NCBI GenBank assembly: GCA_002686085.1
Contig: NZAC01000053.1
Location: forward strand, 1-64,000
Source: Roseibacillus sp.
GTDB taxonomy: Bacteria > Verrucomicrobiota > Verrucomicrobiia > Verrucomicrobiales > Akkermansiaceae
Direction: 5' to 3'
DNA: 64,000 nucleotides
The translations under genes and the position numbers were made by a program. The notes under the pieces were generated by a model that saw nothing but the letters and a program-made list of their open reading frames with translations, did no database searches and was not told the origin of the DNA. Shown here piece after piece: positions 1-64,000 of this stretch; the first letter of the stretch is position 1, and the number at the start of each line of letters is the position of its first letter.

Positions 1-104
1 CAGACTGCTCTCCCTCACCAGACTGCTCTCCCTCACCAGACTGCTCTCCCTCACCAGACTGCTCTCCCTCACCAGGCTGCTCTCCCTCACCAGGCTGCTC
101 TCCC
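1..104 (-). repeat. In-frame 18-bp coding repeat (GEGEQS/P)
   Basis: Six consecutive copies of an 18-bp unit are visible, starting at 1, 19, 37, 55, 73 and 91, and the array probably continues past the left edge. On the minus strand each unit encodes Gly-Glu-Gly-Glu-Gln followed by Ser or Pro. The first four copies are identical and the last two share one substitution, which indicates recent slippage or unequal exchange. There are no spacers, so this is a coding microsatellite-like repeat and not CRISPR. Confidence 0.9.
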
Positions 105-2749
105 CGTTCCTCACTGGGAAGAGCAAGTTCAGAAAGCGATTCAGCCGCTTCGTTAGCTGATTCTGCGGCAGCCTCTCCAAAATTCTCCTCGAGGGATTCC
201 AGCGTGTCCTTCGCCTGCTCGACCGCCTCCGGAAGTAGATTGGCCCGATCTTCCAGGTTCGCCCGAGCCTCGGCCAACTGCTCCTGAACATCCTCTACAA
301 TCGAGGCCTGCTCAGCTCGCAATTGCTCTCGAATTTGTTCAGCGAGCTCCCGCTCCGCCTCACTTTGTGGCTGACTCTCCTGCGGCTGACCTTCCTGCGG
401 CTGACTCTCCTGCGGCTGACTTTCCTGCGGCTGACTTTCCTGCGGCTGACCCTCCTGTGGCTCTTCCTCCTGAGCCGCTAGTTGTGCCTCCGCCGCATCA
501 GCAAGGCTTTCCTGCCTTTCGGACAGATCTGCCGCTTGCTCAGCCAGTTCTGCAGCCGCGTCTGCTTGATTTTCGAGAACTTCCGCCCGGGCTTCGGGAT
601 TTTGGTTAATTTGCTGCTTAAGCTCAGCCTCCAGTTGCTCCTGCGCTTGCTGAAGTTCCGGATTAGCTTCAGCCTCGGCCCCTTCCTGCTGCTCATTATT
701 TTCAGCCTGCCGCGCAATTTCGTTTTCACGCTGGGCGAGTTCATTCAACCGCGCCAACTGCTCAAGACGCCCCTCGTCTTTCTGAACCTCCTCTCGGATC
801 TCCTGGAGCTTCTCGATTGCATCCTGAGCCGCTTGCCGGGCTTCCGCCAACTCTTCTCCACGAGCTTCCGGGTTGTCCTGTAGGGGAGTCTCCTCGAGAC
901 GCTCTCGGGATTCTGCGACTTCCTCGGCAGCCTCCCGCACATCTTCCGCACGGGCAGCCTGAACTCCGTTCTCCATTCGCTCAGCTAGCTCTTCCAACTG
1001 CTCTTGAGCGTTCGCAAGTTTGTCTCTTGCCTCGGCGAGATGCTTCTCTGCCTGTTCCGGAAGCTCCTCTTTTTTCACATTCTCCTCGTGCCACTCCATT
1101 CGATCTTTCGCCTCTCTGGTCTCCCGGATGGCTTCGTTGATAGTCTCACGCACATCGCTCTGCTGCGCCCTGATCTCCTGCCGGGCCAGCGACTCCGCAT
1201 TCCGGTCAATCTTGACTACCAGCCACTCCGACCGACCCACATTGGGGCCTCCCAGGGACTCCGGCAGGTTATCGGTTATCAACACCGCCATTCGAACCTC
1301 TTCGAGATTATCGTACTTTTCGGACAATTCCCCGAGCGATACCGTCTCCTCCCCTCTCCATAAAGGATTTGCGCTAAGAGGGTCCTTCCTCGCGGCCGAC
1401 GCAGTCAGGGGTGGCACTTCACTGCCATTGATGACGAGATCCACCGCAACGGCCTTCAATCCGAAATCCTCCAGAACCTCGTATTCGAGGCGAACCTGCT
1501 CATTCGGACGTAGTCGCAACTCGGGCTGAGTCGGAGCCAGTAGTGTCACCTGAGGAACCGCATCCTTCTCGACTTTGACCGGAAAACGTAATCCTTCGAT
1601 CTCTCGCCCGAGCTCGTGGTACAGCATGACCTGACCAAGCCCGCCCTTCTCTGGCTCGAGAGTCCAGTTCACGAGAACCTTCGATTTTTCCAAGCCCCGC
1701 TCAATACGCACTGTGCCAACTTCCTCACCATCCAGAAGAAATCGTCCTCGTTCCACTCCGGGAGTGGTCTCTCCCCCAAGAGAGATTGTAGAGCCCCCAA
1801 GAGCAGAGATTTCATCCTCAAGAGGCCGCTGTTCGGTGAGTAGACCCGTGTATTCCGGGAATTCGACTCCGATCTTCACTGCCTCAATTCGAGGTAACAT
1901 CGAGACTTTCACATCAAACCCATCGCTCTGGGCCTTTCCGGTCTGTGCAAAGTAGTGAAAGCTCTCCTTCGCCGAGGGAAGACGATACTCAAACCGGCTG
2001 ATACCATCCTCCACCCCTGCCAGCTTGAGCATTTCCGTCAGCGGTTCCTCGCCCTCACGCTCCATCACAAGAGCAAGCTCCTCAACATTGTCGTCAGAGT
2101 ATTTGATGACGATCCTGACCTCATCACCTTCAAGGACATTGATATTTTCTGGCTCGATCGTAAACCGCACCGCACCGGCATTGCCCAGATCACTGAAAGG
2201 AGCTACTGCCCGGACAAGAAGACGTCGGGACTGCTCCGGGAAAATAATAAAGACGGCAACAAAAACTGCTGCGAGTGCAGCAGCCGGCCAGAGCCAGCGC
2301 TTCGCCCGACGAGCCCGCACCTCTCTGGTCGGGTTGACCCCTTTGACATCTCCCTCGGCTTCCTCAACTAGCTGCTGCAGAAGCCCTTCAGAAACTCCAC
2401 CCTTGGAATGATCTGAAAGCTCAAGTGCCGTACTAACCCGTTCCTGAATTTCAGGGTGACGCGTCTCCAACCAGCGAGCGATCTGAATCAGGGTGATCTT
2501 TCCCCTCAGAGGCTTGACGAACCATTTGGAAGCAGCCCAGAGCAATCCTACCCCGATCAACCCGAGAAGAATCCAACTAACCTCTACCGGGAGGGGCGCG
2601 AAGAGAAGATGAGCCGCCATCGAGATCAGAAGTCCTCCCAGCATCACAGTCGCCATCGCCGCAGTCCCTCGAAGGATCTGCATTCTGCGCACTCTCCGAA
2701 GAAGCGCCTGGAGTGGCTTGGTAATTTCCCGGGGTAAATTCGTACTCAT
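1..2749 (-). CDS. DUF4175-like membrane coiled-coil protein, C-terminus cut by window edge
   Basis: This reading frame is open from the ATG at 2749 to the left edge, about 916 codons, so the C-terminus is missing. The N-terminal part has two hydrophobic stretches (roughly residues 32-65 and 143-165) like the membrane anchors of DUF4175-type proteins. A beta-rich extracytoplasmic region follows. From about residue 510 onward the protein is a long Glu/Gln/Ala-rich coiled coil, broken by two low-complexity blocks: repeats of Gln-Pro-Gln-Glu-Ser/Gly and of Gly-Glu-Gly-Glu-Gln-Ser/Pro. It is the last visible gene of the MoxR/DUF58/vWA operon, 62 bp behind the second vWA gene. By position it probably works with those proteins in the cell envelope; its molecular role is unknown. 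The family call rests on architecture and context, and the operon may continue beyond the window. Confidence 0.75.
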   Translation of the reverse strand, partial: MSTNLPREITKPLQALLRRVRRMQILRGTAAMATVMLGGLLISMAAHLLFAPLPVEVSWILLGLIGVGLLWAASKWFVKPLRGKITLIQIARWLETRHPEIQERVSTALELSDHSKGGVSEGLLQQLVEEAEGDVKGVNPTREVRARRAKRWLWPAAALAAVFVAVFIIFPEQSRRLLVRAVAPFSDLGNAGAVRFTIEPENINVLEGDEVRIVIKYSDDNVEELALVMEREGEEPLTEMLKLAGVEDGISRFEYRLPSAKESFHYFAQTGKAQSDGFDVKVSMLPRIEAVKIGVEFPEYTGLLTEQRPLEDEISALGGSTISLGGETTPGVERGRFLLDGEEVGTVRIERGLEKSKVLVNWTLEPEKGGLGQVMLYHELGREIEGLRFPVKVEKDAVPQVTLLAPTQPELRLRPNEQVRLEYEVLEDFGLKAVAVDLVINGSEVPPLTASAARKDPLSANPLWRGEETVSLGELSEKYDNLEEVRMAVLITDNLPESLGGPNVGRSEWLVVKIDRNAESLARQEIRAQQSDVRETINEAIRETREAKDRMEWHEENVKKEELPEQAEKHLAEARDKLANAQEQLEELAERMENGVQAARAEDVREAAEEVAESRERLEETPLQDNPEARGEELAEARQAAQDAIEKLQEIREEVQKDEGRLEQLARLNELAQRENEIARQAENNEQQEGAEAEANPELQQAQEQLEAELKQQINQNPEARAEVLENQADAAAELAEQAADLSERQESLADAAEAQLAAQEEEPQEGQPQESQPQESQPQESQPQEGQPQESQPQSEAERELAEQIREQLRAEQASIVEDVQEQLAEARANLEDRANLLPEAVEQAKDTLESLEENFGEAAAESANEAAESLSELALPSEERGEQPGEGEQPGEGEQSGEGEQSGEGEQSGEGEQS
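366..470 (-). repeat. In-frame 15-bp coding repeat (QPQES/G)
   Basis: About seven 15-bp units lie head to tail and encode Gln-Pro-Gln-Glu-Ser or Gln-Pro-Gln-Glu-Gly on the minus strand. They vary mainly at wobble positions and at the Ser/Gly codon. They form a flexible acidic linker inside the coiled-coil part of the DUF4175-like protein. Confidence 0.9.
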
Positions 2750-2811
2750 CGGATGGTGTCAATTCGGGGTCTGGTCTGGTCTATGCGAAAATCTGGTTGG
2801 GTAGTCCCTCT

Positions 2812-5235
2812 TCATGGAAGTCCACTACCCCTTCTGATACCCCATTCTGAGGTTAATAGCGCGCAAAACAACACCAAGAGGATCCAATGGTCCCACAACC
2901 GGGTCTCTCTCAGCTCTTCCCGGGTCTCTTCACCGGTAAGAAACAGCCCTGCCAGTTGTTTTGCGTTATCCGGGGTGACTACTCGCCCACCCGAGAGCTC
3001 CGCCAGCGTACTGAGCAGAGGCCGGTTCAAGGTAGTTTCTGAAAGTTCGACAGGACTCATGGCCCCTACCACACGGAAAGCCGTGGAGACTCCTCCCTCT
3101 CCATCGATTTCCAATAAGTCTGTCGCTTTTTTGCCTGTGAGCTTGATCTGATAGTCTCCCGAGCCGGAAAACGGCCCTGCCTGCGCACCGTGAAGACCTG
3201 GAGACCCTTCCAGATAACTCATTTGGACCGTAGTAAGCTTCTCTCCATCACGCCAGACCTCCGCCTTGAGTGACTCATCCCTCACCGGATTCTTTTCCTC
3301 ATCTAGGAGACGGGCGGTGATCTGTATACGGTCATCACCGGTGTAGCTGAGGTTATCGGTTCCGAGTCTTACTGAGGAAGTTCCCGAACGCAGGTTTGGT
3401 CCAGCACCCCAACGAACGAGCTGCCCCCACAGCCTGTGATGGTAAACATCACCAACCCCCTCACGCAATCGCCACGTCCGATCGGTCAACATCATTGCCA
3501 CTTTGCCGTTCCCCACTTGCTGGGCTACCAGAATTGCATTTTTCGCCTCCCTCTCTTTGCGCTGCGCCAAACGTGAAAGCGCGCTGCTCAGATCATCAAC
3601 ATTACTCAGTGCAGCATCCTCGCTGTTCTCACTGGAGGCCACTACAAGAACATCTGCCCCTTCCTTTACCCCGTCAACAGGAAGCCGCCAGCGGAAATCA
3701 GGGAATTCTCCCCAAAGACGTTCATTCTCAAGACGGCTATCGGACTGCGCGGTCACAGGGTGATTGCGACCCTGAGCAGTGAGAAGAAGGCGAAAGGGAG
3801 GATCTTTACTCCCAAAAAATGTCCGGCTGCCGGGGGTATATTTCACTGGGAGAAGATCACGGGCGATTTCAGACTCGAGCCCATGCGGCATGTGGCGGGG
3901 ACCGGCGACGGCCACCAGAAACGCAGCTCTTTCTGTCACACAACTGCGGATGATATCCCATGTGCTCTCATCGATCGAATCGGCCGGCACATCTCCGATG
4001 ATAATCACGTCAAATTTACGCCATTCTTCCTCACTGGTCGGCAATTCAGTCGCCTGTGCATCCCCGAACTTTCGCGCCGCTGAAGCGGGAACAGGGCTCA
4101 GTGTCTGTCCAAGAATCGTATCGGGTTCCAGCAGGACATACTGCAGATGAATCGATTTATCTCTCCCGTAAAACAAATTACGCAAGTAGCGGAATTCCCA
4201 GCGAGGGTGAGAATCTACGATCAGAACATTGGTGCGGGCATCCGTAATCGCAGTCTCAAACTGCCAGCTATTGTTCTGATCAAAAAACTCTTCCCCCAGA
4301 TTTACCAGCTCTACGGTGTAGGCGTTGATACCATCTGCATCGGGAACATCGTTAAAGCGAACTTCCTCCTGGTGATGGTCCTGCGGAATACGAATGACCT
4401 TCTCTTCCACAATCTCCTCCCCTTTTTTCAGGCGAACCGTCGCTCGGCGACCACGATATCCGTCGAATTTTACGACTGCCGCAACCCGAAGACGGTCCCC
4501 GAGATAAATCGCATCAGGCGAACGGACATCGAGAATTGCGGCATCCCGTGGAGCATCCTCACTCCCAATTCCCACAACCCCAATTGGAGCATCAAGAATC
4601 CCGAAGCGACGCGCGACATCTTCAACCCGGCCCGGCCGGTTATGCCTTCCATCCGTCATCATGACGAGGCCGGCGAGATTATCCGGAGGCACCTGTTCCA
4701 GAACCGTAGTCATCGCGTCTGCAAGGTCCGTAGCCTGGTCCCAGCCCTCAGCAGCCTCCTCATCCTCCTCAAGAGCCTTCCGGGCCGCTCGCATCAACCG
4801 TACCCCGACCTTACCTTCGAGTTCTTCGAAAAGACCACTGGCATTGATGGCGTCCGCAGCAATGTCGTAGCGAGTGGAGGTTTCTCCCGGATCGATAAGA
4901 TTCATTGAGGCCGATTCATCAAGAACTACCACGATCTCCTGCTCCAGTTCCCGGTTCACCTTTCGGCTGAAAACAGGCTGGAGAAGCATCCAGACCAGCG
5001 CCACGAGCGCCATGAGGCGCAGGGTTGTGAGCCAGCCACCCTTCCTACGACCAACTGCACCCTGCTCGTAGCGGTAGAGCCGAAGAATAATCTCGACTGC
5101 TACAGCCGCGATAAGCGCGACCGTCCAGAGAGGCCATCCCGTGCCGAGATGTAAAACCCTTCCAAGCAGGAATATCAGCGTCCACGCCAATCCAAAGATC
5201 AGCGGCCCGCGAATCCATGTCAGCACTATGCTCAT
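2812..5235 (-). CDS. Membrane vWA-domain protein of the MoxR/BatA operon
   Basis: The protein has 807 residues. Hydrophobic segments lie near residues 8-28, 36-52 and 70-88, followed by a von Willebrand A domain whose metal site motif is Asp106-Glu-Ser-Ala-Ser, with a later Thr-Asp-Gly motif. The middle part (around residues 370-450) has the alternating beta/alpha pattern of the class I glutamine-amidotransferase-like fold often found in these proteins; I see no convincing catalytic triad, so I do not call it an enzyme. A final membrane helix lies near residues 778-797. The start overlaps the stop of the BatA-like gene by 4 bp (ATGA), so translation is probably coupled. Related operons place such proteins in the inner membrane with a periplasmic vWA domain, acting with a MoxR ATPase. 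The exact substrate is unknown. Confidence 0.85.
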   Translation of the reverse strand: MSIVLTWIRGPLIFGLAWTLIFLLGRVLHLGTGWPLWTVALIAAVAVEIILRLYRYEQGAVGRRKGGWLTTLRLMALVALVWMLLQPVFSRKVNRELEQEIVVVLDESASMNLIDPGETSTRYDIAADAINASGLFEELEGKVGVRLMRAARKALEEDEEAAEGWDQATDLADAMTTVLEQVPPDNLAGLVMMTDGRHNRPGRVEDVARRFGILDAPIGVVGIGSEDAPRDAAILDVRSPDAIYLGDRLRVAAVVKFDGYRGRRATVRLKKGEEIVEEKVIRIPQDHHQEEVRFNDVPDADGINAYTVELVNLGEEFFDQNNSWQFETAITDARTNVLIVDSHPRWEFRYLRNLFYGRDKSIHLQYVLLEPDTILGQTLSPVPASAARKFGDAQATELPTSEEEWRKFDVIIIGDVPADSIDESTWDIIRSCVTERAAFLVAVAGPRHMPHGLESEIARDLLPVKYTPGSRTFFGSKDPPFRLLLTAQGRNHPVTAQSDSRLENERLWGEFPDFRWRLPVDGVKEGADVLVVASSENSEDAALSNVDDLSSALSRLAQRKEREAKNAILVAQQVGNGKVAMMLTDRTWRLREGVGDVYHHRLWGQLVRWGAGPNLRSGTSSVRLGTDNLSYTGDDRIQITARLLDEEKNPVRDESLKAEVWRDGEKLTTVQMSYLEGSPGLHGAQAGPFSGSGDYQIKLTGKKATDLLEIDGEGGVSTAFRVVGAMSPVELSETTLNRPLLSTLAELSGGRVVTPDNAKQLAGLFLTGEETREELRETRLWDHWILLVLFCALLTSEWGIRRGSGLP

Positions 5236-8117
5236 TCCGCCTTCCTGACTCCTTTCATTCTTTCCAGTATTTCGGGATCAGGCCCGGACTTCTCTTCAAA
5301 TTCCACCTTCACGTCCTCGGCACTCCGACGCGATTTTGAGATCCAGCGCGCAAGGGCTACCTCCAGAAGGAGGAGGAAGAACGCTGCTACCGCGAGAAAT
5401 TTCCAGAGCTCTTTTCCAAAACCCTTTCCGCTGAGCACCGCCAGCAGGTCCGTTACATTCCGCGCCTCAACGAGGTCGATACTTTTACGAATTAACGCCT
5501 TGTCTACTTCCTCCAGAGGATCGAGTCGGCTCTCCCTTACATCGCGCCTTACGACCAATGGCACCTTGGATCCCTCAAACTCCTCGAGCTCCTCGCCAAG
5601 CTGATCAGGAATATTCACCTGATACAACCCCGGGATAGCAGCTCCCTCGAGCTCGAGAAGCCGTCCCCGGCGACCTACCGAGACGTTCACCTTACGTTCT
5701 TGCCCCCGCGGATCAACCGCCGTACTTCTAGCCACAATCTCCTTCTCACTATTACCTGTAAGCGGGAGAAGAGCTCGGGAAGGAATAATCTTCATCTCCC
5801 CACCAGGGACCTGCCAGAACAGCTTCATACTCGCGAAGGAATACTGCTCCTGATAAGTAAGTGAGATCGGCACTGGCGTTCCTGCCTCAAGCCTGACCTC
5901 GCCACTTTCCCGCTGTCCTGTCGCAACCATTCTCATGACCGTGCGGCCGTCAATCTTCAAGGTCGCCTTGTCATCTACCTCCATCCGGAAACGATAATTT
6001 CCACTGACTGGCGGAACGAGGTGCCCCTCCCAGAGAATCTGGAATCGGTCGCGATTCATCCCCTTATAAGGCTGCTGATCTTTCCAATCGAATTGAATAG
6101 TTGGATCCACCCTCTCGATGGCAATTCCACGGCTCTCATCCATTGCTCGAAAGTATGTGCCCTTAAGGCCTCCACCTCCCGGCAGCGCCAGAGCCGGCTG
6201 CCAGTTTGCATCAACATTCAATTCCACACCGCCAGCTCCGGCAAGCCATGTCACGAGTTCATGAACCAAGGGCACAAAGGATTGTCTGGTTGTCAGATTT
6301 CCAGTCCGAACATCAAATCCGGAGGTCGCAAGCAGAACCCTTCCCTTCCCATAATTACGCCCGGCCAGGAATGGCTCACCATTGGAGTAGGAAGCCGCTA
6401 TCGAGCCCCCATCCCGGCGCTCGGTCACTGCTCGAAATCCGGAGAGACTTGCCTTCCCCAGATCACTTTTTCGCTCGTCCTTGAAGAGCACTAGCGTTTC
6501 ATGATCAAAAGTTGAAGGAGCTGGCTGAATTCCCTCCGCGTCAGCCCGCAGAGCACCCAGACCTACAGGGCTCACCGGCCCACCGGGCCCATCCCAGCCA
6601 TTGTAAAAGACTTCATCTATCCGAGGCCCAGCGAGAATCAGCAGACCTCCGCCGTTGGCTACATAAGCAGCAACCCGATCCGCTACCGCTCTGGGAAGTC
6701 GGGCCACATCCGCGAGAACAACCACCTTGTGCCTCTCCAGGTCCTTAAGAGTGGTGATCTCCGGAGCCGGCAGGACCATTGGCTCCATCAGATAATTATC
6801 AGAGGCCTGATTCCCCTCGACCAACTCAGGTGATGGCGCCAGAGCAAGAGCCGTAAAACCAGCTGCCCTTTCAAAAAATCCGCCACTGGGATTTCCATCC
6901 ACAAGAAGGATTGGTAACCGGCGCTTCACCGTGACAACCCGCTCCCGCGTATCATCCAGAGGAAGGTCATCTCTGGCATCAAGCAAAGCCTTCACCACCG
7001 TTGGGCCTGATTCCCTGAAAAGATGTCGCATCTCAATGGTTTCTTCCTGACCGGGCGCTAACTGCCCAATCGCTGCTGGCTCAAGAACTTGCTCTCCTAC
7101 CGTTACTTGCAGAGGCTCGGGAGTAACCGCTTCGGTCCCCGTATTCTCGACAGTTATCCGTATTGCAGCCTCCCTGTCTGTTCCAACAACCTCTCTTGAG
7201 AGATCGATCCCGGATACCGCCACATTCCGTAGAGCCTCGGGCGGAGGAAAGCTCCGCACCATGAGCTTAGGCGCACTTGGCAGCCCTTTCACGGCATCCC
7301 CGAAATTCGTCCACGCAGAGGGGCTGTCCAGGCGCCAACCGAGTCGCTGACTGTCCGTGAAGACAACGATCTCCTTGGCTCGGTGATACCCTTTCTCGAG
7401 ATTAAGCAGACTGACCCCCAAAGCATCATGTGCCCGAAAAGGGCCTCCTACCGGGCGGAGCTCTTCAAGAACCTTGATGACATCAGCCCGGTGAGTCAGA
7501 GGCGCACCCGTCACTGCGTCTGGAGCGGGACCTCCCAGAATGACCGAGAATGCTGAGCCTCTGGGGGCTTCCTTCACCAGAGTAATCGCTTCCTCGATAG
7601 CACGGTCAAAGGACTTTTTTCCTGCCGGCCCGGGAATCTCCATCGAGCTCGAGGCGTCGATCACAAGAGCGATATCCCGGCTCCCTGTATTCTGAAAGCG
7701 GGCCAGATTGAGTTGCCGCTCGAAAAGAACCAGTGCGAACCCTGCGAAAAGGAGCAGGAACGCGAGCCCTCTGACAACCCAGCGGCTTGAGGCCTTCCCT
7801 AGAACAAAGGATGCTCCGAGAGCCCCTACCCCAAGAAGAGCCAATGGCAGCACGAACACCCATGGAACCGTCGAATCAGGCGGCACGAAGGGACGAGCGA
7901 GAGCAAGGGCCAGCAACGCAATCAAAAGGCAGCGAGCCGCCATCAGCAGCATGTCTTCCCATTCCATTCGACGGCGCCGCATCGCTACCGTGTCAAAGAG
8001 AAAGCGCATCGCTCCCCAATCCAAGGGCTTGGCCGACTGCCGACGCATCATATGCAGAATGATGGGCACCAGAACTCCTGCGAGTCCGATGAGCAGCCAA
8101 GGATTGAGGAAGAGCAT
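5232..8117 (-). CDS. BatA-type vWA membrane protein with embedded PA14 domain
   Basis: The protein has 961 residues. Residues 1-80 match the BatA (aerotolerance regulator N-terminal) pattern: a first membrane helix, a basic loop, and a second helix ending in Ala-Arg-Pro-Phe. Further helices lie near 85-107 and 115-132, followed by a vWA domain with metal motif Asp154-Ala-Ser-Ser-Ser. A glutamine-amidotransferase-like fold follows (around residues 450-500). A PA14-type beta domain (roughly residues 648-785) has the usual aromatic and Gly-Asn-Tyr-Arg-Phe core. A C-terminal helix and an acidic tail end the protein. PA14 domains usually bind carbohydrate or ligands, so the extracytoplasmic part may contact the wall or a glycan; that is inference. 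The gene lies 80 bp behind the DUF58 gene and overlaps the next gene by 4 bp. Confidence 0.87.
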   Translation of the reverse strand: MLFLNPWLLIGLAGVLVPIILHMMRRQSAKPLDWGAMRFLFDTVAMRRRRMEWEDMLLMAARCLLIALLALALARPFVPPDSTVPWVFVLPLALLGVGALGASFVLGKASSRWVVRGLAFLLLFAGFALVLFERQLNLARFQNTGSRDIALVIDASSSMEIPGPAGKKSFDRAIEEAITLVKEAPRGSAFSVILGGPAPDAVTGAPLTHRADVIKVLEELRPVGGPFRAHDALGVSLLNLEKGYHRAKEIVVFTDSQRLGWRLDSPSAWTNFGDAVKGLPSAPKLMVRSFPPPEALRNVAVSGIDLSREVVGTDREAAIRITVENTGTEAVTPEPLQVTVGEQVLEPAAIGQLAPGQEETIEMRHLFRESGPTVVKALLDARDDLPLDDTRERVVTVKRRLPILLVDGNPSGGFFERAAGFTALALAPSPELVEGNQASDNYLMEPMVLPAPEITTLKDLERHKVVVLADVARLPRAVADRVAAYVANGGGLLILAGPRIDEVFYNGWDGPGGPVSPVGLGALRADAEGIQPAPSTFDHETLVLFKDERKSDLGKASLSGFRAVTERRDGGSIAASYSNGEPFLAGRNYGKGRVLLATSGFDVRTGNLTTRQSFVPLVHELVTWLAGAGGVELNVDANWQPALALPGGGGLKGTYFRAMDESRGIAIERVDPTIQFDWKDQQPYKGMNRDRFQILWEGHLVPPVSGNYRFRMEVDDKATLKIDGRTVMRMVATGQRESGEVRLEAGTPVPISLTYQEQYSFASMKLFWQVPGGEMKIIPSRALLPLTGNSEKEIVARSTAVDPRGQERKVNVSVGRRGRLLELEGAAIPGLYQVNIPDQLGEELEEFEGSKVPLVVRRDVRESRLDPLEEVDKALIRKSIDLVEARNVTDLLAVLSGKGFGKELWKFLAVAAFFLLLLEVALARWISKSRRSAEDVKVEFEEKSGPDPEILERMKGVRKAE

Positions 8118-8197
8118 TCTGAACTACTGGTCAGCTGTTAATTTTGACTGTTCTGCCGAATTCATGAGACGCTGGGACAAATATTTCATTCCGTAAT

Positions 8198-9136
8198 CTA
8201 CCGCCTGGCGTGCATTCTCCGGCCAAGGTAGCGCAGCAGACTGTCCCGCAAGGGCGTCTTGGTATTCACGGGCACGTAGTCCGCCTGCAACTTGCCACTG
8301 GCTGTTTCCATGGACTTGATAAAGGTCCGCACTTTCTCGAGATAGGCGGCCCGAACGGCCTGCGGATCGATTCGAAGCATCGACTCTATCCCTTCAAGAT
8401 CCCGGAATCTCTGGAAGTTCTTAAAGGGAAAGGTCAGCTCCTCATCTGCCAACACGTGCAACAGTACGAGTTCGTGCTGTCTGAAGTCAAAGTGGTGGAG
8501 AGATTCGATGATATCCTGTGGATCATCAAAGAAATCACTGACAAGAATAACCAATCCACGTTTGTGGATTCGCTCAGCTACCTCATGAAGCACATTACCC
8601 ACTTTGGTATCTTCCCCGGGCTCTGAATGATGCAGCGTTTCCACGATACGACGCAGGTGGCTGGGCCGGCTGCCGGCACGCAGGTAGGAACGCACCTGCG
8701 AATCAAAGGTCACCAACCCTGCTGCATCTCCCTGCTTGATGAAAAGGTAGCTCAACGCCGCTGCGAGATAGCGAGCACAGGCAAACTTGGACATGGCCTT
8801 CCCGTCCACCTCAGCAGCTTCGTCTCCCTCAAAGGCCATCGACCCGGAAACATCCACCGCAATCGTAACGCGCAGATTAGTCTCCTCTATATATTGCTTG
8901 ATGACATTACGGTCACTCTTCGCCATCACCCGCCAGTCCAGATTCCGTGGGTCGTCCCCCGGGGTATATTCCCGGTGTTCGGCAAACTCGACCGAAAAGC
9001 CCTTATCCGGACTGGTATGCTTTCCCGTCAGGGTTCCTTGCATGCGTTTACGCGCCAGCCATTCCAGCCTTCGCATAATCCCCATCGTCTCCTCTGGGAG
9101 GAGCTTCATGGATTCAGGAACTTCGATGGAAGACAT
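8198..9136 (-). CDS. DUF58 domain protein (vWA-like, MoxR partner)
   Basis: This 312-residue cytoplasmic protein carries the signature DUF58 segment around residues 55-85 (Tyr-Thr-Pro-Gly-Asp-Asp-Pro-Arg, then Asp-Trp-Arg). A vWA-like metal site follows directly (Asp95-Val-Ser97-Gly-Ser99). The family is a standard partner of MoxR AAA+ ATPases, and the gene sits 62 bp downstream of the moxR-like gene. Its likely role is as an adaptor or scaffold between the ATPase and the membrane vWA proteins encoded next; this follows from family knowledge and gene order. Length is normal for the family and both domains look intact. Confidence 0.93.
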   Translation of the reverse strand: MSSIEVPESMKLLPEETMGIMRRLEWLARKRMQGTLTGKHTSPDKGFSVEFAEHREYTPGDDPRNLDWRVMAKSDRNVIKQYIEETNLRVTIAVDVSGSMAFEGDEAAEVDGKAMSKFACARYLAAALSYLFIKQGDAAGLVTFDSQVRSYLRAGSRPSHLRRIVETLHHSEPGEDTKVGNVLHEVAERIHKRGLVILVSDFFDDPQDIIESLHHFDFRQHELVLLHVLADEELTFPFKNFQRFRDLEGIESMLRIDPQAVRAAYLEKVRTFIKSMETASGKLQADYVPVNTKTPLRDSLLRYLGRRMHARR

Positions 9137-9198
9137 GTGCAGGAGTCTGGACGCCTCTAAGCCAATTCGATCATATTACTGCGAGCACGAACGATGAA

Positions 9199-10206
9199 CT
9201 AGATCTTGATCTCTTCCTTGGGCTGCAGATGCTCCAGCAGCATTTCGACGATACTGTCACTCGTGACGCCTGAAGCCTCAGCATTAAAGGTCGTCAAGAC
9301 ACGATGCCTCAACACCGGGGGAGCCACCGCAGCGACATCCCCGGTGGTGGCGTGGAAGCGACCGCGTAGGACCGCATGAGCCTTCGCCGCTGCGATCAGG
9401 GCAATCCCAGCTCGAGGGCCGGCCCCCCAGCCTACCATGTCTTTGACGAACTCTGGAGCTTCCCCGGAGTTTGGCCGCGTCGCCCTCGCGATATCCGCTG
9501 CAAAATCAATCACATGGTCCCCAACTGGTACTCGCTTCACAATATCCTGAAGCTTGAGAATTTCTTCCGCCGTCATAAGGGCATTGACCTCACCCTCACC
9601 AGGGCTGGTCACCCTCCGGATAATTTCCCGCTCCTCCGTATCGTCAGGATAGTCCACCACGATATTAAACAGGAAACGATCCAGCTGTGCCTCAGGAAGT
9701 GGATAAGTTCCTTCCTGCTCAATAGGGTTCTGTGTTGCCAGTACAAAGAAAGGATCGGGGAGGTGACAGGTCTTTTCACCCACGGTGACATGATGCTCCT
9801 GCATGGCTTCCAGCAAGGCTGCCTGAGTCTTCGGCGGAGTCCGGTTGATTTCATCTGCCAGAATCATGTTCGCGAAGATCGGCCCCTCCAGAAAGCGAAA
9901 GCTCCGCCTTCCCGTCTCTTGATCCACTTCGAGGACATCCGTTCCCGTAATGTCAGCCGGCATCAGGTCAGGAGTGAATTGAATCCTCTTGAAACTGAGG
10001 TCCAGCGCTTTAGCTACCGTTGAGACAAGAAGAGTTTTGGCGAGGCCCGGGACCCCGACGAGAAGAGCATGACCCCGGCAAAAAATTGCCATCAAGACCT
10101 GCTCAACAACCTGCTCTTGTCCTACGATAACCTGGGCCAGCTCCTCCTTCATCTGGCCATAAACCTTATGGAGCTTCTCCACGGCCTCTTTTTCATCCAT
10201 GCTCAT
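9199..10206 (-). CDS. MoxR-family AAA+ ATPase
   Basis: The protein has 335 residues and is full length for the family. The Walker A motif is Gly51-Val-Pro-Gly-Leu-Ala-Lys-Thr58 and Walker B is Leu-Ala-Asp118-Glu119-Ile-Asn-Arg, both in the typical MoxR form. The sensor stretch with Ala-Thr-Gln-Asn-Pro-Ile-Glu-Gln-Glu-Gly and the C-terminal lid domain are present. MoxR proteins are chaperone-like ATPases that act with DUF58 and vWA proteins on metal-cofactor or envelope targets. This is the first gene of the operon running to the left edge. The ATG at 10206 is chosen because a weak AAGG ribosome site lies about 8 bases upstream; a second in-frame ATG follows two codons later. An imperfect inverted repeat (AACTT-N5-AAGTT, 10296-10310) lies 90 bp upstream and could be an operator. 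Confidence 0.95.
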   Translation of the reverse strand: MSMDEKEAVEKLHKVYGQMKEELAQVIVGQEQVVEQVLMAIFCRGHALLVGVPGLAKTLLVSTVAKALDLSFKRIQFTPDLMPADITGTDVLEVDQETGRRSFRFLEGPIFANMILADEINRTPPKTQAALLEAMQEHHVTVGEKTCHLPDPFFVLATQNPIEQEGTYPLPEAQLDRFLFNIVVDYPDDTEEREIIRRVTSPGEGEVNALMTAEEILKLQDIVKRVPVGDHVIDFAADIARATRPNSGEAPEFVKDMVGWGAGPRAGIALIAAAKAHAVLRGRFHATTGDVAAVAPPVLRHRVLTTFNAEASGVTSDSIVEMLLEHLQPKEEIKI

Positions 10207-10425
10207 ATAAGCCTTATACGGCCCTCCAAACCCGATTTTCTCAAGAGGAATTTCGCGAGAGTCCTCGAAAGCCAGGGGACTAGGGGTTGTTGCTTAACTT
10301 GTACAAAGTTCTTCCCCCAATGAACGCCTGTCCATCCAACGGCAACAGAGCCGAAGCGCTCCCGCGATCACCAGAGCACGAGGCCAATCTTCCCCTCCAT
10401 GGGAACCTTTATCCTTCAACCGCCC

Positions 10426-11283
10426 TTACACCCCAACTGGGTGCCAAGTCGTCTTGATCTCCTGGAAATCGAGAATGTGATAAGGGTCCTCTTCCAGCGG
10501 ACTATCAGGATGAGAAACCACTCTCTTGAGGTTCTCCGCCGCTCGCTTCCCAGCCATCTTGGCCTCCTCTTCTTCGTCAGAGCAGAGAAGAAGGGCGTTC
10601 ACATCCATATGCTCCGCAAACTGGGGCAGTAATTCATCCCGGAACCCGGTGAGTATATTTACCACCCCAGCCGGAACATCCGAACTGTTGAGTACCTCCG
10701 CAAGTGTGATCGCACAAAGAGGCTTTGAGTGTGATGCAAGAACGACACTGGTATTCCCTCCAGTCAGGATTGGCGCAATGGCCGAGCACAGTCCTAGCAG
10801 GCTGCGGGCCTCCGGAGCCACCACCGCAACAATTCCGGTGGGCTCTGGCACCGAAAAGTTAAAATGCGGGGTTGATACCGGATTCACGCTGGAGAAAAGG
10901 GACTGATACTTGTCGCTCCAGCCCGCGTAATGAACCAGAAGGTCTACGGCCTTGGTAACTTCCTTTCTCGCAGCAGAAGGGGTAGACCCTTGGAGCCGCA
11001 GCTCCTCCTCAAATTGCTCGGTTCGCCCCTCCAGCATTTCTGCAATACGATACAAGATCTGTCCCCGGAGATAGGCCGATGTATCGTTCCACCCTGACCA
11101 TGCCTTGCGGGCGGCCACCACCGCATTGCGAAAATCTTTACGACTGGCTCTTGAGGCATTCGCCAGAAGAGCGCCTTTACGCCCCTTGACCTCATAATAG
11201 CGCCCCGACTCGCTACGCGGAAACTTTCCTCCTAAATAGAGCTTGTAGGTCTTGTTTACTACTAATCGATTCTTGGCGGCCAT
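10426..11283 (-). CDS. ALDH-like protein lacking the catalytic domain
   Basis: This 285-residue protein aligns by eye with the N-terminal (NAD-binding) half of the aldehyde dehydrogenase superfamily. It has the Leu-Tyr-Leu-Gly-Gly-Lys-Phe start, the Ala-Arg-Lys-Ala-Trp-Ser-Gly-Trp segment, the His-Tyr-Ala-Gly-Trp motif and the Pro-Ala-Gly-Val-Val-Asn-Ile-Leu-Thr-Gly motif. The Glu-Leu-Gly-Gly-Lys motif and the catalytic-cysteine motif are absent, and it is about 200 residues short of an active ALDH. The gene lies 38 bp behind a complete ALDH. In animals and some bacteria, ALDH16 is a fusion of an ALDH with a second, non-catalytic ALDH-like domain; this could be the unfused form, acting as a partner subunit. 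The frame is open and clean, so it looks like a maintained gene rather than a decayed one. Confidence 0.8.
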   Translation of the reverse strand: MAAKNRLVVNKTYKLYLGGKFPRSESGRYYEVKGRKGALLANASRASRKDFRNAVVAARKAWSGWNDTSAYLRGQILYRIAEMLEGRTEQFEEELRLQGSTPSAARKEVTKAVDLLVHYAGWSDKYQSLFSSVNPVSTPHFNFSVPEPTGIVAVVAPEARSLLGLCSAIAPILTGGNTSVVLASHSKPLCAITLAEVLNSSDVPAGVVNILTGFRDELLPQFAEHMDVNALLLCSDEEEEAKMAGKRAAENLKRVVSHPDSPLEEDPYHILDFQEIKTTWHPVGV

Positions 11284-11321
11284 GATCCGAGGTGTTGTGT
11301 GATGAATTCCTTTTGCAGGAT

Positions 11322-12839
11322 CTAATGAAGATCCAGATATGGTGCCAGACCTTGAAGGCCTCCCTCCCGGCCCAGCCCACTTTCCTTATATCCCCCAAAG
11401 GGCGAAGCCGGATCGAACTTGTTAAAGGTGTTAGCCCAGATGACCCCAGCACGAATCTGACTCGTAATCTTGAAAATCTTCGAACCCTTATCCGTCCAGA
11501 CTCCACCACTCAGCCCATACGGTGTATTGTTGGCTTTTTCAACGGCTTCCTCCGGTGTTCGGAAGGTCTGAATCGCAAGGACAGGGCCAAAGATTTCCTT
11601 TTGGACAATCTGGTGACTCTGGGCGCATTCGGTGAAGATCGTAGGCTTAAACCAGAGCCCCTTGCGCGGAAGCTTCTGACCACTCTGCCAGCATTTTGCT
11701 CCCTCCGCCTTCCCGGAATCTACCAATACCTTGATTCGATCCAATTGTTCCTGCGAATTGATCGCGCCCACGTCCGTATTCTTATCGAGGGGGTCACCCA
11801 GGACCAGATTGTCCATCCTGCGCTTAAGCTTTCGAACCACTGTATCCGCGATTCCTTCCTGCACGAACAGACGCGACCCCGCACAGCAGACGTGACCCTG
11901 GTTAAAGAAAATTCCGTTCACGATACCCTCCACGGCCTGATTCACCGGCGCATCATCAAAGATAATATTTGCGGCCTTGCCACCCAGCTCCAGGGTGTAG
12001 CGCCTCCCGGTTCCCGCAAGATCCCTCTGGATCATTTTCCCCACTTCGGTCGATCCTGTGAACGCGACTTTATCGATGTCAGGATGGCGGACAAGATGAC
12101 GCCCGGTCTTTCCTCCTCCAGTGAGGACATTCACAACTCCCGGAGGGAAGCCCGCCTCCTCGATCAGCTCAGCAAGTTTGAGAGCCGTCAGGGGGGTCGT
12201 CTCCGCCGGCTTGAGCACGACCGTATTCCCACAAGCAAGTGCTGGCGCCAGCTTCCACGCTGCCATGAGAAGAGGGAAATTCCACGGAATTACCTGCCCG
12301 ATAACACCAATGGAGTGAGCGGTCCGACCGGGAAACGCGTAATCAAGTTTATCCGCCCACCCCGCATAGTAAAAGAAATGCGCAGCGACCAGAGGCAGGT
12401 CGATATCCCGACTCTCCCTGATGGGTTTACCTCCATCCATAGTCTCCACCACCGCGAATTCACGGGACCGCTCCTGAATAAGACGGGCCAGACGGAAGAG
12501 GTATTTGCCGCGCTCACGCCCGGGCATTGTGGACCACGTCTGCTCATAGGCCTTCCTCGCGGCAGCTACCGCCTTCTTAACCATTCCCGGGCCGGCTTCA
12601 CCTACTTCGGCAAGGAGTTCACCTGTTGCGGGATTCCGGGTCTCGGTTCGCTTGGGTGCTCGCAACCACTCCCCACCGATATAAAGGTCATAGCTCTCTT
12701 TCAGCACAACGTGCTCGCTGTTCTCAGGAGCCGGCGCATAGCGATCTCCCTCCACGAAATCGTGGCGGCTCTTGTTTTTACCCGGGCTCGCGTTCTTGGT
12801 CTTAGATCCTGCAGCCCCTTTATCCTGTGCTTCTGGCAT
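11322..12839 (-). CDS. NAD(P)-dependent aldehyde dehydrogenase
   Basis: The protein has 505 residues, a normal length for the family. Visible motifs are Pro-Trp-Asn-Phe-Pro (cofactor site), Lys-Pro-Ala-Glu, Phe-Thr-Gly-Ser-Thr-Glu-Val-Gly, the general-base motif Glu284-Leu-Gly-Gly-Lys, and the catalytic motif Gly-His-Val-Cys318-Cys-Ala-Gly. The C-terminus has the classical Gly-Gly-Tyr-Lys-Glu-Ser-Gly-Leu-Gly-Arg-Glu stretch. It oxidises an aldehyde to the acid with NAD(P)+. The gene starts only 5 bp after the deoC stop, so it probably handles the acetaldehyde or other aldehyde released by the aldolase; that coupling is inferred from the operon. An N-terminal ~45-residue basic and acidic extension precedes the conserved domain. 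Confidence 0.94.
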   Translation of the reverse strand: MPEAQDKGAAGSKTKNASPGKNKSRHDFVEGDRYAPAPENSEHVVLKESYDLYIGGEWLRAPKRTETRNPATGELLAEVGEAGPGMVKKAVAAARKAYEQTWSTMPGRERGKYLFRLARLIQERSREFAVVETMDGGKPIRESRDIDLPLVAAHFFYYAGWADKLDYAFPGRTAHSIGVIGQVIPWNFPLLMAAWKLAPALACGNTVVLKPAETTPLTALKLAELIEEAGFPPGVVNVLTGGGKTGRHLVRHPDIDKVAFTGSTEVGKMIQRDLAGTGRRYTLELGGKAANIIFDDAPVNQAVEGIVNGIFFNQGHVCCAGSRLFVQEGIADTVVRKLKRRMDNLVLGDPLDKNTDVGAINSQEQLDRIKVLVDSGKAEGAKCWQSGQKLPRKGLWFKPTIFTECAQSHQIVQKEIFGPVLAIQTFRTPEEAVEKANNTPYGLSGGVWTDKGSKIFKITSQIRAGVIWANTFNKFDPASPFGGYKESGLGREGGLQGLAPYLDLH

Positions 12840-12844
12840 TCTAT

Positions 12845-13759
12845 TCAGTCCTTGGTAAAATAATCTGCCGACTGGTAACGGCCCGTTTGCTGTTTCCGGA
12901 TCTGCATGAGGAGGTCATTTGTCAGGGAACTGGCACCAAAGCGGAACCAACGACTCGTGAGCCACTCCTTACCCAGAGTCTCTTTCAGCATGACAAGATA
13001 GTGTATCGCGGTCTTCGCATCACTGATTCCCCCTGCAGGCTTCATCCCCACCATTCGACCTGTCCGGTCATAGTAGTCCTGAATTGCTTCCAGCATAACA
13101 AGGGTCACGGGCAGGGTTGCCGCAGGCTGAATCTTGCCCGTTGAGGTCTTGATGAAATCCGCTCCTGCAGCCATCGCAATCTCACTCGCAATGCGTATGG
13201 TATCGTAGGTCTGAAGCTCTCCCGTCTCCAGGATCACCTTTAGGTGAGCCCCTCCACAGGCTTCCTTACACCGGACGATTTCGTCGAAGATGCTTCGAAA
13301 AGCCCCATGCAGGAGCTTTCCCCTCGAAATCACCATATCAATTTCATCAGCACCCGCTCCAACGGCATAGCGGATCTCCGAGAGGCGCTCCTTCAAACGA
13401 CTCTGGCCACTTGGAAAACCCGTAGCAACACTGGCGACCTTGACTCCACTTTGCCCCACGGCCTCCTTCGCCACCCTCACCAGCCGGGGATAGACACAAA
13501 TTGCCGCTGCCGGCCCAATAGACGGATCCTCCGGCAATGGCCGCTTGGCCTTTGCACACAACTGCTTGACCTTCCCTGGGCTGTCCTTGCCCTCCAAGGT
13601 CGTGACATCTAACATCGTGACTGCAAGTTTCAGGGCAGAAAGTTTGCTCTCACTCTTGATGCTTCGCGTCTGGAAACGCCGCGCACGCTCTTCCACTCCC
13701 ACCTGATCGATGGTCGAAAGCATCCGGAGATCCGGAAAAATAGGCGAACTGGCAGACAT
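12845..13759 (-). CDS. deoC: Deoxyribose-phosphate aldolase
   Basis: The protein has 304 residues. The Schiff-base lysine is in Asp-Phe-Ile-Lys204-Thr-Ser-Thr-Gly-Lys, preceded by the Asp-Glu-Ile-Asp-Met-Val segment and followed by Met-Lys-Pro-Ala-Gly-Gly-Ile. DeoC splits 2-deoxyribose 5-phosphate into glyceraldehyde 3-phosphate and acetaldehyde, in deoxynucleoside catabolism. It is longer than the short bacterial form because of an N-terminal extension of about 45 residues, as in the longer DERA subgroup. The ATG at 13759 is the only good start; no clear Shine-Dalgarno sequence precedes it. It heads an operon with two ALDH-family genes, which fits acetaldehyde disposal or a related short-chain aldehyde pathway. 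Confidence 0.93.
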   Translation of the reverse strand: MSASSPIFPDLRMLSTIDQVGVEERARRFQTRSIKSESKLSALKLAVTMLDVTTLEGKDSPGKVKQLCAKAKRPLPEDPSIGPAAAICVYPRLVRVAKEAVGQSGVKVASVATGFPSGQSRLKERLSEIRYAVGAGADEIDMVISRGKLLHGAFRSIFDEIVRCKEACGGAHLKVILETGELQTYDTIRIASEIAMAAGADFIKTSTGKIQPAATLPVTLVMLEAIQDYYDRTGRMVGMKPAGGISDAKTAIHYLVMLKETLGKEWLTSRWFRFGASSLTNDLLMQIRKQQTGRYQSADYFTKD

Positions 13760-13911
13760 GCGCGGGGAGGGAACCTAGGTAAGGGTTTAAAGAAGGGCAA
13801 GGCGATAGAACTATCAGGGAAATTTCAGGAAAGCGCATTAGCTCAGACCCCTGACCTTGCCCGTAGAAGGGTTTCGCAGGTCCAATCTACTTGCTGCAAT
13901 AGCTCGATACG

Positions 13912-13945
13912 AAAAAGAGGGCAGTCCGAAGACCGCCCTCTTTTT
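13912..13945 (-). terminator. Rho-independent terminator with UUCG loop
   Basis: On the minus strand a 10-bp stem (GAGGGCGGTC paired with GACTGCCCTC, including one G-U pair) closes a TTCG tetraloop and is followed by a run of T. On the plus strand the same stem has an A-C mismatch, so minus is the better orientation. It lies upstream of deoC and downstream of an already terminated DUF1501 gene, so it should end a separate short transcript that starts in the gap. Confidence 0.8.
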
Positions 13946-14027
13946 ATCGCACAACGCACTCGCCTTAAATTCTGTGGGACTTATTCGGCCCTGAGACCAA
14001 TTCGAATCGGCCTCCTAATTAATTAAC

Positions 14028-14120
14028 TTACCTTAATAATTTGCACTTCAAGCACCTTCCCACAAGAAAAAACGGGGTATTTTTTAGATCCTGAACCTCT
14101 TTGGGCGAATCCCGTGGCAT
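14028..14120 (-). CDS. Possible 30-residue peptide with a CxxC motif
   Basis: A short frame from ATG 14120 to TAA 14028 would encode 30 residues, ending in Gly-Arg-Cys-Leu-Lys-Cys-Lys-Leu-Leu-Arg. A weak purine-rich stretch (AGCAGGG) lies about 6 bases before the ATG. It lies between two minus-strand terminators, so a short transcript may cover it. I do not recognise the peptide. The frame may be chance and the transcript may instead be a non-coding RNA. The rest of the 13760-14242 gap holds the two terminators, an AT-rich stretch and a weak hairpin near 13850-13883. Confidence 0.25.
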   Translation of the reverse strand: MPRDSPKEVQDLKNTPFFLVGRCLKCKLLR

Positions 14121-14176
14121 CGCGCCCTGCTAATGAAACAGATACTCGTCCGGCAACCTATACGAGAGTGATGAAA

Positions 14177-14210
14177 TAAAAAAAGGTGCCACCTCCCGGG
14201 GGCACCTTCT
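14177..14210 (-). terminator. Rho-independent terminator of the DUF1501 gene
   Basis: On the minus strand AAGGTGCC pairs with GGCACCTT around a ten-base loop and is followed by a T-run. It lies about 33 bp after the stop codon of the DUF1501 gene, so it should end the transcript of the DUF1549-DUF1501 pair. Confidence 0.85.
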
Positions 14211-14242
14211 TATCGAAATTGTAATCTTTCGCCCTGAAGACC

Positions 14243-15568
14243 CTACACGAAGATACTCTTCACGGGCGTTCCAAGGCCCTTCTCCGCACCAGCCATCCGG
14301 AACGGACGCCCACTCGGAGAGTGGAGGATCTTGTGAGAATCAATCCCTAGCGCATACCCAATAGTGGCATTGAAGTCCTGCACTGTTACAGGGTCTGAAT
14401 CGGGGCGACGGGCTTCCTTATCGGATTTCCCGTAAGTAGTTCCACCGTTGACACCTGCTCCGGCCATCACAGCTGAGAAGCAGGCTGGGTGGTGATCGCG
14501 TCCATTGTTATGCTCTGTTACAATGTGCGGTGTCCGACCAAATTCCGTTCCGATCACCACCAGAGTGGTGTCGAGGAGTCCCTTATCCTCCAAGTCAGCG
14601 ATGAGTGTTGAGAAACCCTTGTCGAGGACTGCTGCGCGGGCCTCTACGGAATTGAAATTATCATAGTGGGTATCCCATCCCCCAAGACCGACTTCGACAA
14701 AGCGCACTCCCACTTCTACCAACCTGCGCGCGAGAAGACAGCCTTGGGCAAAACGGTCGTTCCCATATTTCGAACGCGTAGCACTTGGTTCACGCTTGAT
14801 GTCAAAGGCCTTCAAATCTTCACTCTTCATGAGATTCACGGCCTCATCATACAGGCTGTCATAGGACTTCACATCAGGGGACTTATACGTCTCATGAAAC
14901 TTCTTGTTCAGAACGTCTGCAATGGCGAGACGCTTGGTAAAATCTTCCTCACTCACCGAACTCGGCCGTTTCGAATCCTTCAGACCTTCATCGGGCCGCC
15001 CCAGCGGGACTCCTTGGAACTCGGCGCCGAAGAAACCAGCCGAGGCATTCTTGGGGTTGGTTCCAACCGTAACAAAACCGGGAAGAGTCGCATTTTTGCG
15101 CCCCTTGTGCCGGACGATCCATGAACCGATGGCAGGATGAACGATCGTTCCCCGCGGCTGGTAGCTTCGGTGAAGCATGTATTGACCCTGCTCGTGCGCA
15201 CCCTGCGTGGAACTCATCGAGCGAATCACACAGGCCTTGTCCGCAATCTTGGCAAACTCCGGGAGGTATTGCGACACCTCGTAGTCGCCACTCGTTGGGA
15301 TCGCCTCCACGGGACCCTGCACCTCTTTGTTACGGGGCTTGGGGTCAAACGTATCGAGATGACTCATGCCACCCTGCATGTTCAGAAAAATGACATGCTC
15401 TGCCACCTTACCTGGTCCAACTCCCTTCTTAGGAGCTCCCAGTGCGCCGGTTGCAAGGGTTCCTCCCAGCATTGGGGCGACTGTGACTCCGAGGTATGAA
15501 CGGGCTGCATTCGCCATGATCTGGCGACGGGTCAGCTCATCCTGCTTCTTGAATACTTGTGTGTTCAT
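14243..15568 (-). CDS. DUF1501 family secreted protein (sulfatase-fold)
   Basis: From the ATG at 15568 the protein has 441 residues. A TTG start 36 bp upstream is possible but would overlap the previous gene. The N-terminus has a Thr-Arg-Arg-Gln-Ile twin-arginine-like motif and a weak hydrophobic stretch, typical of Tat-exported DUF1501 proteins. The body shows the family segments Asn-Met-Gln-Gly-Gly-Met-Ser-His-Leu-Asp-Thr-Phe-Asp, the Gly-Gly-Trp-Asp-Thr-His motif, and Glu-Phe-Gly-Arg-Thr-Pro. The family adopts an alkaline-phosphatase/sulfatase-like fold; its substrate is not established. It follows the DUF1549/DUF1553 gene directly, the standard pairing in Planctomycetes and Verrucomicrobia. 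A clear terminator follows the stop. Confidence 0.9.
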   Translation of the reverse strand: MNTQVFKKQDELTRRQIMANAARSYLGVTVAPMLGGTLATGALGAPKKGVGPGKVAEHVIFLNMQGGMSHLDTFDPKPRNKEVQGPVEAIPTSGDYEVSQYLPEFAKIADKACVIRSMSSTQGAHEQGQYMLHRSYQPRGTIVHPAIGSWIVRHKGRKNATLPGFVTVGTNPKNASAGFFGAEFQGVPLGRPDEGLKDSKRPSSVSEEDFTKRLAIADVLNKKFHETYKSPDVKSYDSLYDEAVNLMKSEDLKAFDIKREPSATRSKYGNDRFAQGCLLARRLVEVGVRFVEVGLGGWDTHYDNFNSVEARAAVLDKGFSTLIADLEDKGLLDTTLVVIGTEFGRTPHIVTEHNNGRDHHPACFSAVMAGAGVNGGTTYGKSDKEARRPDSDPVTVQDFNATIGYALGIDSHKILHSPSGRPFRMAGAEKGLGTPVKSIFV

Positions 15569-15593
15569 CTGCGGTTGTGATGGGTTAGAGTGC

Positions 15594-17507
15594 TTACTGG
15601 ACAAAAATAAATTCGTGGGTGGAAATCAGGGCCGAAGTCAGGTTTTCATAACTCTCTGTGCTGCCGTCTATGACATCGCGCATCAGAAGAGCCATCTCCT
15701 CGGGCGTGGGAGAGCGACTCAGGATTGAGTAATAGAGAAAGCGAACCTTGTCGCGATCGGATGTCCCCGCTTCAAGAGCCTTATAAACAGCTGAACTCCG
15801 GTTGCTGACCACCATCTTCTCTACGTAGCCATTCATGATGGAGAGCACCTGCGCCATGTTGGGTTCCCGAGTTGCCGAATCGATCAGATCACGATCCGAG
15901 GAACCAAACATGCGGAGGAGGTGGCCATTCGGCGCCGGAGCCGGAAGCTCAGACGCTCTTGCCATGCCGCTCGCAGGCCCCGGGCGCCCAGCGCGCTGCA
16001 TCGCCATCATGGCCTCGCTGCTTGCTCCCGAGTTACCCGCCTTGATCGAGGATAGTAACTGCGAAACGTAAGATTTGTATTCGTCAACCTTCTGGATCGC
16101 GAGGAGCTCCTTACTGAGTTGAGCCATAGTCTTCTGCCCTACCAGCACGGGCTTGCCCCTGTAGTATACTGTGTCACTGAACCGCCTCTTGGGAAGCTGA
16201 TCAGGATTTCCAGCGGTCAGGGTGACCAGCGAGTCCCAGACCTGCTCCGCACTCATGCGTTCAATCTGGCGGCCATTGAATGCCTGCGGCATTCCAGCTT
16301 CAAAAGCCTGTGGGTTAGCAGCAAACTGAAAATTCTTGGTCAGCAGGAGCACATGCTGAAACGCCCGGAGGTCGTAGTTCAGGTCATCCCTCATCAGGCT
16401 GATGAGATAATCCATGAGCTCCGGGGTAATCGTCTTCTTCGACTCTTTGTATTCGTCTACAGGCTCATAGATTCCCTTGCCCATGATGCGCTGCCACATC
16501 CGATTTACGATGACGGACGTGAAGTTATCATTAGCAGTCACCATCCAATTCGCGAAGTCATCACGGGCAGTGTCGTCATCCCGGCGCTCCGAAGAGCGGA
16601 TCCTTTTTCCGAAATGCGTCTTTCCCCCAATCATCTCTCCGGGATCTCCATCACGGTACTGATAATCACTGGGAAGCTTGATCCGACCCTTACCCCCACC
16701 TTCAAGAGTGAAGTAGTTCACATTGTCTCCAATCCATTCTACGAGACGTCCGAACTCTGTTCGCTCCTCTTTTGCATCCCGCACCTCACGCCACACGCTG
16801 TTCCATGGACCCCGGTTTATTTCCTGCTGTCCGTTGGTAAAGGCCGCTAGCTCATAGAACTGAATACGTTCCCACTTGTTGAAGGGCGCGTCATGACACT
16901 GGGCACATTCCATGCGCTCCCCCGTGAAAATCCGCATGGTATTTGAGAGGTTATCGAGGGGCATGCCCTTATCTCTGACAAAATATCCCACCGCTCCATT
17001 ACCCTCGCTCCATCCACTGCCCTTCGCGCTGAGCAACTGGCGAGCAAAGTCATTCCAAGGCATGTTGTTACCCATGGCTTCATGAACAAACTCCACGTAA
17101 GGAGCTGCCTGACCTTCGTTGAACTCGTCGGTGAGACGGAGGAGGTCACTGACCCAGTTGACCATTGAGCTGCGATACCCGTCATTCTTATCGCTCATCA
17201 GGTAATTGGCGAGCATCCTCCGCTTATCCTCGTCCTCGATCTCCAGAAACATACGAGCCTCCGCCAGAGTCGGGATTCTTCCTGCCGCCACCAGAAAGCT
17301 CCGCCGGAGAAAAGTCGCATCGTCAACAACCTCAGGGACCTTCAGCTTTTTCCTCTTGTAGAGGTTAGCGACATGTTTATCGATATTGAAGGCCGCCTTC
17401 TGGAGCATGGCCATGTCAGGGCCCTTGTTCTCTGATTGTTGCGCGAGCGCCGGGAAGGCGAGCCCAACAGCGAACCCTGTCGCTAGGAAACGGAAAATAG
17501 AAGTCAT
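15594..17507 (-). CDS. DUF1549/DUF1553 secreted protein with a CxxCH motif
   Basis: The protein has 637 residues and a signal peptide (residues 1-22, ending Ala-Leu-Ala). Residues ~40-250 match DUF1549, including Asp-Asp-Ala-Thr-Phe-Leu-Arg-Arg and the Cys-Ala-Gln-Cys-His-Asp haem-type motif, after which comes Pro-Phe-Asn-Lys-Trp. The second half matches DUF1553, with Arg-Met-Trp-Gln-Arg-Ile-Met-Gly-Lys-Gly and Ser-Ala-Glu-Gln-Val-Trp-Asp. A Met/Ala/Pro-rich loop (around 495-525) is less usual. These proteins are abundant in Planctomycetes and Verrucomicrobia, are thought to be periplasmic, and occur with DUF1501 as here; no activity is proven. A possible promoter lies about 100 bp upstream. 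Confidence 0.9.
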   Translation of the reverse strand: MTSIFRFLATGFAVGLAFPALAQQSENKGPDMAMLQKAAFNIDKHVANLYKRKKLKVPEVVDDATFLRRSFLVAAGRIPTLAEARMFLEIEDEDKRRMLANYLMSDKNDGYRSSMVNWVSDLLRLTDEFNEGQAAPYVEFVHEAMGNNMPWNDFARQLLSAKGSGWSEGNGAVGYFVRDKGMPLDNLSNTMRIFTGERMECAQCHDAPFNKWERIQFYELAAFTNGQQEINRGPWNSVWREVRDAKEERTEFGRLVEWIGDNVNYFTLEGGGKGRIKLPSDYQYRDGDPGEMIGGKTHFGKRIRSSERRDDDTARDDFANWMVTANDNFTSVIVNRMWQRIMGKGIYEPVDEYKESKKTITPELMDYLISLMRDDLNYDLRAFQHVLLLTKNFQFAANPQAFEAGMPQAFNGRQIERMSAEQVWDSLVTLTAGNPDQLPKRRFSDTVYYRGKPVLVGQKTMAQLSKELLAIQKVDEYKSYVSQLLSSIKAGNSGASSEAMMAMQRAGRPGPASGMARASELPAPAPNGHLLRMFGSSDRDLIDSATREPNMAQVLSIMNGYVEKMVVSNRSSAVYKALEAGTSDRDKVRFLYYSILSRSPTPEEMALLMRDVIDGSTESYENLTSALISTHEFIFVQ

Positions 17508-17591
17508 GAGAGCTTGCAGACGGTTGATAGGTTAGTCCCTCCCACGAGGGCACCGCGCACCGGCAGTGAACGTTGTTCGAGTATCAAAGTC

Positions 17592-17618
17592 AATATACTA
17601 GGAAAAAGGGGGTTTCAA
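17592..17618 (-). promoter_or_regulatory. Possible sigma70 promoter for the DUF1549 gene
   Basis: On the minus strand TTGAAA and TATATT are separated by 15 bases, shorter than the ideal 17, about 90-110 bp before the start codon at 17507. The rest of the 17508-17870 gap holds a 7-bp hairpin at 17653-17674 and nothing else I can support; the two flanking genes are divergent. Confidence 0.35.
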
Positions 17619-17870
17619 GCACACGAAGCCCACAATCAAGCACTCTTGCTACCCAGATTGGGGGAGAAATCTGGTCTACGAAGCCATCTCACCTGCTTCT
17701 TGCGTAAAAATTAGGGTGCGTCCGCCCTATGACACGAGTGCTCTCACCAACCCAACTGGAATCATCCTGCCCGATTGACCTCTCTTTCTCGGGCTGCCAC
17801 CCTCCCTGCGAGGGGACAAGATGGCTCATTCCTAAGCCTCACGGAGCCCTTGGATTCTTAGCTCCATTCC

Positions 17871-18323
17871 ATGAAACTACCCATCTCACTCCGAATCTTA
17901 AATAGCTTCGCGGTGGCTCTTTTTGGCGCCTTTGCAGTATTTCAGTACAACGACATCGACCCGGCGGTTTATCACCGTGCCTCAAGTCTCGATGCTGCCC
18001 TGTGGCTTAGCTTTTACGCTCTGGTATCCGTACTTTTCGCCCTGACTCTTATAAGGCGTTCCGCCTCGCCATGGCTTCTTCTGGTCGGGGCCGTCGCCTG
18101 CCTCGCCAAAATGGGACAAACCGGCTGGGGACTCTGGATCAACATTTTCGGTCAGGAAGAATTCACCATGATGCAGGTCAGCATGTCCTCAGCTGATCCC
18201 CGGGTTGAGCTATCCCGCGAGTTCTTCGGCGCGGTGATCGCCCTTGCGGGAATAGCCGCGCTCTGGTGGCAGGGACGGCGGTTCGGACCCGAGCGCCCCC
18301 AGAAGCAGGCGGCTCCTGAATAG
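17871..18323 (+). CDS. TMEM220-like small membrane protein
   Basis: The protein has 150 residues and four hydrophobic segments (about residues 8-24, 42-60, 66-82 and 116-134). The Phe-Gln-Tyr-Asn-Asp-Ile-Asp-Pro motif after the first helix, and the Ser-Arg-Glu-Phe-Phe-Gly motif before the last, resemble the conserved motifs of the TMEM220 family, which is found in animals and many bacteria and whose function is unknown. The C-terminus is short and basic. It is the only small gene in this stretch and converges on uvrB with a 16-bp gap. Confidence 0.75.
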   Translation: MKLPISLRILNSFAVALFGAFAVFQYNDIDPAVYHRASSLDAALWLSFYALVSVLFALTLIRRSASPWLLLVGAVACLAKMGQTGWGLWINIFGQEEFTMMQVSMSSADPRVELSREFFGAVIALAGIAALWWQGRRFGPERPQKQAAPE

Positions 18324-18339
18324 CTGAGAACAATGCCGC

Positions 18340-20481
18340 TCACTTTTTTTCCGTGTTGTCGAGGCCTGCTCGCTTCTTGAGCTGCTTGATCTGGTCCCGG
18401 AGATGTGCCGCCCGCTCAAATTCCAATTTACCCGCCGCCTCCTGCATCTCTCCCTCGAGCTCGCTCAGGACATTCACCGCATCGTAGACGGAAGCCTCTT
18501 CCGCTACCAGTGACCGATTCAGCTTCTCCGCCCGGCTTCTATCGTCCTGGTACTGCTGCAGACTTTGCTGCACCGCACGGACAACGCTATGGGGGGTAAT
18601 GTTATGCTCCTCGTTATACGCCTGCTGCCTGCTGCGACGGTCCTCCGTCACATCAATCAATCGCTGGATTGAATCCGTCACTTGGTCGCAGAAAAGGACG
18701 CATTCACCCTTCACGTGACGAGCAGCTCTTCCAGCCGTCTGAATCAGGCTCGTCTCATTTCGTAGAAACCCCTCCTTATCCGCATCAAGAATACAGACGA
18801 GCGACACCTCTGGCAGGTCCAGCCCCTCCCGTAAGAGGTTAATCCCCACCAGGATATCAAATTCGGCGGCCCTGAGCTGCCTGAGAATTTCCACCCGCTC
18901 AACAGCATCAATATCTGCGTGGATGTAACGCACCTTCAACCGGGCGCCCTGCAGATACTCACTGAGGTCCTCTGCCGTCCTCTTGGTCAGGGTCGTTACC
19001 AGCACCCGCTCTCCCCTCTCACTCCTCTGCTGGCATAGCTCGATAGTCTCATCGATCTGTCCCTTGAGAGGCCTGAGGGTGAGAACCGGGTCCAGCAGGC
19101 CGGTAGGTCTCACGATCTGCTCCACAATCAGGGAATTGCCCTTACGCGACACGTCAAAGTCTTCCACGGGCTGGTCTGTAGGGCTTGGAACAATCCGAAG
19201 CTGCCGGAGGCGAATGGGGTCGATGCCCCTGTCCTTGTTCCCATAGACGGGAATGCATCCCTTGTTATCGGGTCGGGAATTGACGACCTCAAAAGGACCG
19301 GGAGTTGCACTCACATAGACTCGCTGGGTAGTCATCTCCATGAACTCCTGGAACCGCAGTGGGCGATTGTCGAGCGCACTCGGCAGCCTGAAACCATGGT
19401 CGACGAGTGAACTCTTCCGACTCAAATCACCCTCGTACATGCCACGGATCTGGGGGAGGCTGACGTGGCTCTCGTCCATGAGGACCAGAAAATCATCGGG
19501 AAAGAAGTCGAGAAGTGTGTAGGGGCGCTCCCCGGGCGCCCGACCTGTGATATGTCGCGAGTAGTTTTCTATCCCCTGGCAAAACCCCATCTCGTGCATC
19601 ATCTCAAGGTCGTACTCCGTTCGCATCTTCAATCGTTGGGCCTCGATGAGCTTTCCCTTCTCCTCAAAAAGGGCAATCTGCTCGTTCATCTCGGATCGGA
19701 TGGCGATCATGGCCTTCTTCATCTTATCCCCCGAACTGACAAACTGCTTGGCAGGAAAGAAAGTGTGCTTGTCAATGCGCTCCATGACCGCCCCGGTCAT
19801 TACGTCAATGGTGGAGATTCGATCTACTTCATCCCCGAAGAATTCGACCCTGATGGCAGTGTCCTCAAGATAAGCGGGATGTATTTCCACGACATCTCCC
19901 CTCACCCGGAATTTCCCTCTGCCGAAGGCAATATCGTTACGCTCGAAGAGGATACCCACCAAGAGACCAAGGAACTCATCACGACCCAACTGCTGCCCCT
20001 GCCAGACCGGGACCATCATGCCCTCGTAGTCGTCAGGAGATCCCAAACCGTAGATACAACTTACCGACGCAACCACCAAGACATCTTCCCGGGTGAGAAG
20101 CGACCCCATCGTACTGAGGCGCAACCTCTCGATCTCCTCATTGACGGAGGAGTCCTTCTCGATGTAGGTATCACTCCTTGGGATATACGCTTCGGGTTGA
20201 TAGTAATCGAAATAGCTGACGAAATACTCAACTGCATTGTTCGGGAAGAAATTCTTAAACTCCGAATAGAGTTGGGCCGCCAAGGTCTTGTTATGGCTCA
20301 TCACCAGCGTGGGCTTCCCCATCCGCTCGATAATATTGGCCATGCTGAAGGTCTTCCCAGACCCAGTGACCCCGAGCAGGGTCTGGTGGCGATTACCAGC
20401 CTCCAGCGATCGGACCAATTTTCCAATGGCCTGCTCCTGGTCACCCTTGACGCCATACTCGCTGACCAGTTGAAAAGACAC
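18340..20481 (-). CDS. uvrB: Excinuclease ABC subunit B
   Basis: The protein has 713 residues. Walker A is Gly37-Val-Thr-Gly-Ser-Gly-Lys-Thr44. The damage-probing beta-hairpin region (Tyr-Phe-Asp-Tyr-Tyr-Gln-Pro-Glu-Ala-Tyr-Ile-Pro) and the helicase motifs, including Asp-Glu-Ser-His and Gln-Thr-Ala-Gly-Arg-Ala-Ala-Arg, are intact. A C-terminal UVR motif for UvrC binding is present (around residues 665-700). UvrB loads onto damaged DNA from the UvrA complex and recruits UvrC in nucleotide excision repair. The start is GTG at 20481, with a weak AGG four bases upstream. I saw no recognisable LexA box in the long upstream gap, although the SOS box of this phylum may differ. Confidence 0.98.
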   Translation of the reverse strand: MSFQLVSEYGVKGDQEQAIGKLVRSLEAGNRHQTLLGVTGSGKTFSMANIIERMGKPTLVMSHNKTLAAQLYSEFKNFFPNNAVEYFVSYFDYYQPEAYIPRSDTYIEKDSSVNEEIERLRLSTMGSLLTREDVLVVASVSCIYGLGSPDDYEGMMVPVWQGQQLGRDEFLGLLVGILFERNDIAFGRGKFRVRGDVVEIHPAYLEDTAIRVEFFGDEVDRISTIDVMTGAVMERIDKHTFFPAKQFVSSGDKMKKAMIAIRSEMNEQIALFEEKGKLIEAQRLKMRTEYDLEMMHEMGFCQGIENYSRHITGRAPGERPYTLLDFFPDDFLVLMDESHVSLPQIRGMYEGDLSRKSSLVDHGFRLPSALDNRPLRFQEFMEMTTQRVYVSATPGPFEVVNSRPDNKGCIPVYGNKDRGIDPIRLRQLRIVPSPTDQPVEDFDVSRKGNSLIVEQIVRPTGLLDPVLTLRPLKGQIDETIELCQQRSERGERVLVTTLTKRTAEDLSEYLQGARLKVRYIHADIDAVERVEILRQLRAAEFDILVGINLLREGLDLPEVSLVCILDADKEGFLRNETSLIQTAGRAARHVKGECVLFCDQVTDSIQRLIDVTEDRRSRQQAYNEEHNITPHSVVRAVQQSLQQYQDDRSRAEKLNRSLVAEEASVYDAVNVLSELEGEMQEAAGKLEFERAAHLRDQIKQLKKRAGLDNTEKK

Positions 20482-21134
20482 GGAGAACCTCTACGCGCAG
20501 CTGCACCTCATTGCAAACTCCGGGACCTCAAGCTCTCTCTTCCTCGAGGAGCCAACAATAAGAGAGGCGCCACGGCTTCGAAAAAGAAACCCGGCGCCCC
20601 CCTTACCTTGCCTTGTCAGTCGAATAAGTGCCCGCTACCACCCGGGCACGTTCTGCTATGATTACCGGGAAGAAAGTCATTCTTCCCAGCTGGGTTCCGT
20701 CGGGAGGACTCAGGTTGACTGCGCTCTGGAGCCCCATGGCATACCCGGATTAAGGAGCTGCTCACGAGTTCCAGTAGACAGCCGAGACCTGCATACTGTC
20801 CTGCCATCGAAAATTGTTTTCCCTTTCCCACCTGCCTCTTTCCTCGTTTGACCAAAAGCCGATTCCGACACTCCTCGGTGATGCCCACGGCTCCGTATCC
20901 GGGGATCTTAGAAGTTGGTCTGAGCACAAGATTCAGCATACGAGGGAAGAGGTCCAGCTGCCTCCTCTGCACAACCTGTGCCAATTTAGTAAATCCTTAC
21001 CTTAAGGCATTTATTATTAACAACCCGTATATTTACTAAGGAAAAGTTAATATAAATTTCCTCACCCGGTTCTCTGTAGTTTTTACCAGATCGCCTGACC
21101 TCAATTGTAAATTTTACAGGAGAGCAGAGACAGG
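20482..21134. other. 653-bp intergenic region with several perfect hairpins
   Basis: No convincing gene is visible. The right part (20980-21060) is AT-rich. It holds a 9-bp inverted repeat (TTAGTAAAT at 20986-20994 and ATTTACTAA at 21031-21039) around a CCTTAAGG palindrome. A 13-bp palindrome (TGTAAATTTTACA, 21106-21118) lies just after the kinase stop codon. The left part has a 7-bp stem at 20628-20648 and an 8-bp stem at 20667-20687. None has a T-run in either direction, so they are not standard terminators. The region should contain the uvrB promoter and could contain a structured RNA on the minus strand. Confidence 0.5.
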
Positions 21135-23234
21135 TTAGGGAACCATTCCCATCTCCTGCAACGCGTATTCTACATCGGCGGGCCGAAGGGGCTTGGGAAG
21201 GTATCCGTTCATCCCCGCGCTGAGACAAGTCTCTCGATCGGCCTCGAACACATTTGCCGTCATCGCGATGATTGGAATGGTCGCGGTCTCACCTCCGCCC
21301 TCGCCAGCCCGGACCAATCGGGTCGCCCCAACCCCGTCCAGCTCGGGCATGTTCATATCCATGAGGATCGCCTCGTAGTCGTGCCCCTCCTGCAATTTCA
21401 CAATTGCCTCCCACCCGTTTTCAGCCGTGTGGACCTCAAATCCAAACCTCTTCAGGATCAGGCTGGCTAGCCGCGCGTTAATCGGATTGTCCTCCGCCAC
21501 CAAAATGAGACGAGTCCCCTCCACTTCCTCCTTTCCAGTATCTCCCGAAGATGGGGAGGCACGGACTGGCACTTCAAAATCCAGAACTGACGTAAGAGCT
21601 CGGAACATATCGCGCTGTCGCACCGGTTTAAACAGGACCTGACGAAATCCAGCAGCCAAAGCATGCTCCTTCTCTCCACTCAATCGCGCAGAAGTGACCA
21701 GAATCATGGGAGGCAGGAGGGACCCGGCGACTTCCGCTGCCAGCCGGGCAAACTCCAGCCCATCCATGGTCGGCATCATCATGTCGCAGAAGATGACATC
21801 ATAATGGGCGCTCCCAAGCTGCCGCAGTCCCTGCTGCCCACTGTCCACCACATCACTCTCCATGCCCCAGGTAAAAAGTCGCTTCTGGAAGAACCGTTGA
21901 TTGATCTCGTTATCATCAATTACAAGCGCCTTTCTGCCATGGAACTGACCCTTGTCTTCAATCACTGCAAATGCACTCGACTGCCCGGTCTGCAGAGGAA
22001 TCGTAAATCGGAACTCGGCTCCCTCACCAAGCCGGGAACTTGCCGAGATTTCACCTCCCATTCGTTTCACGAGGCGCTTACAGATTGCCAGTCCTAGTCC
22101 AGAGCCTCCGAATTTTCTCGTGGTAGAGACATCCTCCTGCTGGAAGGGCTCAAAAAGGCTTTCCACTTTGGATGGTTCAAACCCCACTCCTGTGTCTCTT
22201 ACTGCAAGCTCAAGGAATGGACCGGGAACCACTCGGCCATAAATTGCTACCATCCCGCGGGCTGTAAATTTCAGGGCATTCGACACCAGGTTCAGGAGAA
22301 TCTGCTTCACCCGAGCTACATCCCCGGACACTACCGCAGGGATTTCGTCGTGCAGATCATAAGTCAGCTCTACCCCTTTTTCAGAAGCTTTTGCAGCATG
22401 AAGACCAAGAACCTCCTCCACACAATCACTGAGCTCGAAATCAACCCGCTCAAGCTCGAGGCGACCGCTTTCAATCCGGGAGAAGTCGAGAAGGTCATTG
22501 ATGATATTCAGGAGTAAATCCCCGCTTTTGTGGATCAATCCGAGGTTCTCTCTTTGTTCCTCCGTCAGTTGCGAGTCGAGCAGTAATTCCGTGTAGCCGA
22601 TGATGCCGTTGAGTGGAGTCCGGATCTCATGACTCATCATCGCGAGAAACATCGACTTTGCCTTCTCCGCCCGTTCTGCTTCCTCTCTCGCGAGGTGAAT
22701 TTCGCCCAGGGCCTTCACCCTCTCCGTCACATCACGCACGATGCCATGCACAAGGGTTCGCCCCTCATATTTGACCCGGCCCCACACTACCTCTACCGGG
22801 AGGAAGGAGCCGTCCGCCCGCCGCAGCTGGGCCTCACTCCGGCTCCGGCCTGTCTGCTGAACCTCGTTCAGGGCCTGCCCGGCCACCTCAAAGTTCATCA
22901 AGTGCGAAACATACATCCCGCGTAATTGCTCGCGTGAAAAACCAGACATCCGGACCGCAGTATCATTGACCTCCACAAACGCACCGAAGCCATCGAGAAG
23001 AATGATGCCATCCATTGAGGCATTAAAGAATACCTTGAACTTTTCGTCATCGCGGTCCCGAAGATTCCACCCCTGCTCCCGGGCTCGCCGGTCGAACTGC
23101 TCCTTGAGATAGGTCAGCTCCCCGGTGGCATCCTCGAGCCGTTGCAGGGCCTCACGGTGAGCCGCCTGCTCAACCTCTAGCTGGCGGCGCCACTGCGCAG
23201 CCTCGTCCATGAGTTCACGTTGGGCTTCACTCAC
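21135..23234 (-). CDS. Hybrid sensor histidine kinase (PAS-HisKA-HATPase-REC-REC)
   Basis: The protein has 699 residues and no membrane segment, so it is a cytoplasmic sensor. An N-terminal coiled coil (about 10-55) leads to a PAS domain (65-175). The phosphoacceptor is His202 in Met-Met-Ser-His-Glu-Ile-Arg-Thr-Pro-Leu-Asn-Gly. The HATPase domain has the N, G1 (Asp-Thr-Gly-Val-Gly-Phe) and G2 boxes. Two receiver domains follow, with likely acceptors Asp484 and Asp626 and the conserved Lys-Pro near each end. There is no HPt domain in the chain, but a stand-alone HPt is encoded divergently 1.5 kb away. The gene overlaps the NtrC-type regulator gene by 4 bp, so the two are translationally coupled. 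Confidence 0.95.
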   Translation of the reverse strand: MSEAQRELMDEAAQWRRQLEVEQAAHREALQRLEDATGELTYLKEQFDRRAREQGWNLRDRDDEKFKVFFNASMDGIILLDGFGAFVEVNDTAVRMSGFSREQLRGMYVSHLMNFEVAGQALNEVQQTGRSRSEAQLRRADGSFLPVEVVWGRVKYEGRTLVHGIVRDVTERVKALGEIHLAREEAERAEKAKSMFLAMMSHEIRTPLNGIIGYTELLLDSQLTEEQRENLGLIHKSGDLLLNIINDLLDFSRIESGRLELERVDFELSDCVEEVLGLHAAKASEKGVELTYDLHDEIPAVVSGDVARVKQILLNLVSNALKFTARGMVAIYGRVVPGPFLELAVRDTGVGFEPSKVESLFEPFQQEDVSTTRKFGGSGLGLAICKRLVKRMGGEISASSRLGEGAEFRFTIPLQTGQSSAFAVIEDKGQFHGRKALVIDDNEINQRFFQKRLFTWGMESDVVDSGQQGLRQLGSAHYDVIFCDMMMPTMDGLEFARLAAEVAGSLLPPMILVTSARLSGEKEHALAAGFRQVLFKPVRQRDMFRALTSVLDFEVPVRASPSSGDTGKEEVEGTRLILVAEDNPINARLASLILKRFGFEVHTAENGWEAIVKLQEGHDYEAILMDMNMPELDGVGATRLVRAGEGGGETATIPIIAMTANVFEADRETCLSAGMNGYLPKPLRPADVEYALQEMGMVP

Positions 23235-24586
23235 ATCAATCCGTGCCGCTTCAGCTTGTTATAAATTGACTTCTCCGTCACCTCGAGCCGCCGCGCGGTC
23301 TCTGCCTTGTTTCCATTGCAGAGCTTAAGGGTCTGAACAAGGGCCTCTCTCTCCAGGTCTGACAGCGCAATACCACCAATCCCGTCTGGCACCCGCCCCG
23401 AGGGCTCGCTTCCCCGAACCGAACTCGGCAGGTCGTCTGCCAAAATTATACCGTCCTCACAAAAGGCCGCCGCTCGCTCGAGCACATTCTCAAGCTGCCG
23501 GACGTTTCCCGGCCAATCATAGGACTGCATCGCAGAAAGAGCCTCTTTCGAAAGCTTCGTGCTACGGTTCCTTCCCTGCGGAGCGATGCGCCTTAGCATC
23601 GATTCACTCAAATGGCGGAGCTCCTCAAGACGCTCTCGCAGCGGGGGCACCTCGATAGGAATGACGCTCAACCGGTAAAAGAGGTCCTCCCGGAATTGTC
23701 CCTCCTTCATACGCTGCTCAAGATCGAGATTAGTAGCCGCAATAATTCTCACGTCCGCCTCAAGGGTCTCCTCTCCACCCAACCGTTGGAACTGCCGTTC
23801 CTGCAGCACGTTCAGGAGTTTGGGCTGCAGATCGATAGGAAGATCCCCAATTTCATCGAGGAAGAGAGTTCCCCCTTTGGCCATCTCGATTTTTCCGCGG
23901 CGACGGCGCACCGCACCGGTGAAGGCTCCCTTCTCATGACCGAATAGCTCACTCTCCAGAAGTTCCCTGGGAAGTGCTGGGCAACTCACCGTAACGAAGG
24001 GCTCTTCTCCCCGCTCACTATTGGCATGTACGTGCCGGGACAACATCCCTTTGCCAACCCCACTTTCCCCGGTCAACAAGATCGTCGAGTCAAGTGAAGC
24101 CACTTTCTCCGCCTGCCTCACCACCTCCTTCATGGCTTCCGACTCTGCGACGATTTGAACTACAGGCCCCCGTCCCCCCAAAGCTTCCCGCAGCTGCTCA
24201 TTCTCTAACTCTGCTCGACGCAAGCGCTTAGCGTTGCGGAGCACCGCAAGCAACTCGTCCGGGTCAAAGGGTTTCGTCAGGTAATCGAGGGCGCCCAGCT
24301 TCATCGCCTTCACCGCCTCCGCAGCTTCGTCCACCGAAGTTAGAACCACTGCAGGTACTCCTGGGTGTTCGCGTCCAAGCCGTTCGAGTGCCCCGAAGCC
24401 ATCGAGCACGGGCATCTGGAGGTCGAGCAGAACAACGTCGGTATTCTCGGTCACCAGCTCAAGGGCTTCCGCTCCATTCTCTCCAGATCTCACCGTGAAC
24501 CCTCCCCGCTCGGCATGCATTGTCAGCAAGTTCCGGACGGTTTGATCATCGTCGGCAAGGACGAGGTTGGAGGTCTCCCCAGACAC
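23231..24586 (-). CDS. NtrC-family sigma54-dependent response regulator
   Basis: The protein has 451 residues. The receiver domain has acidic residues Asp12-Asp13 and phosphoacceptor Asp55. A AAA+ domain follows with Gly-Glu-Ser-Gly-Val-Gly-Lys-Gly (Walker A), Glu-Leu-Phe-Gly-His-Glu-Lys-Gly-Ala-Phe-Thr-Gly-Ala (the sigma54 contact loop) and Leu-Phe-Leu-Asp-Glu-Ile-Gly-Asp (Walker B). The C-terminus is a Fis-type helix-turn-helix. It activates sigma54 promoters when phosphorylated. It is encoded upstream of the hybrid kinase with a 4-bp overlap and is its probable output. The start is GTG at 24586 without a clear ribosome site. Confidence 0.96.
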   Translation of the reverse strand: MSGETSNLVLADDDQTVRNLLTMHAERGGFTVRSGENGAEALELVTENTDVVLLDLQMPVLDGFGALERLGREHPGVPAVVLTSVDEAAEAVKAMKLGALDYLTKPFDPDELLAVLRNAKRLRRAELENEQLREALGGRGPVVQIVAESEAMKEVVRQAEKVASLDSTILLTGESGVGKGMLSRHVHANSERGEEPFVTVSCPALPRELLESELFGHEKGAFTGAVRRRRGKIEMAKGGTLFLDEIGDLPIDLQPKLLNVLQERQFQRLGGEETLEADVRIIAATNLDLEQRMKEGQFREDLFYRLSVIPIEVPPLRERLEELRHLSESMLRRIAPQGRNRSTKLSKEALSAMQSYDWPGNVRQLENVLERAAAFCEDGIILADDLPSSVRGSEPSGRVPDGIGGIALSDLEREALVQTLKLCNGNKAETARRLEVTEKSIYNKLKRHGLM

Positions 24587-24768
24587 TTAGGATATCTTAA
24601 CTATTTTACCGCGGAATTCCCACAATAAACTCCCGGGGAAAAGAACCCCTTACACCCTACCACACCTGCAAATATACCCCGACTTGGTGGGTCCATGCGC
24701 CCCACAAGCCTCGGGCAGCCCTGCCCTTGCTCTTTTCCCAACCCACGCAGAAGCGTATAGTTACCGCC

Positions 24769-25104
24769 GTGACCCTCCTTGATCACGCCCAGCTCGATGC
24801 CATGGCAGCCGGCCAGCCCGGTCTTCTGCTTCCCATCGTGCACGACTTTGCCTCGCACGGACGAGACCAACTAGTGACCCTCGAGTCCACTCTCGCCGAC
24901 AACCGAATCGAGGAGAGCCGCGGGATCCTTCACCAGCTTAAAGGCTCCGCAGGAACAATGGGCATGGCCCAGTTCGCGGATATCTGCCGGAAATGTGAAG
25001 AGCAACTCGCCAACAATCAACCTCCTACCCGCCTTCCGGAACTGGCCTCCCTGCTGCAAGAATCTATCGATCATGCCATCGCCCACCTTGAGGGGCCACG
25101 CTAG
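24769..25104 (+). CDS. Stand-alone HPt phosphotransfer protein
   Basis: From the GTG at 24769 the protein has 111 residues. A TTG 42 bp upstream would add a poor N-terminus. The phosphoacceptor is His55 in Leu-His-Gln-Leu-Lys-Gly-Ser-Ala-Gly-Thr-Met-Gly-Met, a textbook HPt helix, and the rest is a helical bundle. It is divergent from the kinase/regulator operon with a 182-bp gap. It would complete the route from kinase His202 through a receiver Asp, HPt His55 and the regulator Asp55; the route is inferred from the domains present. Confidence 0.9.
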   Translation: MTLLDHAQLDAMAAGQPGLLLPIVHDFASHGRDQLVTLESTLADNRIEESRGILHQLKGSAGTMGMAQFADICRKCEEQLANNQPPTRLPELASLLQESIDHAIAHLEGPR

Positions 25105-25212
25105 CTTTTCTAAAAGCTCTCACGGGGAGTCAATCGCCTCCCTGGATCGGGACCCCATGGCTTCTGATTGAAATTTTCCTCAAAGTGGGCATCGTCCCGC
25201 CCCCCTTACATC

Positions 25213-27912
25213 ATGAACCGACAACTGCTCGTCACTCTGGCCGTACTTGGCAGCCAGCTCCTAGGCGCCTTTTCCCTTAGCGCCAACGAAGCCCACCTCC
25301 TCCAGTGCGGTCACTGCGCCATGATGGCCAGGCTTCACGCCCGCCAACTCGCCGCTGCAGAACAAGGCAAGGCGCCCCAGAACAGCTACGCCCCGGATCG
25401 CTTCGTGGATATCACACACCTTAAGATCGACGTCACCCCCAACTTCAAGGAGCGCTCCCTCAACGCCACCGCGATTCTCGACTTCGCTCCCATCGCCAAG
25501 CCCCTCAAGCAGTGGCACCTCAACGCTACCGGGCTGAACATCAGGCAGGTCACCGCCTCCCATGCCATTCAGGCTACCCAGTCTACCGACACCCACCTTG
25601 AGATCACCTTTCGGGATCCCATCCCTGCCGGGGAAGACGCCCGCGTCACCATCACCTACAACGCCACTCCGCAAAAGGGCCTCTACTTCCGCACCGCCGA
25701 GATGGGATACGCGGCCAGCGATACTCAGCTCTGGACTCAGGGTGAACCCGAAGACCATCAGCACTGGTTCCCCAGCCACGACTACCCCAACGAAAAGTTC
25801 ACTACCGAGATGATCTGCCGCATCCCAGAGGGTATGGAGGCCCTCTCCAACGGGCGCCTTCTCTCCCAGAAGAAAGATAAGGACTCGGGCCTCGTGGCAT
25901 TCCACTGGTTCCAGGACAAGGTCCACGTCAACTACCTCGTCACTCTCCTGGCCGGCTACTTTGTTAAAATGGAGGATAAACACGGGGAGCTCCCCGTGGC
26001 CCTTTACGTGCCGCCCTCCGAGAAAGACCAGCTCGCCAACACCTTCCGCGACACCATCAAGATCCTCGACTACTTCGAACGGGAGATCGGGGTCCCCTAC
26101 CCGTGGGACAAGTATTACAACGCCTGTGCCATCGACTACATGTGGGGGGGCATGGAAAACACCAGCCTGACGACCCTGACCACCCGGACCCTCTTCACCA
26201 ATGCTACCGAGAACCTCCGGAGCAGCCGTGGCCTTGATGCCCATGAAGTCGCCCACCAGTGGTTCGGCGACCTCGTCACCTGCCGCGACTGGAGCCATCT
26301 CTGGCTCAACGAGGGCTTTGCCACCTATTACTCCCTTCTGTACGACCGGGAACTTCTCGGTAACGACTACTTCAAATACGGCCTCCACGGCAACGCCCGA
26401 GGAATCTTCGGCAACGACAAGGATATTATTCCCATCGTCCACCAGGGCTACAGTAACCCCTCACAGCAGTTCAGCTTCCGGGCCTATCCGAAGGGGGGCT
26501 GGGTTCTCCACATGCTGCGCTCCGAACTCGGGGAAGACCTCTTCCGCAAATGCGTGAAGACCTATCTCGAGCGACACCAGTATAAAACCGTGGTTACTCA
26601 GGATCTCGTGGAAATCTTCGAGGAACTCAGCGGACGCTCACTTTCCCAGTTCTTCGACCAGTGGGTCTATCTCTCCGGCTACCCGGAGATCAAGATCAAC
26701 TACGCGTGGGACGAACTCACCAAACAGGTCAAGCTCTCCATCAACCAGGTCCAGATGACCAACGAGAAGCGCCCCTTCTTCCGCTTCAAGCTTCCAGTCA
26801 AACTCCGCGTCGGAGACAAGACCGAGATGCGCACCATCGAGATCTCCAAGGAGCGTGAGGACTTCTACCTGCCCCTAGGAACCGCACCCGAGGTCGTGCG
26901 CTTCGACCCGGAAGTGACTGTGCTCGCTAAGATTAACTTCGAGCCCAACGAGAAAATGCTTCTCGCCCAGCTCGCCGACCAGACCGACGTCATCGGCCGC
27001 CTCATCGCCGTCCAGCAACTGGGCAAGAAAAAGAACAAAATCGCCCTTGAACACCTCGGCAAAGCCCTCAAGGAAGATCCTTTCTTCGCCATCCGCAAGG
27101 CTGCCGCCGAGGGCCTCGCTGCCATGCGCACCCCGGAATCCTTCAGCGCCCTCGAAAGCTCCCTCGACCAGCCCGATGCCCGGGTGAGGCAGTCCGTCGT
27201 GCGGGGCCTCACCAAGTTCTACAGTGACGACGCCTATAACGCCCTAAAGGCTATCGCCGACCGCGAGGCTAACCCGGACATCCGCACCGTAGCCATCGGC
27301 GGAGTAGCCGCTTACGCCAAGGCGGGCCTGCGCCCCTACCTCGTCGGCCTACTCACCGCAAATTCCTATCAGAATGCCATTGCCAACGAGGCCATCGCAG
27401 GCATGCGCAAACAGGACGATGCCTTCTACGTCGACCCCCTCCTTCGGCACCTTCAGAAAGAGGAGACCTCCTTCCCGAGCCGCAGCTTCGCCCAGGCCCT
27501 GCGCACTCTCGCTTACCTCGCGCGGCACGAGGACAACAAGGACGCCGTTCGCGACTTCCTCCTCGGCCATGTCGACCACCTCAAGAACTCGGTAGCCACC
27601 GCCGCGATGGGGGCCCTCGGAGAATTGCGTGACCCCCGGGCCGTCCCGGTCCTCACCACCTTCGTCGCCGCCGACTCCGACTCCCCTGCAGGCAAGGCCG
27701 CCCAGTCCGCCATCGATCAGATCCGCAAGAACGAGGCTCCCAGCCAAGCCCCTGCAGAAGTCAGCAAACTGCGCGGCCAGGTCCAGGACCTCGAGAAACA
27801 GCTCAAGAGTCTCTCTGGAGACTTCAAAGCCCTCGAGGAGCGCCTTAAACAATCCCTCGCCCCTTCCAAGGAGGAACCGAAGAAGGACGACAAGTCCGGG
27901 GAGAAGAAATAA
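25213..27912 (+). CDS. Secreted M1-family aminopeptidase with HEAT-like repeats
   Basis: From the ATG at 25213 the protein has 899 residues and a signal peptide (Leu-Leu-Val-Thr-Leu-Ala core, ending near Ser-Ala-Asn-Glu). A TTG at 25168 is possible but unlikely. The exopeptidase motif Gly-Gly-Met-Glu-Asn and the zinc site His344-Glu-Val-Ala-His348 with Glu367 (Trp-Leu-Asn-Glu-Gly-Phe) are intact, so it should be active. After the catalytic part (to about 560) comes a beta domain and then HEAT-like helical repeats (about 600-840), followed by a coiled coil with a Lys-rich tail. It would release N-terminal amino acids from peptides in the periplasm or outside. The gene is markedly richer in C/G at codon third positions than its neighbours, which suggests high expression. 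Confidence 0.93.
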   Translation: MNRQLLVTLAVLGSQLLGAFSLSANEAHLLQCGHCAMMARLHARQLAAAEQGKAPQNSYAPDRFVDITHLKIDVTPNFKERSLNATAILDFAPIAKPLKQWHLNATGLNIRQVTASHAIQATQSTDTHLEITFRDPIPAGEDARVTITYNATPQKGLYFRTAEMGYAASDTQLWTQGEPEDHQHWFPSHDYPNEKFTTEMICRIPEGMEALSNGRLLSQKKDKDSGLVAFHWFQDKVHVNYLVTLLAGYFVKMEDKHGELPVALYVPPSEKDQLANTFRDTIKILDYFEREIGVPYPWDKYYNACAIDYMWGGMENTSLTTLTTRTLFTNATENLRSSRGLDAHEVAHQWFGDLVTCRDWSHLWLNEGFATYYSLLYDRELLGNDYFKYGLHGNARGIFGNDKDIIPIVHQGYSNPSQQFSFRAYPKGGWVLHMLRSELGEDLFRKCVKTYLERHQYKTVVTQDLVEIFEELSGRSLSQFFDQWVYLSGYPEIKINYAWDELTKQVKLSINQVQMTNEKRPFFRFKLPVKLRVGDKTEMRTIEISKEREDFYLPLGTAPEVVRFDPEVTVLAKINFEPNEKMLLAQLADQTDVIGRLIAVQQLGKKKNKIALEHLGKALKEDPFFAIRKAAAEGLAAMRTPESFSALESSLDQPDARVRQSVVRGLTKFYSDDAYNALKAIADREANPDIRTVAIGGVAAYAKAGLRPYLVGLLTANSYQNAIANEAIAGMRKQDDAFYVDPLLRHLQKEETSFPSRSFAQALRTLAYLARHEDNKDAVRDFLLGHVDHLKNSVATAAMGALGELRDPRAVPVLTTFVAADSDSPAGKAAQSAIDQIRKNEAPSQAPAEVSKLRGQVQDLEKQLKSLSGDFKALEERLKQSLAPSKEEPKKDDKSGEKK

Positions 27913-27925
27913 AGTCCCTCGTTCC

Positions 27926-29038
27926 TCAGGAAGGCTCGCGGAGCCGATGACGGCGTCGCAGATAACTCAGCGCCCCGAAGGCCACCAGGTTGAAGACCAC
28001 CAGCCCGATCAGGAGCGGCTTGTGATCCCGCACCTCTTCGACGGAGCCCGCCTCTCCAGGCCCCTCCGGGTCAAAGAGCACCCGGTCGAGATTGCGCTGG
28101 ATGATTGCACTGTCCGCAGTGATCTCCTCCACCTCCAGCAGACGATCCCAGTTCCGTCGGAAGAGCAGGTCGTAGCCGGGGTTGCCTTCCTTCACCTGAC
28201 ACGAACAAGCCCCGCACAAATATTCACTAGCTGCCACAATGCGCTCCGGGGTCATCTGAGACGCGGTGAGTCCTCCGAAGGTCCGGCCCCGTCCGAACAA
28301 GGGCACCAGCAGGGGCTCTCCCGGGGTTCGGTTGCCTGAACGCATCAGCATCGAGAGGAAGAGAACCTCCTCCGGGTCATCTGCAGAGACCACTTCCGTC
28401 ACGAAGTCGATCTTGAGAGGAATCCCCGAACGCAGGATATTGTCCGGGTCAATATTCTCGAACTCCTTGTTGAAATCCTCCCGCCGGATCACCCCCTCCG
28501 GAATCTCTAAAGTAGCCTCCGCCTCCTTCACCCCGGCCTCCATCACCTCCCGAGCCGCGGCATCCTTCGCCGGGTCTCCGGACTCCACCAGCACCCAGAC
28601 CGCCGACGCCCCATTTAGCAGATGCGAGCCACAGCGCTGCCGCAATGGGGAATCTAACAGACCAGACAGATTCTCCACCGTAGCCTCCCCGGTCCAGACT
28701 GGCGTCCGGCTCTTCCAGCTCGCTGGTGGCATCAAGATCAGGGTGGGACCCTCCCCCGCATGCTCAAGCGCCGGCAGGGAAACCAGCTCGGCATCCGTGA
28801 GAGTCGCAAGGTTCACTCGCTGGACCGTCAGGTTGATCGCCTGGCTATCACCCTTCAGCTCCTCCTCGAGGGCCTCCAAGGCCTCCCCGATCGCTCCAGC
28901 CAACTCGCCCTCCGAAGTCACTACTAGCGCAAACTGGTCCGCCGGCCAGCGCTCCAATGCGAAGCGAAAGACAGGGACCTGACAGGCCATCACTACCACT
29001 GCGGTAGCGAACAGCCCGAGGAGCACTCTTCTCATCAT
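27926..29038 (-). CDS. Membrane-anchored protein of unknown function
   Basis: I do not recognise the family. From the ATG at 29038 it has 370 residues; upstream in-frame starts would add a poor N-terminus. A single N-terminal helix (about 5-20, Leu-Leu-Gly-Leu-Phe-Ala-Thr) and one C-terminal helix (about 341-360), followed by a basic tail, bracket a mostly soluble, probably periplasmic body. The body has a conserved-looking Cys-rich patch, Leu-Cys-Gly-Ala-Cys-Ser-Cys-Gln-Val-Lys-Glu-Gly-Asn-Pro-Gly-Tyr, and a Leu-Val-Pro-Leu-Phe-Gly-Arg-Gly-Arg stretch. Three closely spaced Cys could bind metal or form disulfides. It converges on the aminopeptidase gene with a 13-bp gap. Confidence 0.8.
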   Translation of the reverse strand: MMRRVLLGLFATAVVVMACQVPVFRFALERWPADQFALVVTSEGELAGAIGEALEALEEELKGDSQAINLTVQRVNLATLTDAELVSLPALEHAGEGPTLILMPPASWKSRTPVWTGEATVENLSGLLDSPLRQRCGSHLLNGASAVWVLVESGDPAKDAAAREVMEAGVKEAEATLEIPEGVIRREDFNKEFENIDPDNILRSGIPLKIDFVTEVVSADDPEEVLFLSMLMRSGNRTPGEPLLVPLFGRGRTFGGLTASQMTPERIVAASEYLCGACSCQVKEGNPGYDLLFRRNWDRLLEVEEITADSAIIQRNLDRVLFDPEGPGEAGSVEEVRDHKPLLIGLVVFNLVAFGALSYLRRRHRLREPS

Positions 29039-29164
29039 TCCCCGAAACTTCCCGTATTCCTGCCCCGGAGTCGAGCCACCAAACCCCCGATCGTGTCCGA
29101 TGCTCGCTTCACGACACGCCATAGACAGCACCAGAAAAGAGGCCTTTTGTCGGTGCAGATCTTC

Positions 29165-30904
29165 TCATTTCGCCTTCTTCTGGCCTCCTGCCGGGTTCTT
29201 CTTACCGCGGTGAGCGTTGAGTTCAGGCCAGGAGAGCTTCCCATCCTTGTTCGTGTCGGCGGACGGGTTCTTCTTGAAATACTGGATCTTCCATCGCGTG
29301 GCCTTCTGCTCTTCGGAGAGGGGTCTTGAGGGGATGATCCCGAGAAGGTCCTTTCGGTAGCGCTGCAGCCTCCCGGCCTGCTCTGGCTTGCCGGCGAGGT
29401 TGTGCCATTCGTGGGGGTCCTCGGCAGTGTGGTAAAGTTCTTCCTTTCCGTTGGCGTAGCGCACATAGCGCCAGTCACGGTATCGTTGGGAGTAAGACTG
29501 CCCGGCTGGATCATAGTAATCAGCCCACTTGTAGAGCGCTGTAAGGGCTGATTCCGGACCATCCCATGCGCCCTCCTGTGGATCCATGAGAAGGGGCTTT
29601 AGAGAGTATCCATCAAGGGGGCGTCCCTTCGGGTTGAGACGAGTATCAGCCGACAACCCACACAGATCCAGAAGTGTCGGGAAGAGGTCCACCAGAGAGA
29701 CCGGCAGTGGGCAGGCTTCACCCGCCTTGCTCACCCCGGGAGCACGAATAACCAGGGGCACCCGGGTGGATTCCTGCCAGAGCGAATTTTTGTAGAGGTA
29801 GTCCTTCTCCCCCATCCCCCAGCCGTGGTCGGAGGTGAAAACGATAATAGTATTGTCCTTCAACGAGGAGGACTCGATGACCTTGAGAACCTCTCCTACG
29901 AGGTCATCCACACTAGCTACAGAGGCGAGATAGGCTTGGATGAACTTGCGTAGAGCCAGCTCCCGATCTCCCTTGAAGGACTTGATAAGGGAGGAATACA
30001 TCTTATGCCCACGATCGTCGGAGCGGTCATCACTGCCTGGGGCGAGGGTATGCTTGAAGGTGTCTTCTATGTCTCCGAGACGGATCTCCGGAAGCTTGAT
30101 CGACTCGAGGGGAAAGAGATCGAAGTATTTCCGGGGAACAATCAAGGGAGTGTGAGGGCGGATAAACCCAAGACCCATCAGGAAGGGCTTCCCGGAGACC
30201 GACAGCTCCCCAAGTTTCTTGACTGCCCAAGCCGCATTAAGCTCGTCGCCGGTAGGGTCCCGGTCAGTCTCCGACTGATATTTCAGCTCACGCTTGCCAG
30301 CCCAGTTTCCGGTGCGCCATGTAAAGGGGGTTCCCTCCAGATTCTGCAGGGGCCCGAAAGACCCGTCCACCGCCCCGAAGTCGTCCCGGAAGGGGCTCGG
30401 AATATCCGGGTGGGCCACGTCCTTTTTCTGCCCATCATTGGCAAAGGGCCCATAGTCGGAGAGATAACCAAATTCAGACCATTGATCCCGTCCCCGGTTG
30501 TGCATCACCTTGCCGGTGCCAAGAGTATGGTAGCCGTGGTGCCGGAAATGAGCCATCAGGGTCCGCGAGTTTTTCAGGACCTCGTAACCGTCCCAGTGGT
30601 CGAAGCCGTAGCAACCCGAGGTATGGGGGTAGAGCCCGGTGAGAAAACTGGCCCGTGATGGATTGCAGATTGGGATATTGCAATGGGCCTGGGTGAAGGA
30701 CACTCCAGACTCGATCAGCCGGCGAATATTGGGTGTCCGGGCCTGCGGATGGCCCCCTAGTGTTTCAATGTAATCGTTCAGGTCATCACAAACGATAAAA
30801 AGCACATTCGGCTTGCCTTTCGCGTCAGCCTCCGGAGCCGCATGAAGGAGAAGGGGAGGAGCGAGGGCCGGAATGAGAAAGAAAAAGCGGAGCAGGAGAT
30901 GCAT
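29165..30904 (-). CDS. Secreted sulfatase (iduronate-2-sulfatase-like) with C-terminal EF-hand
   Basis: From the ATG at 30904 the protein has 579 residues, with a signal peptide (about 1-22). The active-site motif is Cys80-Asn-Pro-Ser-Arg, with Cys the formylglycine precursor. Metal-binding Asp-Asp occurs in Val-Cys-Asp-Asp-Leu-Asn-Asp, and Thr-Ser-Asp-His-Gly-Trp completes the calcium site. The His-Pro-Gln-Ala-Arg-Thr-Pro-Asn block is typical of the iduronate-2-sulfatase/choline-sulfatase branch. A C-terminal Asp-Thr-Asn-Lys-Asp-Gly-Lys-Leu loop is EF-hand-like and is followed by a Lys-rich tail. It removes a sulfate ester from a polysaccharide. It is divergent from the GH16 gene over 155 bp, so the two are probably co-regulated. 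Activation needs a formylglycine-generating enzyme, which is not in the window. Confidence 0.93.
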   Translation of the reverse strand: MHLLLRFFFLIPALAPPLLLHAAPEADAKGKPNVLFIVCDDLNDYIETLGGHPQARTPNIRRLIESGVSFTQAHCNIPICNPSRASFLTGLYPHTSGCYGFDHWDGYEVLKNSRTLMAHFRHHGYHTLGTGKVMHNRGRDQWSEFGYLSDYGPFANDGQKKDVAHPDIPSPFRDDFGAVDGSFGPLQNLEGTPFTWRTGNWAGKRELKYQSETDRDPTGDELNAAWAVKKLGELSVSGKPFLMGLGFIRPHTPLIVPRKYFDLFPLESIKLPEIRLGDIEDTFKHTLAPGSDDRSDDRGHKMYSSLIKSFKGDRELALRKFIQAYLASVASVDDLVGEVLKVIESSSLKDNTIIVFTSDHGWGMGEKDYLYKNSLWQESTRVPLVIRAPGVSKAGEACPLPVSLVDLFPTLLDLCGLSADTRLNPKGRPLDGYSLKPLLMDPQEGAWDGPESALTALYKWADYYDPAGQSYSQRYRDWRYVRYANGKEELYHTAEDPHEWHNLAGKPEQAGRLQRYRKDLLGIIPSRPLSEEQKATRWKIQYFKKNPSADTNKDGKLSWPELNAHRGKKNPAGGQKKAK

Positions 30905-31059
30905 AGATTTCTTCGGGGAGAAGGCTGTGGGCAACGGGAGGACGACCCCCGAGAGATACCCCTCTTGTAGCAGAGTGCAAGCAAGGGGGCTGTAATAAGA
31001 GAATCGATTAGCGAGCACTGATTCTTGTTGCTACTCCACGAGACTGCTAGTTCTCCATA

Positions 31060-32163
31060 ATGCCTTTTCGCTCCCTGCCTCTCTCTCTCATTCTGGCCCT
31101 CGCTCTTCCCTCCCCGGGCGTCAAAGGGGCAAGCCCGGGATCTCCACACCCGTCCCATCCGGACTATAAGCTAGTCTGGCAAGACGAATTCTCCGGGAAC
31201 AAACTCGACCGGAGCAAGTGGCGCGCGGTGGATGATCCCACTCGCGGTGCCTATGGCCACGGGAATGGAGAAGCTCAAGCCTATCTCGATGCCGAAGGAC
31301 GGACCTTCGGGGTCAAGGAGGGTCGCTTGACCATTACCGCCCACCATGATCCCAGCGCGGTCTACCCGCTGCGAGACAAGCCAGGTGGACAAGTGACTAA
31401 GAAGACGAGCGGCCAGGACTTTGCCTCCGCCAAATTGACTACTGAAAAACTCCACTCCTTCACTTACGGCATCGTAGAGGCCCGGATCAGGAATCCGCTC
31501 GCTGACAGGGGTGGAAAAACCGCAATCCCAGTTTGGCCTGCCTTCTGGATGCTGCCCGAGACCTCCACTGCTCCTTACGACGGATACTGGGACAAGACCG
31601 CCTTCAACGAGAAACGCGAATGGGCTCGGAGCACATGGCCCTACAGCGGAGAAATCGATATCATGGAAATGTCCGGGCGGGCCACCCGCCTCTACCACGC
31701 AGGGGCAGTCTACCATACCAGTGCCAAGAGGTGGACGGTTGGCCACATCGGCTGGTATTCTCACTACCGGCGCTATGACGGCGCCATCGATCCAAAACAA
31801 TGGGTCGCAGATCAAAAGCTGGATGGCTCGCTGCAGCCCCAGCACGGCCAGAAGTCCTATGTCTCAGGCTATCATACCTACGGATGTAAATGGACAGCCG
31901 ACCAACTAATCTTCATGCTCGATGGCAAGGAGTGGGGACCCGGATTAAAACTTGGCGATCACACTCGGTTCGGAGGAAAGAAGATCTATCGGAACTATCC
32001 CTTCTACCTCATCCTGAACCTTGCCATTGGGGGCAACTATTTCGGGGTCTGGGGGCCGGGGGACCCCGGACCAGACAAGAAACGCCCTAACGAACTTTAC
32101 GACTTTACTCTGTTCCCCCAGTCCATGCAGGTCGACTGGGTTCGAGTCTACCAGAAGCCATAG
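31060..32163 (+). CDS. Secreted GH16-family glycoside hydrolase
   Basis: The protein has 367 residues with a signal peptide (Leu-Ser-Leu-Ile-Leu-Ala-Leu-Ala). The GH16 catalytic motif is Glu198-Ile-Asp200-Ile-Met-Glu203, with Glu198 as nucleophile and Glu203 as acid/base. Supporting motifs are Leu-Val-Trp-Gln-Asp-Glu-Phe near the start and Pro-Ala-Phe-Trp-Met-Leu-Pro before the active site. The one-residue insertion form (ExDxxE) is the one seen in laminarinases, agarases, porphyranases and kappa-carrageenases. The longer loops and the neighbouring sulfatase favour a sulfated galactan, but I cannot tell agar, porphyran and carrageenan apart from this sequence. It is divergent from the sulfatase gene. 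Confidence 0.93.
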   Translation: MPFRSLPLSLILALALPSPGVKGASPGSPHPSHPDYKLVWQDEFSGNKLDRSKWRAVDDPTRGAYGHGNGEAQAYLDAEGRTFGVKEGRLTITAHHDPSAVYPLRDKPGGQVTKKTSGQDFASAKLTTEKLHSFTYGIVEARIRNPLADRGGKTAIPVWPAFWMLPETSTAPYDGYWDKTAFNEKREWARSTWPYSGEIDIMEMSGRATRLYHAGAVYHTSAKRWTVGHIGWYSHYRRYDGAIDPKQWVADQKLDGSLQPQHGQKSYVSGYHTYGCKWTADQLIFMLDGKEWGPGLKLGDHTRFGGKKIYRNYPFYLILNLAIGGNYFGVWGPGDPGPDKKRPNELYDFTLFPQSMQVDWVRVYQKP

Positions 32164-32238
32164 AACTTCAGCACACCCCAGTGCCTCGACTTGGAAGCAA
32201 ATTCGTCGTAGGGTTCTTTCCCATACCTCTCCAGCATC

Positions 32239-33132
32239 GTGAACATTCCTGATTTCTGCCGCCGTATCGTCGAGGCTCCCTGGTTCACCGGATTTATCAT
32301 AACGGTCATCGTTTTCGCAGGCATCCTCGTCGGGATGGAGACCAGTGCTTCTCTGATGGCCGAGCTTGGATCGACAATCGAGGTCCTCAATAACATCGTT
32401 CTCTATATCTTTGTGGCCGAGATCGTCCTCAAAATGACCGCGGCAGCCCCAAAACCGTGGCGCTTTTTCTGCGACGGCTGGAACGTCTTTGATTTTCTCA
32501 TCGTGGCGGTCTGCTTCGTCCCCTTTGGCGGAGGGTTCGCCCCCGTCCTGCGCCTGTTCCGGCTCTTCCGGACGCTGCGCCTCGTCTCCGTAATCCCCCG
32601 CCTGCAGCTCATCGTTTCCGCTCTTCTGCGCTGCCTGCCCTCGATGGTCTATGTCAGCATCCTGCTCTTTCTGGTCTTCTACATCTACGCGGTGGCAGGG
32701 ACCATGCTCTTTGGCGCCAACGACCCGGTTCATTTCGGAGGCTTGTGGACTTCCATGCTCTCTCTCTTCCGAGTCGTCACCCTCGAAGACTGGACCGACG
32801 TGATGTATCTTCAAATGTTCGGCTCCGACGTCTACGAGGGATATAACCAGTCCATTGAGGGACAGACTGTCGTCCCCAAGGCCCAGCCTCTACTCGGGGC
32901 GTTCTATTTCGTCTCCTTTGTTCTCGTGGGGACCATGATCATGCTCAACCTCGTCATTGGGGTGATCATCAACGGAATGGACGAGGCTCAGAAAGAGGTT
33001 GCCGATCGCCGGCTGCACGAACTGTTGAGCCAGGGCGGGGAAGGAGACGACCAGATCCAGCGCGAGGCACGCATCGCCAGCCTGCGCACGAAGGTTGCCG
33101 AACTCTCGGAGGAACTGGATAAGCTGAGCTGA
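32239..33132 (+). CDS. BacNav-type voltage-gated cation channel
   Basis: The protein has 297 residues, six membrane helices and a C-terminal coiled coil, the normal layout of a NaChBac-like homotetrameric channel. S4 carries regularly spaced Arg105, Arg108, Arg111, Arg114 and then Arg121. S2 has the Glu/Lys pattern Ala-Glu-Ile-Val-Leu-Lys. The pore filter is Thr181-Leu-Glu-Asp184-Trp-Thr-Asp187. In NavAb and NaChBac the corresponding residues after Glu are Ser and, three later, Met or Ser, so this channel has two extra acidic residues. Engineered filters with added Asp at those sites become Ca2+-selective. A 26-residue turret precedes S6. The start is GTG, 75 bp behind the GH16 stop. Ion selectivity is inference. 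Confidence 0.93.
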
Positions 33133-33163
33133 TCCCCGCAGGCCAACTTTCCAACAAGTTTCC

Positions 33164-34900
33164 TTACTGCCCGGGCACCACGGCCCGGGCTGCGCGATCC
33201 CCCACCCGGAAGAATCCCAGCGGCCGGTTTTTGCCCTCTGTCGCATCCGCAACCATCCATATCGCACCCGGACGGGTTTGCTGACGCTGCTGCCCTCCGG
33301 CGGCAATCGACCCATAGAACTTACTGCCCCCGTCTCTGCTCATCCAGAAGAGCGTCACCTCCCGGTCACCCGAATTCACGAAGACCACATTGAAGGGATT
33401 TCCATCAGGTCTGGAAGGAGGAGCCTCTTCTCCCTCCTTCAATTCTCTCCACCCAAGGGCCGGCAGGTTCCTCACCGCGGGTTGTTTCAATGGGGCAAAC
33501 TCACTCGGGCCGAGCGCGCGCAGCCGCTTCAAGACGGGCCCATGAACCTCCTTCCGTGCAAGGTTATTCCACTCGTGGGGATCAGCCCGGATATCGTAGA
33601 GTTCTTCTCCACCGCCTGCATAACGGATATAGCGCCAGTGCTCCATACTCAGGCCAAAGCTACCGGGTGCATCGAGAAAGGTGAGGGCCGGATACGGCCA
33701 CTCCCGGGCGGGATTCTGCAGAAGCGGGCAAAGACTTTGACCATCATGAACCTTCACAGGGGGTAGACCCGCAAGTTCAAGCAAGGTAGGCGCGAGACTC
33801 ACCAGACTTACCGGCCTCGTGCAGATCCCCGGGACCGTGCCCCCGGGAAGACCCGGGCTCCCTTTGGGCACCCGCATGATGAGGGGCACCCGGGTGCAGG
33901 CCCGCCAAGCCGTGAATTTCTGCCAGTGCTGCTTTTCCCCAAGGTGCCACCCGTGATCGGACCACAACACGACGATGGTGTTGTCCGCATTGGGCCCCTT
34001 TTCAAGAGCCTCCATCACTCGCCCCAGCATGGTGTCCGCAAAATAAATGGAAGCGAGGTATCCCTGGATGGCCTGCTTCCACTGACCCTGTGACTGAATA
34101 TGGGCAAAGTAACGGTTGGGTCCCATCCTCTGTCCCTCCTCCGGGAGATCTTCAAGATCGTCCTTGCGGTAGCCCGGGGGCAGTTGGATGTCCTCGAGAG
34201 GGAAGGCCTCAAAATATTGTTTTGGAACAAACCAGGGCTCATGGGGGCGATAGATCCCACAGGCGAGGAAGAAGGGCTTGGTATGCTCCTCTCCCAGTTG
34301 ACGTCCGACCCAGTCGGCAACGAGATAGTCTCCCCCAAATTCCTCATCAGTAGCTTCGAGTGGGCCCCAGTCCGTCTCGATATACTGCCACGGCCCACCC
34401 CGCGGCAGACTCAAGGGCCGCTTGTCCGGATAGAGCGTCCGGGGAAAGGGGCTCTCTGTCTCGGCTGCCGGGAAGTAGTCGTCCCAAGAGCGGGCATCAA
34501 TGACATAGTGCAGCATCTTGCCAGATCCCGCCGACCAGTATCCTCCCTGGGAAAAGGTCCGTGGAAGAAGCTCGGCCGCAGGAAGCACCTCCCGCATTTT
34601 CTGTCCATTCCGATAAAGCCCGGAGCGGTGAGGAGAGATCCCGGTAAAGATCGCCGTACGAGACGGGTTGCAGGCCGGGGCAGGACAATGCGCATTCGTA
34701 AAAAGAAGACCGGAAGCAGCGAGGCGGTCGAGGTTTGGGGTCCGCGCCTGAGGATGCCCCCCGAGGCAACCCACCCAGTCGTTGAGGTCGTCAATGGCAA
34801 TAAAGAGAACATTGGGGCGTTCCGCACCTGAAACACTGGACCAGCCAAAAATGGCGGTAGAGAGGAGAGCAAGGCTGGACGTGAACCGTGAAAAATGCAT
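33164..34900 (-). CDS. Secreted sulfatase with C-terminal VHL-beta-like domain
   Basis: From the ATG at 34900 the protein has 578 residues, with a signal peptide (about 1-26). The sulfatase motif is Cys77-Asn-Pro-Ser-Arg, and the metal ligands Asp-Asp in Ile-Asp-Asp-Leu-Asn-Asp and Ser-Asp-His-Gly-Trp are present. It belongs to the same branch as the sulfatase at 29165-30904. After the catalytic domain (to about 495) residues 501-570 form a separate beta domain. Its pattern, Val-Val-Phe-Val-Asn-Ser then Val-Thr-Leu-Phe-Trp and a Pro-Gly-Ala-Ile-Trp strand, resembles the beta domain of the von Hippel-Lindau protein, which also occurs on bacterial secreted hydrolases. There it may bind a ligand or matrix. 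It converges on the channel gene. Confidence 0.92.
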   Translation of the reverse strand: MHFSRFTSSLALLSTAIFGWSSVSGAERPNVLFIAIDDLNDWVGCLGGHPQARTPNLDRLAASGLLFTNAHCPAPACNPSRTAIFTGISPHRSGLYRNGQKMREVLPAAELLPRTFSQGGYWSAGSGKMLHYVIDARSWDDYFPAAETESPFPRTLYPDKRPLSLPRGGPWQYIETDWGPLEATDEEFGGDYLVADWVGRQLGEEHTKPFFLACGIYRPHEPWFVPKQYFEAFPLEDIQLPPGYRKDDLEDLPEEGQRMGPNRYFAHIQSQGQWKQAIQGYLASIYFADTMLGRVMEALEKGPNADNTIVVLWSDHGWHLGEKQHWQKFTAWRACTRVPLIMRVPKGSPGLPGGTVPGICTRPVSLVSLAPTLLELAGLPPVKVHDGQSLCPLLQNPAREWPYPALTFLDAPGSFGLSMEHWRYIRYAGGGEELYDIRADPHEWNNLARKEVHGPVLKRLRALGPSEFAPLKQPAVRNLPALGWRELKEGEEAPPSRPDGNPFNVVFVNSGDREVTLFWMSRDGGSKFYGSIAAGGQQRQQTRPGAIWMVADATEGKNRPLGFFRVGDRAARAVVPGQ

Positions 34901-34999
34901 CTGGATCGGTGTATCAAGGGCTCTTCCAGACGTCCAGCAGTCCCCCATTTGTCAGTGCACGCTTGGCCCGGAACCGGTGATATGGTGTGATCCCGGGAA

Positions 35000-35716
35000 A
35001 TGAGACTCGTGGCCCTTCTTCCCCTGCTCGCTCTATCCATTGTGGTGAGTAGCGCTCAGGACGGCGTTAAATCGCAAACCAAGCTCGGCACCGACTACCT
35101 TCTTGGCCGAGGAGTGGAGCAAGACCGCGATCAAGGGTTCAAGCTCATCCGGGGAGCGGCGGAGAAGGGCGAGGTCGAGGCCCAGCGCATTCTGGGCAAC
35201 CTTTACTCCTACGGCGTCGGCGCTCCCATCAATCTCAAGGAATCCGCCAAGTGGCGCCGCAAGGCTGCCGGTCAGGGAGATGGCAAGGCCGCCCGGGCTC
35301 TCGGACAGATGTATCTGGCCGGAGAGGGAGTCTCCTCTGACAAGTCGCTCGCCTTCCTCTGGATGCGCCGGGCCGCGGAACAAGGAGACTTGGAGGGTCA
35401 GGCAGCCCTCGGTGACATGTATAAAAAAGGTTCCGGTGTCACCAGGAACCCAGAGCAGGCCGCCCAGTGGCACAAGCAAGCTGCGGACCAGGGACACCCG
35501 GGAGCTCAGTTCGCCTACGGCCAGGCCTGCGCCACCGGCTCAGGGGTCGACCGCAATGTGAAGCAGGGCCTTAAGTGGCTCATCCTCGCAATCGACGCAG
35601 GATTTGGCGCAGCTGCGGATGAGGCCCTGTCCGTCCTCAAGGCCAAGGCCACCCCGGAGGAAATTGCCGAGGGCACCAAACTCGCTGAAGCTTGGAAGCC
35701 AGAGATAGAGAAGTAA
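35000..35716 (+). CDS. Secreted Sel1-repeat protein
   Basis: The protein has 238 residues and a signal peptide ending near Ser-Ser-Ala-Gln. At least five tandem Sel1-like repeats of about 36 residues are visible, with the Ala-x-x-x-Leu-Gly-x-x-Tyr and Gly-x-Gly-Val cores and Ala-Ala-x-Gln-Gly ends. These helical repeats form a protein-binding solenoid, and the presence of a signal peptide places this one in the periplasm. Sel1 proteins often act as adaptors in envelope or signalling processes; no partner can be named here. It is divergent from the VHL-type sulfatase gene. Confidence 0.9.
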   Translation: MRLVALLPLLALSIVVSSAQDGVKSQTKLGTDYLLGRGVEQDRDQGFKLIRGAAEKGEVEAQRILGNLYSYGVGAPINLKESAKWRRKAAGQGDGKAARALGQMYLAGEGVSSDKSLAFLWMRRAAEQGDLEGQAALGDMYKKGSGVTRNPEQAAQWHKQAADQGHPGAQFAYGQACATGSGVDRNVKQGLKWLILAIDAGFGAAADEALSVLKAKATPEEIAEGTKLAEAWKPEIEK

Positions 35717-35731
35717 TAACCCGGCCTCGAC

Positions 35732-38311
35732 CTACCCCTCCTGTTCCACCCTGCGGTAGAGAAAGGCATCGGAGGTCAGAAGTGACAGCAGAAGAGCCTT
35801 CATACTTCCTCCGCTCGAGCGATAGGCCTTGTGAGCTGCCTGCAAAACTGGAGCATCATTGAGAGTCTCATTGCGGCCCATCCAGAACCGAAAGGCGTGG
35901 CGGACAAAGACTTGCTCTACCCGCTCGCTTTCCGCGAGCCGGTCGATCAGCTCAAGAGCGTCTGACACCTTGCCATCAAGAGCCGGATCACCGGAATCGA
36001 TGATTTCTCCCGAAGCGTCTACCGGTTTATCAAGCTCCCACTCACGATATAGCCCAGCGTGATTATACATTTCAAAGGGCAGGCCCAGCGGATCCATCTT
36101 ACGGTGACAGGTCCAGCAATAGTCCTGCCTCGTGACCCGCATCCGTTCACGGAGTGTCGTGCGAGGTTCGTCGGGCAACTGCGCATCTACCGTGATCGGT
36201 ACATCGGGAATGCCCCCACCCAGCAGGCGCTCGCGAATCCAGCGCCCTCGCAGGATAGCGTGGTTGTCCATCGCATCGGAATGAGAGACCAGCCAACTGG
36301 GATGCGTTAGGAGTCCCCGACGCTGACCTTTCGGGACCGTGGCCAAGATCCGTTCCGGCTTCATCGAACCACCGCCAAAACTAGGCCGGCTCACCCGGGC
36401 AAGGATCTTCGGACCTGACAGCTTCGCAGGATCAACCTTGTTATTCGTTGGCTTTCTCTTGGCGTCCGCCCGCTTTTTCGCGGCTGTCAGATCCTTTCGT
36501 TTTTTCCCGAGGCTTTGCTTCAGGCTCTTGTCCTCAGGGTTGGCTCTTGACCTCTCTTCGAGTGAGGCAATTTCCTTCTTCAGAGCCATCACCAAGGCTT
36601 GGGCTTCCTTCTGGATTTTCTCGAACGCCTTTTTCTCCAGATCGGCTGCAGCGTTTCTCTCGGCCGGGCTCCTCCACTTCCCAAAATAGACCTCATCCTT
36701 GCGGGTTACCACTACCCTGTTGGTTGTCAGTAAATTCCTGAGCACCTCCTTGTCCTCCTGAAGAATCAGCTCGATCAACCTGTCAGTACTCGCAGTCGCC
36801 TCAAACATGGCACCGTAATGTGCCGTTCCCCGGTTACTCGCCCCCGTCTCCCCAAGGGCCCTCGAATCCTTGCAGATATAGCCCCCAAGATCATGGTCAA
36901 AAAAGTCCCGGAAGAAGCGGAGGATCCGCGGCTTTCGGATGCTATCATCAGCCAGCATACGCCCGACTTCCCGTTTCACATCCTCCCTCGTCCGCATGCG
37001 TCCATCCAGAACTGCAGCACGAAGGAGTTCGTCTGGCTGGATATATCGTAGAGCGTGATTGACTGCGAGCCCCAGCTCCCAGTCCTGCAACCGCGTTCGA
37101 CCATCACTGTCGGGCGTGCCCGTCGCGGCCAGTTCAGGACGGAAAAGCGCATCCCGATCGAGAAAGATCGCGGACAACCCCATGAAAACTCCATTTTCTT
37201 TTCCCACCTTCTCAATCGCATCAGTAACGATCTGGAGATACTGCCTCGATTCCTCTGTAGTTGGTGGGCGGAAGGTGAGGGCCTCAAAGAGAAAGTCGAC
37301 AGCGGCTCGCATACGCGCTTCGTCAACACCAGGCTCCTTCATGAGTTCGTGAACCGGAGTCAGTGGGCGCGCCACCTTGGTGCTGTAGACGATAGCACTG
37401 GGAAGCCCTCGCAGATCTCCCTTGGGTTTGACCTTATCATAAGTCTTGGGGTCGTCGGTGATCTGCTCGGGAAACCCGACAAGGCTCATTGGCCCGTAGG
37501 CCATGTAGCGAAGGATATCTCTGGCCTTGCCCAGAATCTGGGTGGCCTCAGCACTATTAACGGAGTAAAATTCCGGGTAATTCTCAAGGCCATGCTTCCT
37601 CGCCGAAGAGAGGACCACAGGCACACTCTTAACGGCGGTAGCGTAGGCCACTGTCCCTCCCTCCCAGCGAAGGATCCGGTCCGTCCCGAAGTAGAGTTTC
37701 AGTTCACCTCCATGGTTGGTAGGAACAACATCACCCCGCGTCCGCCGGCCAGGCTTATCCGGGTCATATTCCGGCTCGATATTAATCAACTCGTTAAGAC
37801 GGGTGATATGCTCCTGTGGCGTGACACGCCAGAGCCGGGCTGGCGATGCCGTCGGCATGAGCCGGATCCCTTCAGGCAGTGGCTCGAAGAGAAGATCATG
37901 ACTTAGGAAATTGCCCTTGTGCGGATCGAGATGGGCGCGAAATCCCCCCTTGTCCTTCATCACGCGCCGAAGCTCGCTGACGATCCAGTCGGAAAAGCGC
38001 AGACGCTCCACGATCTCTGGCTGCACCTTCTTCGGCGGGGGCATTTCCTGCAAGGAGACCTGCGCCCAAATCGACTTCCAGACCGAAGCGTTTGACTCAT
38101 CGACCGGTCCCAGTTCAATCAGCGAGAGATCTCCCTCGGTAGTTGTGTCGTCGTGGCAGTCGAAGCAGTGATTCTCTAGAAAGAGCTGTGCGAATCCCTC
38201 AAAATCCTCTTCCACAGGTTCACCCGGAACGTAGGGCCGCTCGTCCGGAGGAGCCGCCAAAACTGACGAGGCGTGAAAAAGCGCCCCGAGCAAAAGAACC
38301 AACCTGCTCAC
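35732..38311 (-). CDS. DUF1592/DUF1588-type secreted protein with two CxxCH motifs (pair A)
   Basis: The protein has 859 residues and a signal peptide (1-19, ending Val-Leu-Ala-Ala). The first haem-type motif is Asn-His-Cys-Phe-Asp-Cys-His-Asp near the N-terminus, followed by Glu-Met-Pro-Pro-Pro-Lys. The DUF1592 core follows. The DUF1588-like segment has a second motif, [14 protein letters not shown], and the C-terminus is DUF1585-like. Unusually, a Lys/Glu-rich coiled coil of about 80 residues (36426-36668) is inserted mid-protein. The start is GTG and overlaps the DUF1552 stop by 4 bp, so the pair is coupled. These proteins are thought to be periplasmic c-type cytochrome-like factors; their substrate is unknown. 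Confidence 0.88.
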
Positions 38312-39615
38312 ACCAGGATTTCCTTGAGAGGACCTGTCCCTGAATCAAACTTGGCAGCCATCTTCTCGGACATGTTGTAGCGATCTCCAGAGACTCCAGA
38401 GGCTCTCAGAATGGAATTGTAGAGAGCATTGATCGGCCGCTTTCCGTCAAGTTGGGTGAAGCATCCTGTCTTGAAGGCCCCATCATAATTACCGAGCAGC
38501 ATCACCGGCCAATTCTTCCCAGAGGTGTGTTGAGAGTCCGCGTTGTTACTGGTGTAGACGATCAGAGTGTTATCCATCATCGTCCCGCTCCCCTCGGGAA
38601 CGCTCTCCAGCTCTTCCATTAAGCGAACCAGCATGCGGCTGTTGTATTGGCGGATCTTGACCCAGATTGGATTGTTCGGCTGCTTCATGTGGCCAAGGTT
38701 GTGACCTTGCTGCTCCACCCCGAGGCCCTTCCACGCTCCAAAGATTTCTCCGCGGCCGGATCCGATGGTCAACACACTGGTTAATCCCGACTTGAGGGCT
38801 GAGATTCCAAGATCGAGAAGCACATCGTGCCAGTCGGTTTCAAATTCAGGATTGGTGTAGCGCTCATCGACCTCCGGAGCAAAGTCCCGGAGCTGGTTAG
38901 AGACCTTACCGAGTCGTTCCCGCAGTCCGTTAATCTCTCCGAACCCATCGACATACTGACCGTAGCGCTCCTTACTCAAGCCCTGAAGGCCCCCAGCCTT
39001 GGCGGCCGCAAGCTGTCCAACCCGCTCAAACATGCCAGAGCGCGCCTCATGCTGCTTGCGAATTTCTCCCTCCGATATTCCACCATAGAGCATCTCATAA
39101 AGATGGTTCGGGTTGGAATGCATGAAAATGGGCTGACCCGCCCCACTAGCAGAAAGATTCGCTACAGTGGGCTTCGATCTCATGTTCCCAAGAGAGTCCA
39201 TCCCGATGCAGAGATGGGGCAGGAGGGTCTCGGGCAGAGTTTCGCTGAGGGTGTGATCGATCGTGGGACCGCTCGGTGGGACCCCATCACTTCCTCGGTA
39301 TCCTCCAAGAGCGCCGAAGAAGGCACTGTGTGAGGGGCTGGTATGCAGTCCGTGCAGTCCATTGATGATGTGCAGGCGCTCCTTGTAGGGCTCCAGCGCC
39401 TCGATGGGCTCAGGCAATGTAGCCTTGGCCAAGGAACCACTATTCTGCATTCCCGCCGGAATACAGGTCTTCGGATCAAACCCTTGGTTCTGTAGGAAGA
39501 AGATCACTCTTTTCGGGCTCCCCTTGCCTCCACCAGACTGCGCAAAACCGGGAAACATCGGAGCCCCGACGGCTGCCGCTGCCATTCCCTTTAGTAGTGA
39601 TCTTCGGTCGAGCAT
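38308..39615 (-). CDS. DUF1552 family Tat-exported protein (pair A)
   Basis: The protein has 435 residues with a twin-arginine-type start (Asp-Arg-Arg-Ser-Leu-Leu-Lys-Gly), so it should be exported folded. The His-Ser-Ala-Phe-Phe-Gly-Ala-Leu and Pro-Thr-Ile-Asp-His-Thr-Leu motifs, and the later [11 protein letters not shown] stretch, fit DUF1552. It is the more divergent of the three DUF1552 genes here. The gene lies upstream of its DUF1592 partner; in the other two pairs the order is reversed. A cupredoxin gene is divergent from it, 185 bp away. Confidence 0.82.
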
Positions 39616-39800
39616 GGTTATCCAGGCAGGTTAGGCGGATTTTACCCTACGTAGACCCTTTCGTCGAATCTTTCAGGGATTTCCCCAACAGACTGCTTCG
39701 ACACCGGTAATCCTATCCGAAAAAGGCCTTTTATCGTTGTTGGATCAGGGAATCACCACTCTGCTGCTTGCGTGGAACTCCGCATGCCGTAGTATGTTAC

Positions 39801-40505
39801 GTGCGTTACTTCCTCTGCCTACTCCTGACGATTCCTCTACTCCCCTGCCAAGCGGAGACGATTACCTTCGATGAGGGCAATCCCATCATCAACATGGGAA
39901 ACTCGGGGCGTTCCGACTACCGGATCAACGGCTTCAACGACCCGGTCCTCGCCCTCCACTCAGGAGTGAGCTACACCGTGAATCGTACAAGCGGCGGGCA
40001 CCCTCTCGTTTTCGCCTTCAACGACACCGCCTTTCCCAACGCGGTGACCTACTCAGGGAACCTCGAAGCAGGAACCGCCTTTCGCCAGTCCAGCGTCCTG
40101 CGAAGTGGAGACCCCGGATGGCTCTTCCGAGTCGATCCGAATGCTTCGGAACAATTCACGTTCCCGGCCGAGTTGGAAGGGAAGGAAGTGTTCTACTATT
40201 GCGAAATCTCTGGCCATCCGGGAATGATCGGCAAGATCACCATCGGGCCACCCGTTACGGACTCAGTACCTCCTGTCATTAATTCCCTTACATTTGACGG
40301 CGGCACTCTGACCCTCGCGATCACCGGAACACCCAACACTGACTTTGTGGTCAAAAGCACAACCGATCTGGCCGGCACCGCTTTTCTTACGACTGAGAAC
40401 ACGAATCCCGCTGTCATCACTACCAATAACAGCGGTAACGCATCCCTCACCTTGGACACAGCCGCACGGCCTGCGCTCTTCCTCAGGGTCGAGCGAGCTC
40501 CGTAA
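39801..40505 (+). CDS. Secreted cupredoxin (type 1 copper) protein
   Basis: From the GTG at 39801 the protein has 234 residues and a signal peptide ending near Cys-Gln-Ala-Glu; a TTG at 39768 is less likely. The type 1 copper ligands look complete: His67 in Ser-Gly-Gly-His-Pro-Leu, then Cys134, His139 and Met142 in Tyr-Tyr-Cys-Glu-Ile-Ser-Gly-His-Pro-Gly-Met. It should carry electrons at high potential in the periplasm. The C-terminal ~60 residues form a second beta domain of the kind often found at the end of verrucomicrobial secreted proteins, ending in Leu-Arg-Val. Lying between two cytochrome-like DUF pairs, it could be their electron partner; this is inference. Confidence 0.85.
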   Translation: MRYFLCLLLTIPLLPCQAETITFDEGNPIINMGNSGRSDYRINGFNDPVLALHSGVSYTVNRTSGGHPLVFAFNDTAFPNAVTYSGNLEAGTAFRQSSVLRSGDPGWLFRVDPNASEQFTFPAELEGKEVFYYCEISGHPGMIGKITIGPPVTDSVPPVINSLTFDGGTLTLAITGTPNTDFVVKSTTDLAGTAFLTTENTNPAVITTNNSGNASLTLDTAARPALFLRVERAP

Positions 40506-40576
40506 GCGCGGCACCAGTCTCCGTAACGGAGGAGAACAGGTCAAATTTTGAGCTAACGAGGTCAGCAAGGAGTATT

Positions 40577-41974
40577 TCAAGCCGTCAGTTGGGACAGTGA
40601 GCCTGTACTATCGGCAAAACGTTCCGTCTTCAAACCCATGGCCTGCGCCTGGGTCAACCAGAGGTTGGCGAGGGGCGTTCCGCCCTCAACCTTCTGATAT
40701 TTACCGTCCTTCTTGGGCACCGGACCCGTGTTGGCGGAAAGGTTGATATGCTTGCCGGTGGCGAGCCGGCCGCCGCCTGAGCCCGCCACTACAATCGGCA
40801 GGGCGCTATACTGGTGCGTGGCACCATCCCCAAGGCCTGACCCGTAGGTGAAAATCGTATTGTCGAGAAGGGAGGTTCCGTTCGCCTCTTTGATGAGATC
40901 CATCTTCTCCAGAAGGTAGGCAAACTGCTCCATGTGGAAGCGGTCCACCTTGAGCAGGTCATCGATATACTTGCCCTGGTTATGAGACATCCCGTGATGA
41001 CTACGTGGTTTTTGGAAGAGACTCTCAAACAGATATGGAGTGTCCCAGCGCTCGGGACCAACCATGAAAGTGGCGACATTCGTCAAACCGGTCTGCAGAG
41101 CCACTACCATCAGGTCTCCCATCAGGCGGATGTATTCCCCCCGTGGCAAATGGGCTTCCGGGGGTTCCTCAATCCTGGCCCTCGCCAACTCGCCCCGCAT
41201 CTTCTCCAGTTTTTCCGTCTGCTCCTCAATCGTGCGGATGGAGTCGAAATACTCATTGAACTTCTGCTGGTCACTGTAGCCGAGTTGACCTCTGAGGTGG
41301 CGGGCGTTCTCCAACACGAGGTCCGTAATATTGCGGTAGGCCTTGATCTCCTTAGTCCCGAACAGACGCCGGTAGGCCTCCCCCGGGTCGCGCAGGGAGG
41401 GCGCAACATGGCCGGTCCCGTACCACGAAATGTTGTCGAAATACATCGACTCCTTGTTGTCCTTATGACTGTTGCAGCTGAACTCAAGGGTCCGGAACGG
41501 GGTATTATCCCCGACCGTGTCAGCGATAACATGGTCAAGACTCCGGTCGAGCGGGTAGGGAGACTGAGTAACCTCGAACGCACTGGCACTGGTGAGAAAA
41601 CAGGAGGCGCATTGCGCGTGCACGTCAGTGCCCGGCTGGAAGGTCCGGTCCATCCCGGTGATCAGAGTGACTTTCTCCCTCATCTTCTCGAGGGGCTCCA
41701 TGGTAGGCGTCAACTCGAGAGGGCTTACTCCCACCGGAATCTGCCTGACACCCTCCGCCATCTCCTTCCGGCTCCCAGTAAACTTCGGAATACCTGCTGA
41801 CGCCTCCCCGGGAAAGAACCCGCGGCGCACTACCCCGATCGGTACATAGAACCATGCAATACGCTGGGCGGGTTTAGCCACAGCGGCTTCCTTCCCAAAA
41901 CTCTCCATCCATGGAAGGGCCAGAGTCGCCCCGCCAATACCACGCAGGAAAGATCGTCTTGAAGCAGGTCTCAC
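40577..41974 (-). CDS. DUF1552 family Tat-exported protein (pair B)
   Basis: The protein has 465 residues. The Tat signal Ser-Arg-Arg-Ser-Phe-Leu-Arg-Gly is followed by a hydrophobic segment (Ala-Thr-Leu-Ala-Leu-Pro). Family motifs are Asp-Val-His-Ala-Gln-Cys-Ala-Ser-Cys-Phe, Pro-Leu-Asp-Arg-Ser-Leu-Asp-His, His-His-Gly-Met-Ser-His and Ser-Gly-Leu-Gly-Asp-Gly. The C-terminus is close to that of pair C (Ala-Asp-Ser-Thr-Gly). The start is GTG and overlaps the DUF1592-type stop by 4 bp, so translation is coupled. The role is unknown; the family is secreted and always found near the DUF1587/1592 proteins. Confidence 0.92.
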   Translation of the reverse strand: MRPASRRSFLRGIGGATLALPWMESFGKEAAVAKPAQRIAWFYVPIGVVRRGFFPGEASAGIPKFTGSRKEMAEGVRQIPVGVSPLELTPTMEPLEKMREKVTLITGMDRTFQPGTDVHAQCASCFLTSASAFEVTQSPYPLDRSLDHVIADTVGDNTPFRTLEFSCNSHKDNKESMYFDNISWYGTGHVAPSLRDPGEAYRRLFGTKEIKAYRNITDLVLENARHLRGQLGYSDQQKFNEYFDSIRTIEEQTEKLEKMRGELARARIEEPPEAHLPRGEYIRLMGDLMVVALQTGLTNVATFMVGPERWDTPYLFESLFQKPRSHHGMSHNQGKYIDDLLKVDRFHMEQFAYLLEKMDLIKEANGTSLLDNTIFTYGSGLGDGATHQYSALPIVVAGSGGGRLATGKHINLSANTGPVPKKDGKYQKVEGGTPLANLWLTQAQAMGLKTERFADSTGSLSQLTA

Positions 41975-44070
41975 TGTTTTTCAGTTATAGCAGGTTTTGA
42001 TTCACCAGATGAGGATGTTTTTTCCGAAATCCCACTCGATCTGCTCACGAACGGCGCGCTCTGCACCACTCCCTCGATCAGAGTTCTGATACGATACCCA
42101 TCCAAAATCGTCTGCGCAACCAGCTTGTCGAGAGCTGGAGAATCCGCCGGGGTAATCTCACGCCCGAGGGCAAAGGAAAGCAGGTGCTCGGCGAAACCCC
42201 GGGTGAACCTGTCCTTCTCCTCTATGAGGGCCTGCTTGAACTCCACCACATTGCTGAACCTGTGCTTCCGGAAAAGTGTCCCCGAGGCATCGACCTGCCG
42301 GCCGTTTTCGTATTTCTCGCGCCAGCGCCCGACGGGATCGAAATTCTCAAAGGCAAATCCCAAAGGGTCAAGCTGCGCATGGCAGCCAGCGCAATCGGCG
42401 CGCTCGCGATGGGCTGCAAAGCGCTCCCGCATGGTGAGGTTCTCTGTTCCCTCCTTCTGCTGTTCCAAGGGTGGCACATCCGCAGGCGGGGGCTCGGGCG
42501 GATCATTGAAAATCACCCCTGCGATCCAAGCCCCACGTGTAATGGGCTTGGTCTCATCCGGACCGGAGGTCATCGTCATCACCGCCGCATTGGTAATCAC
42601 CCCCCCATGCCGCTTATCGGAGACTGGTTGACGCTTGAAATTCAGGGTCACCGGTCCACCCAGCCTCTCCTTGGTCGGTTCCCCGTGCCACTTGCGCAGG
42701 CGAGGCGTCCGGTAGGTGTAATCCGAGTCGATGAACTCAAGGATCGAGCGATTTTCAATCAGCACCGTCTCAAATAACAGGAGCGGCTCCATCATCATAT
42801 CCATGCTGGTCCGGTAATTGGGAGGGGCATAATAGAAATCCCGATAGATTGTTTCATCCGGAAGCGATGATATAATTCGTTCCAGCTGCAGCCACTGGGC
42901 CGGGAAACTATCGCAGAAGCGCTTGAGCTTCCGGTCGAGAAGCATCCGCCTGACCTCTCCAGCCAATACCTCCGGCTCGACCAGCTTGCCACTGCTCGCC
43001 AGCTCCAAAAGCTTTTCATCCGGAATACTCCCCCACAGGAAGAACGACAGGCGGGAGGCCAGTTCGTAACCGTCCAGTAACGCCGCTTCACCACCTCCGG
43101 AAGACTTGTCGTAGAGGTAGAGGAACTGTGGCGAGGCCAGCACCGCTGAGACCACTTCCTTCATGGCCCCGGGGAATTCCTTGCCGGACTTAAGCTGTCC
43201 CATCACGTGCTCGACATAGCTTTCCAGCAGGCCTTCGTCCACCGGTCGACGGAACGCCCTACCAAGGAAGACCCGCAATCGCTCGCGCACCTCACTCTCC
43301 AGTTCCTCCTTCTTGCCGGGAGGGACAAAAAACTCCTGCCAGATCCCCACCGTCCGCTTGTCGAAGTTCGAGCTCTGCACAATGCGACGGCTCAGCTTGA
43401 AAAAGGCCTCCATCAGCATGGGGGAAAGCGTCAGATGATCACCACGGTTATCAAAGCCGTGCTCCGCGCGCAGGTCCTGCGGAAAGGGTCCCACCCCCGC
43501 CAGCCGGGGCTCAATGAGGGCAGATTTACCAAGCTGACGGCTGCTGACTACCAGCTGATCGGGCATCTTGCCGGTTTCCGGGCGGAAATACCCGGAGCGG
43601 TCCCGCATCATCTTCTCGGGAAGAGGAAAAACCACTACTTTCAGTTTCAGCAGGTCCACTACCGCATTGTTATACTGGAACCGGTTCATCCTGCGAATGG
43701 GCGTGGGCGCAAATTTCTTCTCCGCACTCGCACCGGCATGAAGCAGCTTGCGCAATTCCAGCACCAGTTGGTCGCGCACCCCGGGCTTGAGTTCGGGTTC
43801 TTTCTCCGGCGGCATCTCATGTTCATCGATGACGTCGATAATCGTTTCCAGGCGCTCAAGATCGGAAACAAGGTCCGCAGTTCCCCCAATCTTGAGCAGG
43901 TCAACCTTGCCCTTCACTTTGCCATCCCGGCCGTGACACTTGACACAGCTTTGCTGAAAAACAGGCCGCACTACTTCTGAAAATACCCCGTCATCCGCGT
44001 AACAGATGCCGGTCGGATGCCAGGCCACGAGGCACAGGATCCAAAAAGCAGTTGTCTGTCGATTCATCAT
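41971..44070 (-). CDS. DUF1587/1592/1588/1585 secreted protein (pair B)
   Basis: The protein has 699 residues with a signal peptide (residues 1-25). The N-terminal haem-type motif is Ser-Cys-Val-Lys-Cys-His-Gly, followed by Asp-Glu-His-Glu-Met-Pro-Pro-Glu. DUF1587 starts at Arg-Arg-Met-Asn-Arg-Phe-Gln-Tyr-Asn-Asn. DUF1592 and DUF1588 follow with the second motif Asp-Cys-Ala-Gly-Cys-His-Ala-Gln-Leu-Asp-Pro-Leu-Gly-Phe, and DUF1585 closes the chain. This is the standard, complete form of the family, without insertions. It is the first gene of pair B. Two in-frame ATG codons lie side by side at the start. Confidence 0.92.
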   Translation of the reverse strand: MMNRQTTAFWILCLVAWHPTGICYADDGVFSEVVRPVFQQSCVKCHGRDGKVKGKVDLLKIGGTADLVSDLERLETIIDVIDEHEMPPEKEPELKPGVRDQLVLELRKLLHAGASAEKKFAPTPIRRMNRFQYNNAVVDLLKLKVVVFPLPEKMMRDRSGYFRPETGKMPDQLVVSSRQLGKSALIEPRLAGVGPFPQDLRAEHGFDNRGDHLTLSPMLMEAFFKLSRRIVQSSNFDKRTVGIWQEFFVPPGKKEELESEVRERLRVFLGRAFRRPVDEGLLESYVEHVMGQLKSGKEFPGAMKEVVSAVLASPQFLYLYDKSSGGGEAALLDGYELASRLSFFLWGSIPDEKLLELASSGKLVEPEVLAGEVRRMLLDRKLKRFCDSFPAQWLQLERIISSLPDETIYRDFYYAPPNYRTSMDMMMEPLLLFETVLIENRSILEFIDSDYTYRTPRLRKWHGEPTKERLGGPVTLNFKRQPVSDKRHGGVITNAAVMTMTSGPDETKPITRGAWIAGVIFNDPPEPPPADVPPLEQQKEGTENLTMRERFAAHRERADCAGCHAQLDPLGFAFENFDPVGRWREKYENGRQVDASGTLFRKHRFSNVVEFKQALIEEKDRFTRGFAEHLLSFALGREITPADSPALDKLVAQTILDGYRIRTLIEGVVQSAPFVSRSSGISEKTSSSGESKPAITEKQ

Positions 44071-44385
44071 GAGGGGCCACCATGTTCGCGCATTTTACTC
44101 TCACATAAAAGGACACAACCAAGCCGCACCCGGACAGCCGTGATATAAGGAGACTTGCCTCCCACCATTCGCAAGATGAAAAAAGCCTTTTAATGTTGAA
44201 TTTCAGTGAGTTATGACCCTATTTTTATCCCTCCACTCGTTTTTCTCTTCGAATTGGGATGGGGGTCTTTTCAGGAGTCTACTGATGCTCATGCACAATT
44301 AAAACGATTTGTGATCGGCTTCGGCTGCAGTTTTTTCATAAGCTCAATCAACCCCGTATTTAACCAAGTAACAGGACTCTTCACC
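44071..44385. other. 315-bp gap, AT-rich, divergent promoters expected
   Basis: This gap separates the pair B operon from a small plus-strand gene. It is AT-richer than the flanks, with several T-runs. A longer in-frame extension of the small gene (from 44206) exists, but it starts with a non-ATG codon and has mixed hydrophobic composition, so I do not accept it. I see no clear promoter pair. Confidence 0.4.
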
Positions 44386-44649
44386 ATGGCCTTCACTCCG
44401 AGCAAAGACCACCGGCGCCGAGAGCGCGAGCAGAAGAAATTAGACAAGCGTATGGCTCGTGAGGCAGCCAAAGCTGCGAAGCGTAACGCCGAGATTGACG
44501 CTCAGGAGGCGGCAGAAGAGGCGGCAGAAAAGGCTGAAAAGGAAGCTGCCGAGAAGGCCGCCGAGGAAGAGCGCAAGGCTAAGGAGGAAGCCGAATTCGA
44601 GGCTGAGCTTGAGGCCGAGCGCAAGGCCCTCGAATCGGGTGAGAACTAG
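44386..44649 (+). CDS. Small highly charged helical protein
   Basis: From the ATG at 44386 (AGGA about 8 bases upstream) the protein has 87 residues. Nearly all are Ala, Glu, Lys and Arg: a basic first third (Arg-Arg-Arg-Glu-Arg-Glu-Gln-Lys-Lys) and an Ala/Glu/Lys-rich remainder. This predicts a single long charged alpha helix or coiled coil, with no signal peptide or membrane segment. I do not recognise the family. Proteins like this sometimes bind RNA or act as spacers. Confidence 0.6.
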   Translation: MAFTPSKDHRRREREQKKLDKRMAREAAKAAKRNAEIDAQEAAEEAAEKAEKEAAEKAAEEERKAKEEAEFEAELEAERKALESGEN

Positions 44650-44695
44650 GAGGATTCTTGGCCCACACTAGGACAGCGGGCAGCCTGCAATAATA

Positions 44696-44914
44696 TCATC
44701 CGTTAATTAAGCCCCCCAACGGATTGAAATGGCGGGCAGGTCCTGCGTAGGAGTTGAACTCCTCCTTGTGTTTGGACGTCGAAACAGCTCCCCGTTTCCG
44801 GATCTTTTTGTCGAGCTTAAGGAGATCAAATGCCTGCAACGATTCTAGCCCATTAAAGGGCTCCATCTCGGGTTCTTCAGAGGCTTCGGTCCTGCAGTCA
44901 TGACACGGTCCCAT
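44696..44914 (-). CDS. Possible small protein with a CxxC motif
   Basis: A 72-codon frame starts at ATG 44914, with AGAGGA about ten bases upstream. It contains Cys-His-Asp-Cys near the N-terminus and then a mixed charged sequence with no signal peptide. Codon use looks more coding-like than random. It follows the pair C operon on the same strand by about 100 bp. I do not recognise it. The rest of the 44650-45014 gap holds a 7-bp hairpin at 44698-44724, overlapping this stop, and nothing else supported. Confidence 0.35.
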   Translation of the reverse strand: MGPCHDCRTEASEEPEMEPFNGLESLQAFDLLKLDKKIRKRGAVSTSKHKEEFNSYAGPARHFNPLGGLING

Positions 44915-45014
44915 CACACCGCAGTCCTCTGGCAGCTTTTTCCGAAGGGTTCTTCTGGCCGCACCGCAGGGCCGAACTCCTTTATCGAGAGCTAGTCTGG
45001 AGAACTTCTACCGA

Positions 45015-46292
45015 TCAGGCGAGAAGCCCCTTCAAGGGCCCTGTGCTGTCAGCGAATTTCTGCATGCCCGTTCCCATGAGCTGCGCCTGCGAGAGCCACA
45101 GGTTGGCAAGCGGGGTTTTCTCCGAACAGTTGAGAACGCGACCGGTCTTAATCTTACCGTTCGCAGAACCCGCTACGATAATGGGCAGCTCATCCATCGT
45201 GTGGTCCTTTCCATCTCCAAGTCCCGATCCGAGAGTGATCATGGAATGATCCAGAAGCGTGCCCTCGCCTTCCTGAATTGCGTCCAGCTGTTCAAGAACT
45301 TCAGCGAAGAGCTCCACATAGAACCGGTCCACCTGCACCAGAGCCCTCTTTACGTCGTCTCTTCCCTGAGAGTGCGTGAGCCCATGATGCGACTTCGTGA
45401 AATTCAATTCATGGAAACGCTGTGGCGTCCCCCACCTTTCCGGTGCAAGCATGAAGGTAGCGACATGGGTGAGGTCTCCCTGGAAAGCGAGAACGAGCAA
45501 TTTACCCATCATCCGGATGTACTCCCCCCGCGTCATGGGCACATCATCGGGTTCTTTCATGTCCGCTCGCTCATACATCGCGTAGTGCTTGGTGAGCTTC
45601 TCAATCTGTTTTTCCACCTCTCTGACGGACGTGAAGTACTCATCCATCTTATCCTTATCTTCACGTCCCAGAGCTCTCTCAAAATTTGCAGCATCCTCCA
45701 GAATTAAATCCGTGATATCCTTTTCCGATTTTCCTGTCCTGAACAATCGTCGATAGACCTTTCGTGGATCCTTCATCGAAGTTGCCACGTGCTCTGGGCC
45801 ATACCATGAAATGTTATCTAGATAGATCGACTCTCTGAGATCCTTAAACGTGTTACAGTTCAACTCGAGGGAGCGGATGGGCGTGCGATGACTGACCTTG
45901 TCCGCAATGAGGTGATCGAGAGTCCTGTCCATCGGATAGGGCGATTTGAGTTCACCATAGGGGTTGGCCGAGGACAGGTAGCAAGAACTACATTGATTAT
46001 GCACGTCAATCCCTCTCACGTTCACCCGATAGAGTCCTGTGATCAGTGTCACTTTGTCCGCGACGCTCTGGAGCGGCTTCAAGGTTGGCATCGAAAGGAA
46101 ATCGTCACTATCTTCGCCCGGAAAGAAATGATCTCTCACAAAGCCCATGGGCGAATAGAAGGAGGCGAACCGGAGAGAAGGCTCTTTCACTTTCCGGGTT
46201 GAAGGCTCTTCTGCATGCAATTCGAGCCACGGCAGAGCCATCATACTTCCACCTGCTCCGAATAAGAACTTCCGTCGATCCATCTGTTTCAT
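45015..46292 (-). CDS. DUF1552 family Tat-exported protein (pair C)
   Basis: The protein has 425 residues. The Tat motif is Asp-Arg-Arg-Lys-Phe-Leu-Phe-Gly, followed by a short hydrophobic segment. Family motifs match pair B closely: Asp-Val-His-Asn-Gln-Cys-Ser-Ser-Cys-Tyr, Pro-Met-Asp-Arg-Thr-Leu-Asp-His, Ser-His-His-Gly-Leu-Thr-His and Ser-Gly-Leu-Gly-Asp-Gly. B and C are clearly paralogues. The start overlaps the upstream DUF1592-type stop by 4 bp (ATGA), and an in-frame ATG also occurs three codons later. Function unknown, as for the family. Confidence 0.92.
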   Translation of the reverse strand: MKQMDRRKFLFGAGGSMMALPWLELHAEEPSTRKVKEPSLRFASFYSPMGFVRDHFFPGEDSDDFLSMPTLKPLQSVADKVTLITGLYRVNVRGIDVHNQCSSCYLSSANPYGELKSPYPMDRTLDHLIADKVSHRTPIRSLELNCNTFKDLRESIYLDNISWYGPEHVATSMKDPRKVYRRLFRTGKSEKDITDLILEDAANFERALGREDKDKMDEYFTSVREVEKQIEKLTKHYAMYERADMKEPDDVPMTRGEYIRMMGKLLVLAFQGDLTHVATFMLAPERWGTPQRFHELNFTKSHHGLTHSQGRDDVKRALVQVDRFYVELFAEVLEQLDAIQEGEGTLLDHSMITLGSGLGDGKDHTMDELPIIVAGSANGKIKTGRVLNCSEKTPLANLWLSQAQLMGTGMQKFADSTGPLKGLLA

Positions 46293-48979
46293 CGTTGTCT
46301 CCTTTGGCTGAATATTGGGTGAAGCACTGTGTGCTTGATCAGGTTTCTCAATTTGTAGTCATCCTCGCTGCCGGCTCTGGCAATTTCATCTACAGCGATG
46401 CGGTCTGCCAGCGTCATCTCACGCCCCAGACCAAAGGAAAGCAGATGCTTGACGAAGGCCTTGGCAAACAGGTCCCTCTCAGCGAGCACCGCATCCTTAA
46501 AGCCGACCACATCCTTGAAATCATGTTTGCCGAATAATGTGCCACTGGCGTCCACTTTCAAGCCAGTTCGATAGTTATCTCGCCAACGACCCAGCAAATC
46601 GAAGTTTTCGAGGGCAAATCCGAGGGGATCAATCTTGTTGTGACAGCCTGCGCACTGGGAGTCTTCGCTGTGCTGCTTCAACTTCTGCCTCACGGTCAGG
46701 CCCTCTTTTTCCAAGGTGGAATCATCCGCTTTCAAGTCAGGGATATCATCAGGCGGGGGCTCGGGTGGATCATTAAATATAACCGAGGAGACCCAGGAGC
46801 CCCGGGTGATGGGCAAGGATCGGAATGGCCCCGAGGTCATCACCATCACCGCCCCGGTTGTAATCACTCCACCATATCTTCTATCGCTAACCGGCGTACG
46901 AGTGAATTCAATATCACGGAGATTCACGTTGATCGGGTAGGTGGCCGCCCTGCCCTGATACCACTCGCTCAGCAGGTGACTGCGATAGGTGAAGTCCGAA
47001 TCGATCAGCTCCATGATGGGCCTGTTTTCAATAAAGACCGTTTCAAAATTCAGAAGTGGCTCCAGCATCATGTGCATCCCCCGCTTGTAGGATATCTTGT
47101 CGTCGCCTCCAAAATAGTACTCCCGGTGGGCCTTGAAGTCAGGAGAGGCAGATACCAGATTATTAATCTTCAGCCATTGAGGGGCAAAGCTATCACAGAA
47201 GTTTTTCACTCGCCGGTCGTTGAGCATACGGTCGACCTGGCCTGCGAGAACCTCCGGATCCTCCAGCTTGCCCTCTCCGGCCAGTGCCAGCAACTCGTCA
47301 TCAGGGATCGAACTCCAAAGGAAAAAGGACAGGCGGGTCGCCAGATTATACGCATCGTAATTTGGCGAGGAGCGATTGGCCTCGTCATGCACCATGATGA
47401 ATCGTGGAGATGCCAAGGCTCCTGAGACAACATCCTTCATGCTCATGGTGAAGTCACCAGTCGCCTTGTATTTTCTGTCAAAATACCCCGTGTAAAGTCG
47501 CAGGGTGGCTGCATCCGGGGGAGACCTGAAGGCTCTGAGAAGAAACTTTCGGATGCGTTCATGTGCAACCTTTTCGACCGGTTGCTTCCTTTCGGTCCTG
47601 ACCTCCTCGGCGCGCTTCCAGCTGCCAACTAACTCCTTGAGGGCCACATTCTGGTCACCTGCCGCGATCTTCTCGATCTCAGGCTTCCCCAAGCCAGAGC
47701 GGAAGACCCGCACGTCATTGAGATCTCCATGAAAAGGCTCGTCCCCGGAGGAGCCGATCTCCATCGGCTTCAGGCTCCTCGTATAAAGACTTCCCGTAAC
47801 CTTCTTGGCCCCAACCTGCTTGCCATCGACGTAGATCGTCATCTGACTGCCATCGAAAGTACCAGCAACGTGGTGCCATTTTCCATCACGAAGAACCTTA
47901 GGCTCCACCGAAGCACCAAATTCGACATAGCTCCCCCCGATACCTGCTCCCATCCAGATGCCCCACGTTCCATCCGTGCCACCCATGGCCAGCAACTGGC
48001 GTTTCCACGAATCCTCCCGCCGCACAATGGTTTGCCACTTCTCGGTCGTCTTCGAAGGCCGGATCCACGCACTGAGTGTCAACCCAGTGCTGCTGGTCAC
48101 CACGGAATTATCGACCATGATAGAGCCAAACCCCACGGGCAGGGGATCCTTGGACGGATCTTGAAACAGGTCATTCCAAGTTTGGCAGTTTTTATCAAAA
48201 TTATCAGCATTCACAACCGAGCGGCTAAGCTCGAGAAAGGCCTCCATCAGCACGGGTGTCATGCTGAGGTGATCCCCCCTGTTATTGAAGCCATTCTCCG
48301 CAGGAGGATCCTTGGGAAAAGCCATTACCCCCAGCAACCGATTCTCCAACAACTGCTGTAACCCCATGATCCGGTTTCCCACTCTCGCAACCTTCGGCAT
48401 TTTCCCTGTCTCAGGTCTGAAGTAATTATTGTGGTCTCGAATAATACGGTCATTGATCGAGTAGACCCATGACTTGAGATCAAACAGGTCCCTAACCGCG
48501 TTGCCATACTCAAAACGATTCATCCGCCGGAGGCGCAGCGGCGTGACCGATTGACGATGTGTCATGGCACTCTTGAAAGCCTTTTCCAGTCCCAGCAACA
48601 TCGCCTCACGCTGGGTAGCAGTGGGCTGCTTCGAGTCTTCGGGAGGCATTTCATTTTTTCCGATGACCTCGATTAAATTTTCGATGAGCTCCGGGTTCTT
48701 CTCCAGATCTTCCCATGATTTGTAAGGCGTCAAATCGACCTTCCCCTTTGTTTTTTCCCGCCCGTGACAATCATGACAATGTTGCTCGAGCAAGGCCCCG
48801 ACCCCCATAGAAAAGTTTGATGCGCTGGCTGAGGGTTCCAGGGCTCTTCCCGGAAAACTAATTGCCAAAGAAAGCAGTACAATGATTCTGATTACTGCCC
48901 GAAAATTACATTTCTGCAACCGTCCGGCCGGACTCCTTCCGGTAGCGACCGGAGAGGAAAAGCTGCAGGAATGACTCAT
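46289..48979 (-). CDS. DUF1587/1592/1588/1585 protein with inserted LamG domain (pair C)
   Basis: From the ATG at 48979 the protein has 896 residues, about 200 more than its paralogue in pair B. The haem-type motifs are His-Cys-His-Asp-Cys-His-Gly near the N-terminus and Gln-Cys-Ala-Gly-Cys-His-Asn-Lys-Ile-Asp-Pro-Leu-Gly in DUF1588. DUF1587 starts at Arg-Arg-Met-Asn-Arg-Phe-Glu-Tyr. Between the DUF1587 part and the next conserved helix lies a LamG/concanavalin-like domain. It is recognisable by Leu-Ser-Ala-Trp-Ile-Arg-Pro, Trp-His-His-Val-Ala-Gly-Thr-Phe-Asp-Gly, Tyr-Val-Asp-Gly-Lys and Asp-Val-Arg-Val-Phe-Arg. LamG domains bind carbohydrates or proteins, so this one may target the protein to a glycan. 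The N-terminus has a basic stretch before the hydrophobic signal core (about residues 30-45). Confidence 0.9.
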   Translation of the reverse strand: MSHSCSFSSPVATGRSPAGRLQKCNFRAVIRIIVLLSLAISFPGRALEPSASASNFSMGVGALLEQHCHDCHGREKTKGKVDLTPYKSWEDLEKNPELIENLIEVIGKNEMPPEDSKQPTATQREAMLLGLEKAFKSAMTHRQSVTPLRLRRMNRFEYGNAVRDLFDLKSWVYSINDRIIRDHNNYFRPETGKMPKVARVGNRIMGLQQLLENRLLGVMAFPKDPPAENGFNNRGDHLSMTPVLMEAFLELSRSVVNADNFDKNCQTWNDLFQDPSKDPLPVGFGSIMVDNSVVTSSTGLTLSAWIRPSKTTEKWQTIVRREDSWKRQLLAMGGTDGTWGIWMGAGIGGSYVEFGASVEPKVLRDGKWHHVAGTFDGSQMTIYVDGKQVGAKKVTGSLYTRSLKPMEIGSSGDEPFHGDLNDVRVFRSGLGKPEIEKIAAGDQNVALKELVGSWKRAEEVRTERKQPVEKVAHERIRKFLLRAFRSPPDAATLRLYTGYFDRKYKATGDFTMSMKDVVSGALASPRFIMVHDEANRSSPNYDAYNLATRLSFFLWSSIPDDELLALAGEGKLEDPEVLAGQVDRMLNDRRVKNFCDSFAPQWLKINNLVSASPDFKAHREYYFGGDDKISYKRGMHMMLEPLLNFETVFIENRPIMELIDSDFTYRSHLLSEWYQGRAATYPINVNLRDIEFTRTPVSDRRYGGVITTGAVMVMTSGPFRSLPITRGSWVSSVIFNDPPEPPPDDIPDLKADDSTLEKEGLTVRQKLKQHSEDSQCAGCHNKIDPLGFALENFDLLGRWRDNYRTGLKVDASGTLFGKHDFKDVVGFKDAVLAERDLFAKAFVKHLLSFGLGREMTLADRIAVDEIARAGSEDDYKLRNLIKHTVLHPIFSQRRQR

Positions 48980-49105
48980 CGTCCTATTCGACCGGGGATT
49001 CCAAAATTCTGCAAGCCACAAGATAAACCGGATCAGGCGACCTCAACCTTTTCAAGTTCAGGAGCCCGACAAACAATCCGCATCGGAACACGGTCTTTAT
49101 AGACT

Positions 49106-51082
49106 CTATTGCGAATCTTCTGAAAGCAATGCGGTAGCAGGAAGAGCCTTCAACTCGGTATTCGGTCCTTGCCACTTGAAACTGAGCTCCGGCTTGCCCG
49201 ACGACGTCCGGTAATAAAGACGATAGGGATGAATACCCTTCGCCAGCCTCACCGTCCCACTGATGGGAGCTCCCTCATATTGATAGTCCCCATCGATCAC
49301 CAGCTTGTTATGGATCTTGAAGATGAGCCCGCCCGTGGCCTCGCCCTCGAAGGTCCAGTCTCCCGCTTCCGGAATCCGCAGGTAGCCGGAGAACAGCAAC
49401 CCGGCATCCTCTTGTGCGAGAAGCGGATCGAGACTGATGGTCTCTGTCAGAGAGGTGGTCTTGGCGGCCATCGCGGTGAAGTCGGGCACCCAGTTCCATT
49501 TTCCCAGAAAGGACCGCACGCGCACTCCTTTGCGCAGGATCCCTGCATCGAGATCCAGTCCGGGAACAAATTCGTCATCATAGGCCTTCTTGGCATGCCT
49601 GTTCGGCATCCGAAGCCGAAGAACCTCATCCTTCATGCGCTGCTGCAGGCGCTTGAATTTGTCGCTGCTACCCGCGAGGTTCTGGGCTTCCGGCTCATCT
49701 TCAACGGTATCATAAATCTCAAAGTCCACCGAGTGATTCGTGGCCTTGAGTCGCAGGCCCTTGTATCCGTCCAGGTAGAGCCCCTGCTGGTTGTTGAACT
49801 CCACGTAGACAACCCCATCCCTTTGCCTGCCCTTCTGGCTGAGGGTTGGACGAAGGGAAACTCCATCGATCCTCGCTGGCGTGTCGACTCCGGCGTAGTC
49901 ACAGAAAGTAGCCATCCAATCGTGAAACTGAGAGGGTCGGTTCGACTTTTGGCCCCCCTTGATGATCGAGGGACCCCACGCAAAGGTGGGCACCCGCAGA
50001 CCGCCCTCATGAGAAGACCCCTTTGATCCCTTGAAGTTACCCGCCGATTCAAAGACTGTGGGGCTCCACCGTTTTCCCTTCAGGTAGGACTCTCGATGCG
50101 GACCGTTATCCGAGGAGAAGACCACGATGGTCTTCCGGTCGATCTTGAGATCCCTCAGCGTTTGCAAGAGATCCCCTACGCAGTGATCGATCCGGGTGAT
50201 CGAGGTTGCAAAGCGCTCCGCCAGATCCGTCAGGCCCTTTCCGGTGTAATGAGGATCCCGATAGTCATCGATGGTTCCCTCCGCGGTATTGATCATTTTT
50301 CCCGGCTTTCCCAGCCACTGGATCCCACCCTTGACGCCCTTTCCGGCGGGATAGGCCACCGTGGGCAACTGCAGGGCGGCATGGGGCGTATCGTAGGAAA
50401 GGAACATGAAGAACGGACGCCCGGGGTTCTGCCGGGTCTCGCTGATGATCAATTGCTTGGCCTTGGCCGTCCATAAGTCGGTGGTGTAACACTTGTCGAG
50501 GCCCGCCGAGACCTCCTTGTTGTTTTCCCAAACCTGCTTTTTGCCCTGATGGGACTTGTTGTCCCCGAGAGCCCACTCATTGGCGGGATAATGCTGATGC
50601 CCGTCTACGTGCCGGACATAGCCGTAGAAGTAGTCAAAGCCCCGCTTGGTCGGATAGCCGGCCCATTTCTCCGGGGTATGCCCCCAACCCTGCAGGCCAT
50701 ACTTCCCGAGATGGATGGTGTGATACCCGACCCGCTGCAGGGTATTGGCAAAATTCCAGTTATCCTCAATCGCCTTATCGAACTGCATGTTGCGCACATT
50801 AGTGTGCCCTTGATGCATCCCCGTGATCAGGGAGGCTCGGGAGGGCGCGCAGATCGGAGCCGGACAGTAATGCCGGTTCAGGATCGTTCCCTCCGCGGCC
50901 ATTGCGTCCAATTCGGGAGTCTCAACCTGAATTCCTTCCCGCTGCTTTTGGAAGAGAATTCCTACATCTCCGTATCCAAGGTCATCTGTCAGAATGAAAA
51001 TAATGTTAGGCTTCCCTGCGGAGACAATTGGGGAGGCCACCGTCAGAAGAGTCAGGATTCCTGAAGCAAGTCGCGTTCTCAT
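49106..51082 (-). CDS. Secreted arylsulfatase-type sulfatase with PA14-like C-terminal domain
   Basis: From the ATG at 51082 the protein has 658 residues and a signal peptide (1-22, ending Ile-Val-Ser-Ala); starts at 51103 and 51124 are possible but give poorer signals. The active-site motif is Cys78-Ala-Pro-Ser-Arg, with Asp-Asp in Leu-Thr-Asp-Asp-Leu-Gly-Tyr-Gly-Asp and Ser-Ser-Asp-Asn-Gly-Pro-His for calcium. This is the arylsulfatase A-like branch, different from the two other sulfatases. A C-terminal PA14-like domain (about 555-645) has Gly-Asp-Trp-Thr-Phe-Glu-Gly, His-Pro-Tyr-Arg-Leu-Tyr-Tyr and Leu-Ser-Phe-Lys-Trp-Gln-Gly. It probably binds the sulfated glycan. Confidence 0.92.
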   Translation of the reverse strand: MRTRLASGILTLLTVASPIVSAGKPNIIFILTDDLGYGDVGILFQKQREGIQVETPELDAMAAEGTILNRHYCPAPICAPSRASLITGMHQGHTNVRNMQFDKAIEDNWNFANTLQRVGYHTIHLGKYGLQGWGHTPEKWAGYPTKRGFDYFYGYVRHVDGHQHYPANEWALGDNKSHQGKKQVWENNKEVSAGLDKCYTTDLWTAKAKQLIISETRQNPGRPFFMFLSYDTPHAALQLPTVAYPAGKGVKGGIQWLGKPGKMINTAEGTIDDYRDPHYTGKGLTDLAERFATSITRIDHCVGDLLQTLRDLKIDRKTIVVFSSDNGPHRESYLKGKRWSPTVFESAGNFKGSKGSSHEGGLRVPTFAWGPSIIKGGQKSNRPSQFHDWMATFCDYAGVDTPARIDGVSLRPTLSQKGRQRDGVVYVEFNNQQGLYLDGYKGLRLKATNHSVDFEIYDTVEDEPEAQNLAGSSDKFKRLQQRMKDEVLRLRMPNRHAKKAYDDEFVPGLDLDAGILRKGVRVRSFLGKWNWVPDFTAMAAKTTSLTETISLDPLLAQEDAGLLFSGYLRIPEAGDWTFEGEATGGLIFKIHNKLVIDGDYQYEGAPISGTVRLAKGIHPYRLYYRTSSGKPELSFKWQGPNTELKALPATALLSEDSQ

Positions 51083-51397
51083 ATATTGTTTCGTGGCTTC
51101 CATGAGAGATGGTCTATAACGCACAGCAACTCACAAGGCGACCTTGGCTGCGATTCCTGTGAAATCGCTCCATCGAATAGGGAATCAGATAATTCACTAC
51201 CCGGATATTTACCGGGATTGGGGCAGGGTTTTCATCCGCCTCCGACCGCCGCCTCACCTGATTGAGTAGTATTGAACTCCCTGTCATTACCCATCTTTCA
51301 ACGACTGCATGTATCCCAGCAACCCTGTATTTCGCTTCCCTTTCAGAATTCTTGACCTCGCTCAGCACAGCGGGAACGATTCTGTCTGACCATATTT
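51083..51397. promoter_or_regulatory. 315-bp divergent promoter region
   Basis: This gap separates the minus-strand sulfatase from the plus-strand LemA-type gene. A candidate sigma70 promoter for the latter has TTGACC at 51352-51357 and AACGAT at 51375-51380, with a 17-bp spacer. It would leave only about ten bases of leader before the ATG at 51398, which makes it doubtful. A CCGGG-type inverted repeat lies near 51200. No small gene is convincing. Confidence 0.35.
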
Positions 51398-54055
51398 ATG
51401 GACAAAGAGGGATCTACAGCACCAAGAGGGTCTGCCACCGAACGGAAAGCCCCGGAATCTGGCCCCCCGCCTCTGCCTGATGAGGCTGCAGTCCTTGCAA
51501 CAAGTGATGGCGTGGTATCATTCGGTCCAGTGGTAGGCGGGAAACAGACGGTTACAGTCACCGACGAGTATACCGGCCAATCCGTGGATCACCCGGTTCC
51601 GAAAGATCGCACATTGGTTGTCGTTGAGGGCGAACCAATCAGGCAAGGCGATCAAATCACTGAAGGTCCCTCCATTGGGGAAACCGCGACACCATACAAA
51701 AGTGAGGGCGGTTCTATTAAGCGGTTCTTTAAGCGCTTTTTCGGTTGGCTCCTCATTCTCGTGGCTCTTGTCGGCGGATGGGTTCTCCAGCACTATGGAT
51801 TCGCTGCGATTCGGGAGATGCGTCAGCTTGAACGAATCCCCCATGTGGATGCGATCGCTGTCGTAGAGGGCGAGGTAGCGATGAACGGGATCGCCAGTGA
51901 TGAAGGGGAGATGGTGCCCGGCCATTATACCGATAGAAGAAGTTACTACCTTTACTGGAAAAAGGAAGAATACGTCGAGGATGATGACGATGGGCATTGG
52001 GTAACCCGTGCCTCCGGGACGGAGTATGCGAAGTCCTTCATGATGATCGACTCCACCGGAGAGGTTTCCGTATCGCTGGAGTCTCTGATCACCAACGGCC
52101 ATCATCCGGAATTAGGCCTCGATTACCGGAGAAGATCAGGAGATTTCAGATACTCTGAATACAGACTCGATCCCGGGGACGAGGTTTTCGTCTTTGCCAA
52201 GGCGGTAGCCACGGAAGGCACTCCCGAAGACTCGCAAACACCCCCTTATCAGATCGAGTTCGACGATGAGGGAGCTTCATTCACCCCGATCTTCAGTCAG
52301 AATAGTAGCGAACAAGCGCAGAGGTCCGAACAGGGAGCCGCGGGAGTAATGGCCACTATTCTGAGTTTGGCTGCCTTTGCCCTCGCCTCCGTATTTCTCT
52401 GTGTGTTCCTACGCGTCCACCGCCTGCTGGTATTTCTTACCCTTCTTAGCATCCTCAATGTTGTCACATTGTTCATGATTGGCATGAAGATGCTGTCCAG
52501 CGACCTGAATGATGGAGGGGACCGGCTGGCGAGGCACGCCGTGAGTGCAACCGCCGCCGTGGAACAGCAATTAAATCTTGAAGCAGGAGACTTCGACTGG
52601 GACGGGGCCCTTGCCGATTTCCAAGGTCAGGAGGACCAGTGGACTCGCGAGCGCCTGATCGGAATTCGCCACGACTACACCGCCGCGATCGAACGTAACA
52701 ACGCTATCCTTAACCGGTTCCCTGAGCGCTATCTTGCACCTCTCTGGGGCATTCAACGGGAGGCCTCCATTCTTGAGGAAGGAGAACCTCCACCTCCTGA
52801 CTCCGAGATCCGTCCCAGTCCCGTTCCAGAAATACTGACTCTGTTAGGTGGGATCATCGCTCTCGGTGGAGCCATCTGGGGAGGCCTTACAGGGTTCCGG
52901 AGGGTGAAAATCAAACGCTATATCGAGAACGTCCCAACTTCTCTGTCAACGGGCCTGGTCTACGGTCCAGCGGAAGTAAAGGGCCGGGTCGCGCTCTACC
53001 AAGGAGAGGGTCACACGGTGACCGGGCCTCTTTCCGGTGCGAAATGCTGTCACGTGCGCTACAAAGTTACCGAAACGCGGGGCAGTGGTGATGACCGGAA
53101 AACTGTGACCATCGAGCATTGGACGGACCAGGTCCCTTTCCTCTGCCGTGACGCTGAGGGTTACATCCGGGTAGTTCCGGAAGGTGCAGAGGTTCAGGCT
53201 CGGCTTGCAGTGCGTCGAACAAGCGGCAATCGAACCTACTACGAGTATCACCTCATGGAGGATGAAGAGCTCTACATTCTTGGTTCGGCCGTAGTGGAAC
53301 CCATTGAAGGAGAGACTCTCGAGGTAGCGGATGGCAACAACGACGGATTCCCCTTTGTCATCTCCGATCGCAACGAACATGAAACCATGCTGGCCATCAG
53401 TAGAGGGGGGCTCGTACGAATGGGCCTTGGATTCATCGGAATCGTGATGCTTGTCACCCTCTTTTTTACCTCTACGGGCTCTTACTCCCCCAGTGACTTT
53501 CTCCTGGCAGCTCTTACCGCCCCCGCCTGTCTGGTCTTAAGCACGTTTATCCTGATGTTTAACGATCTGGTGTTTCTTCGCAACCGGGTCAAACGTGCCC
53601 ACGCCAATATCGAGGTTGCCCTGAAGAAGCGAATGGACCTGATCCCAAACCTTGAATCGATAGCCAAAACTTATCTTGAGCACGAAAGGCAGCTCCACCG
53701 GGACATTGCCAGCCTGCGAGGGATCCTGAAGGAAAGGGACTTCAGTCCAGAACAAATCGATACTGCCATCCGGGCTGATTGCGCAGTGACTGAGCGACTT
53801 CTTGCTCTCCGCGAGAATCATCCCGACCTCAAGGGTAATACGGTCATGGGTGATCTCATGGACCGGCTGATCCGGGTCGAGAATGAAATCGCTCTCATGC
53901 GGGAGGGCTACAATGACAGCGTGGAGCTCTACCGATCCGGGGCTCAAAGATTCCCCGAAGTCCTCCTCGCCAAGACCTTTGCCTTCAAGGACGCCGATCT
54001 TCTCCGGGCCGAGCTGGAGGTTCGTCAGGTGCCCCAGGTCAGCATGGCCACCTGA
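51398..54055 (+). CDS. Membrane protein: beta-prime-like domain + GIDE/BAM-like + LemA
   Basis: The protein has 885 residues. A Pro-rich N-terminus leads to a domain at about 33-92 that closely resembles a C-terminal part of RNA polymerase beta-prime. It shows Gly-Val-Val-Ser-Phe-Gly, then Val-Pro-Lys-Asp-Arg-Thr-Leu-Val-Val-Val-Glu-Gly-Glu and Gly-Asp-Gln-Ile-Thr-Glu-Gly-Pro. A membrane helix follows (115-131), then a beta domain (145-290), two helices (325-375) and a loop. After another helix (about 500-520) comes a GIDE/BAM-like domain (540-660; Val-Lys-Gly-Arg-Val-Ala-Leu-Tyr, later Cys-Cys-His-Val-Arg-Tyr), then helices (670-725). A LemA domain (730-885) has Ala-Asn-Ile-Glu-Val-Ala-Leu-Lys-Lys-Arg-Met-Asp-Leu-Ile-Pro-Asn. 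LemA/GIDE proteins are known in bacteria; their role is unclear. Confidence 0.85.
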   Translation: MDKEGSTAPRGSATERKAPESGPPPLPDEAAVLATSDGVVSFGPVVGGKQTVTVTDEYTGQSVDHPVPKDRTLVVVEGEPIRQGDQITEGPSIGETATPYKSEGGSIKRFFKRFFGWLLILVALVGGWVLQHYGFAAIREMRQLERIPHVDAIAVVEGEVAMNGIASDEGEMVPGHYTDRRSYYLYWKKEEYVEDDDDGHWVTRASGTEYAKSFMMIDSTGEVSVSLESLITNGHHPELGLDYRRRSGDFRYSEYRLDPGDEVFVFAKAVATEGTPEDSQTPPYQIEFDDEGASFTPIFSQNSSEQAQRSEQGAAGVMATILSLAAFALASVFLCVFLRVHRLLVFLTLLSILNVVTLFMIGMKMLSSDLNDGGDRLARHAVSATAAVEQQLNLEAGDFDWDGALADFQGQEDQWTRERLIGIRHDYTAAIERNNAILNRFPERYLAPLWGIQREASILEEGEPPPPDSEIRPSPVPEILTLLGGIIALGGAIWGGLTGFRRVKIKRYIENVPTSLSTGLVYGPAEVKGRVALYQGEGHTVTGPLSGAKCCHVRYKVTETRGSGDDRKTVTIEHWTDQVPFLCRDAEGYIRVVPEGAEVQARLAVRRTSGNRTYYEYHLMEDEELYILGSAVVEPIEGETLEVADGNNDGFPFVISDRNEHETMLAISRGGLVRMGLGFIGIVMLVTLFFTSTGSYSPSDFLLAALTAPACLVLSTFILMFNDLVFLRNRVKRAHANIEVALKKRMDLIPNLESIAKTYLEHERQLHRDIASLRGILKERDFSPEQIDTAIRADCAVTERLLALRENHPDLKGNTVMGDLMDRLIRVENEIALMREGYNDSVELYRSGAQRFPEVLLAKTFAFKDADLLRAELEVRQVPQVSMAT

Positions 54056-54167
54056 ACCCGGTCTCTCTCCCCTCCAGCAAAGACAATGGAATTCTCCCAT
54101 CAAGGTAGCACCCTGAGAACTCTCCTTGCCCGGTGAGGCTCTCTCGCCTAAGCACCTCCGCGAACTC

Positions 54168-56279
54168 ATGAAGGTCCTTAGCCAATCCACGCTCATCCTC
54201 TTCCTTCTCGCTTCCGGACCACTAGGCGTAGCCCAGCAGCCCGACCCCTTTCCTACTCCGGGAGAAATCACTAATATTACCGGCGGAGCAAAACCGTTCT
54301 TTGAAATATGGGACGAAGACAACGTTTATGGCGTTCTCGATGTCGCCATGGATGGAACAGTTCTCATGTTCAGCCTTCAAGGCGACCCACACCCCGACAA
54401 ACGCCGTGGCAGTAAAATCTATTTGAAACGATCGGAGGATGGGGGTGCCACCTGGAGCGAAAAACAGCTCATCGGCAAGCCAGTCATCCTCGACGTCGAA
54501 AAACTGGGAATCGGTCCCTACAACGGCAAAGGCTGGGGCAACGACAAACACCACCGGATTGCCAGCCTCGGCACCTCGGTTGTTGATGAGACCACCGGGG
54601 AAATCATGATCTTTCTGACCGCTCTCCACCCAGCCCTTTCGATGTACAAGAGCAGGGATCAAGGCAAAACGTGGGCCCTCGAGGATATTACCTTCAGGAA
54701 GGATTCCCGTGGATTTCTTCCTATACCTAACGGCGCCTGCGATCCCGGGATCACCCTCCGGAGCGGCCCTCACAAGGGCCGGCTCCTCGTGCCCTCCCGG
54801 GTCATGCCCAACTACAGCAAGCAGGAGGAAGGCAAGGGCTACACCAACGCGGTCTACAGCGATGACCATGGAAAGACATGGCACCAGAGTGCTCCCTTTC
54901 CCCTCGATGGCACCGGGGAATCCGGTCTGGTCGAGCTTCGTGATGGCACGATCTACCTCAACTCCCGTACTCACACCCGGAAAGGAAACCGGTGGGTGGC
55001 CTTCAGTGACGATAGCGGAGAAAGCTGGCGCGATCTCCACCAGGACGATGAACTCTTTGACGGTCCTCCCGATGTCTACGGATGTAAAGCCGGGCTCCTT
55101 CGATTGGATCAGGATGACGCTGATATTCTCCTTTTCAGCACCCCCTCCTCTAATCTCCCCGGGCGCAAGAACATCCGGGTCTGGGTCAGTTTCGATGGGG
55201 GGAAAAGCTGGCCTCTCAACCGCCTTATCAAACGTGGGCCTGGCAACTACACGTGGCTGACTCAGGGGCGCAAGGGCACCCCCAGCGAGGGCTTCATCTA
55301 CCTTCTCTCCGGCAAGGACTGGATGGCCCGCTTCAACATGGCCTGGCTCCTCGACGCCGGAGAACCAGAGGTGCTCCTGAGTAAGCGCAGCACCTACCGC
55401 TTCGCGGACCGGGATCTGTTTCATGCTGCCGAGAACACCGAGGCGTTTACCTCCAGCGAGCCACGCATGACAAAGAGTCCACTGGGATATCGTCTGGAAA
55501 AAGGCAGCGTGGAAGGCAGGGTATTGACCCGCCGCTTCGTGCTGCCGTCCGGGAAAATGAAAGTGAGCTATCATGCTCCAGAGGATGCAAGGATTCAGCT
55601 AGCCATTATGGACGACAGCGATAGCCGCCTCCGCGATACCCACGCCCTCACGGGCTCCTACCAGATCGACAAGATCATCGATAACTGGCAGGACGGCCCC
55701 ATCGACGAGTGGGTGGGAAAAACCGTTCAGGTTCAGTTCCAGCTGCACGGGGATGCCGAGATTTTCGGCTTCGCGTTCGACGACGTGTCCACGCCGGGCA
55801 GTGATACCGCCAGTATCGGCTCTTCGGATCACCGCTTTGTCCTTCCCCCACGGTACGAGTATCTCATGGCCCAGAATCCTCCCTTTGTGAGATCCGTGGA
55901 GAACGCGGGCCCTTTCCCGGTCGGAGATAATCAGGCTCCAAAGCATCTGCCTCCGGGGATACGCACGAGTTACCGCCTTGCGGACCAAGATCGGCCGGGC
56001 CACGTCCTTACCAGCAAACTGAGCCTGCCCGGCAGAGAGATGAAGATCTCTTGCCATCCCGGCTCTGGAACCATTACCGTATCCCTTTTTGACGAGAGCG
56101 GCTCTCTCCTCAGCACTAGCAAGCCTCTCCGAGACGGCCTGAAATTGCGCTCGCTCGTGGAATGGACTGAAGGGTTTACCCTCAAAGAATACGTCTCCAA
56201 GCCCGTGACCCTGCGCTTCGAACTCACAGCCGATGCACAGGTCTACGGCCTGCATTTCGATCAGGTCTTCTGGGAATGA
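54168..56279 (+). CDS. Secreted sialidase (BNR/Asp-box)
   Basis: From the ATG at 54168 the protein has 703 residues and a signal peptide ending Val-Ala-Gln-Gln; a TTG at 54126 is unlikely. Five Asp-boxes are visible in the first 400 residues: Ser-Glu-Asp-Gly-Gly-Ala-Thr-Trp, Ser-Arg-Asp-Gln-Gly-Lys-Thr-Trp, Ser-Asp-Asp-His-Gly-Lys-Thr-Trp, Ser-Asp-Asp-Ser-Gly-Glu-Ser-Trp and Ser-Phe-Asp-Gly-Gly-Lys-Ser-Trp. This is the six-bladed propeller of exo-alpha-sialidase-like enzymes. Two related beta domains follow (about 415-535 and 590-703). It would release sialic acid or a similar terminal sugar. The nearby SASA-like esterase supports acylated acidic sugars as the target. Confidence 0.88.
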   Translation: MKVLSQSTLILFLLASGPLGVAQQPDPFPTPGEITNITGGAKPFFEIWDEDNVYGVLDVAMDGTVLMFSLQGDPHPDKRRGSKIYLKRSEDGGATWSEKQLIGKPVILDVEKLGIGPYNGKGWGNDKHHRIASLGTSVVDETTGEIMIFLTALHPALSMYKSRDQGKTWALEDITFRKDSRGFLPIPNGACDPGITLRSGPHKGRLLVPSRVMPNYSKQEEGKGYTNAVYSDDHGKTWHQSAPFPLDGTGESGLVELRDGTIYLNSRTHTRKGNRWVAFSDDSGESWRDLHQDDELFDGPPDVYGCKAGLLRLDQDDADILLFSTPSSNLPGRKNIRVWVSFDGGKSWPLNRLIKRGPGNYTWLTQGRKGTPSEGFIYLLSGKDWMARFNMAWLLDAGEPEVLLSKRSTYRFADRDLFHAAENTEAFTSSEPRMTKSPLGYRLEKGSVEGRVLTRRFVLPSGKMKVSYHAPEDARIQLAIMDDSDSRLRDTHALTGSYQIDKIIDNWQDGPIDEWVGKTVQVQFQLHGDAEIFGFAFDDVSTPGSDTASIGSSDHRFVLPPRYEYLMAQNPPFVRSVENAGPFPVGDNQAPKHLPPGIRTSYRLADQDRPGHVLTSKLSLPGREMKISCHPGSGTITVSLFDESGSLLSTSKPLRDGLKLRSLVEWTEGFTLKEYVSKPVTLRFELTADAQVYGLHFDQVFWE

Positions 56280-56383
56280 GCTGCGCCTCGCTTTCCCTCA
56301 CCTTGTCTACTCCGAGAGAACATCAGCATATCCAGCCCTCATGTGCTCTGCCCTCTTCCTCGAATAGAATTAGGGAGCACCCC

Positions 56384-57757
56384 TCAAGGAGAACGCCGCC
56401 GCCCCTTCGGCTGCAATGATTTGTTCGGCTCAGTCGCGCTGTATTGAATCGCGCCGATATCCCAGTTGCCGGTTTTGGGCAGTGGATTACCATCAAAGTC
56501 TGATGTGTAGAGCTCGCTGAGATTGATCGCTTTGCCACGCAATGGGCTATCTGCCTTCAAATGGTAATCTTGGTTTTCAAGGTCGACAAGACCCGGATCG
56601 CCACTGCCAGCTTGGCTGCTGTCACCCTTATACTTGGTATTGGGGGATTTGTATTTTGAATACCAGTTAGCTGTTTTCAGGGCGCCGCCAGATCGATTGC
56701 CGGTATAAGGAGAGGACGAGTAGATAAACAGATTGTTCCTGAAATGGGCCCCCGAAGGTTTTCCAACGGGGTTCCCTCCCCGGACATCAATCCGGGCACA
56801 GGCGTTTTGGGACCTTCCGAACCCATTGTATCTGGCTATCGTATTGTTATCGAAATAGATGCCCGTGCATGGCGCCAGCATGAACAGCCATGACTGTCCA
56901 TCGTAGCACACATTGAAAGAGACTCTCCAATTATAGATTTCCTGTTGATATCGTGGCCAATCGTAGTCCCAGCTGGATTCAATGAACCCAGCATTACCCT
57001 CCGAATAGTTATGATGAATGTAGATATTTTTCTTATGGTATCTGCCACAATCGATTTCGATCGCGCCCCCGTCTGAGCCCCACGGGCTATCTTTGGTCCC
57101 GAAGTTCTTGATGGTGTTGTATGACACTTCCTGGTTTCCAATGTTTAAGTGAATTCCCATTGGTCCCCAACTGCTTTTTGACGTACGCCACAGTGCATAG
57201 CTCGGGCCATCCAAATAATTCTTGGTTATCAAGGTATGCTCGCCAGCTGACATAATGCCCTGGCCAGTTTTGATGAATTCATTGTTTCGAATAATGCAGT
57301 GATCTGCACCACGATCGATCCGGAGAGCCGCCAGCCTCGTCATGATGATCCTCCCCGAGACGTACTCGCCCGGCGTATCGTGAAAATGCAGGTTTTCTAC
57401 AATGAGATAGTCGCCACTGAGGATTATCGCGTTGCCGCTGGCATCGCGAGTAGTGGGATTGGTGAACTTGGGCAGCTCGCCCGTCCCGTAGGAAGTTAGT
57501 CGTATCGGCTTGTCCGCGGTGCCGGATTCCCTGATCCGAATACTTCCAGAAAAGGTAGACCCCTTCTTGAAGTGGACCACATCTCCTGCTGCAAGTGACG
57601 CTGACTCTACCTTCCTGTGCGACTTCCACGGTGAGCGTGTCGAGAGACCGTCGCTTTGATCTGATCCGTCGACCGAATCGATATAATAATCTGCACCACA
57701 ACATACACCTGACCACAGAAGGAGGTTGCTAATGGTGATTGACCGGAAAAACGTCAT
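56384..57757 (-). CDS. Secreted right-handed parallel beta-helix protein
   Basis: The protein has 457 residues and a signal peptide (about 1-21, ending Val-Cys-Cys-Gly-Ala). The start of the mature part, Tyr-Tyr-Ile-Asp-Ser-Val-Asp-Gly-Ser-Asp, is typical of the opening of secreted pectin-lyase-like beta-helix proteins. Repeated Asn/Ile/Gly ladders follow (His-Cys-Ile-Ile-Arg-Asn-Asn-Glu and Ile-Tyr-Phe-Asp-Asn-Asn-Thr-Ile). Such proteins include polysaccharide lyases and hydrolases; I cannot identify catalytic residues or a family. By eye the gene is AT-richer than its neighbours, which could mean recent acquisition. It converges on the sialidase gene and lies downstream of the SASA-like gene. 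Confidence 0.85.
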   Translation of the reverse strand: MTFFRSITISNLLLWSGVCCGADYYIDSVDGSDQSDGLSTRSPWKSHRKVESASLAAGDVVHFKKGSTFSGSIRIRESGTADKPIRLTSYGTGELPKFTNPTTRDASGNAIILSGDYLIVENLHFHDTPGEYVSGRIIMTRLAALRIDRGADHCIIRNNEFIKTGQGIMSAGEHTLITKNYLDGPSYALWRTSKSSWGPMGIHLNIGNQEVSYNTIKNFGTKDSPWGSDGGAIEIDCGRYHKKNIYIHHNYSEGNAGFIESSWDYDWPRYQQEIYNWRVSFNVCYDGQSWLFMLAPCTGIYFDNNTIARYNGFGRSQNACARIDVRGGNPVGKPSGAHFRNNLFIYSSSPYTGNRSGGALKTANWYSKYKSPNTKYKGDSSQAGSGDPGLVDLENQDYHLKADSPLRGKAINLSELYTSDFDGNPLPKTGNWDIGAIQYSATEPNKSLQPKGRRRSP

Positions 57758-57783
57758 ACGCTGAGCCTGCTCAGTTCGCGAGA

Positions 57784-60700
57784 TTAACTCTTGGAAACGC
57801 TAATTGGAACTTCACAGAACGTCAGGGCCGCAATGCCATTTGAGCCCCAGATGATAGCGTCCTCCTGCCTCCACTTCCCACCCCTGATATAGGACAGGTT
57901 CTTTGCGGTTGAGGGCTTAGCCAGTTTCAAGATGATGATTTTTCCGGTGCCCCCGATGGAGTTCAGCTCCGCAGAGTCATCATCCAAGCGGAAGCGTAGG
58001 GCCACTTCATCGTCCCACGTCACGTCCTGATCGAAAACCAGTGTGATTTCATCTTTTCTGGCGCTGGTGTATGAGACGCTCTGGAGATTCGGTGCAGTGA
58101 CGGTCACCGTCGATTCCACTCCGTAGTTGTATTTGTTAACCAGTGGAAACAACTGCCTTGCCATCGCCGCATAGCCTTCTGCCAAAAAGTGGCAACCGCC
58201 GCCCGGGCGAATGCCGAGGGTCGACATGACGCTCATGTTCGAGAACTGCCCGGGTAATTGTCTTTGCCTCTCACGCAACCTGTCGTTTTCCACCGAACGG
58301 CTCCCACACGCACCCGGCCAGATCTGGTGGATATAGTAGTGTTTGATGTTCGGGTAGTCCTGCTTCCAGCTTGCAGACATACGAATAAAGTAATCCTCAT
58401 AATTCACCCAGCCGAAGGTCCCGGTCGCCCCTGATTCACCTTGGTCGTTTTCGCCCTGATGCCAGATCACACCTCGAACCCCGTGCGTCAGTTTCGCCTG
58501 CTGCAAACGCCATAGGAGCCTGCCGTAGATAGTGGTCACGTCTGTCGGGTCGGCCTCATTGCGCTGGTGCTGGTCAATCCTTGTTCCGCCCTGCGCTCCA
58601 TTGATGATGCAGATGGGAACCTTATGCTTTTCGATGAGCATCCTGCCCAACTCAACGCCCCAATAGCCTATCTGAAAATGATGATGGTTCTGGCCGCCGT
58701 TAAAAGACAAGGCGTTGCCCCAGACAGCGTCCCGGGCCCGGCTCTTATTCGTGCTCGGCGTACCAAAGCTGCGCAGCCACGGACTTCTATACGGATGGAC
58801 AACGCGTTGGTCCGTCCAAGCTTCGGCATTGGACTGCCCCTGAATGACAAAGACATCACCACAGACCAGATCACCTGCCTTCTCCAAAACTATTTCCGAG
58901 CCACCACGCTTGATACCAAACTCTGTACGATAGGCGACCAGACCTGCCTGTAAGCTTGCCGACAAGGCATACTTTTTGTCAGCCCCGATCTTCTGGTGCT
59001 GTGTAACGAGAAGCTTGTCGCCGGCATAGAGCCTGAGGAATACCGATTCAGCCGACTCCTTGAGTCTTCCTCTGTAGTGCAGCGTTCCCCTGCCCTTGTC
59101 ATCGCGAGCAAAGAACTGGTGGTTCACCGGTTTCTCATCGGAGGAAGGAATGCGTTTCACCCAGACATCCTGTTTCGATTCTTCAACCACGATCCTGACG
59201 GAGTGCGAGACGACGGTGCCACCATTGTCGAGAGCGAGATCGATGGTCAGGTCCCCACTGTTCTGTGCCCGCTTCAATACAAGCTTACCCGCTCCGGTTT
59301 CGCTGATCGTAGCCATCCCCGATACCTTCCATGAGTAGTTCAGGTCGCCAGACCCGTTGGTCTTCATCTCGGCCAAGTTGCTGATTGAGGGCAAGATCAT
59401 CAACTCATCCCTGCCATTCCATGTTTTTGGAGCGTTGAGCGTATACACGGGATCTGGCACCGTCTCTTGGATCGTGATCGGAATGGTCAGGGTCTTCACC
59501 CCGGATGCGAAGAGCGCTTTGAAATGCAAGGCGACCTTTTTATCTTCAGCAACCCGCCCCGCGTCAAAAGTGTAGTTGTAGCAGTCGACGGCGAGAATCT
59601 CCTCCTTGTCACCATCCTTTAAAACCCAGTAGACCTTCCGGGCTCCTCCCGCTTCTGCTGACAGGACGATCGAGGCTCCCTCTTTCATCTTCAGGCGTTT
59701 GTGCGAGACTGAGAATTCATCACCGTCCTGAACCAGTGGTCCAACAAGGGACTGCAGGGGCTTCTGGTTCTCAAAGCAGAGCTTCAGCCAGTTGAGTGAA
59801 CGCGCCACCGCTTCAAAGCGCACCTCGTCGAGAGCACCATTGAAAGGTCCGCGCCCGTTTCCATGATCACCCAGATCAACGGGCGTTGACGCCGGAGTTT
59901 TCAGGGTGCCGAGCTTACTCACCAGATCGCCGCTGTTATTGATTGTCTCTTCCAGAACGCCATCGACGTAAAAGCGAACCATGTCTTCGGAAACAGTAAG
60001 TGCTACATGCCGCCATTCATTACGGGGCAAGGGGCTGGCGCATCTAGGGTCAAAACCGTAGAGATGGAACCGGGGCTGCCCCCTTCCGGTCATGGTAAAA
60101 TAAGACAGGCCCATATGTGGCTTTTGTCCACGCTCCGGTTCGCCCCATCCGCCAATAGACGCCTGGGCCCAATTGCGTCCCTCGAAGCTCGTGGGATTTA
60201 TCCAGGCTGACATTGTCCGGTCAGCATTACCCGAAGGCATACAGGTCACCCGCCGGTCCGGGCTGGACCCTGATGGCCGAATGACAAGGAGTTTGTCGAC
60301 GCCAAACTCCTGAGCGTCACCGATCATGCCCGTAGTATTGGTGGTGGGTGCGTCAGGCCTGTTGACGCCATCGAGGTTATTGGAAGTGGCGTCTTCCAAG
60401 TTGTCTCCCAGATGCCAGACTGCGGAAAATCCCTCAGCGGTCCGGAACACTTTCTCACCGTTACTCTCGGAGGAAACTTGTTCCTTACCCCAATGCATCT
60501 GGATGGCCTGCTGATCCTTGCCCCTGATGATCGGAATCCGCACCCAAATATCAGCTTCGCCCCTCTGCGCATCCCAACGCTCGATTTGAAAATCCAATGG
60601 CTTGCCCTTGGACGAGAAACGGACGTCCTCCCCCCCGGGCTTCGCATCGCTGAAATTGAAATGGTCCTCGTCCAGACGAACCACTACCGGGAAGTTTTTC

Positions 60701-60858
60701 AAGACTGCCGAGGCAGGCAGGTCCGCCCCAGCAGAATCCGTGACAAGATACATCGAGCCCGAATGTTTCCAGTCGCCATACTGCGCCAAAGCGGGGGAAA
60801 GGAATCCGGAAAAAAATAGAAAAAGAGTCAATAGAGATAAGGAGTGTATCGTATTCAT
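57784..60858 (-). CDS. Secreted LamG + sialate O-acetylesterase-like (SASA) protein
   Basis: The protein has 1024 residues with a signal peptide (1-25, ending Ala-Leu-Ala-Gln). Residues about 45-135 resemble DUF2341. A LamG-type lectin domain follows (about 150-370; Met-Ser-Ala-Trp-Ile-Asn-Pro, Trp-Arg-His-Val-Ala-Leu-Thr, Tyr-Val-Asp-Gly). After linking beta domains comes the esterase core. It has Gly-Gln-Ser676-Asn, then Gly-Ala-Gln-Gly-Gly-Thr, Trp-His-Gln-Gly-Glu-Asn-Asp-Gln, and Cys-His890-Phe-Leu-Ala-Glu-Gly-Tyr near the end. Ser676 and His890 are the probable catalytic pair. It would remove O-acetyl groups from sialic acid or another acetylated glycan. A good ribosome site (GGGAGAG) precedes the ATG. 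Confidence 0.9.
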   Translation of the reverse strand: MNTIHSLSLLTLFLFFSGFLSPALAQYGDWKHSGSMYLVTDSAGADLPASAVLKNFPVVVRLDEDHFNFSDAKPGGEDVRFSSKGKPLDFQIERWDAQRGEADIWVRIPIIRGKDQQAIQMHWGKEQVSSESNGEKVFRTAEGFSAVWHLGDNLEDATSNNLDGVNRPDAPTTNTTGMIGDAQEFGVDKLLVIRPSGSSPDRRVTCMPSGNADRTMSAWINPTSFEGRNWAQASIGGWGEPERGQKPHMGLSYFTMTGRGQPRFHLYGFDPRCASPLPRNEWRHVALTVSEDMVRFYVDGVLEETINNSGDLVSKLGTLKTPASTPVDLGDHGNGRGPFNGALDEVRFEAVARSLNWLKLCFENQKPLQSLVGPLVQDGDEFSVSHKRLKMKEGASIVLSAEAGGARKVYWVLKDGDKEEILAVDCYNYTFDAGRVAEDKKVALHFKALFASGVKTLTIPITIQETVPDPVYTLNAPKTWNGRDELMILPSISNLAEMKTNGSGDLNYSWKVSGMATISETGAGKLVLKRAQNSGDLTIDLALDNGGTVVSHSVRIVVEESKQDVWVKRIPSSDEKPVNHQFFARDDKGRGTLHYRGRLKESAESVFLRLYAGDKLLVTQHQKIGADKKYALSASLQAGLVAYRTEFGIKRGGSEIVLEKAGDLVCGDVFVIQGQSNAEAWTDQRVVHPYRSPWLRSFGTPSTNKSRARDAVWGNALSFNGGQNHHHFQIGYWGVELGRMLIEKHKVPICIINGAQGGTRIDQHQRNEADPTDVTTIYGRLLWRLQQAKLTHGVRGVIWHQGENDQGESGATGTFGWVNYEDYFIRMSASWKQDYPNIKHYYIHQIWPGACGSRSVENDRLRERQRQLPGQFSNMSVMSTLGIRPGGGCHFLAEGYAAMARQLFPLVNKYNYGVESTVTVTAPNLQSVSYTSARKDEITLVFDQDVTWDDEVALRFRLDDDSAELNSIGGTGKIIILKLAKPSTAKNLSYIRGGKWRQEDAIIWGSNGIAALTFCEVPISVSKS

Positions 60859-61052
60859 TTTTTATCGCTCTCCCTATTTGGTCTTCTGTTCTTCGTGTTC
60901 AGATCTTTGCAGAGCCTTCCAAAAGGTTACCTCTCAGACTTCATCACACAATTCTTATCAACAGAATGCGTTGCAGTTAACATGGCATACTACCCTTCAC
61001 TCACGCCCTTCACCTCCCTTCATCGCCAGAGATGAATCTGACGGGGCCACGA

Positions 61053-64000
61053 CTAGAAAATTCTTCGTAACTTATCCTGATAGCGAGTGTAGACAAACCC
61101 GAGAGCGAGCAGAACCACTCCGATAAGAATAAATGTGATAATCCGCCCGATAGATCCAAGGGTCCAGACCTCCACTGCCAGAAGACGTATCAGTGCAGAG
61201 GTGATCAGAGCAAGGCTCATAAGGCGGTAGATGCGCTCTCGCAGGAACCACCCGGCAGCGAAAACAAGGGCGCCGAGTAGGGTCCAGCTAGCGGTTAGAT
61301 AGAAGCCCTGCCCGATAGCATCGATTTCGAGGGAGAGCACCAACCAGATCAAACCTACCGAGCTAGTTGATAGAGCGACATGATAGATAAGGTGCTCTGC
61401 CGCGAGACCTCCCTTCCGGCGTGTTAGTTGTTGCACTACCAAGGGCACGAGAGCTGTCAGGTAGATCTGCCAAGTAGGGTTGGAATCCCACGCGTCACGA
61501 AAGAGCACCAGTGCTGCGCTGGCACCGAGAAGAATAAGGCCAAAGGTGAAGCGCTGAATGTTTTTGTGACGAATTGCGAGAGTGTGCAGGATGAGAGCTG
61601 CGAGAGAAAAGATGGGAGCTTGCCAGATTTCGGGAAGATGCCTGAAGACAAAGTCCGCAAAGAAGTAGAGCGCTAGGATACGCAAAAGGCAAACTACTGT
61701 CGCGACCACATCCAAGGTCTTCTGAGAGCGACTTTCTGGGTCTGCGCTCCGGAGGAAGAGGTCAGCGACGACGATATTACAGAGAAGGAGTACAAGCGGC
61801 ACAAGAGCCAAGAGCCACGGTTCCTGCCCGGTCGCGCGGTCACGCGAGAGCACCAGTGCTGCGCTGGCACCGAGAAGAATAAGGCCAAAAGTGAAGCGCT
61901 GAATGTTTTTGTGACGAATCGCAAGAGTGTGCAGGATGAGAGCTGCGAGAGAAAAGATGGGAGCTTGCCAGATTTCGGGAAGATACGTGAAGACAAAGTC
62001 CGCAAAGAAGTAGAGCGCTAGGATACGCAGAAGACAAAGTCCTGTCGCAATCCCATCTAGAGTCTTCTTAGAGCGACTGTCTGGGTCTGCACTCCGGAAG
62101 AGAAAGTCAGCGACGGTGATATTACAGAGAAGGAGCACGAGCGGCACAAGAGCCAAGAGCCACGGTTCCTGCCCCGTCGCGCGCAAGTCGATTTCGACCG
62201 CTGCGAAGAGATGGTAACCCTGCGAAAGAATCGCGAGAGATGGAATCCGCATACGATATCCATAGAGGAGAAGGGCCAGCGCGAGTAATCCCGGAAAGTA
62301 GTATGAGATTCCCCCGAGAAAACTGGCATGCTCAACGAATACGCATAAGAGAGAGATCACGAGCACCAGAGCGAAAGGCCATTCAAAAAATCCGCGACCC
62401 TCTTTCCCCGCAAGAGGTCCCCGACCATCAACGGACCAGTGGATAAGGGCAAGGAATGCCAACAAAACAGGAATCGATTGCGCTAGAGAAGGGACACCCG
62501 GACCGGCCAACTGCCCGAAAAAGATAAGCGCGGCAACTACCGAGAAGGCCTGTCCGACTAAAGCAAGCTCCACGAGTTTGAATCGTCGCCACGTTCCGAG
62601 AGCGGCAGCGACCGACCCGAATCCCACGAACACGAGCGGCCGCCAAGCTTCCGCAATATCGTCATAAGCACCCAAGAGAAAGGCCAGCACCCCCAAACCG
62701 AGAAACATCAAAGTACGGGGTTCTAACACCACCTCAGGGGCAATAGCCTCCGCACGATTCCGCAGCCACCATGCCCCAAATCCAAGGAAGATAAGCTGGG
62801 CGAACACAGCAATCAAAGGAACTCCATCTGTGAATTCCACAAACCAGAGCTGCCCCGGCCCAGCAAATTCACTGATGAACGTATACAAGACCGCGAGCCC
62901 CGCCGAAAGGTAGGCTCCTGCCTCCAGCACCTTGCTGCGCCGGTAGCTTGCCAGGACTAGAAGCACGCAACTTTCCGCCGCGATCAGAATCGAGAGCGAA
63001 AACCCACTGAGTTTCAGGAAAAACGCTAGGGTTAAAAGCCCGAGACCCTTTGCGAGATAAAGGGTGCCTAGCAATGTGCCGCGCCCGAGGCGTCGGTCGG
63101 CGACTTCCGATACGGCAAGGAAGACAACCCCCGCAATCAGAGAAAAAATCCAAAATTGCTCGGGGTGATGGCGTCCCATTCCCAAGCCAAATAAAACAAG
63201 AAATGCTGCATTATTTAATCCGGCCAGGATGGAGCGCTTTTGCTCAGGGAGGTGCTCCGAGAGGAAGGCTGCCGCGGTAAACGTTGCCCAGTAGCAAATG
63301 AGAAAGCCGTAGGAGGGCCAGAAGCTACTCGGGGAAGAATCCACAGTGCCCACCAGCATCAGATGCTCGGAGAAGCGCCAGTAAGCGAAGGCAAGGTAGG
63401 TGCCAGCGAGACTGAGTGAGCCGACGAGCGTCCAGCGATTACGTACAAGAAAGACGAGTGCAACTCCCGAAAGAATGAGTGCAGAGAAGAGCGAAAACAA
63501 GGAGGCCTCGTCGATAACAAGCGTGTAGTAGGCGAGGAGAACACCCATACTTGCGAGTGTCTGGGACCTTTTGCGGTCTGCGATGTAGACCATCACTCCA
63601 GCCCAAAAGAGAAGAAGAATCCCCGCAAGCAAGGGGCTGGATATGATCGCGAGCCCGGGGACTTTGTGAGCTCCGAAGGTCGTGAAATAGACCGCTGCGA
63701 AGCCGCCGGCACTCAGGACCTCTCCATAATTGCGCATTCTCTCCCGAGTTTTTCCGATCCAGGATCCTGCACCTAAAAGGGCTCCGGAAAGAAGGTAGAG
63801 GCTTGAAACTTTCAGGCCTGCCGCAACCTCATCGCTAGTGAGAAAATGTTTTGCCAGAAAAACAAAACCGGTCAAAACCATTAAGACCCCGATGCGGACT
63901 AGCCAGTATGTTCCAAGCTTGATCTCGAGCCCGTCGGCGGAGTCAGGTCGAGATGGCGGCGGTTGTTCCTCCGGAGTGGCAGACGGAAGCAACTGGGTGG
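61053..64000 (-). CDS. DUF2339 polytopic membrane protein, N-terminus cut by window edge
   Basis: The frame is open to the right edge. The first likely visible codon (63992) is TTG and the frame continues upstream of it, so the true start lies outside. About 980 residues remain, almost all in membrane helices (more than 25 by eye). The opening, Lys-Leu-Gly-Thr-Tyr-Trp-Leu-Val-Arg-Ile-Gly, then Tyr-Gly-Glu-Val-Leu-Ser-Ala-Gly-Gly, is typical of DUF2339. Its function is unknown; the family lies in the inner membrane of many bacteria. A 115-residue block is duplicated in tandem (see the separate repeat). Downstream, the 194-bp gap to the SASA-like gene holds no gene I can support. Confidence 0.9.
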   Translation of the reverse strand, partial: TQLLPSATPEEQPPPSRPDSADGLEIKLGTYWLVRIGVLMVLTGFVFLAKHFLTSDEVAAGLKVSSLYLLSGALLGAGSWIGKTRERMRNYGEVLSAGGFAAVYFTTFGAHKVPGLAIISSPLLAGILLLFWAGVMVYIADRKRSQTLASMGVLLAYYTLVIDEASLFSLFSALILSGVALVFLVRNRWTLVGSLSLAGTYLAFAYWRFSEHLMLVGTVDSSPSSFWPSYGFLICYWATFTAAAFLSEHLPEQKRSILAGLNNAAFLVLFGLGMGRHHPEQFWIFSLIAGVVFLAVSEVADRRLGRGTLLGTLYLAKGLGLLTLAFFLKLSGFSLSILIAAESCVLLVLASYRRSKVLEAGAYLSAGLAVLYTFISEFAGPGQLWFVEFTDGVPLIAVFAQLIFLGFGAWWLRNRAEAIAPEVVLEPRTLMFLGLGVLAFLLGAYDDIAEAWRPLVFVGFGSVAAALGTWRRFKLVELALVGQAFSVVAALIFFGQLAGPGVPSLAQSIPVLLAFLALIHWSVDGRGPLAGKEGRGFFEWPFALVLVISLLCVFVEHASFLGGISYYFPGLLALALLLYGYRMRIPSLAILSQGYHLFAAVEIDLRATGQEPWLLALVPLVLLLCNITVADFLFRSADPDSRSKKTLDGIATGLCLLRILALYFFADFVFTYLPEIWQAPIFSLAALILHTLAIRHKNIQRFTFGLILLGASAALVLSRDRATGQEPWLLALVPLVLLLCNIVVADLFLRSADPESRSQKTLDVVATVVCLLRILALYFFADFVFRHLPEIWQAPIFSLAALILHTLAIRHKNIQRFTFGLILLGASAALVLFRDAWDSNPTWQIYLTALVPLVVQQLTRRKGGLAAEHLIYHVALSTSSVGLIWLVLSLEIDAIGQGFYLTASWTLLGALVFAAGWFLRERIYRLMSLALITSALIRLLAVEVWTLGSIGRIITFILIGVVLLALGFVYTRYQDKLRRIF
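61494..62183. repeat. Tandem 345-bp in-frame duplication inside the DUF2339 gene
   Basis: Two adjacent copies of a 345-bp unit (61494-61838 and 61839-62183) differ at roughly 25 positions by eye. One stretch of over 50 bases around 61570-61625 is identical to the other copy. The unit is 115 codons, so the frame is kept, and it adds a block of membrane helices. Most differences lie in the first-encoded part, around the Leu-Cys-Asn-Ile-x-Val-Ala-Asp segment. Confidence 0.95.

Follow-up and report, generated by a model that had tools for sequence, protein, structure and literature searches.

The window, the whole stretch of 64,000 nucleotides of Roseibacillus sp. DNA that was analysed, carries on its forward strand a gene for a membrane protein of 885 amino acids, referred to here as the carrier. 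It combines a short segment of the RNA polymerase (RNAP) subunit β' with a body of GIDE and LemA domains, in the following order:

51398..54055, + strand: whole gene, six-TM membrane protein of 885 aa with the order jaw-GIDE-GIDE-LemA (open reading frame; Pfam)
51398..51481, + strand: N-terminal linker, residues 1-28, ending in PPPLP, which also occurs in the jaw-less homologues of genomes G010 and G005
51482..51673, + strand: RNA polymerase β' jaw, residues 29-92 (RpoC alignment, phmmer, Foldseek, tree)
51674..51736, + strand: juxtamembrane linker, residues 93-113, with the basic end KRFFKR (sequence, hydropathy)
51737..51793, + strand: TM1, residues 114-132 (Kyte-Doolittle 1.78; basic residues on the N-terminal side)
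51833..52297, + strand: first GIDE-like domain, residues ~146-300, predicted extracytoplasmic (hhalign; not called by Pfam)
52349..52480, + strand: TM2 and TM3, residues ~318-338 and 343-361 (one merged hydropathy peak; the split is our reading)
52832..52888, + strand: TM4, residues 479-497 (hydropathy; followed by FRRVKIKR)
52931..53407, + strand: second GIDE domain, residues ~512-670, predicted cytoplasmic (Pfam GIDE at 557-661)
53411..53554, + strand: TM5 and TM6, residues 672-690 and 701-719 (hydropathy)
53600..54043, + strand: LemA domain, residues 735-882 (Pfam PF04011, E 5.1e-34)

The carrier belongs, as an unremarkable member, to a family of LemA/GIDE membrane proteins, domains that the first-pass annotation had also named. 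With the whole protein as query, both Pfam families scored over their cut-offs (LemA, PF04011, 117.7 bits against 26.2; GIDE, PF12483, 33.8 bits against 23.6, E 3e-8). It differs from the family in that it has two GIDE-like domains and its N-terminal slot is occupied by an RNAP jaw. The first GIDE-like region aligned to the second with an hhalign probability of 97.6 (E 4e-12). One GIDE copy is thus predicted on either side of the membrane, the extracytoplasmic one (51833-52297) being unannotated. Eukaryotic MUL1/GIDE possesses a RING domain and E3 ubiquitin ligase activity; no RING domain was matched by Pfam in the 885-aa protein.

Basic residues flank the membrane segments (KRFFKR before TM1, FRRVKIKR in the loop after TM4, RNRVKR at the start of LemA), and by the positive-inside rule the N-terminus with the jaw, the Pfam GIDE domain and LemA are predicted to be cytoplasmic. 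The earlier placement of the segment before the first membrane helix, and probably in the cytoplasm, agrees with this pattern. The genes around the carrier (46289-57757) code for a sulfatase with a PA14 domain and for PSD/PSCyt cytochrome-like, BNR-repeat and beta-helix proteins, a setting of polysaccharide degradation in which the fusion gene has no evident operon partner. A scan for promoters and terminators found none.

Identity of the N-terminal segment

The RpoC-like stretch comprises residues 29-92 of the carrier. A phmmer search of the PDB with residues 28-101 gave an RpoC as best match (E 1.7e-8), with E. coli RpoC at 1e-7 and 2lmc_B, the isolated E. coli jaw, at 8.4e-7. By blastp the segment aligned without a gap to 63 residues of the RpoC encoded in the same genome, with 38 identities (60%, E 7e-24). 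The alignment to E. coli RpoC, likewise ungapped, contains 25 identities in 63 positions (38-40%) and places carrier residues 29-91 on E. coli residues 1152-1214. The NCBIfam rpoC model (TIGR02386), searched with the full protein, matched residues 27-90 (E 2e-5).

The first-pass annotation, made from the letters of the sequence, had described an RpoC-like segment at residues of about 33-92 and had estimated about 20 identities over about 52 ungapped positions of E. coli RpoC. The segment itself is borne out, its limits being slightly wider than proposed, and the estimated count comes close to the computed one. What had been assigned to a region near the C-terminus of RpoC can be sharpened to exactly the β' jaw, which the tree described below derives from the organism's own genus. 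Of the profile matches that had been suggested as a check, those to the PDB and to NCBIfam rpoC were obtained, while the Pfam search of the carrier gave no match of RNA_pol_Rpb1_5 (PF04998) to the fused segment. This missing match is uninformative, since the isolated true jaws of the genome's own RpoC and of E. coli RpoC miss the model too. In Pfam these true jaws match no RNA polymerase model over cut-off, and jaw fusions would therefore escape routine annotation. The rest of RpoC with its catalytic core is not found in the carrier, and the sole PF04998 locus in the genome is the true rpoC on contig 21. We consider it almost certain that the fused segment is a true jaw derived from rpoC.

The limits of the segment coincide with those of the E. 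coli fragment 1153-1213, which folds on its own into a four-stranded sheet, is sufficient to bind the T7 protein Gp2 and binds duplex DNA weakly, in the micromolar to millimolar range, while R1174 of the E. coli jaw is required for DNA cross-linking (James et al. 2012; PMC3778932). By sequence the fused jaw and the E. coli jaw (PDB 2LMC) are the same domain with the same boundaries, aligned without gaps; the fused jaw differs in being off RNAP and tethered to the membrane, and in having lost the arginine that contacts DNA as well as a large part of the basic surface.

Two AlphaFold models of the jaw, made from an alignment of only the five near-identical orthologues, have low confidence (mean pLDDT 56.3 and 67.1) and five main strands each. 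A scan of viral contigs for a deeper structure alignment returned one match, which was of no use. Foldseek searches of the PDB with both low-confidence models found RNAP β' in essentially all matches listed; 2lmc was third, with probabilities of 0.98 and 1.00, a TM-score of 0.57 by target length and an rmsd of 5.8-5.9. No match had an E-value below 0.001, and rmsd values were mostly 5-6 Å. Since Foldseek scores include the amino-acid sequence, this fold evidence is not independent of sequence, and the result is consistent with a jaw fold and no proof of it. The 60% ungapped identity makes a jaw fold reasonable to assume.

Probable donor and distribution of the fused jaw

In a tree of 63 alignment columns calculated without E. 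coli, the five fusion jaws grouped together (support 100) as sister group to genus-crown RpoC sequences, that of the same genome among them (UFBoot 94), and this pair was nested in successively larger clades of the genus (85 and 84). With E. coli included, E. coli grouped with the fusion jaws (76), yet both attached inside the genus; we read this grouping as long-branch attraction, and the tree was redone without E. coli. The motifs FGP, TDE and SVDH are common to genus-crown RpoC and the fusion, and most other family members differ in at least one of them. Since the fused jaws are nested in the RpoC clade of the genus, the most likely donor is the lineage's own rpoC. The fused copy has diverged by ~40%; the RpoC jaws of the genus crown are still 98-100% identical to each other.

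The fusion is present in five of the 15 genomes of the genus, representing five species, with 92-97% identity over the whole protein. Besides the genome analysed here, these are the MAGs UBA4145, UBA5689, cluster2_bin.90 and NP58 (Roseibacillus sp. / Akkermansiaceae). Flanking regions are collinear over up to 13 kb among the fusion-bearing MAGs, and the occurrence of the fusion with collinear flanks in four other MAGs rules out an assembly chimera. The LemA/GIDE body without a jaw occurs in G010, G005 and G006, and in G056 of another family; in G004 the N-terminus of the protein lies off the contig. Among the genus genomes (G000-G014) the LemA/GIDE gene is clear in eight of 15 and present as a fragment in G006, while the G010 locus is unrelated. 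This patchiness and the unrelated locus suggest loss or gene transfer. In the family as a whole, the body was found in 10 of 260 genomes, and the LemA/GIDE membrane family in eight of 388 sampled genomes of the phylum.

Searches of two overlapping samples, 387 genomes of the order and 388 of the phylum, detected no further jaw outside RpoC, with second matches inspected in a subset. A second jaw match was frequent in Akkermansiaceae genomes; 24 of those with more than one match were followed up, and the second matches were nearly all an internal repeat of RpoC, apart from two rpoC fragments. This repeat lies ~100 residues upstream of the jaw in the RpoC of family genomes (e.g. G028:C21:129968-130093) and resembles it weakly (~35% identity), as a trace of the β' barrel-sandwich hybrid repeats. 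One very weak second match occurred in G213. Apart from one weak match in G708, second matches in the phylum were due to an rpoC split over two contigs (G672) or to jaw-less GIDE-like relatives. In phage and plasmid collections, all matches were to host-type rpoC or lay in unannotated places, with identities of 32-40%.

A variable slot before the first membrane helix

A search of other LemA/GIDE proteins for the same N-terminus, proposed in the first-pass annotation, found the jaw only in the five species; the remaining proteins have a zinc finger or nothing at this place. Distant homologues of the same family and of other classes (L066, L067, L119, L121, L122 and L135-L138) bear at the N-terminus, in the jaw slot, a zinc finger of the C2HC or CxxC/CxxC type, for example MKPYICSKCHRKIPREEIRVHLETSC and CNRCG...CGLC. 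Pfam matched these fingers weakly (E 0.006-0.04), with likeness to UBZ and TRAF-type fingers. In L066, L067 and L135-L138 the order of parts is that of the carrier (N-terminal cytoplasmic module, TM1, GIDE-like domain, TMs, GIDE, LemA), except that a C2HC/CxxC zinc finger replaces the jaw and some have a C-terminal tail of ~250 aa. The N-terminal slot is thus variable and holds a zinc finger, a jaw or nothing. The extra tail of ~250 residues after LemA belongs to L135-L138 (G433, G692, G440 and G560; other classes); its main part had no Pfam match, and it may resemble the TerB-like tail of some M48 peptidases.

Constraint and residue changes in the jaw

Compared with the genome's own rpoC, synonymous sites of the fused jaw are saturated (pS 0.91) at a pN of 0.23; part of this divergence may predate the fusion, and the contrast is therefore only suggestive. 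Among the five orthologues the jaw has undergone 11 synonymous and 12 non-synonymous changes, corresponding to an omega of ~0.42, which differs from neutrality at P 0.034 (one binomial test on few changes). Outside the jaw omega is ~0.19, and the second GIDE domain is the most constrained part of the protein (0.04). With this value the jaw ranks with the least constrained regions of the carrier, although its difference from the rest is not significant (P 0.12), and slow decay is conceivable. Six turn glycines invariant in RpoC (38, 43, 48, 78, 84 and 90) are retained in the fused jaw, as are the inward valines of the TVTVT strand in the core. The sequences thus point to moderate purifying selection on a fast-evolving jaw, which is likely to be a retained folded module.

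Position 1174 (E. coli numbering) is Thr in all five fusion jaws, Lys in the own RpoC and Arg in E. coli; Gly replaces Arg at 1170, and 1189 is Pro, Gln or Thr. Four basic residues are left, compared with seven in the own RpoC (7-9 across RpoC jaws), and the net charge shifts from -4 in the own RpoC jaw to about -6. The loss of the DNA-contact arginine together with three basic residues argues against an RNAP-like role at DNA. A re-used fold or a mimic that binds proteins, both close to what the first-pass annotation had offered, would be conceivable. On the face known for Gp2 and DNA contacts, the changes relative to the own RpoC include K1158T, K1174T, I1176T and L1189P/Q/T; changes are not significantly enriched there (6 of 10 positions against 18 of 53 elsewhere, P 0.16).

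Discussion

To our knowledge, neither an RNAP jaw joined to a membrane protein nor any other re-use of pieces of the universal multisubunit RNA polymerase as modules in unrelated membrane proteins has been reported. A search of the literature, covering a minority of the subscription journals, turned up no example. Each component is familiar; what appears to be new is the way they are combined, and the uptake of a domain that derives from the cell's own rpoC.

We propose that a copy of the rpoC fragment coding for exactly the β' jaw entered the gene of a six-TM LemA/GIDE protein in frame, within the part for the N-terminal cytoplasmic linker, and that the jaw was thereafter kept as a folded cytoplasmic module beside the membrane. 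The jaw would serve the GIDE/LemA body as a docking module, holding or sensing a partner protein in the cytoplasm, at the place where distant homologues bear a zinc finger, and would have ceased to act as a DNA-channel element. Since R1174 is replaced by Thr in all five species and the basic residues have decreased from seven to four, a docking module is favoured over a DNA binder. The cytoplasmic side, the autonomous folding and the protein partner of the jaw are parts that we infer, and the proposal as a whole is tentative, with a probability that we put a little below one half.

A chance event that placed rpoC sequence in frame within a disordered, tolerant linker, where it is held only by a weak constraint against misfolding and has no function of its own, would fit the variable and often empty slot (G010, G005, G006 and G056), the high omega of the jaw and its rapid departure from a donor that hardly varies within the genus crown. 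Against such a passenger speak the precise domain boundaries, the intact state of the jaw in all five species, the retention of glycines and core despite saturated synonymous divergence and an omega below 1 (P 0.034). We regard this explanation as rather unlikely.

The tethered jaw could instead be a mimic of the cell's own polymerase, a decoy that catches or senses a factor targeting the jaw, such as a Gp2-like phage inhibitor, and relays or blocks the attack. T7 Gp2 binds to the β' jaw, and the jaw in isolation suffices for this binding (PMC3778932). The copy stems from the self rpoC, occurs patchily in five of 15 genus genomes and evolves faster than the rest of the protein, though not significantly; a decoy would need no DNA binding, in keeping with the lost basic residues. 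However, several residues of the Gp2/DNA face are altered, making the fused jaw a poor imitation of it, and the Gp2-critical glutamates E1158 and E1188 are K and H even in the RpoC of the genus. Moreover, the carrier had no match to a known defence family in PADLOC, and no defence genes were found among the immediate neighbours scanned. A decoy role in this general sense is unlikely in our view. Its fuller version, a membrane-anchored integrated decoy that traps a phage or cellular attacker of the jaw and thereby triggers a LemA/GIDE membrane effector, is distinctly doubtful. Integrated decoys are found in plant and fungal NLR immune receptors, and the carrier resembles them in that a copy of a self-protein domain is fused to a receptor-like protein; the likeness is an analogy only.

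A role of the jaw as a tether that binds duplex DNA near the membrane and so links nucleoid or transcription to the envelope would draw on the weak DNA binding of the isolated E. coli jaw (PMC3778932) and on the zinc finger in the same slot of homologues, but the substitutions of R1174 by Thr in all five jaws and of R1170 by Gly, together with the more negative charge, make it very improbable. A chance or convergent likeness to a barrel-sandwich hybrid, to which a weak match in Pfam, to the C-terminal domain of cytochrome f, might point, or an assembly chimera can practically be dismissed, since true RpoC jaws yield the same weak match, the 60% ungapped identity is nested within the RpoC of the genus and the fusion is found in five species from separate MAGs.

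From the sequence of the fusion one can read the donor, the precise limits of the copied piece and the way it has changed, with the domain kept and the DNA contacts lost. If the integrated-decoy version were true, the carrier would represent the bacterial equivalent of plant immune receptors with integrated decoys. The finding reveals a variable N-terminal slot in the uncharacterised LemA/GIDE family, and the fusion offers a jaw that nature has detached from RNAP and placed at the membrane, so that its capacity to act as decoy or adaptor outside RNAP can be tested directly.
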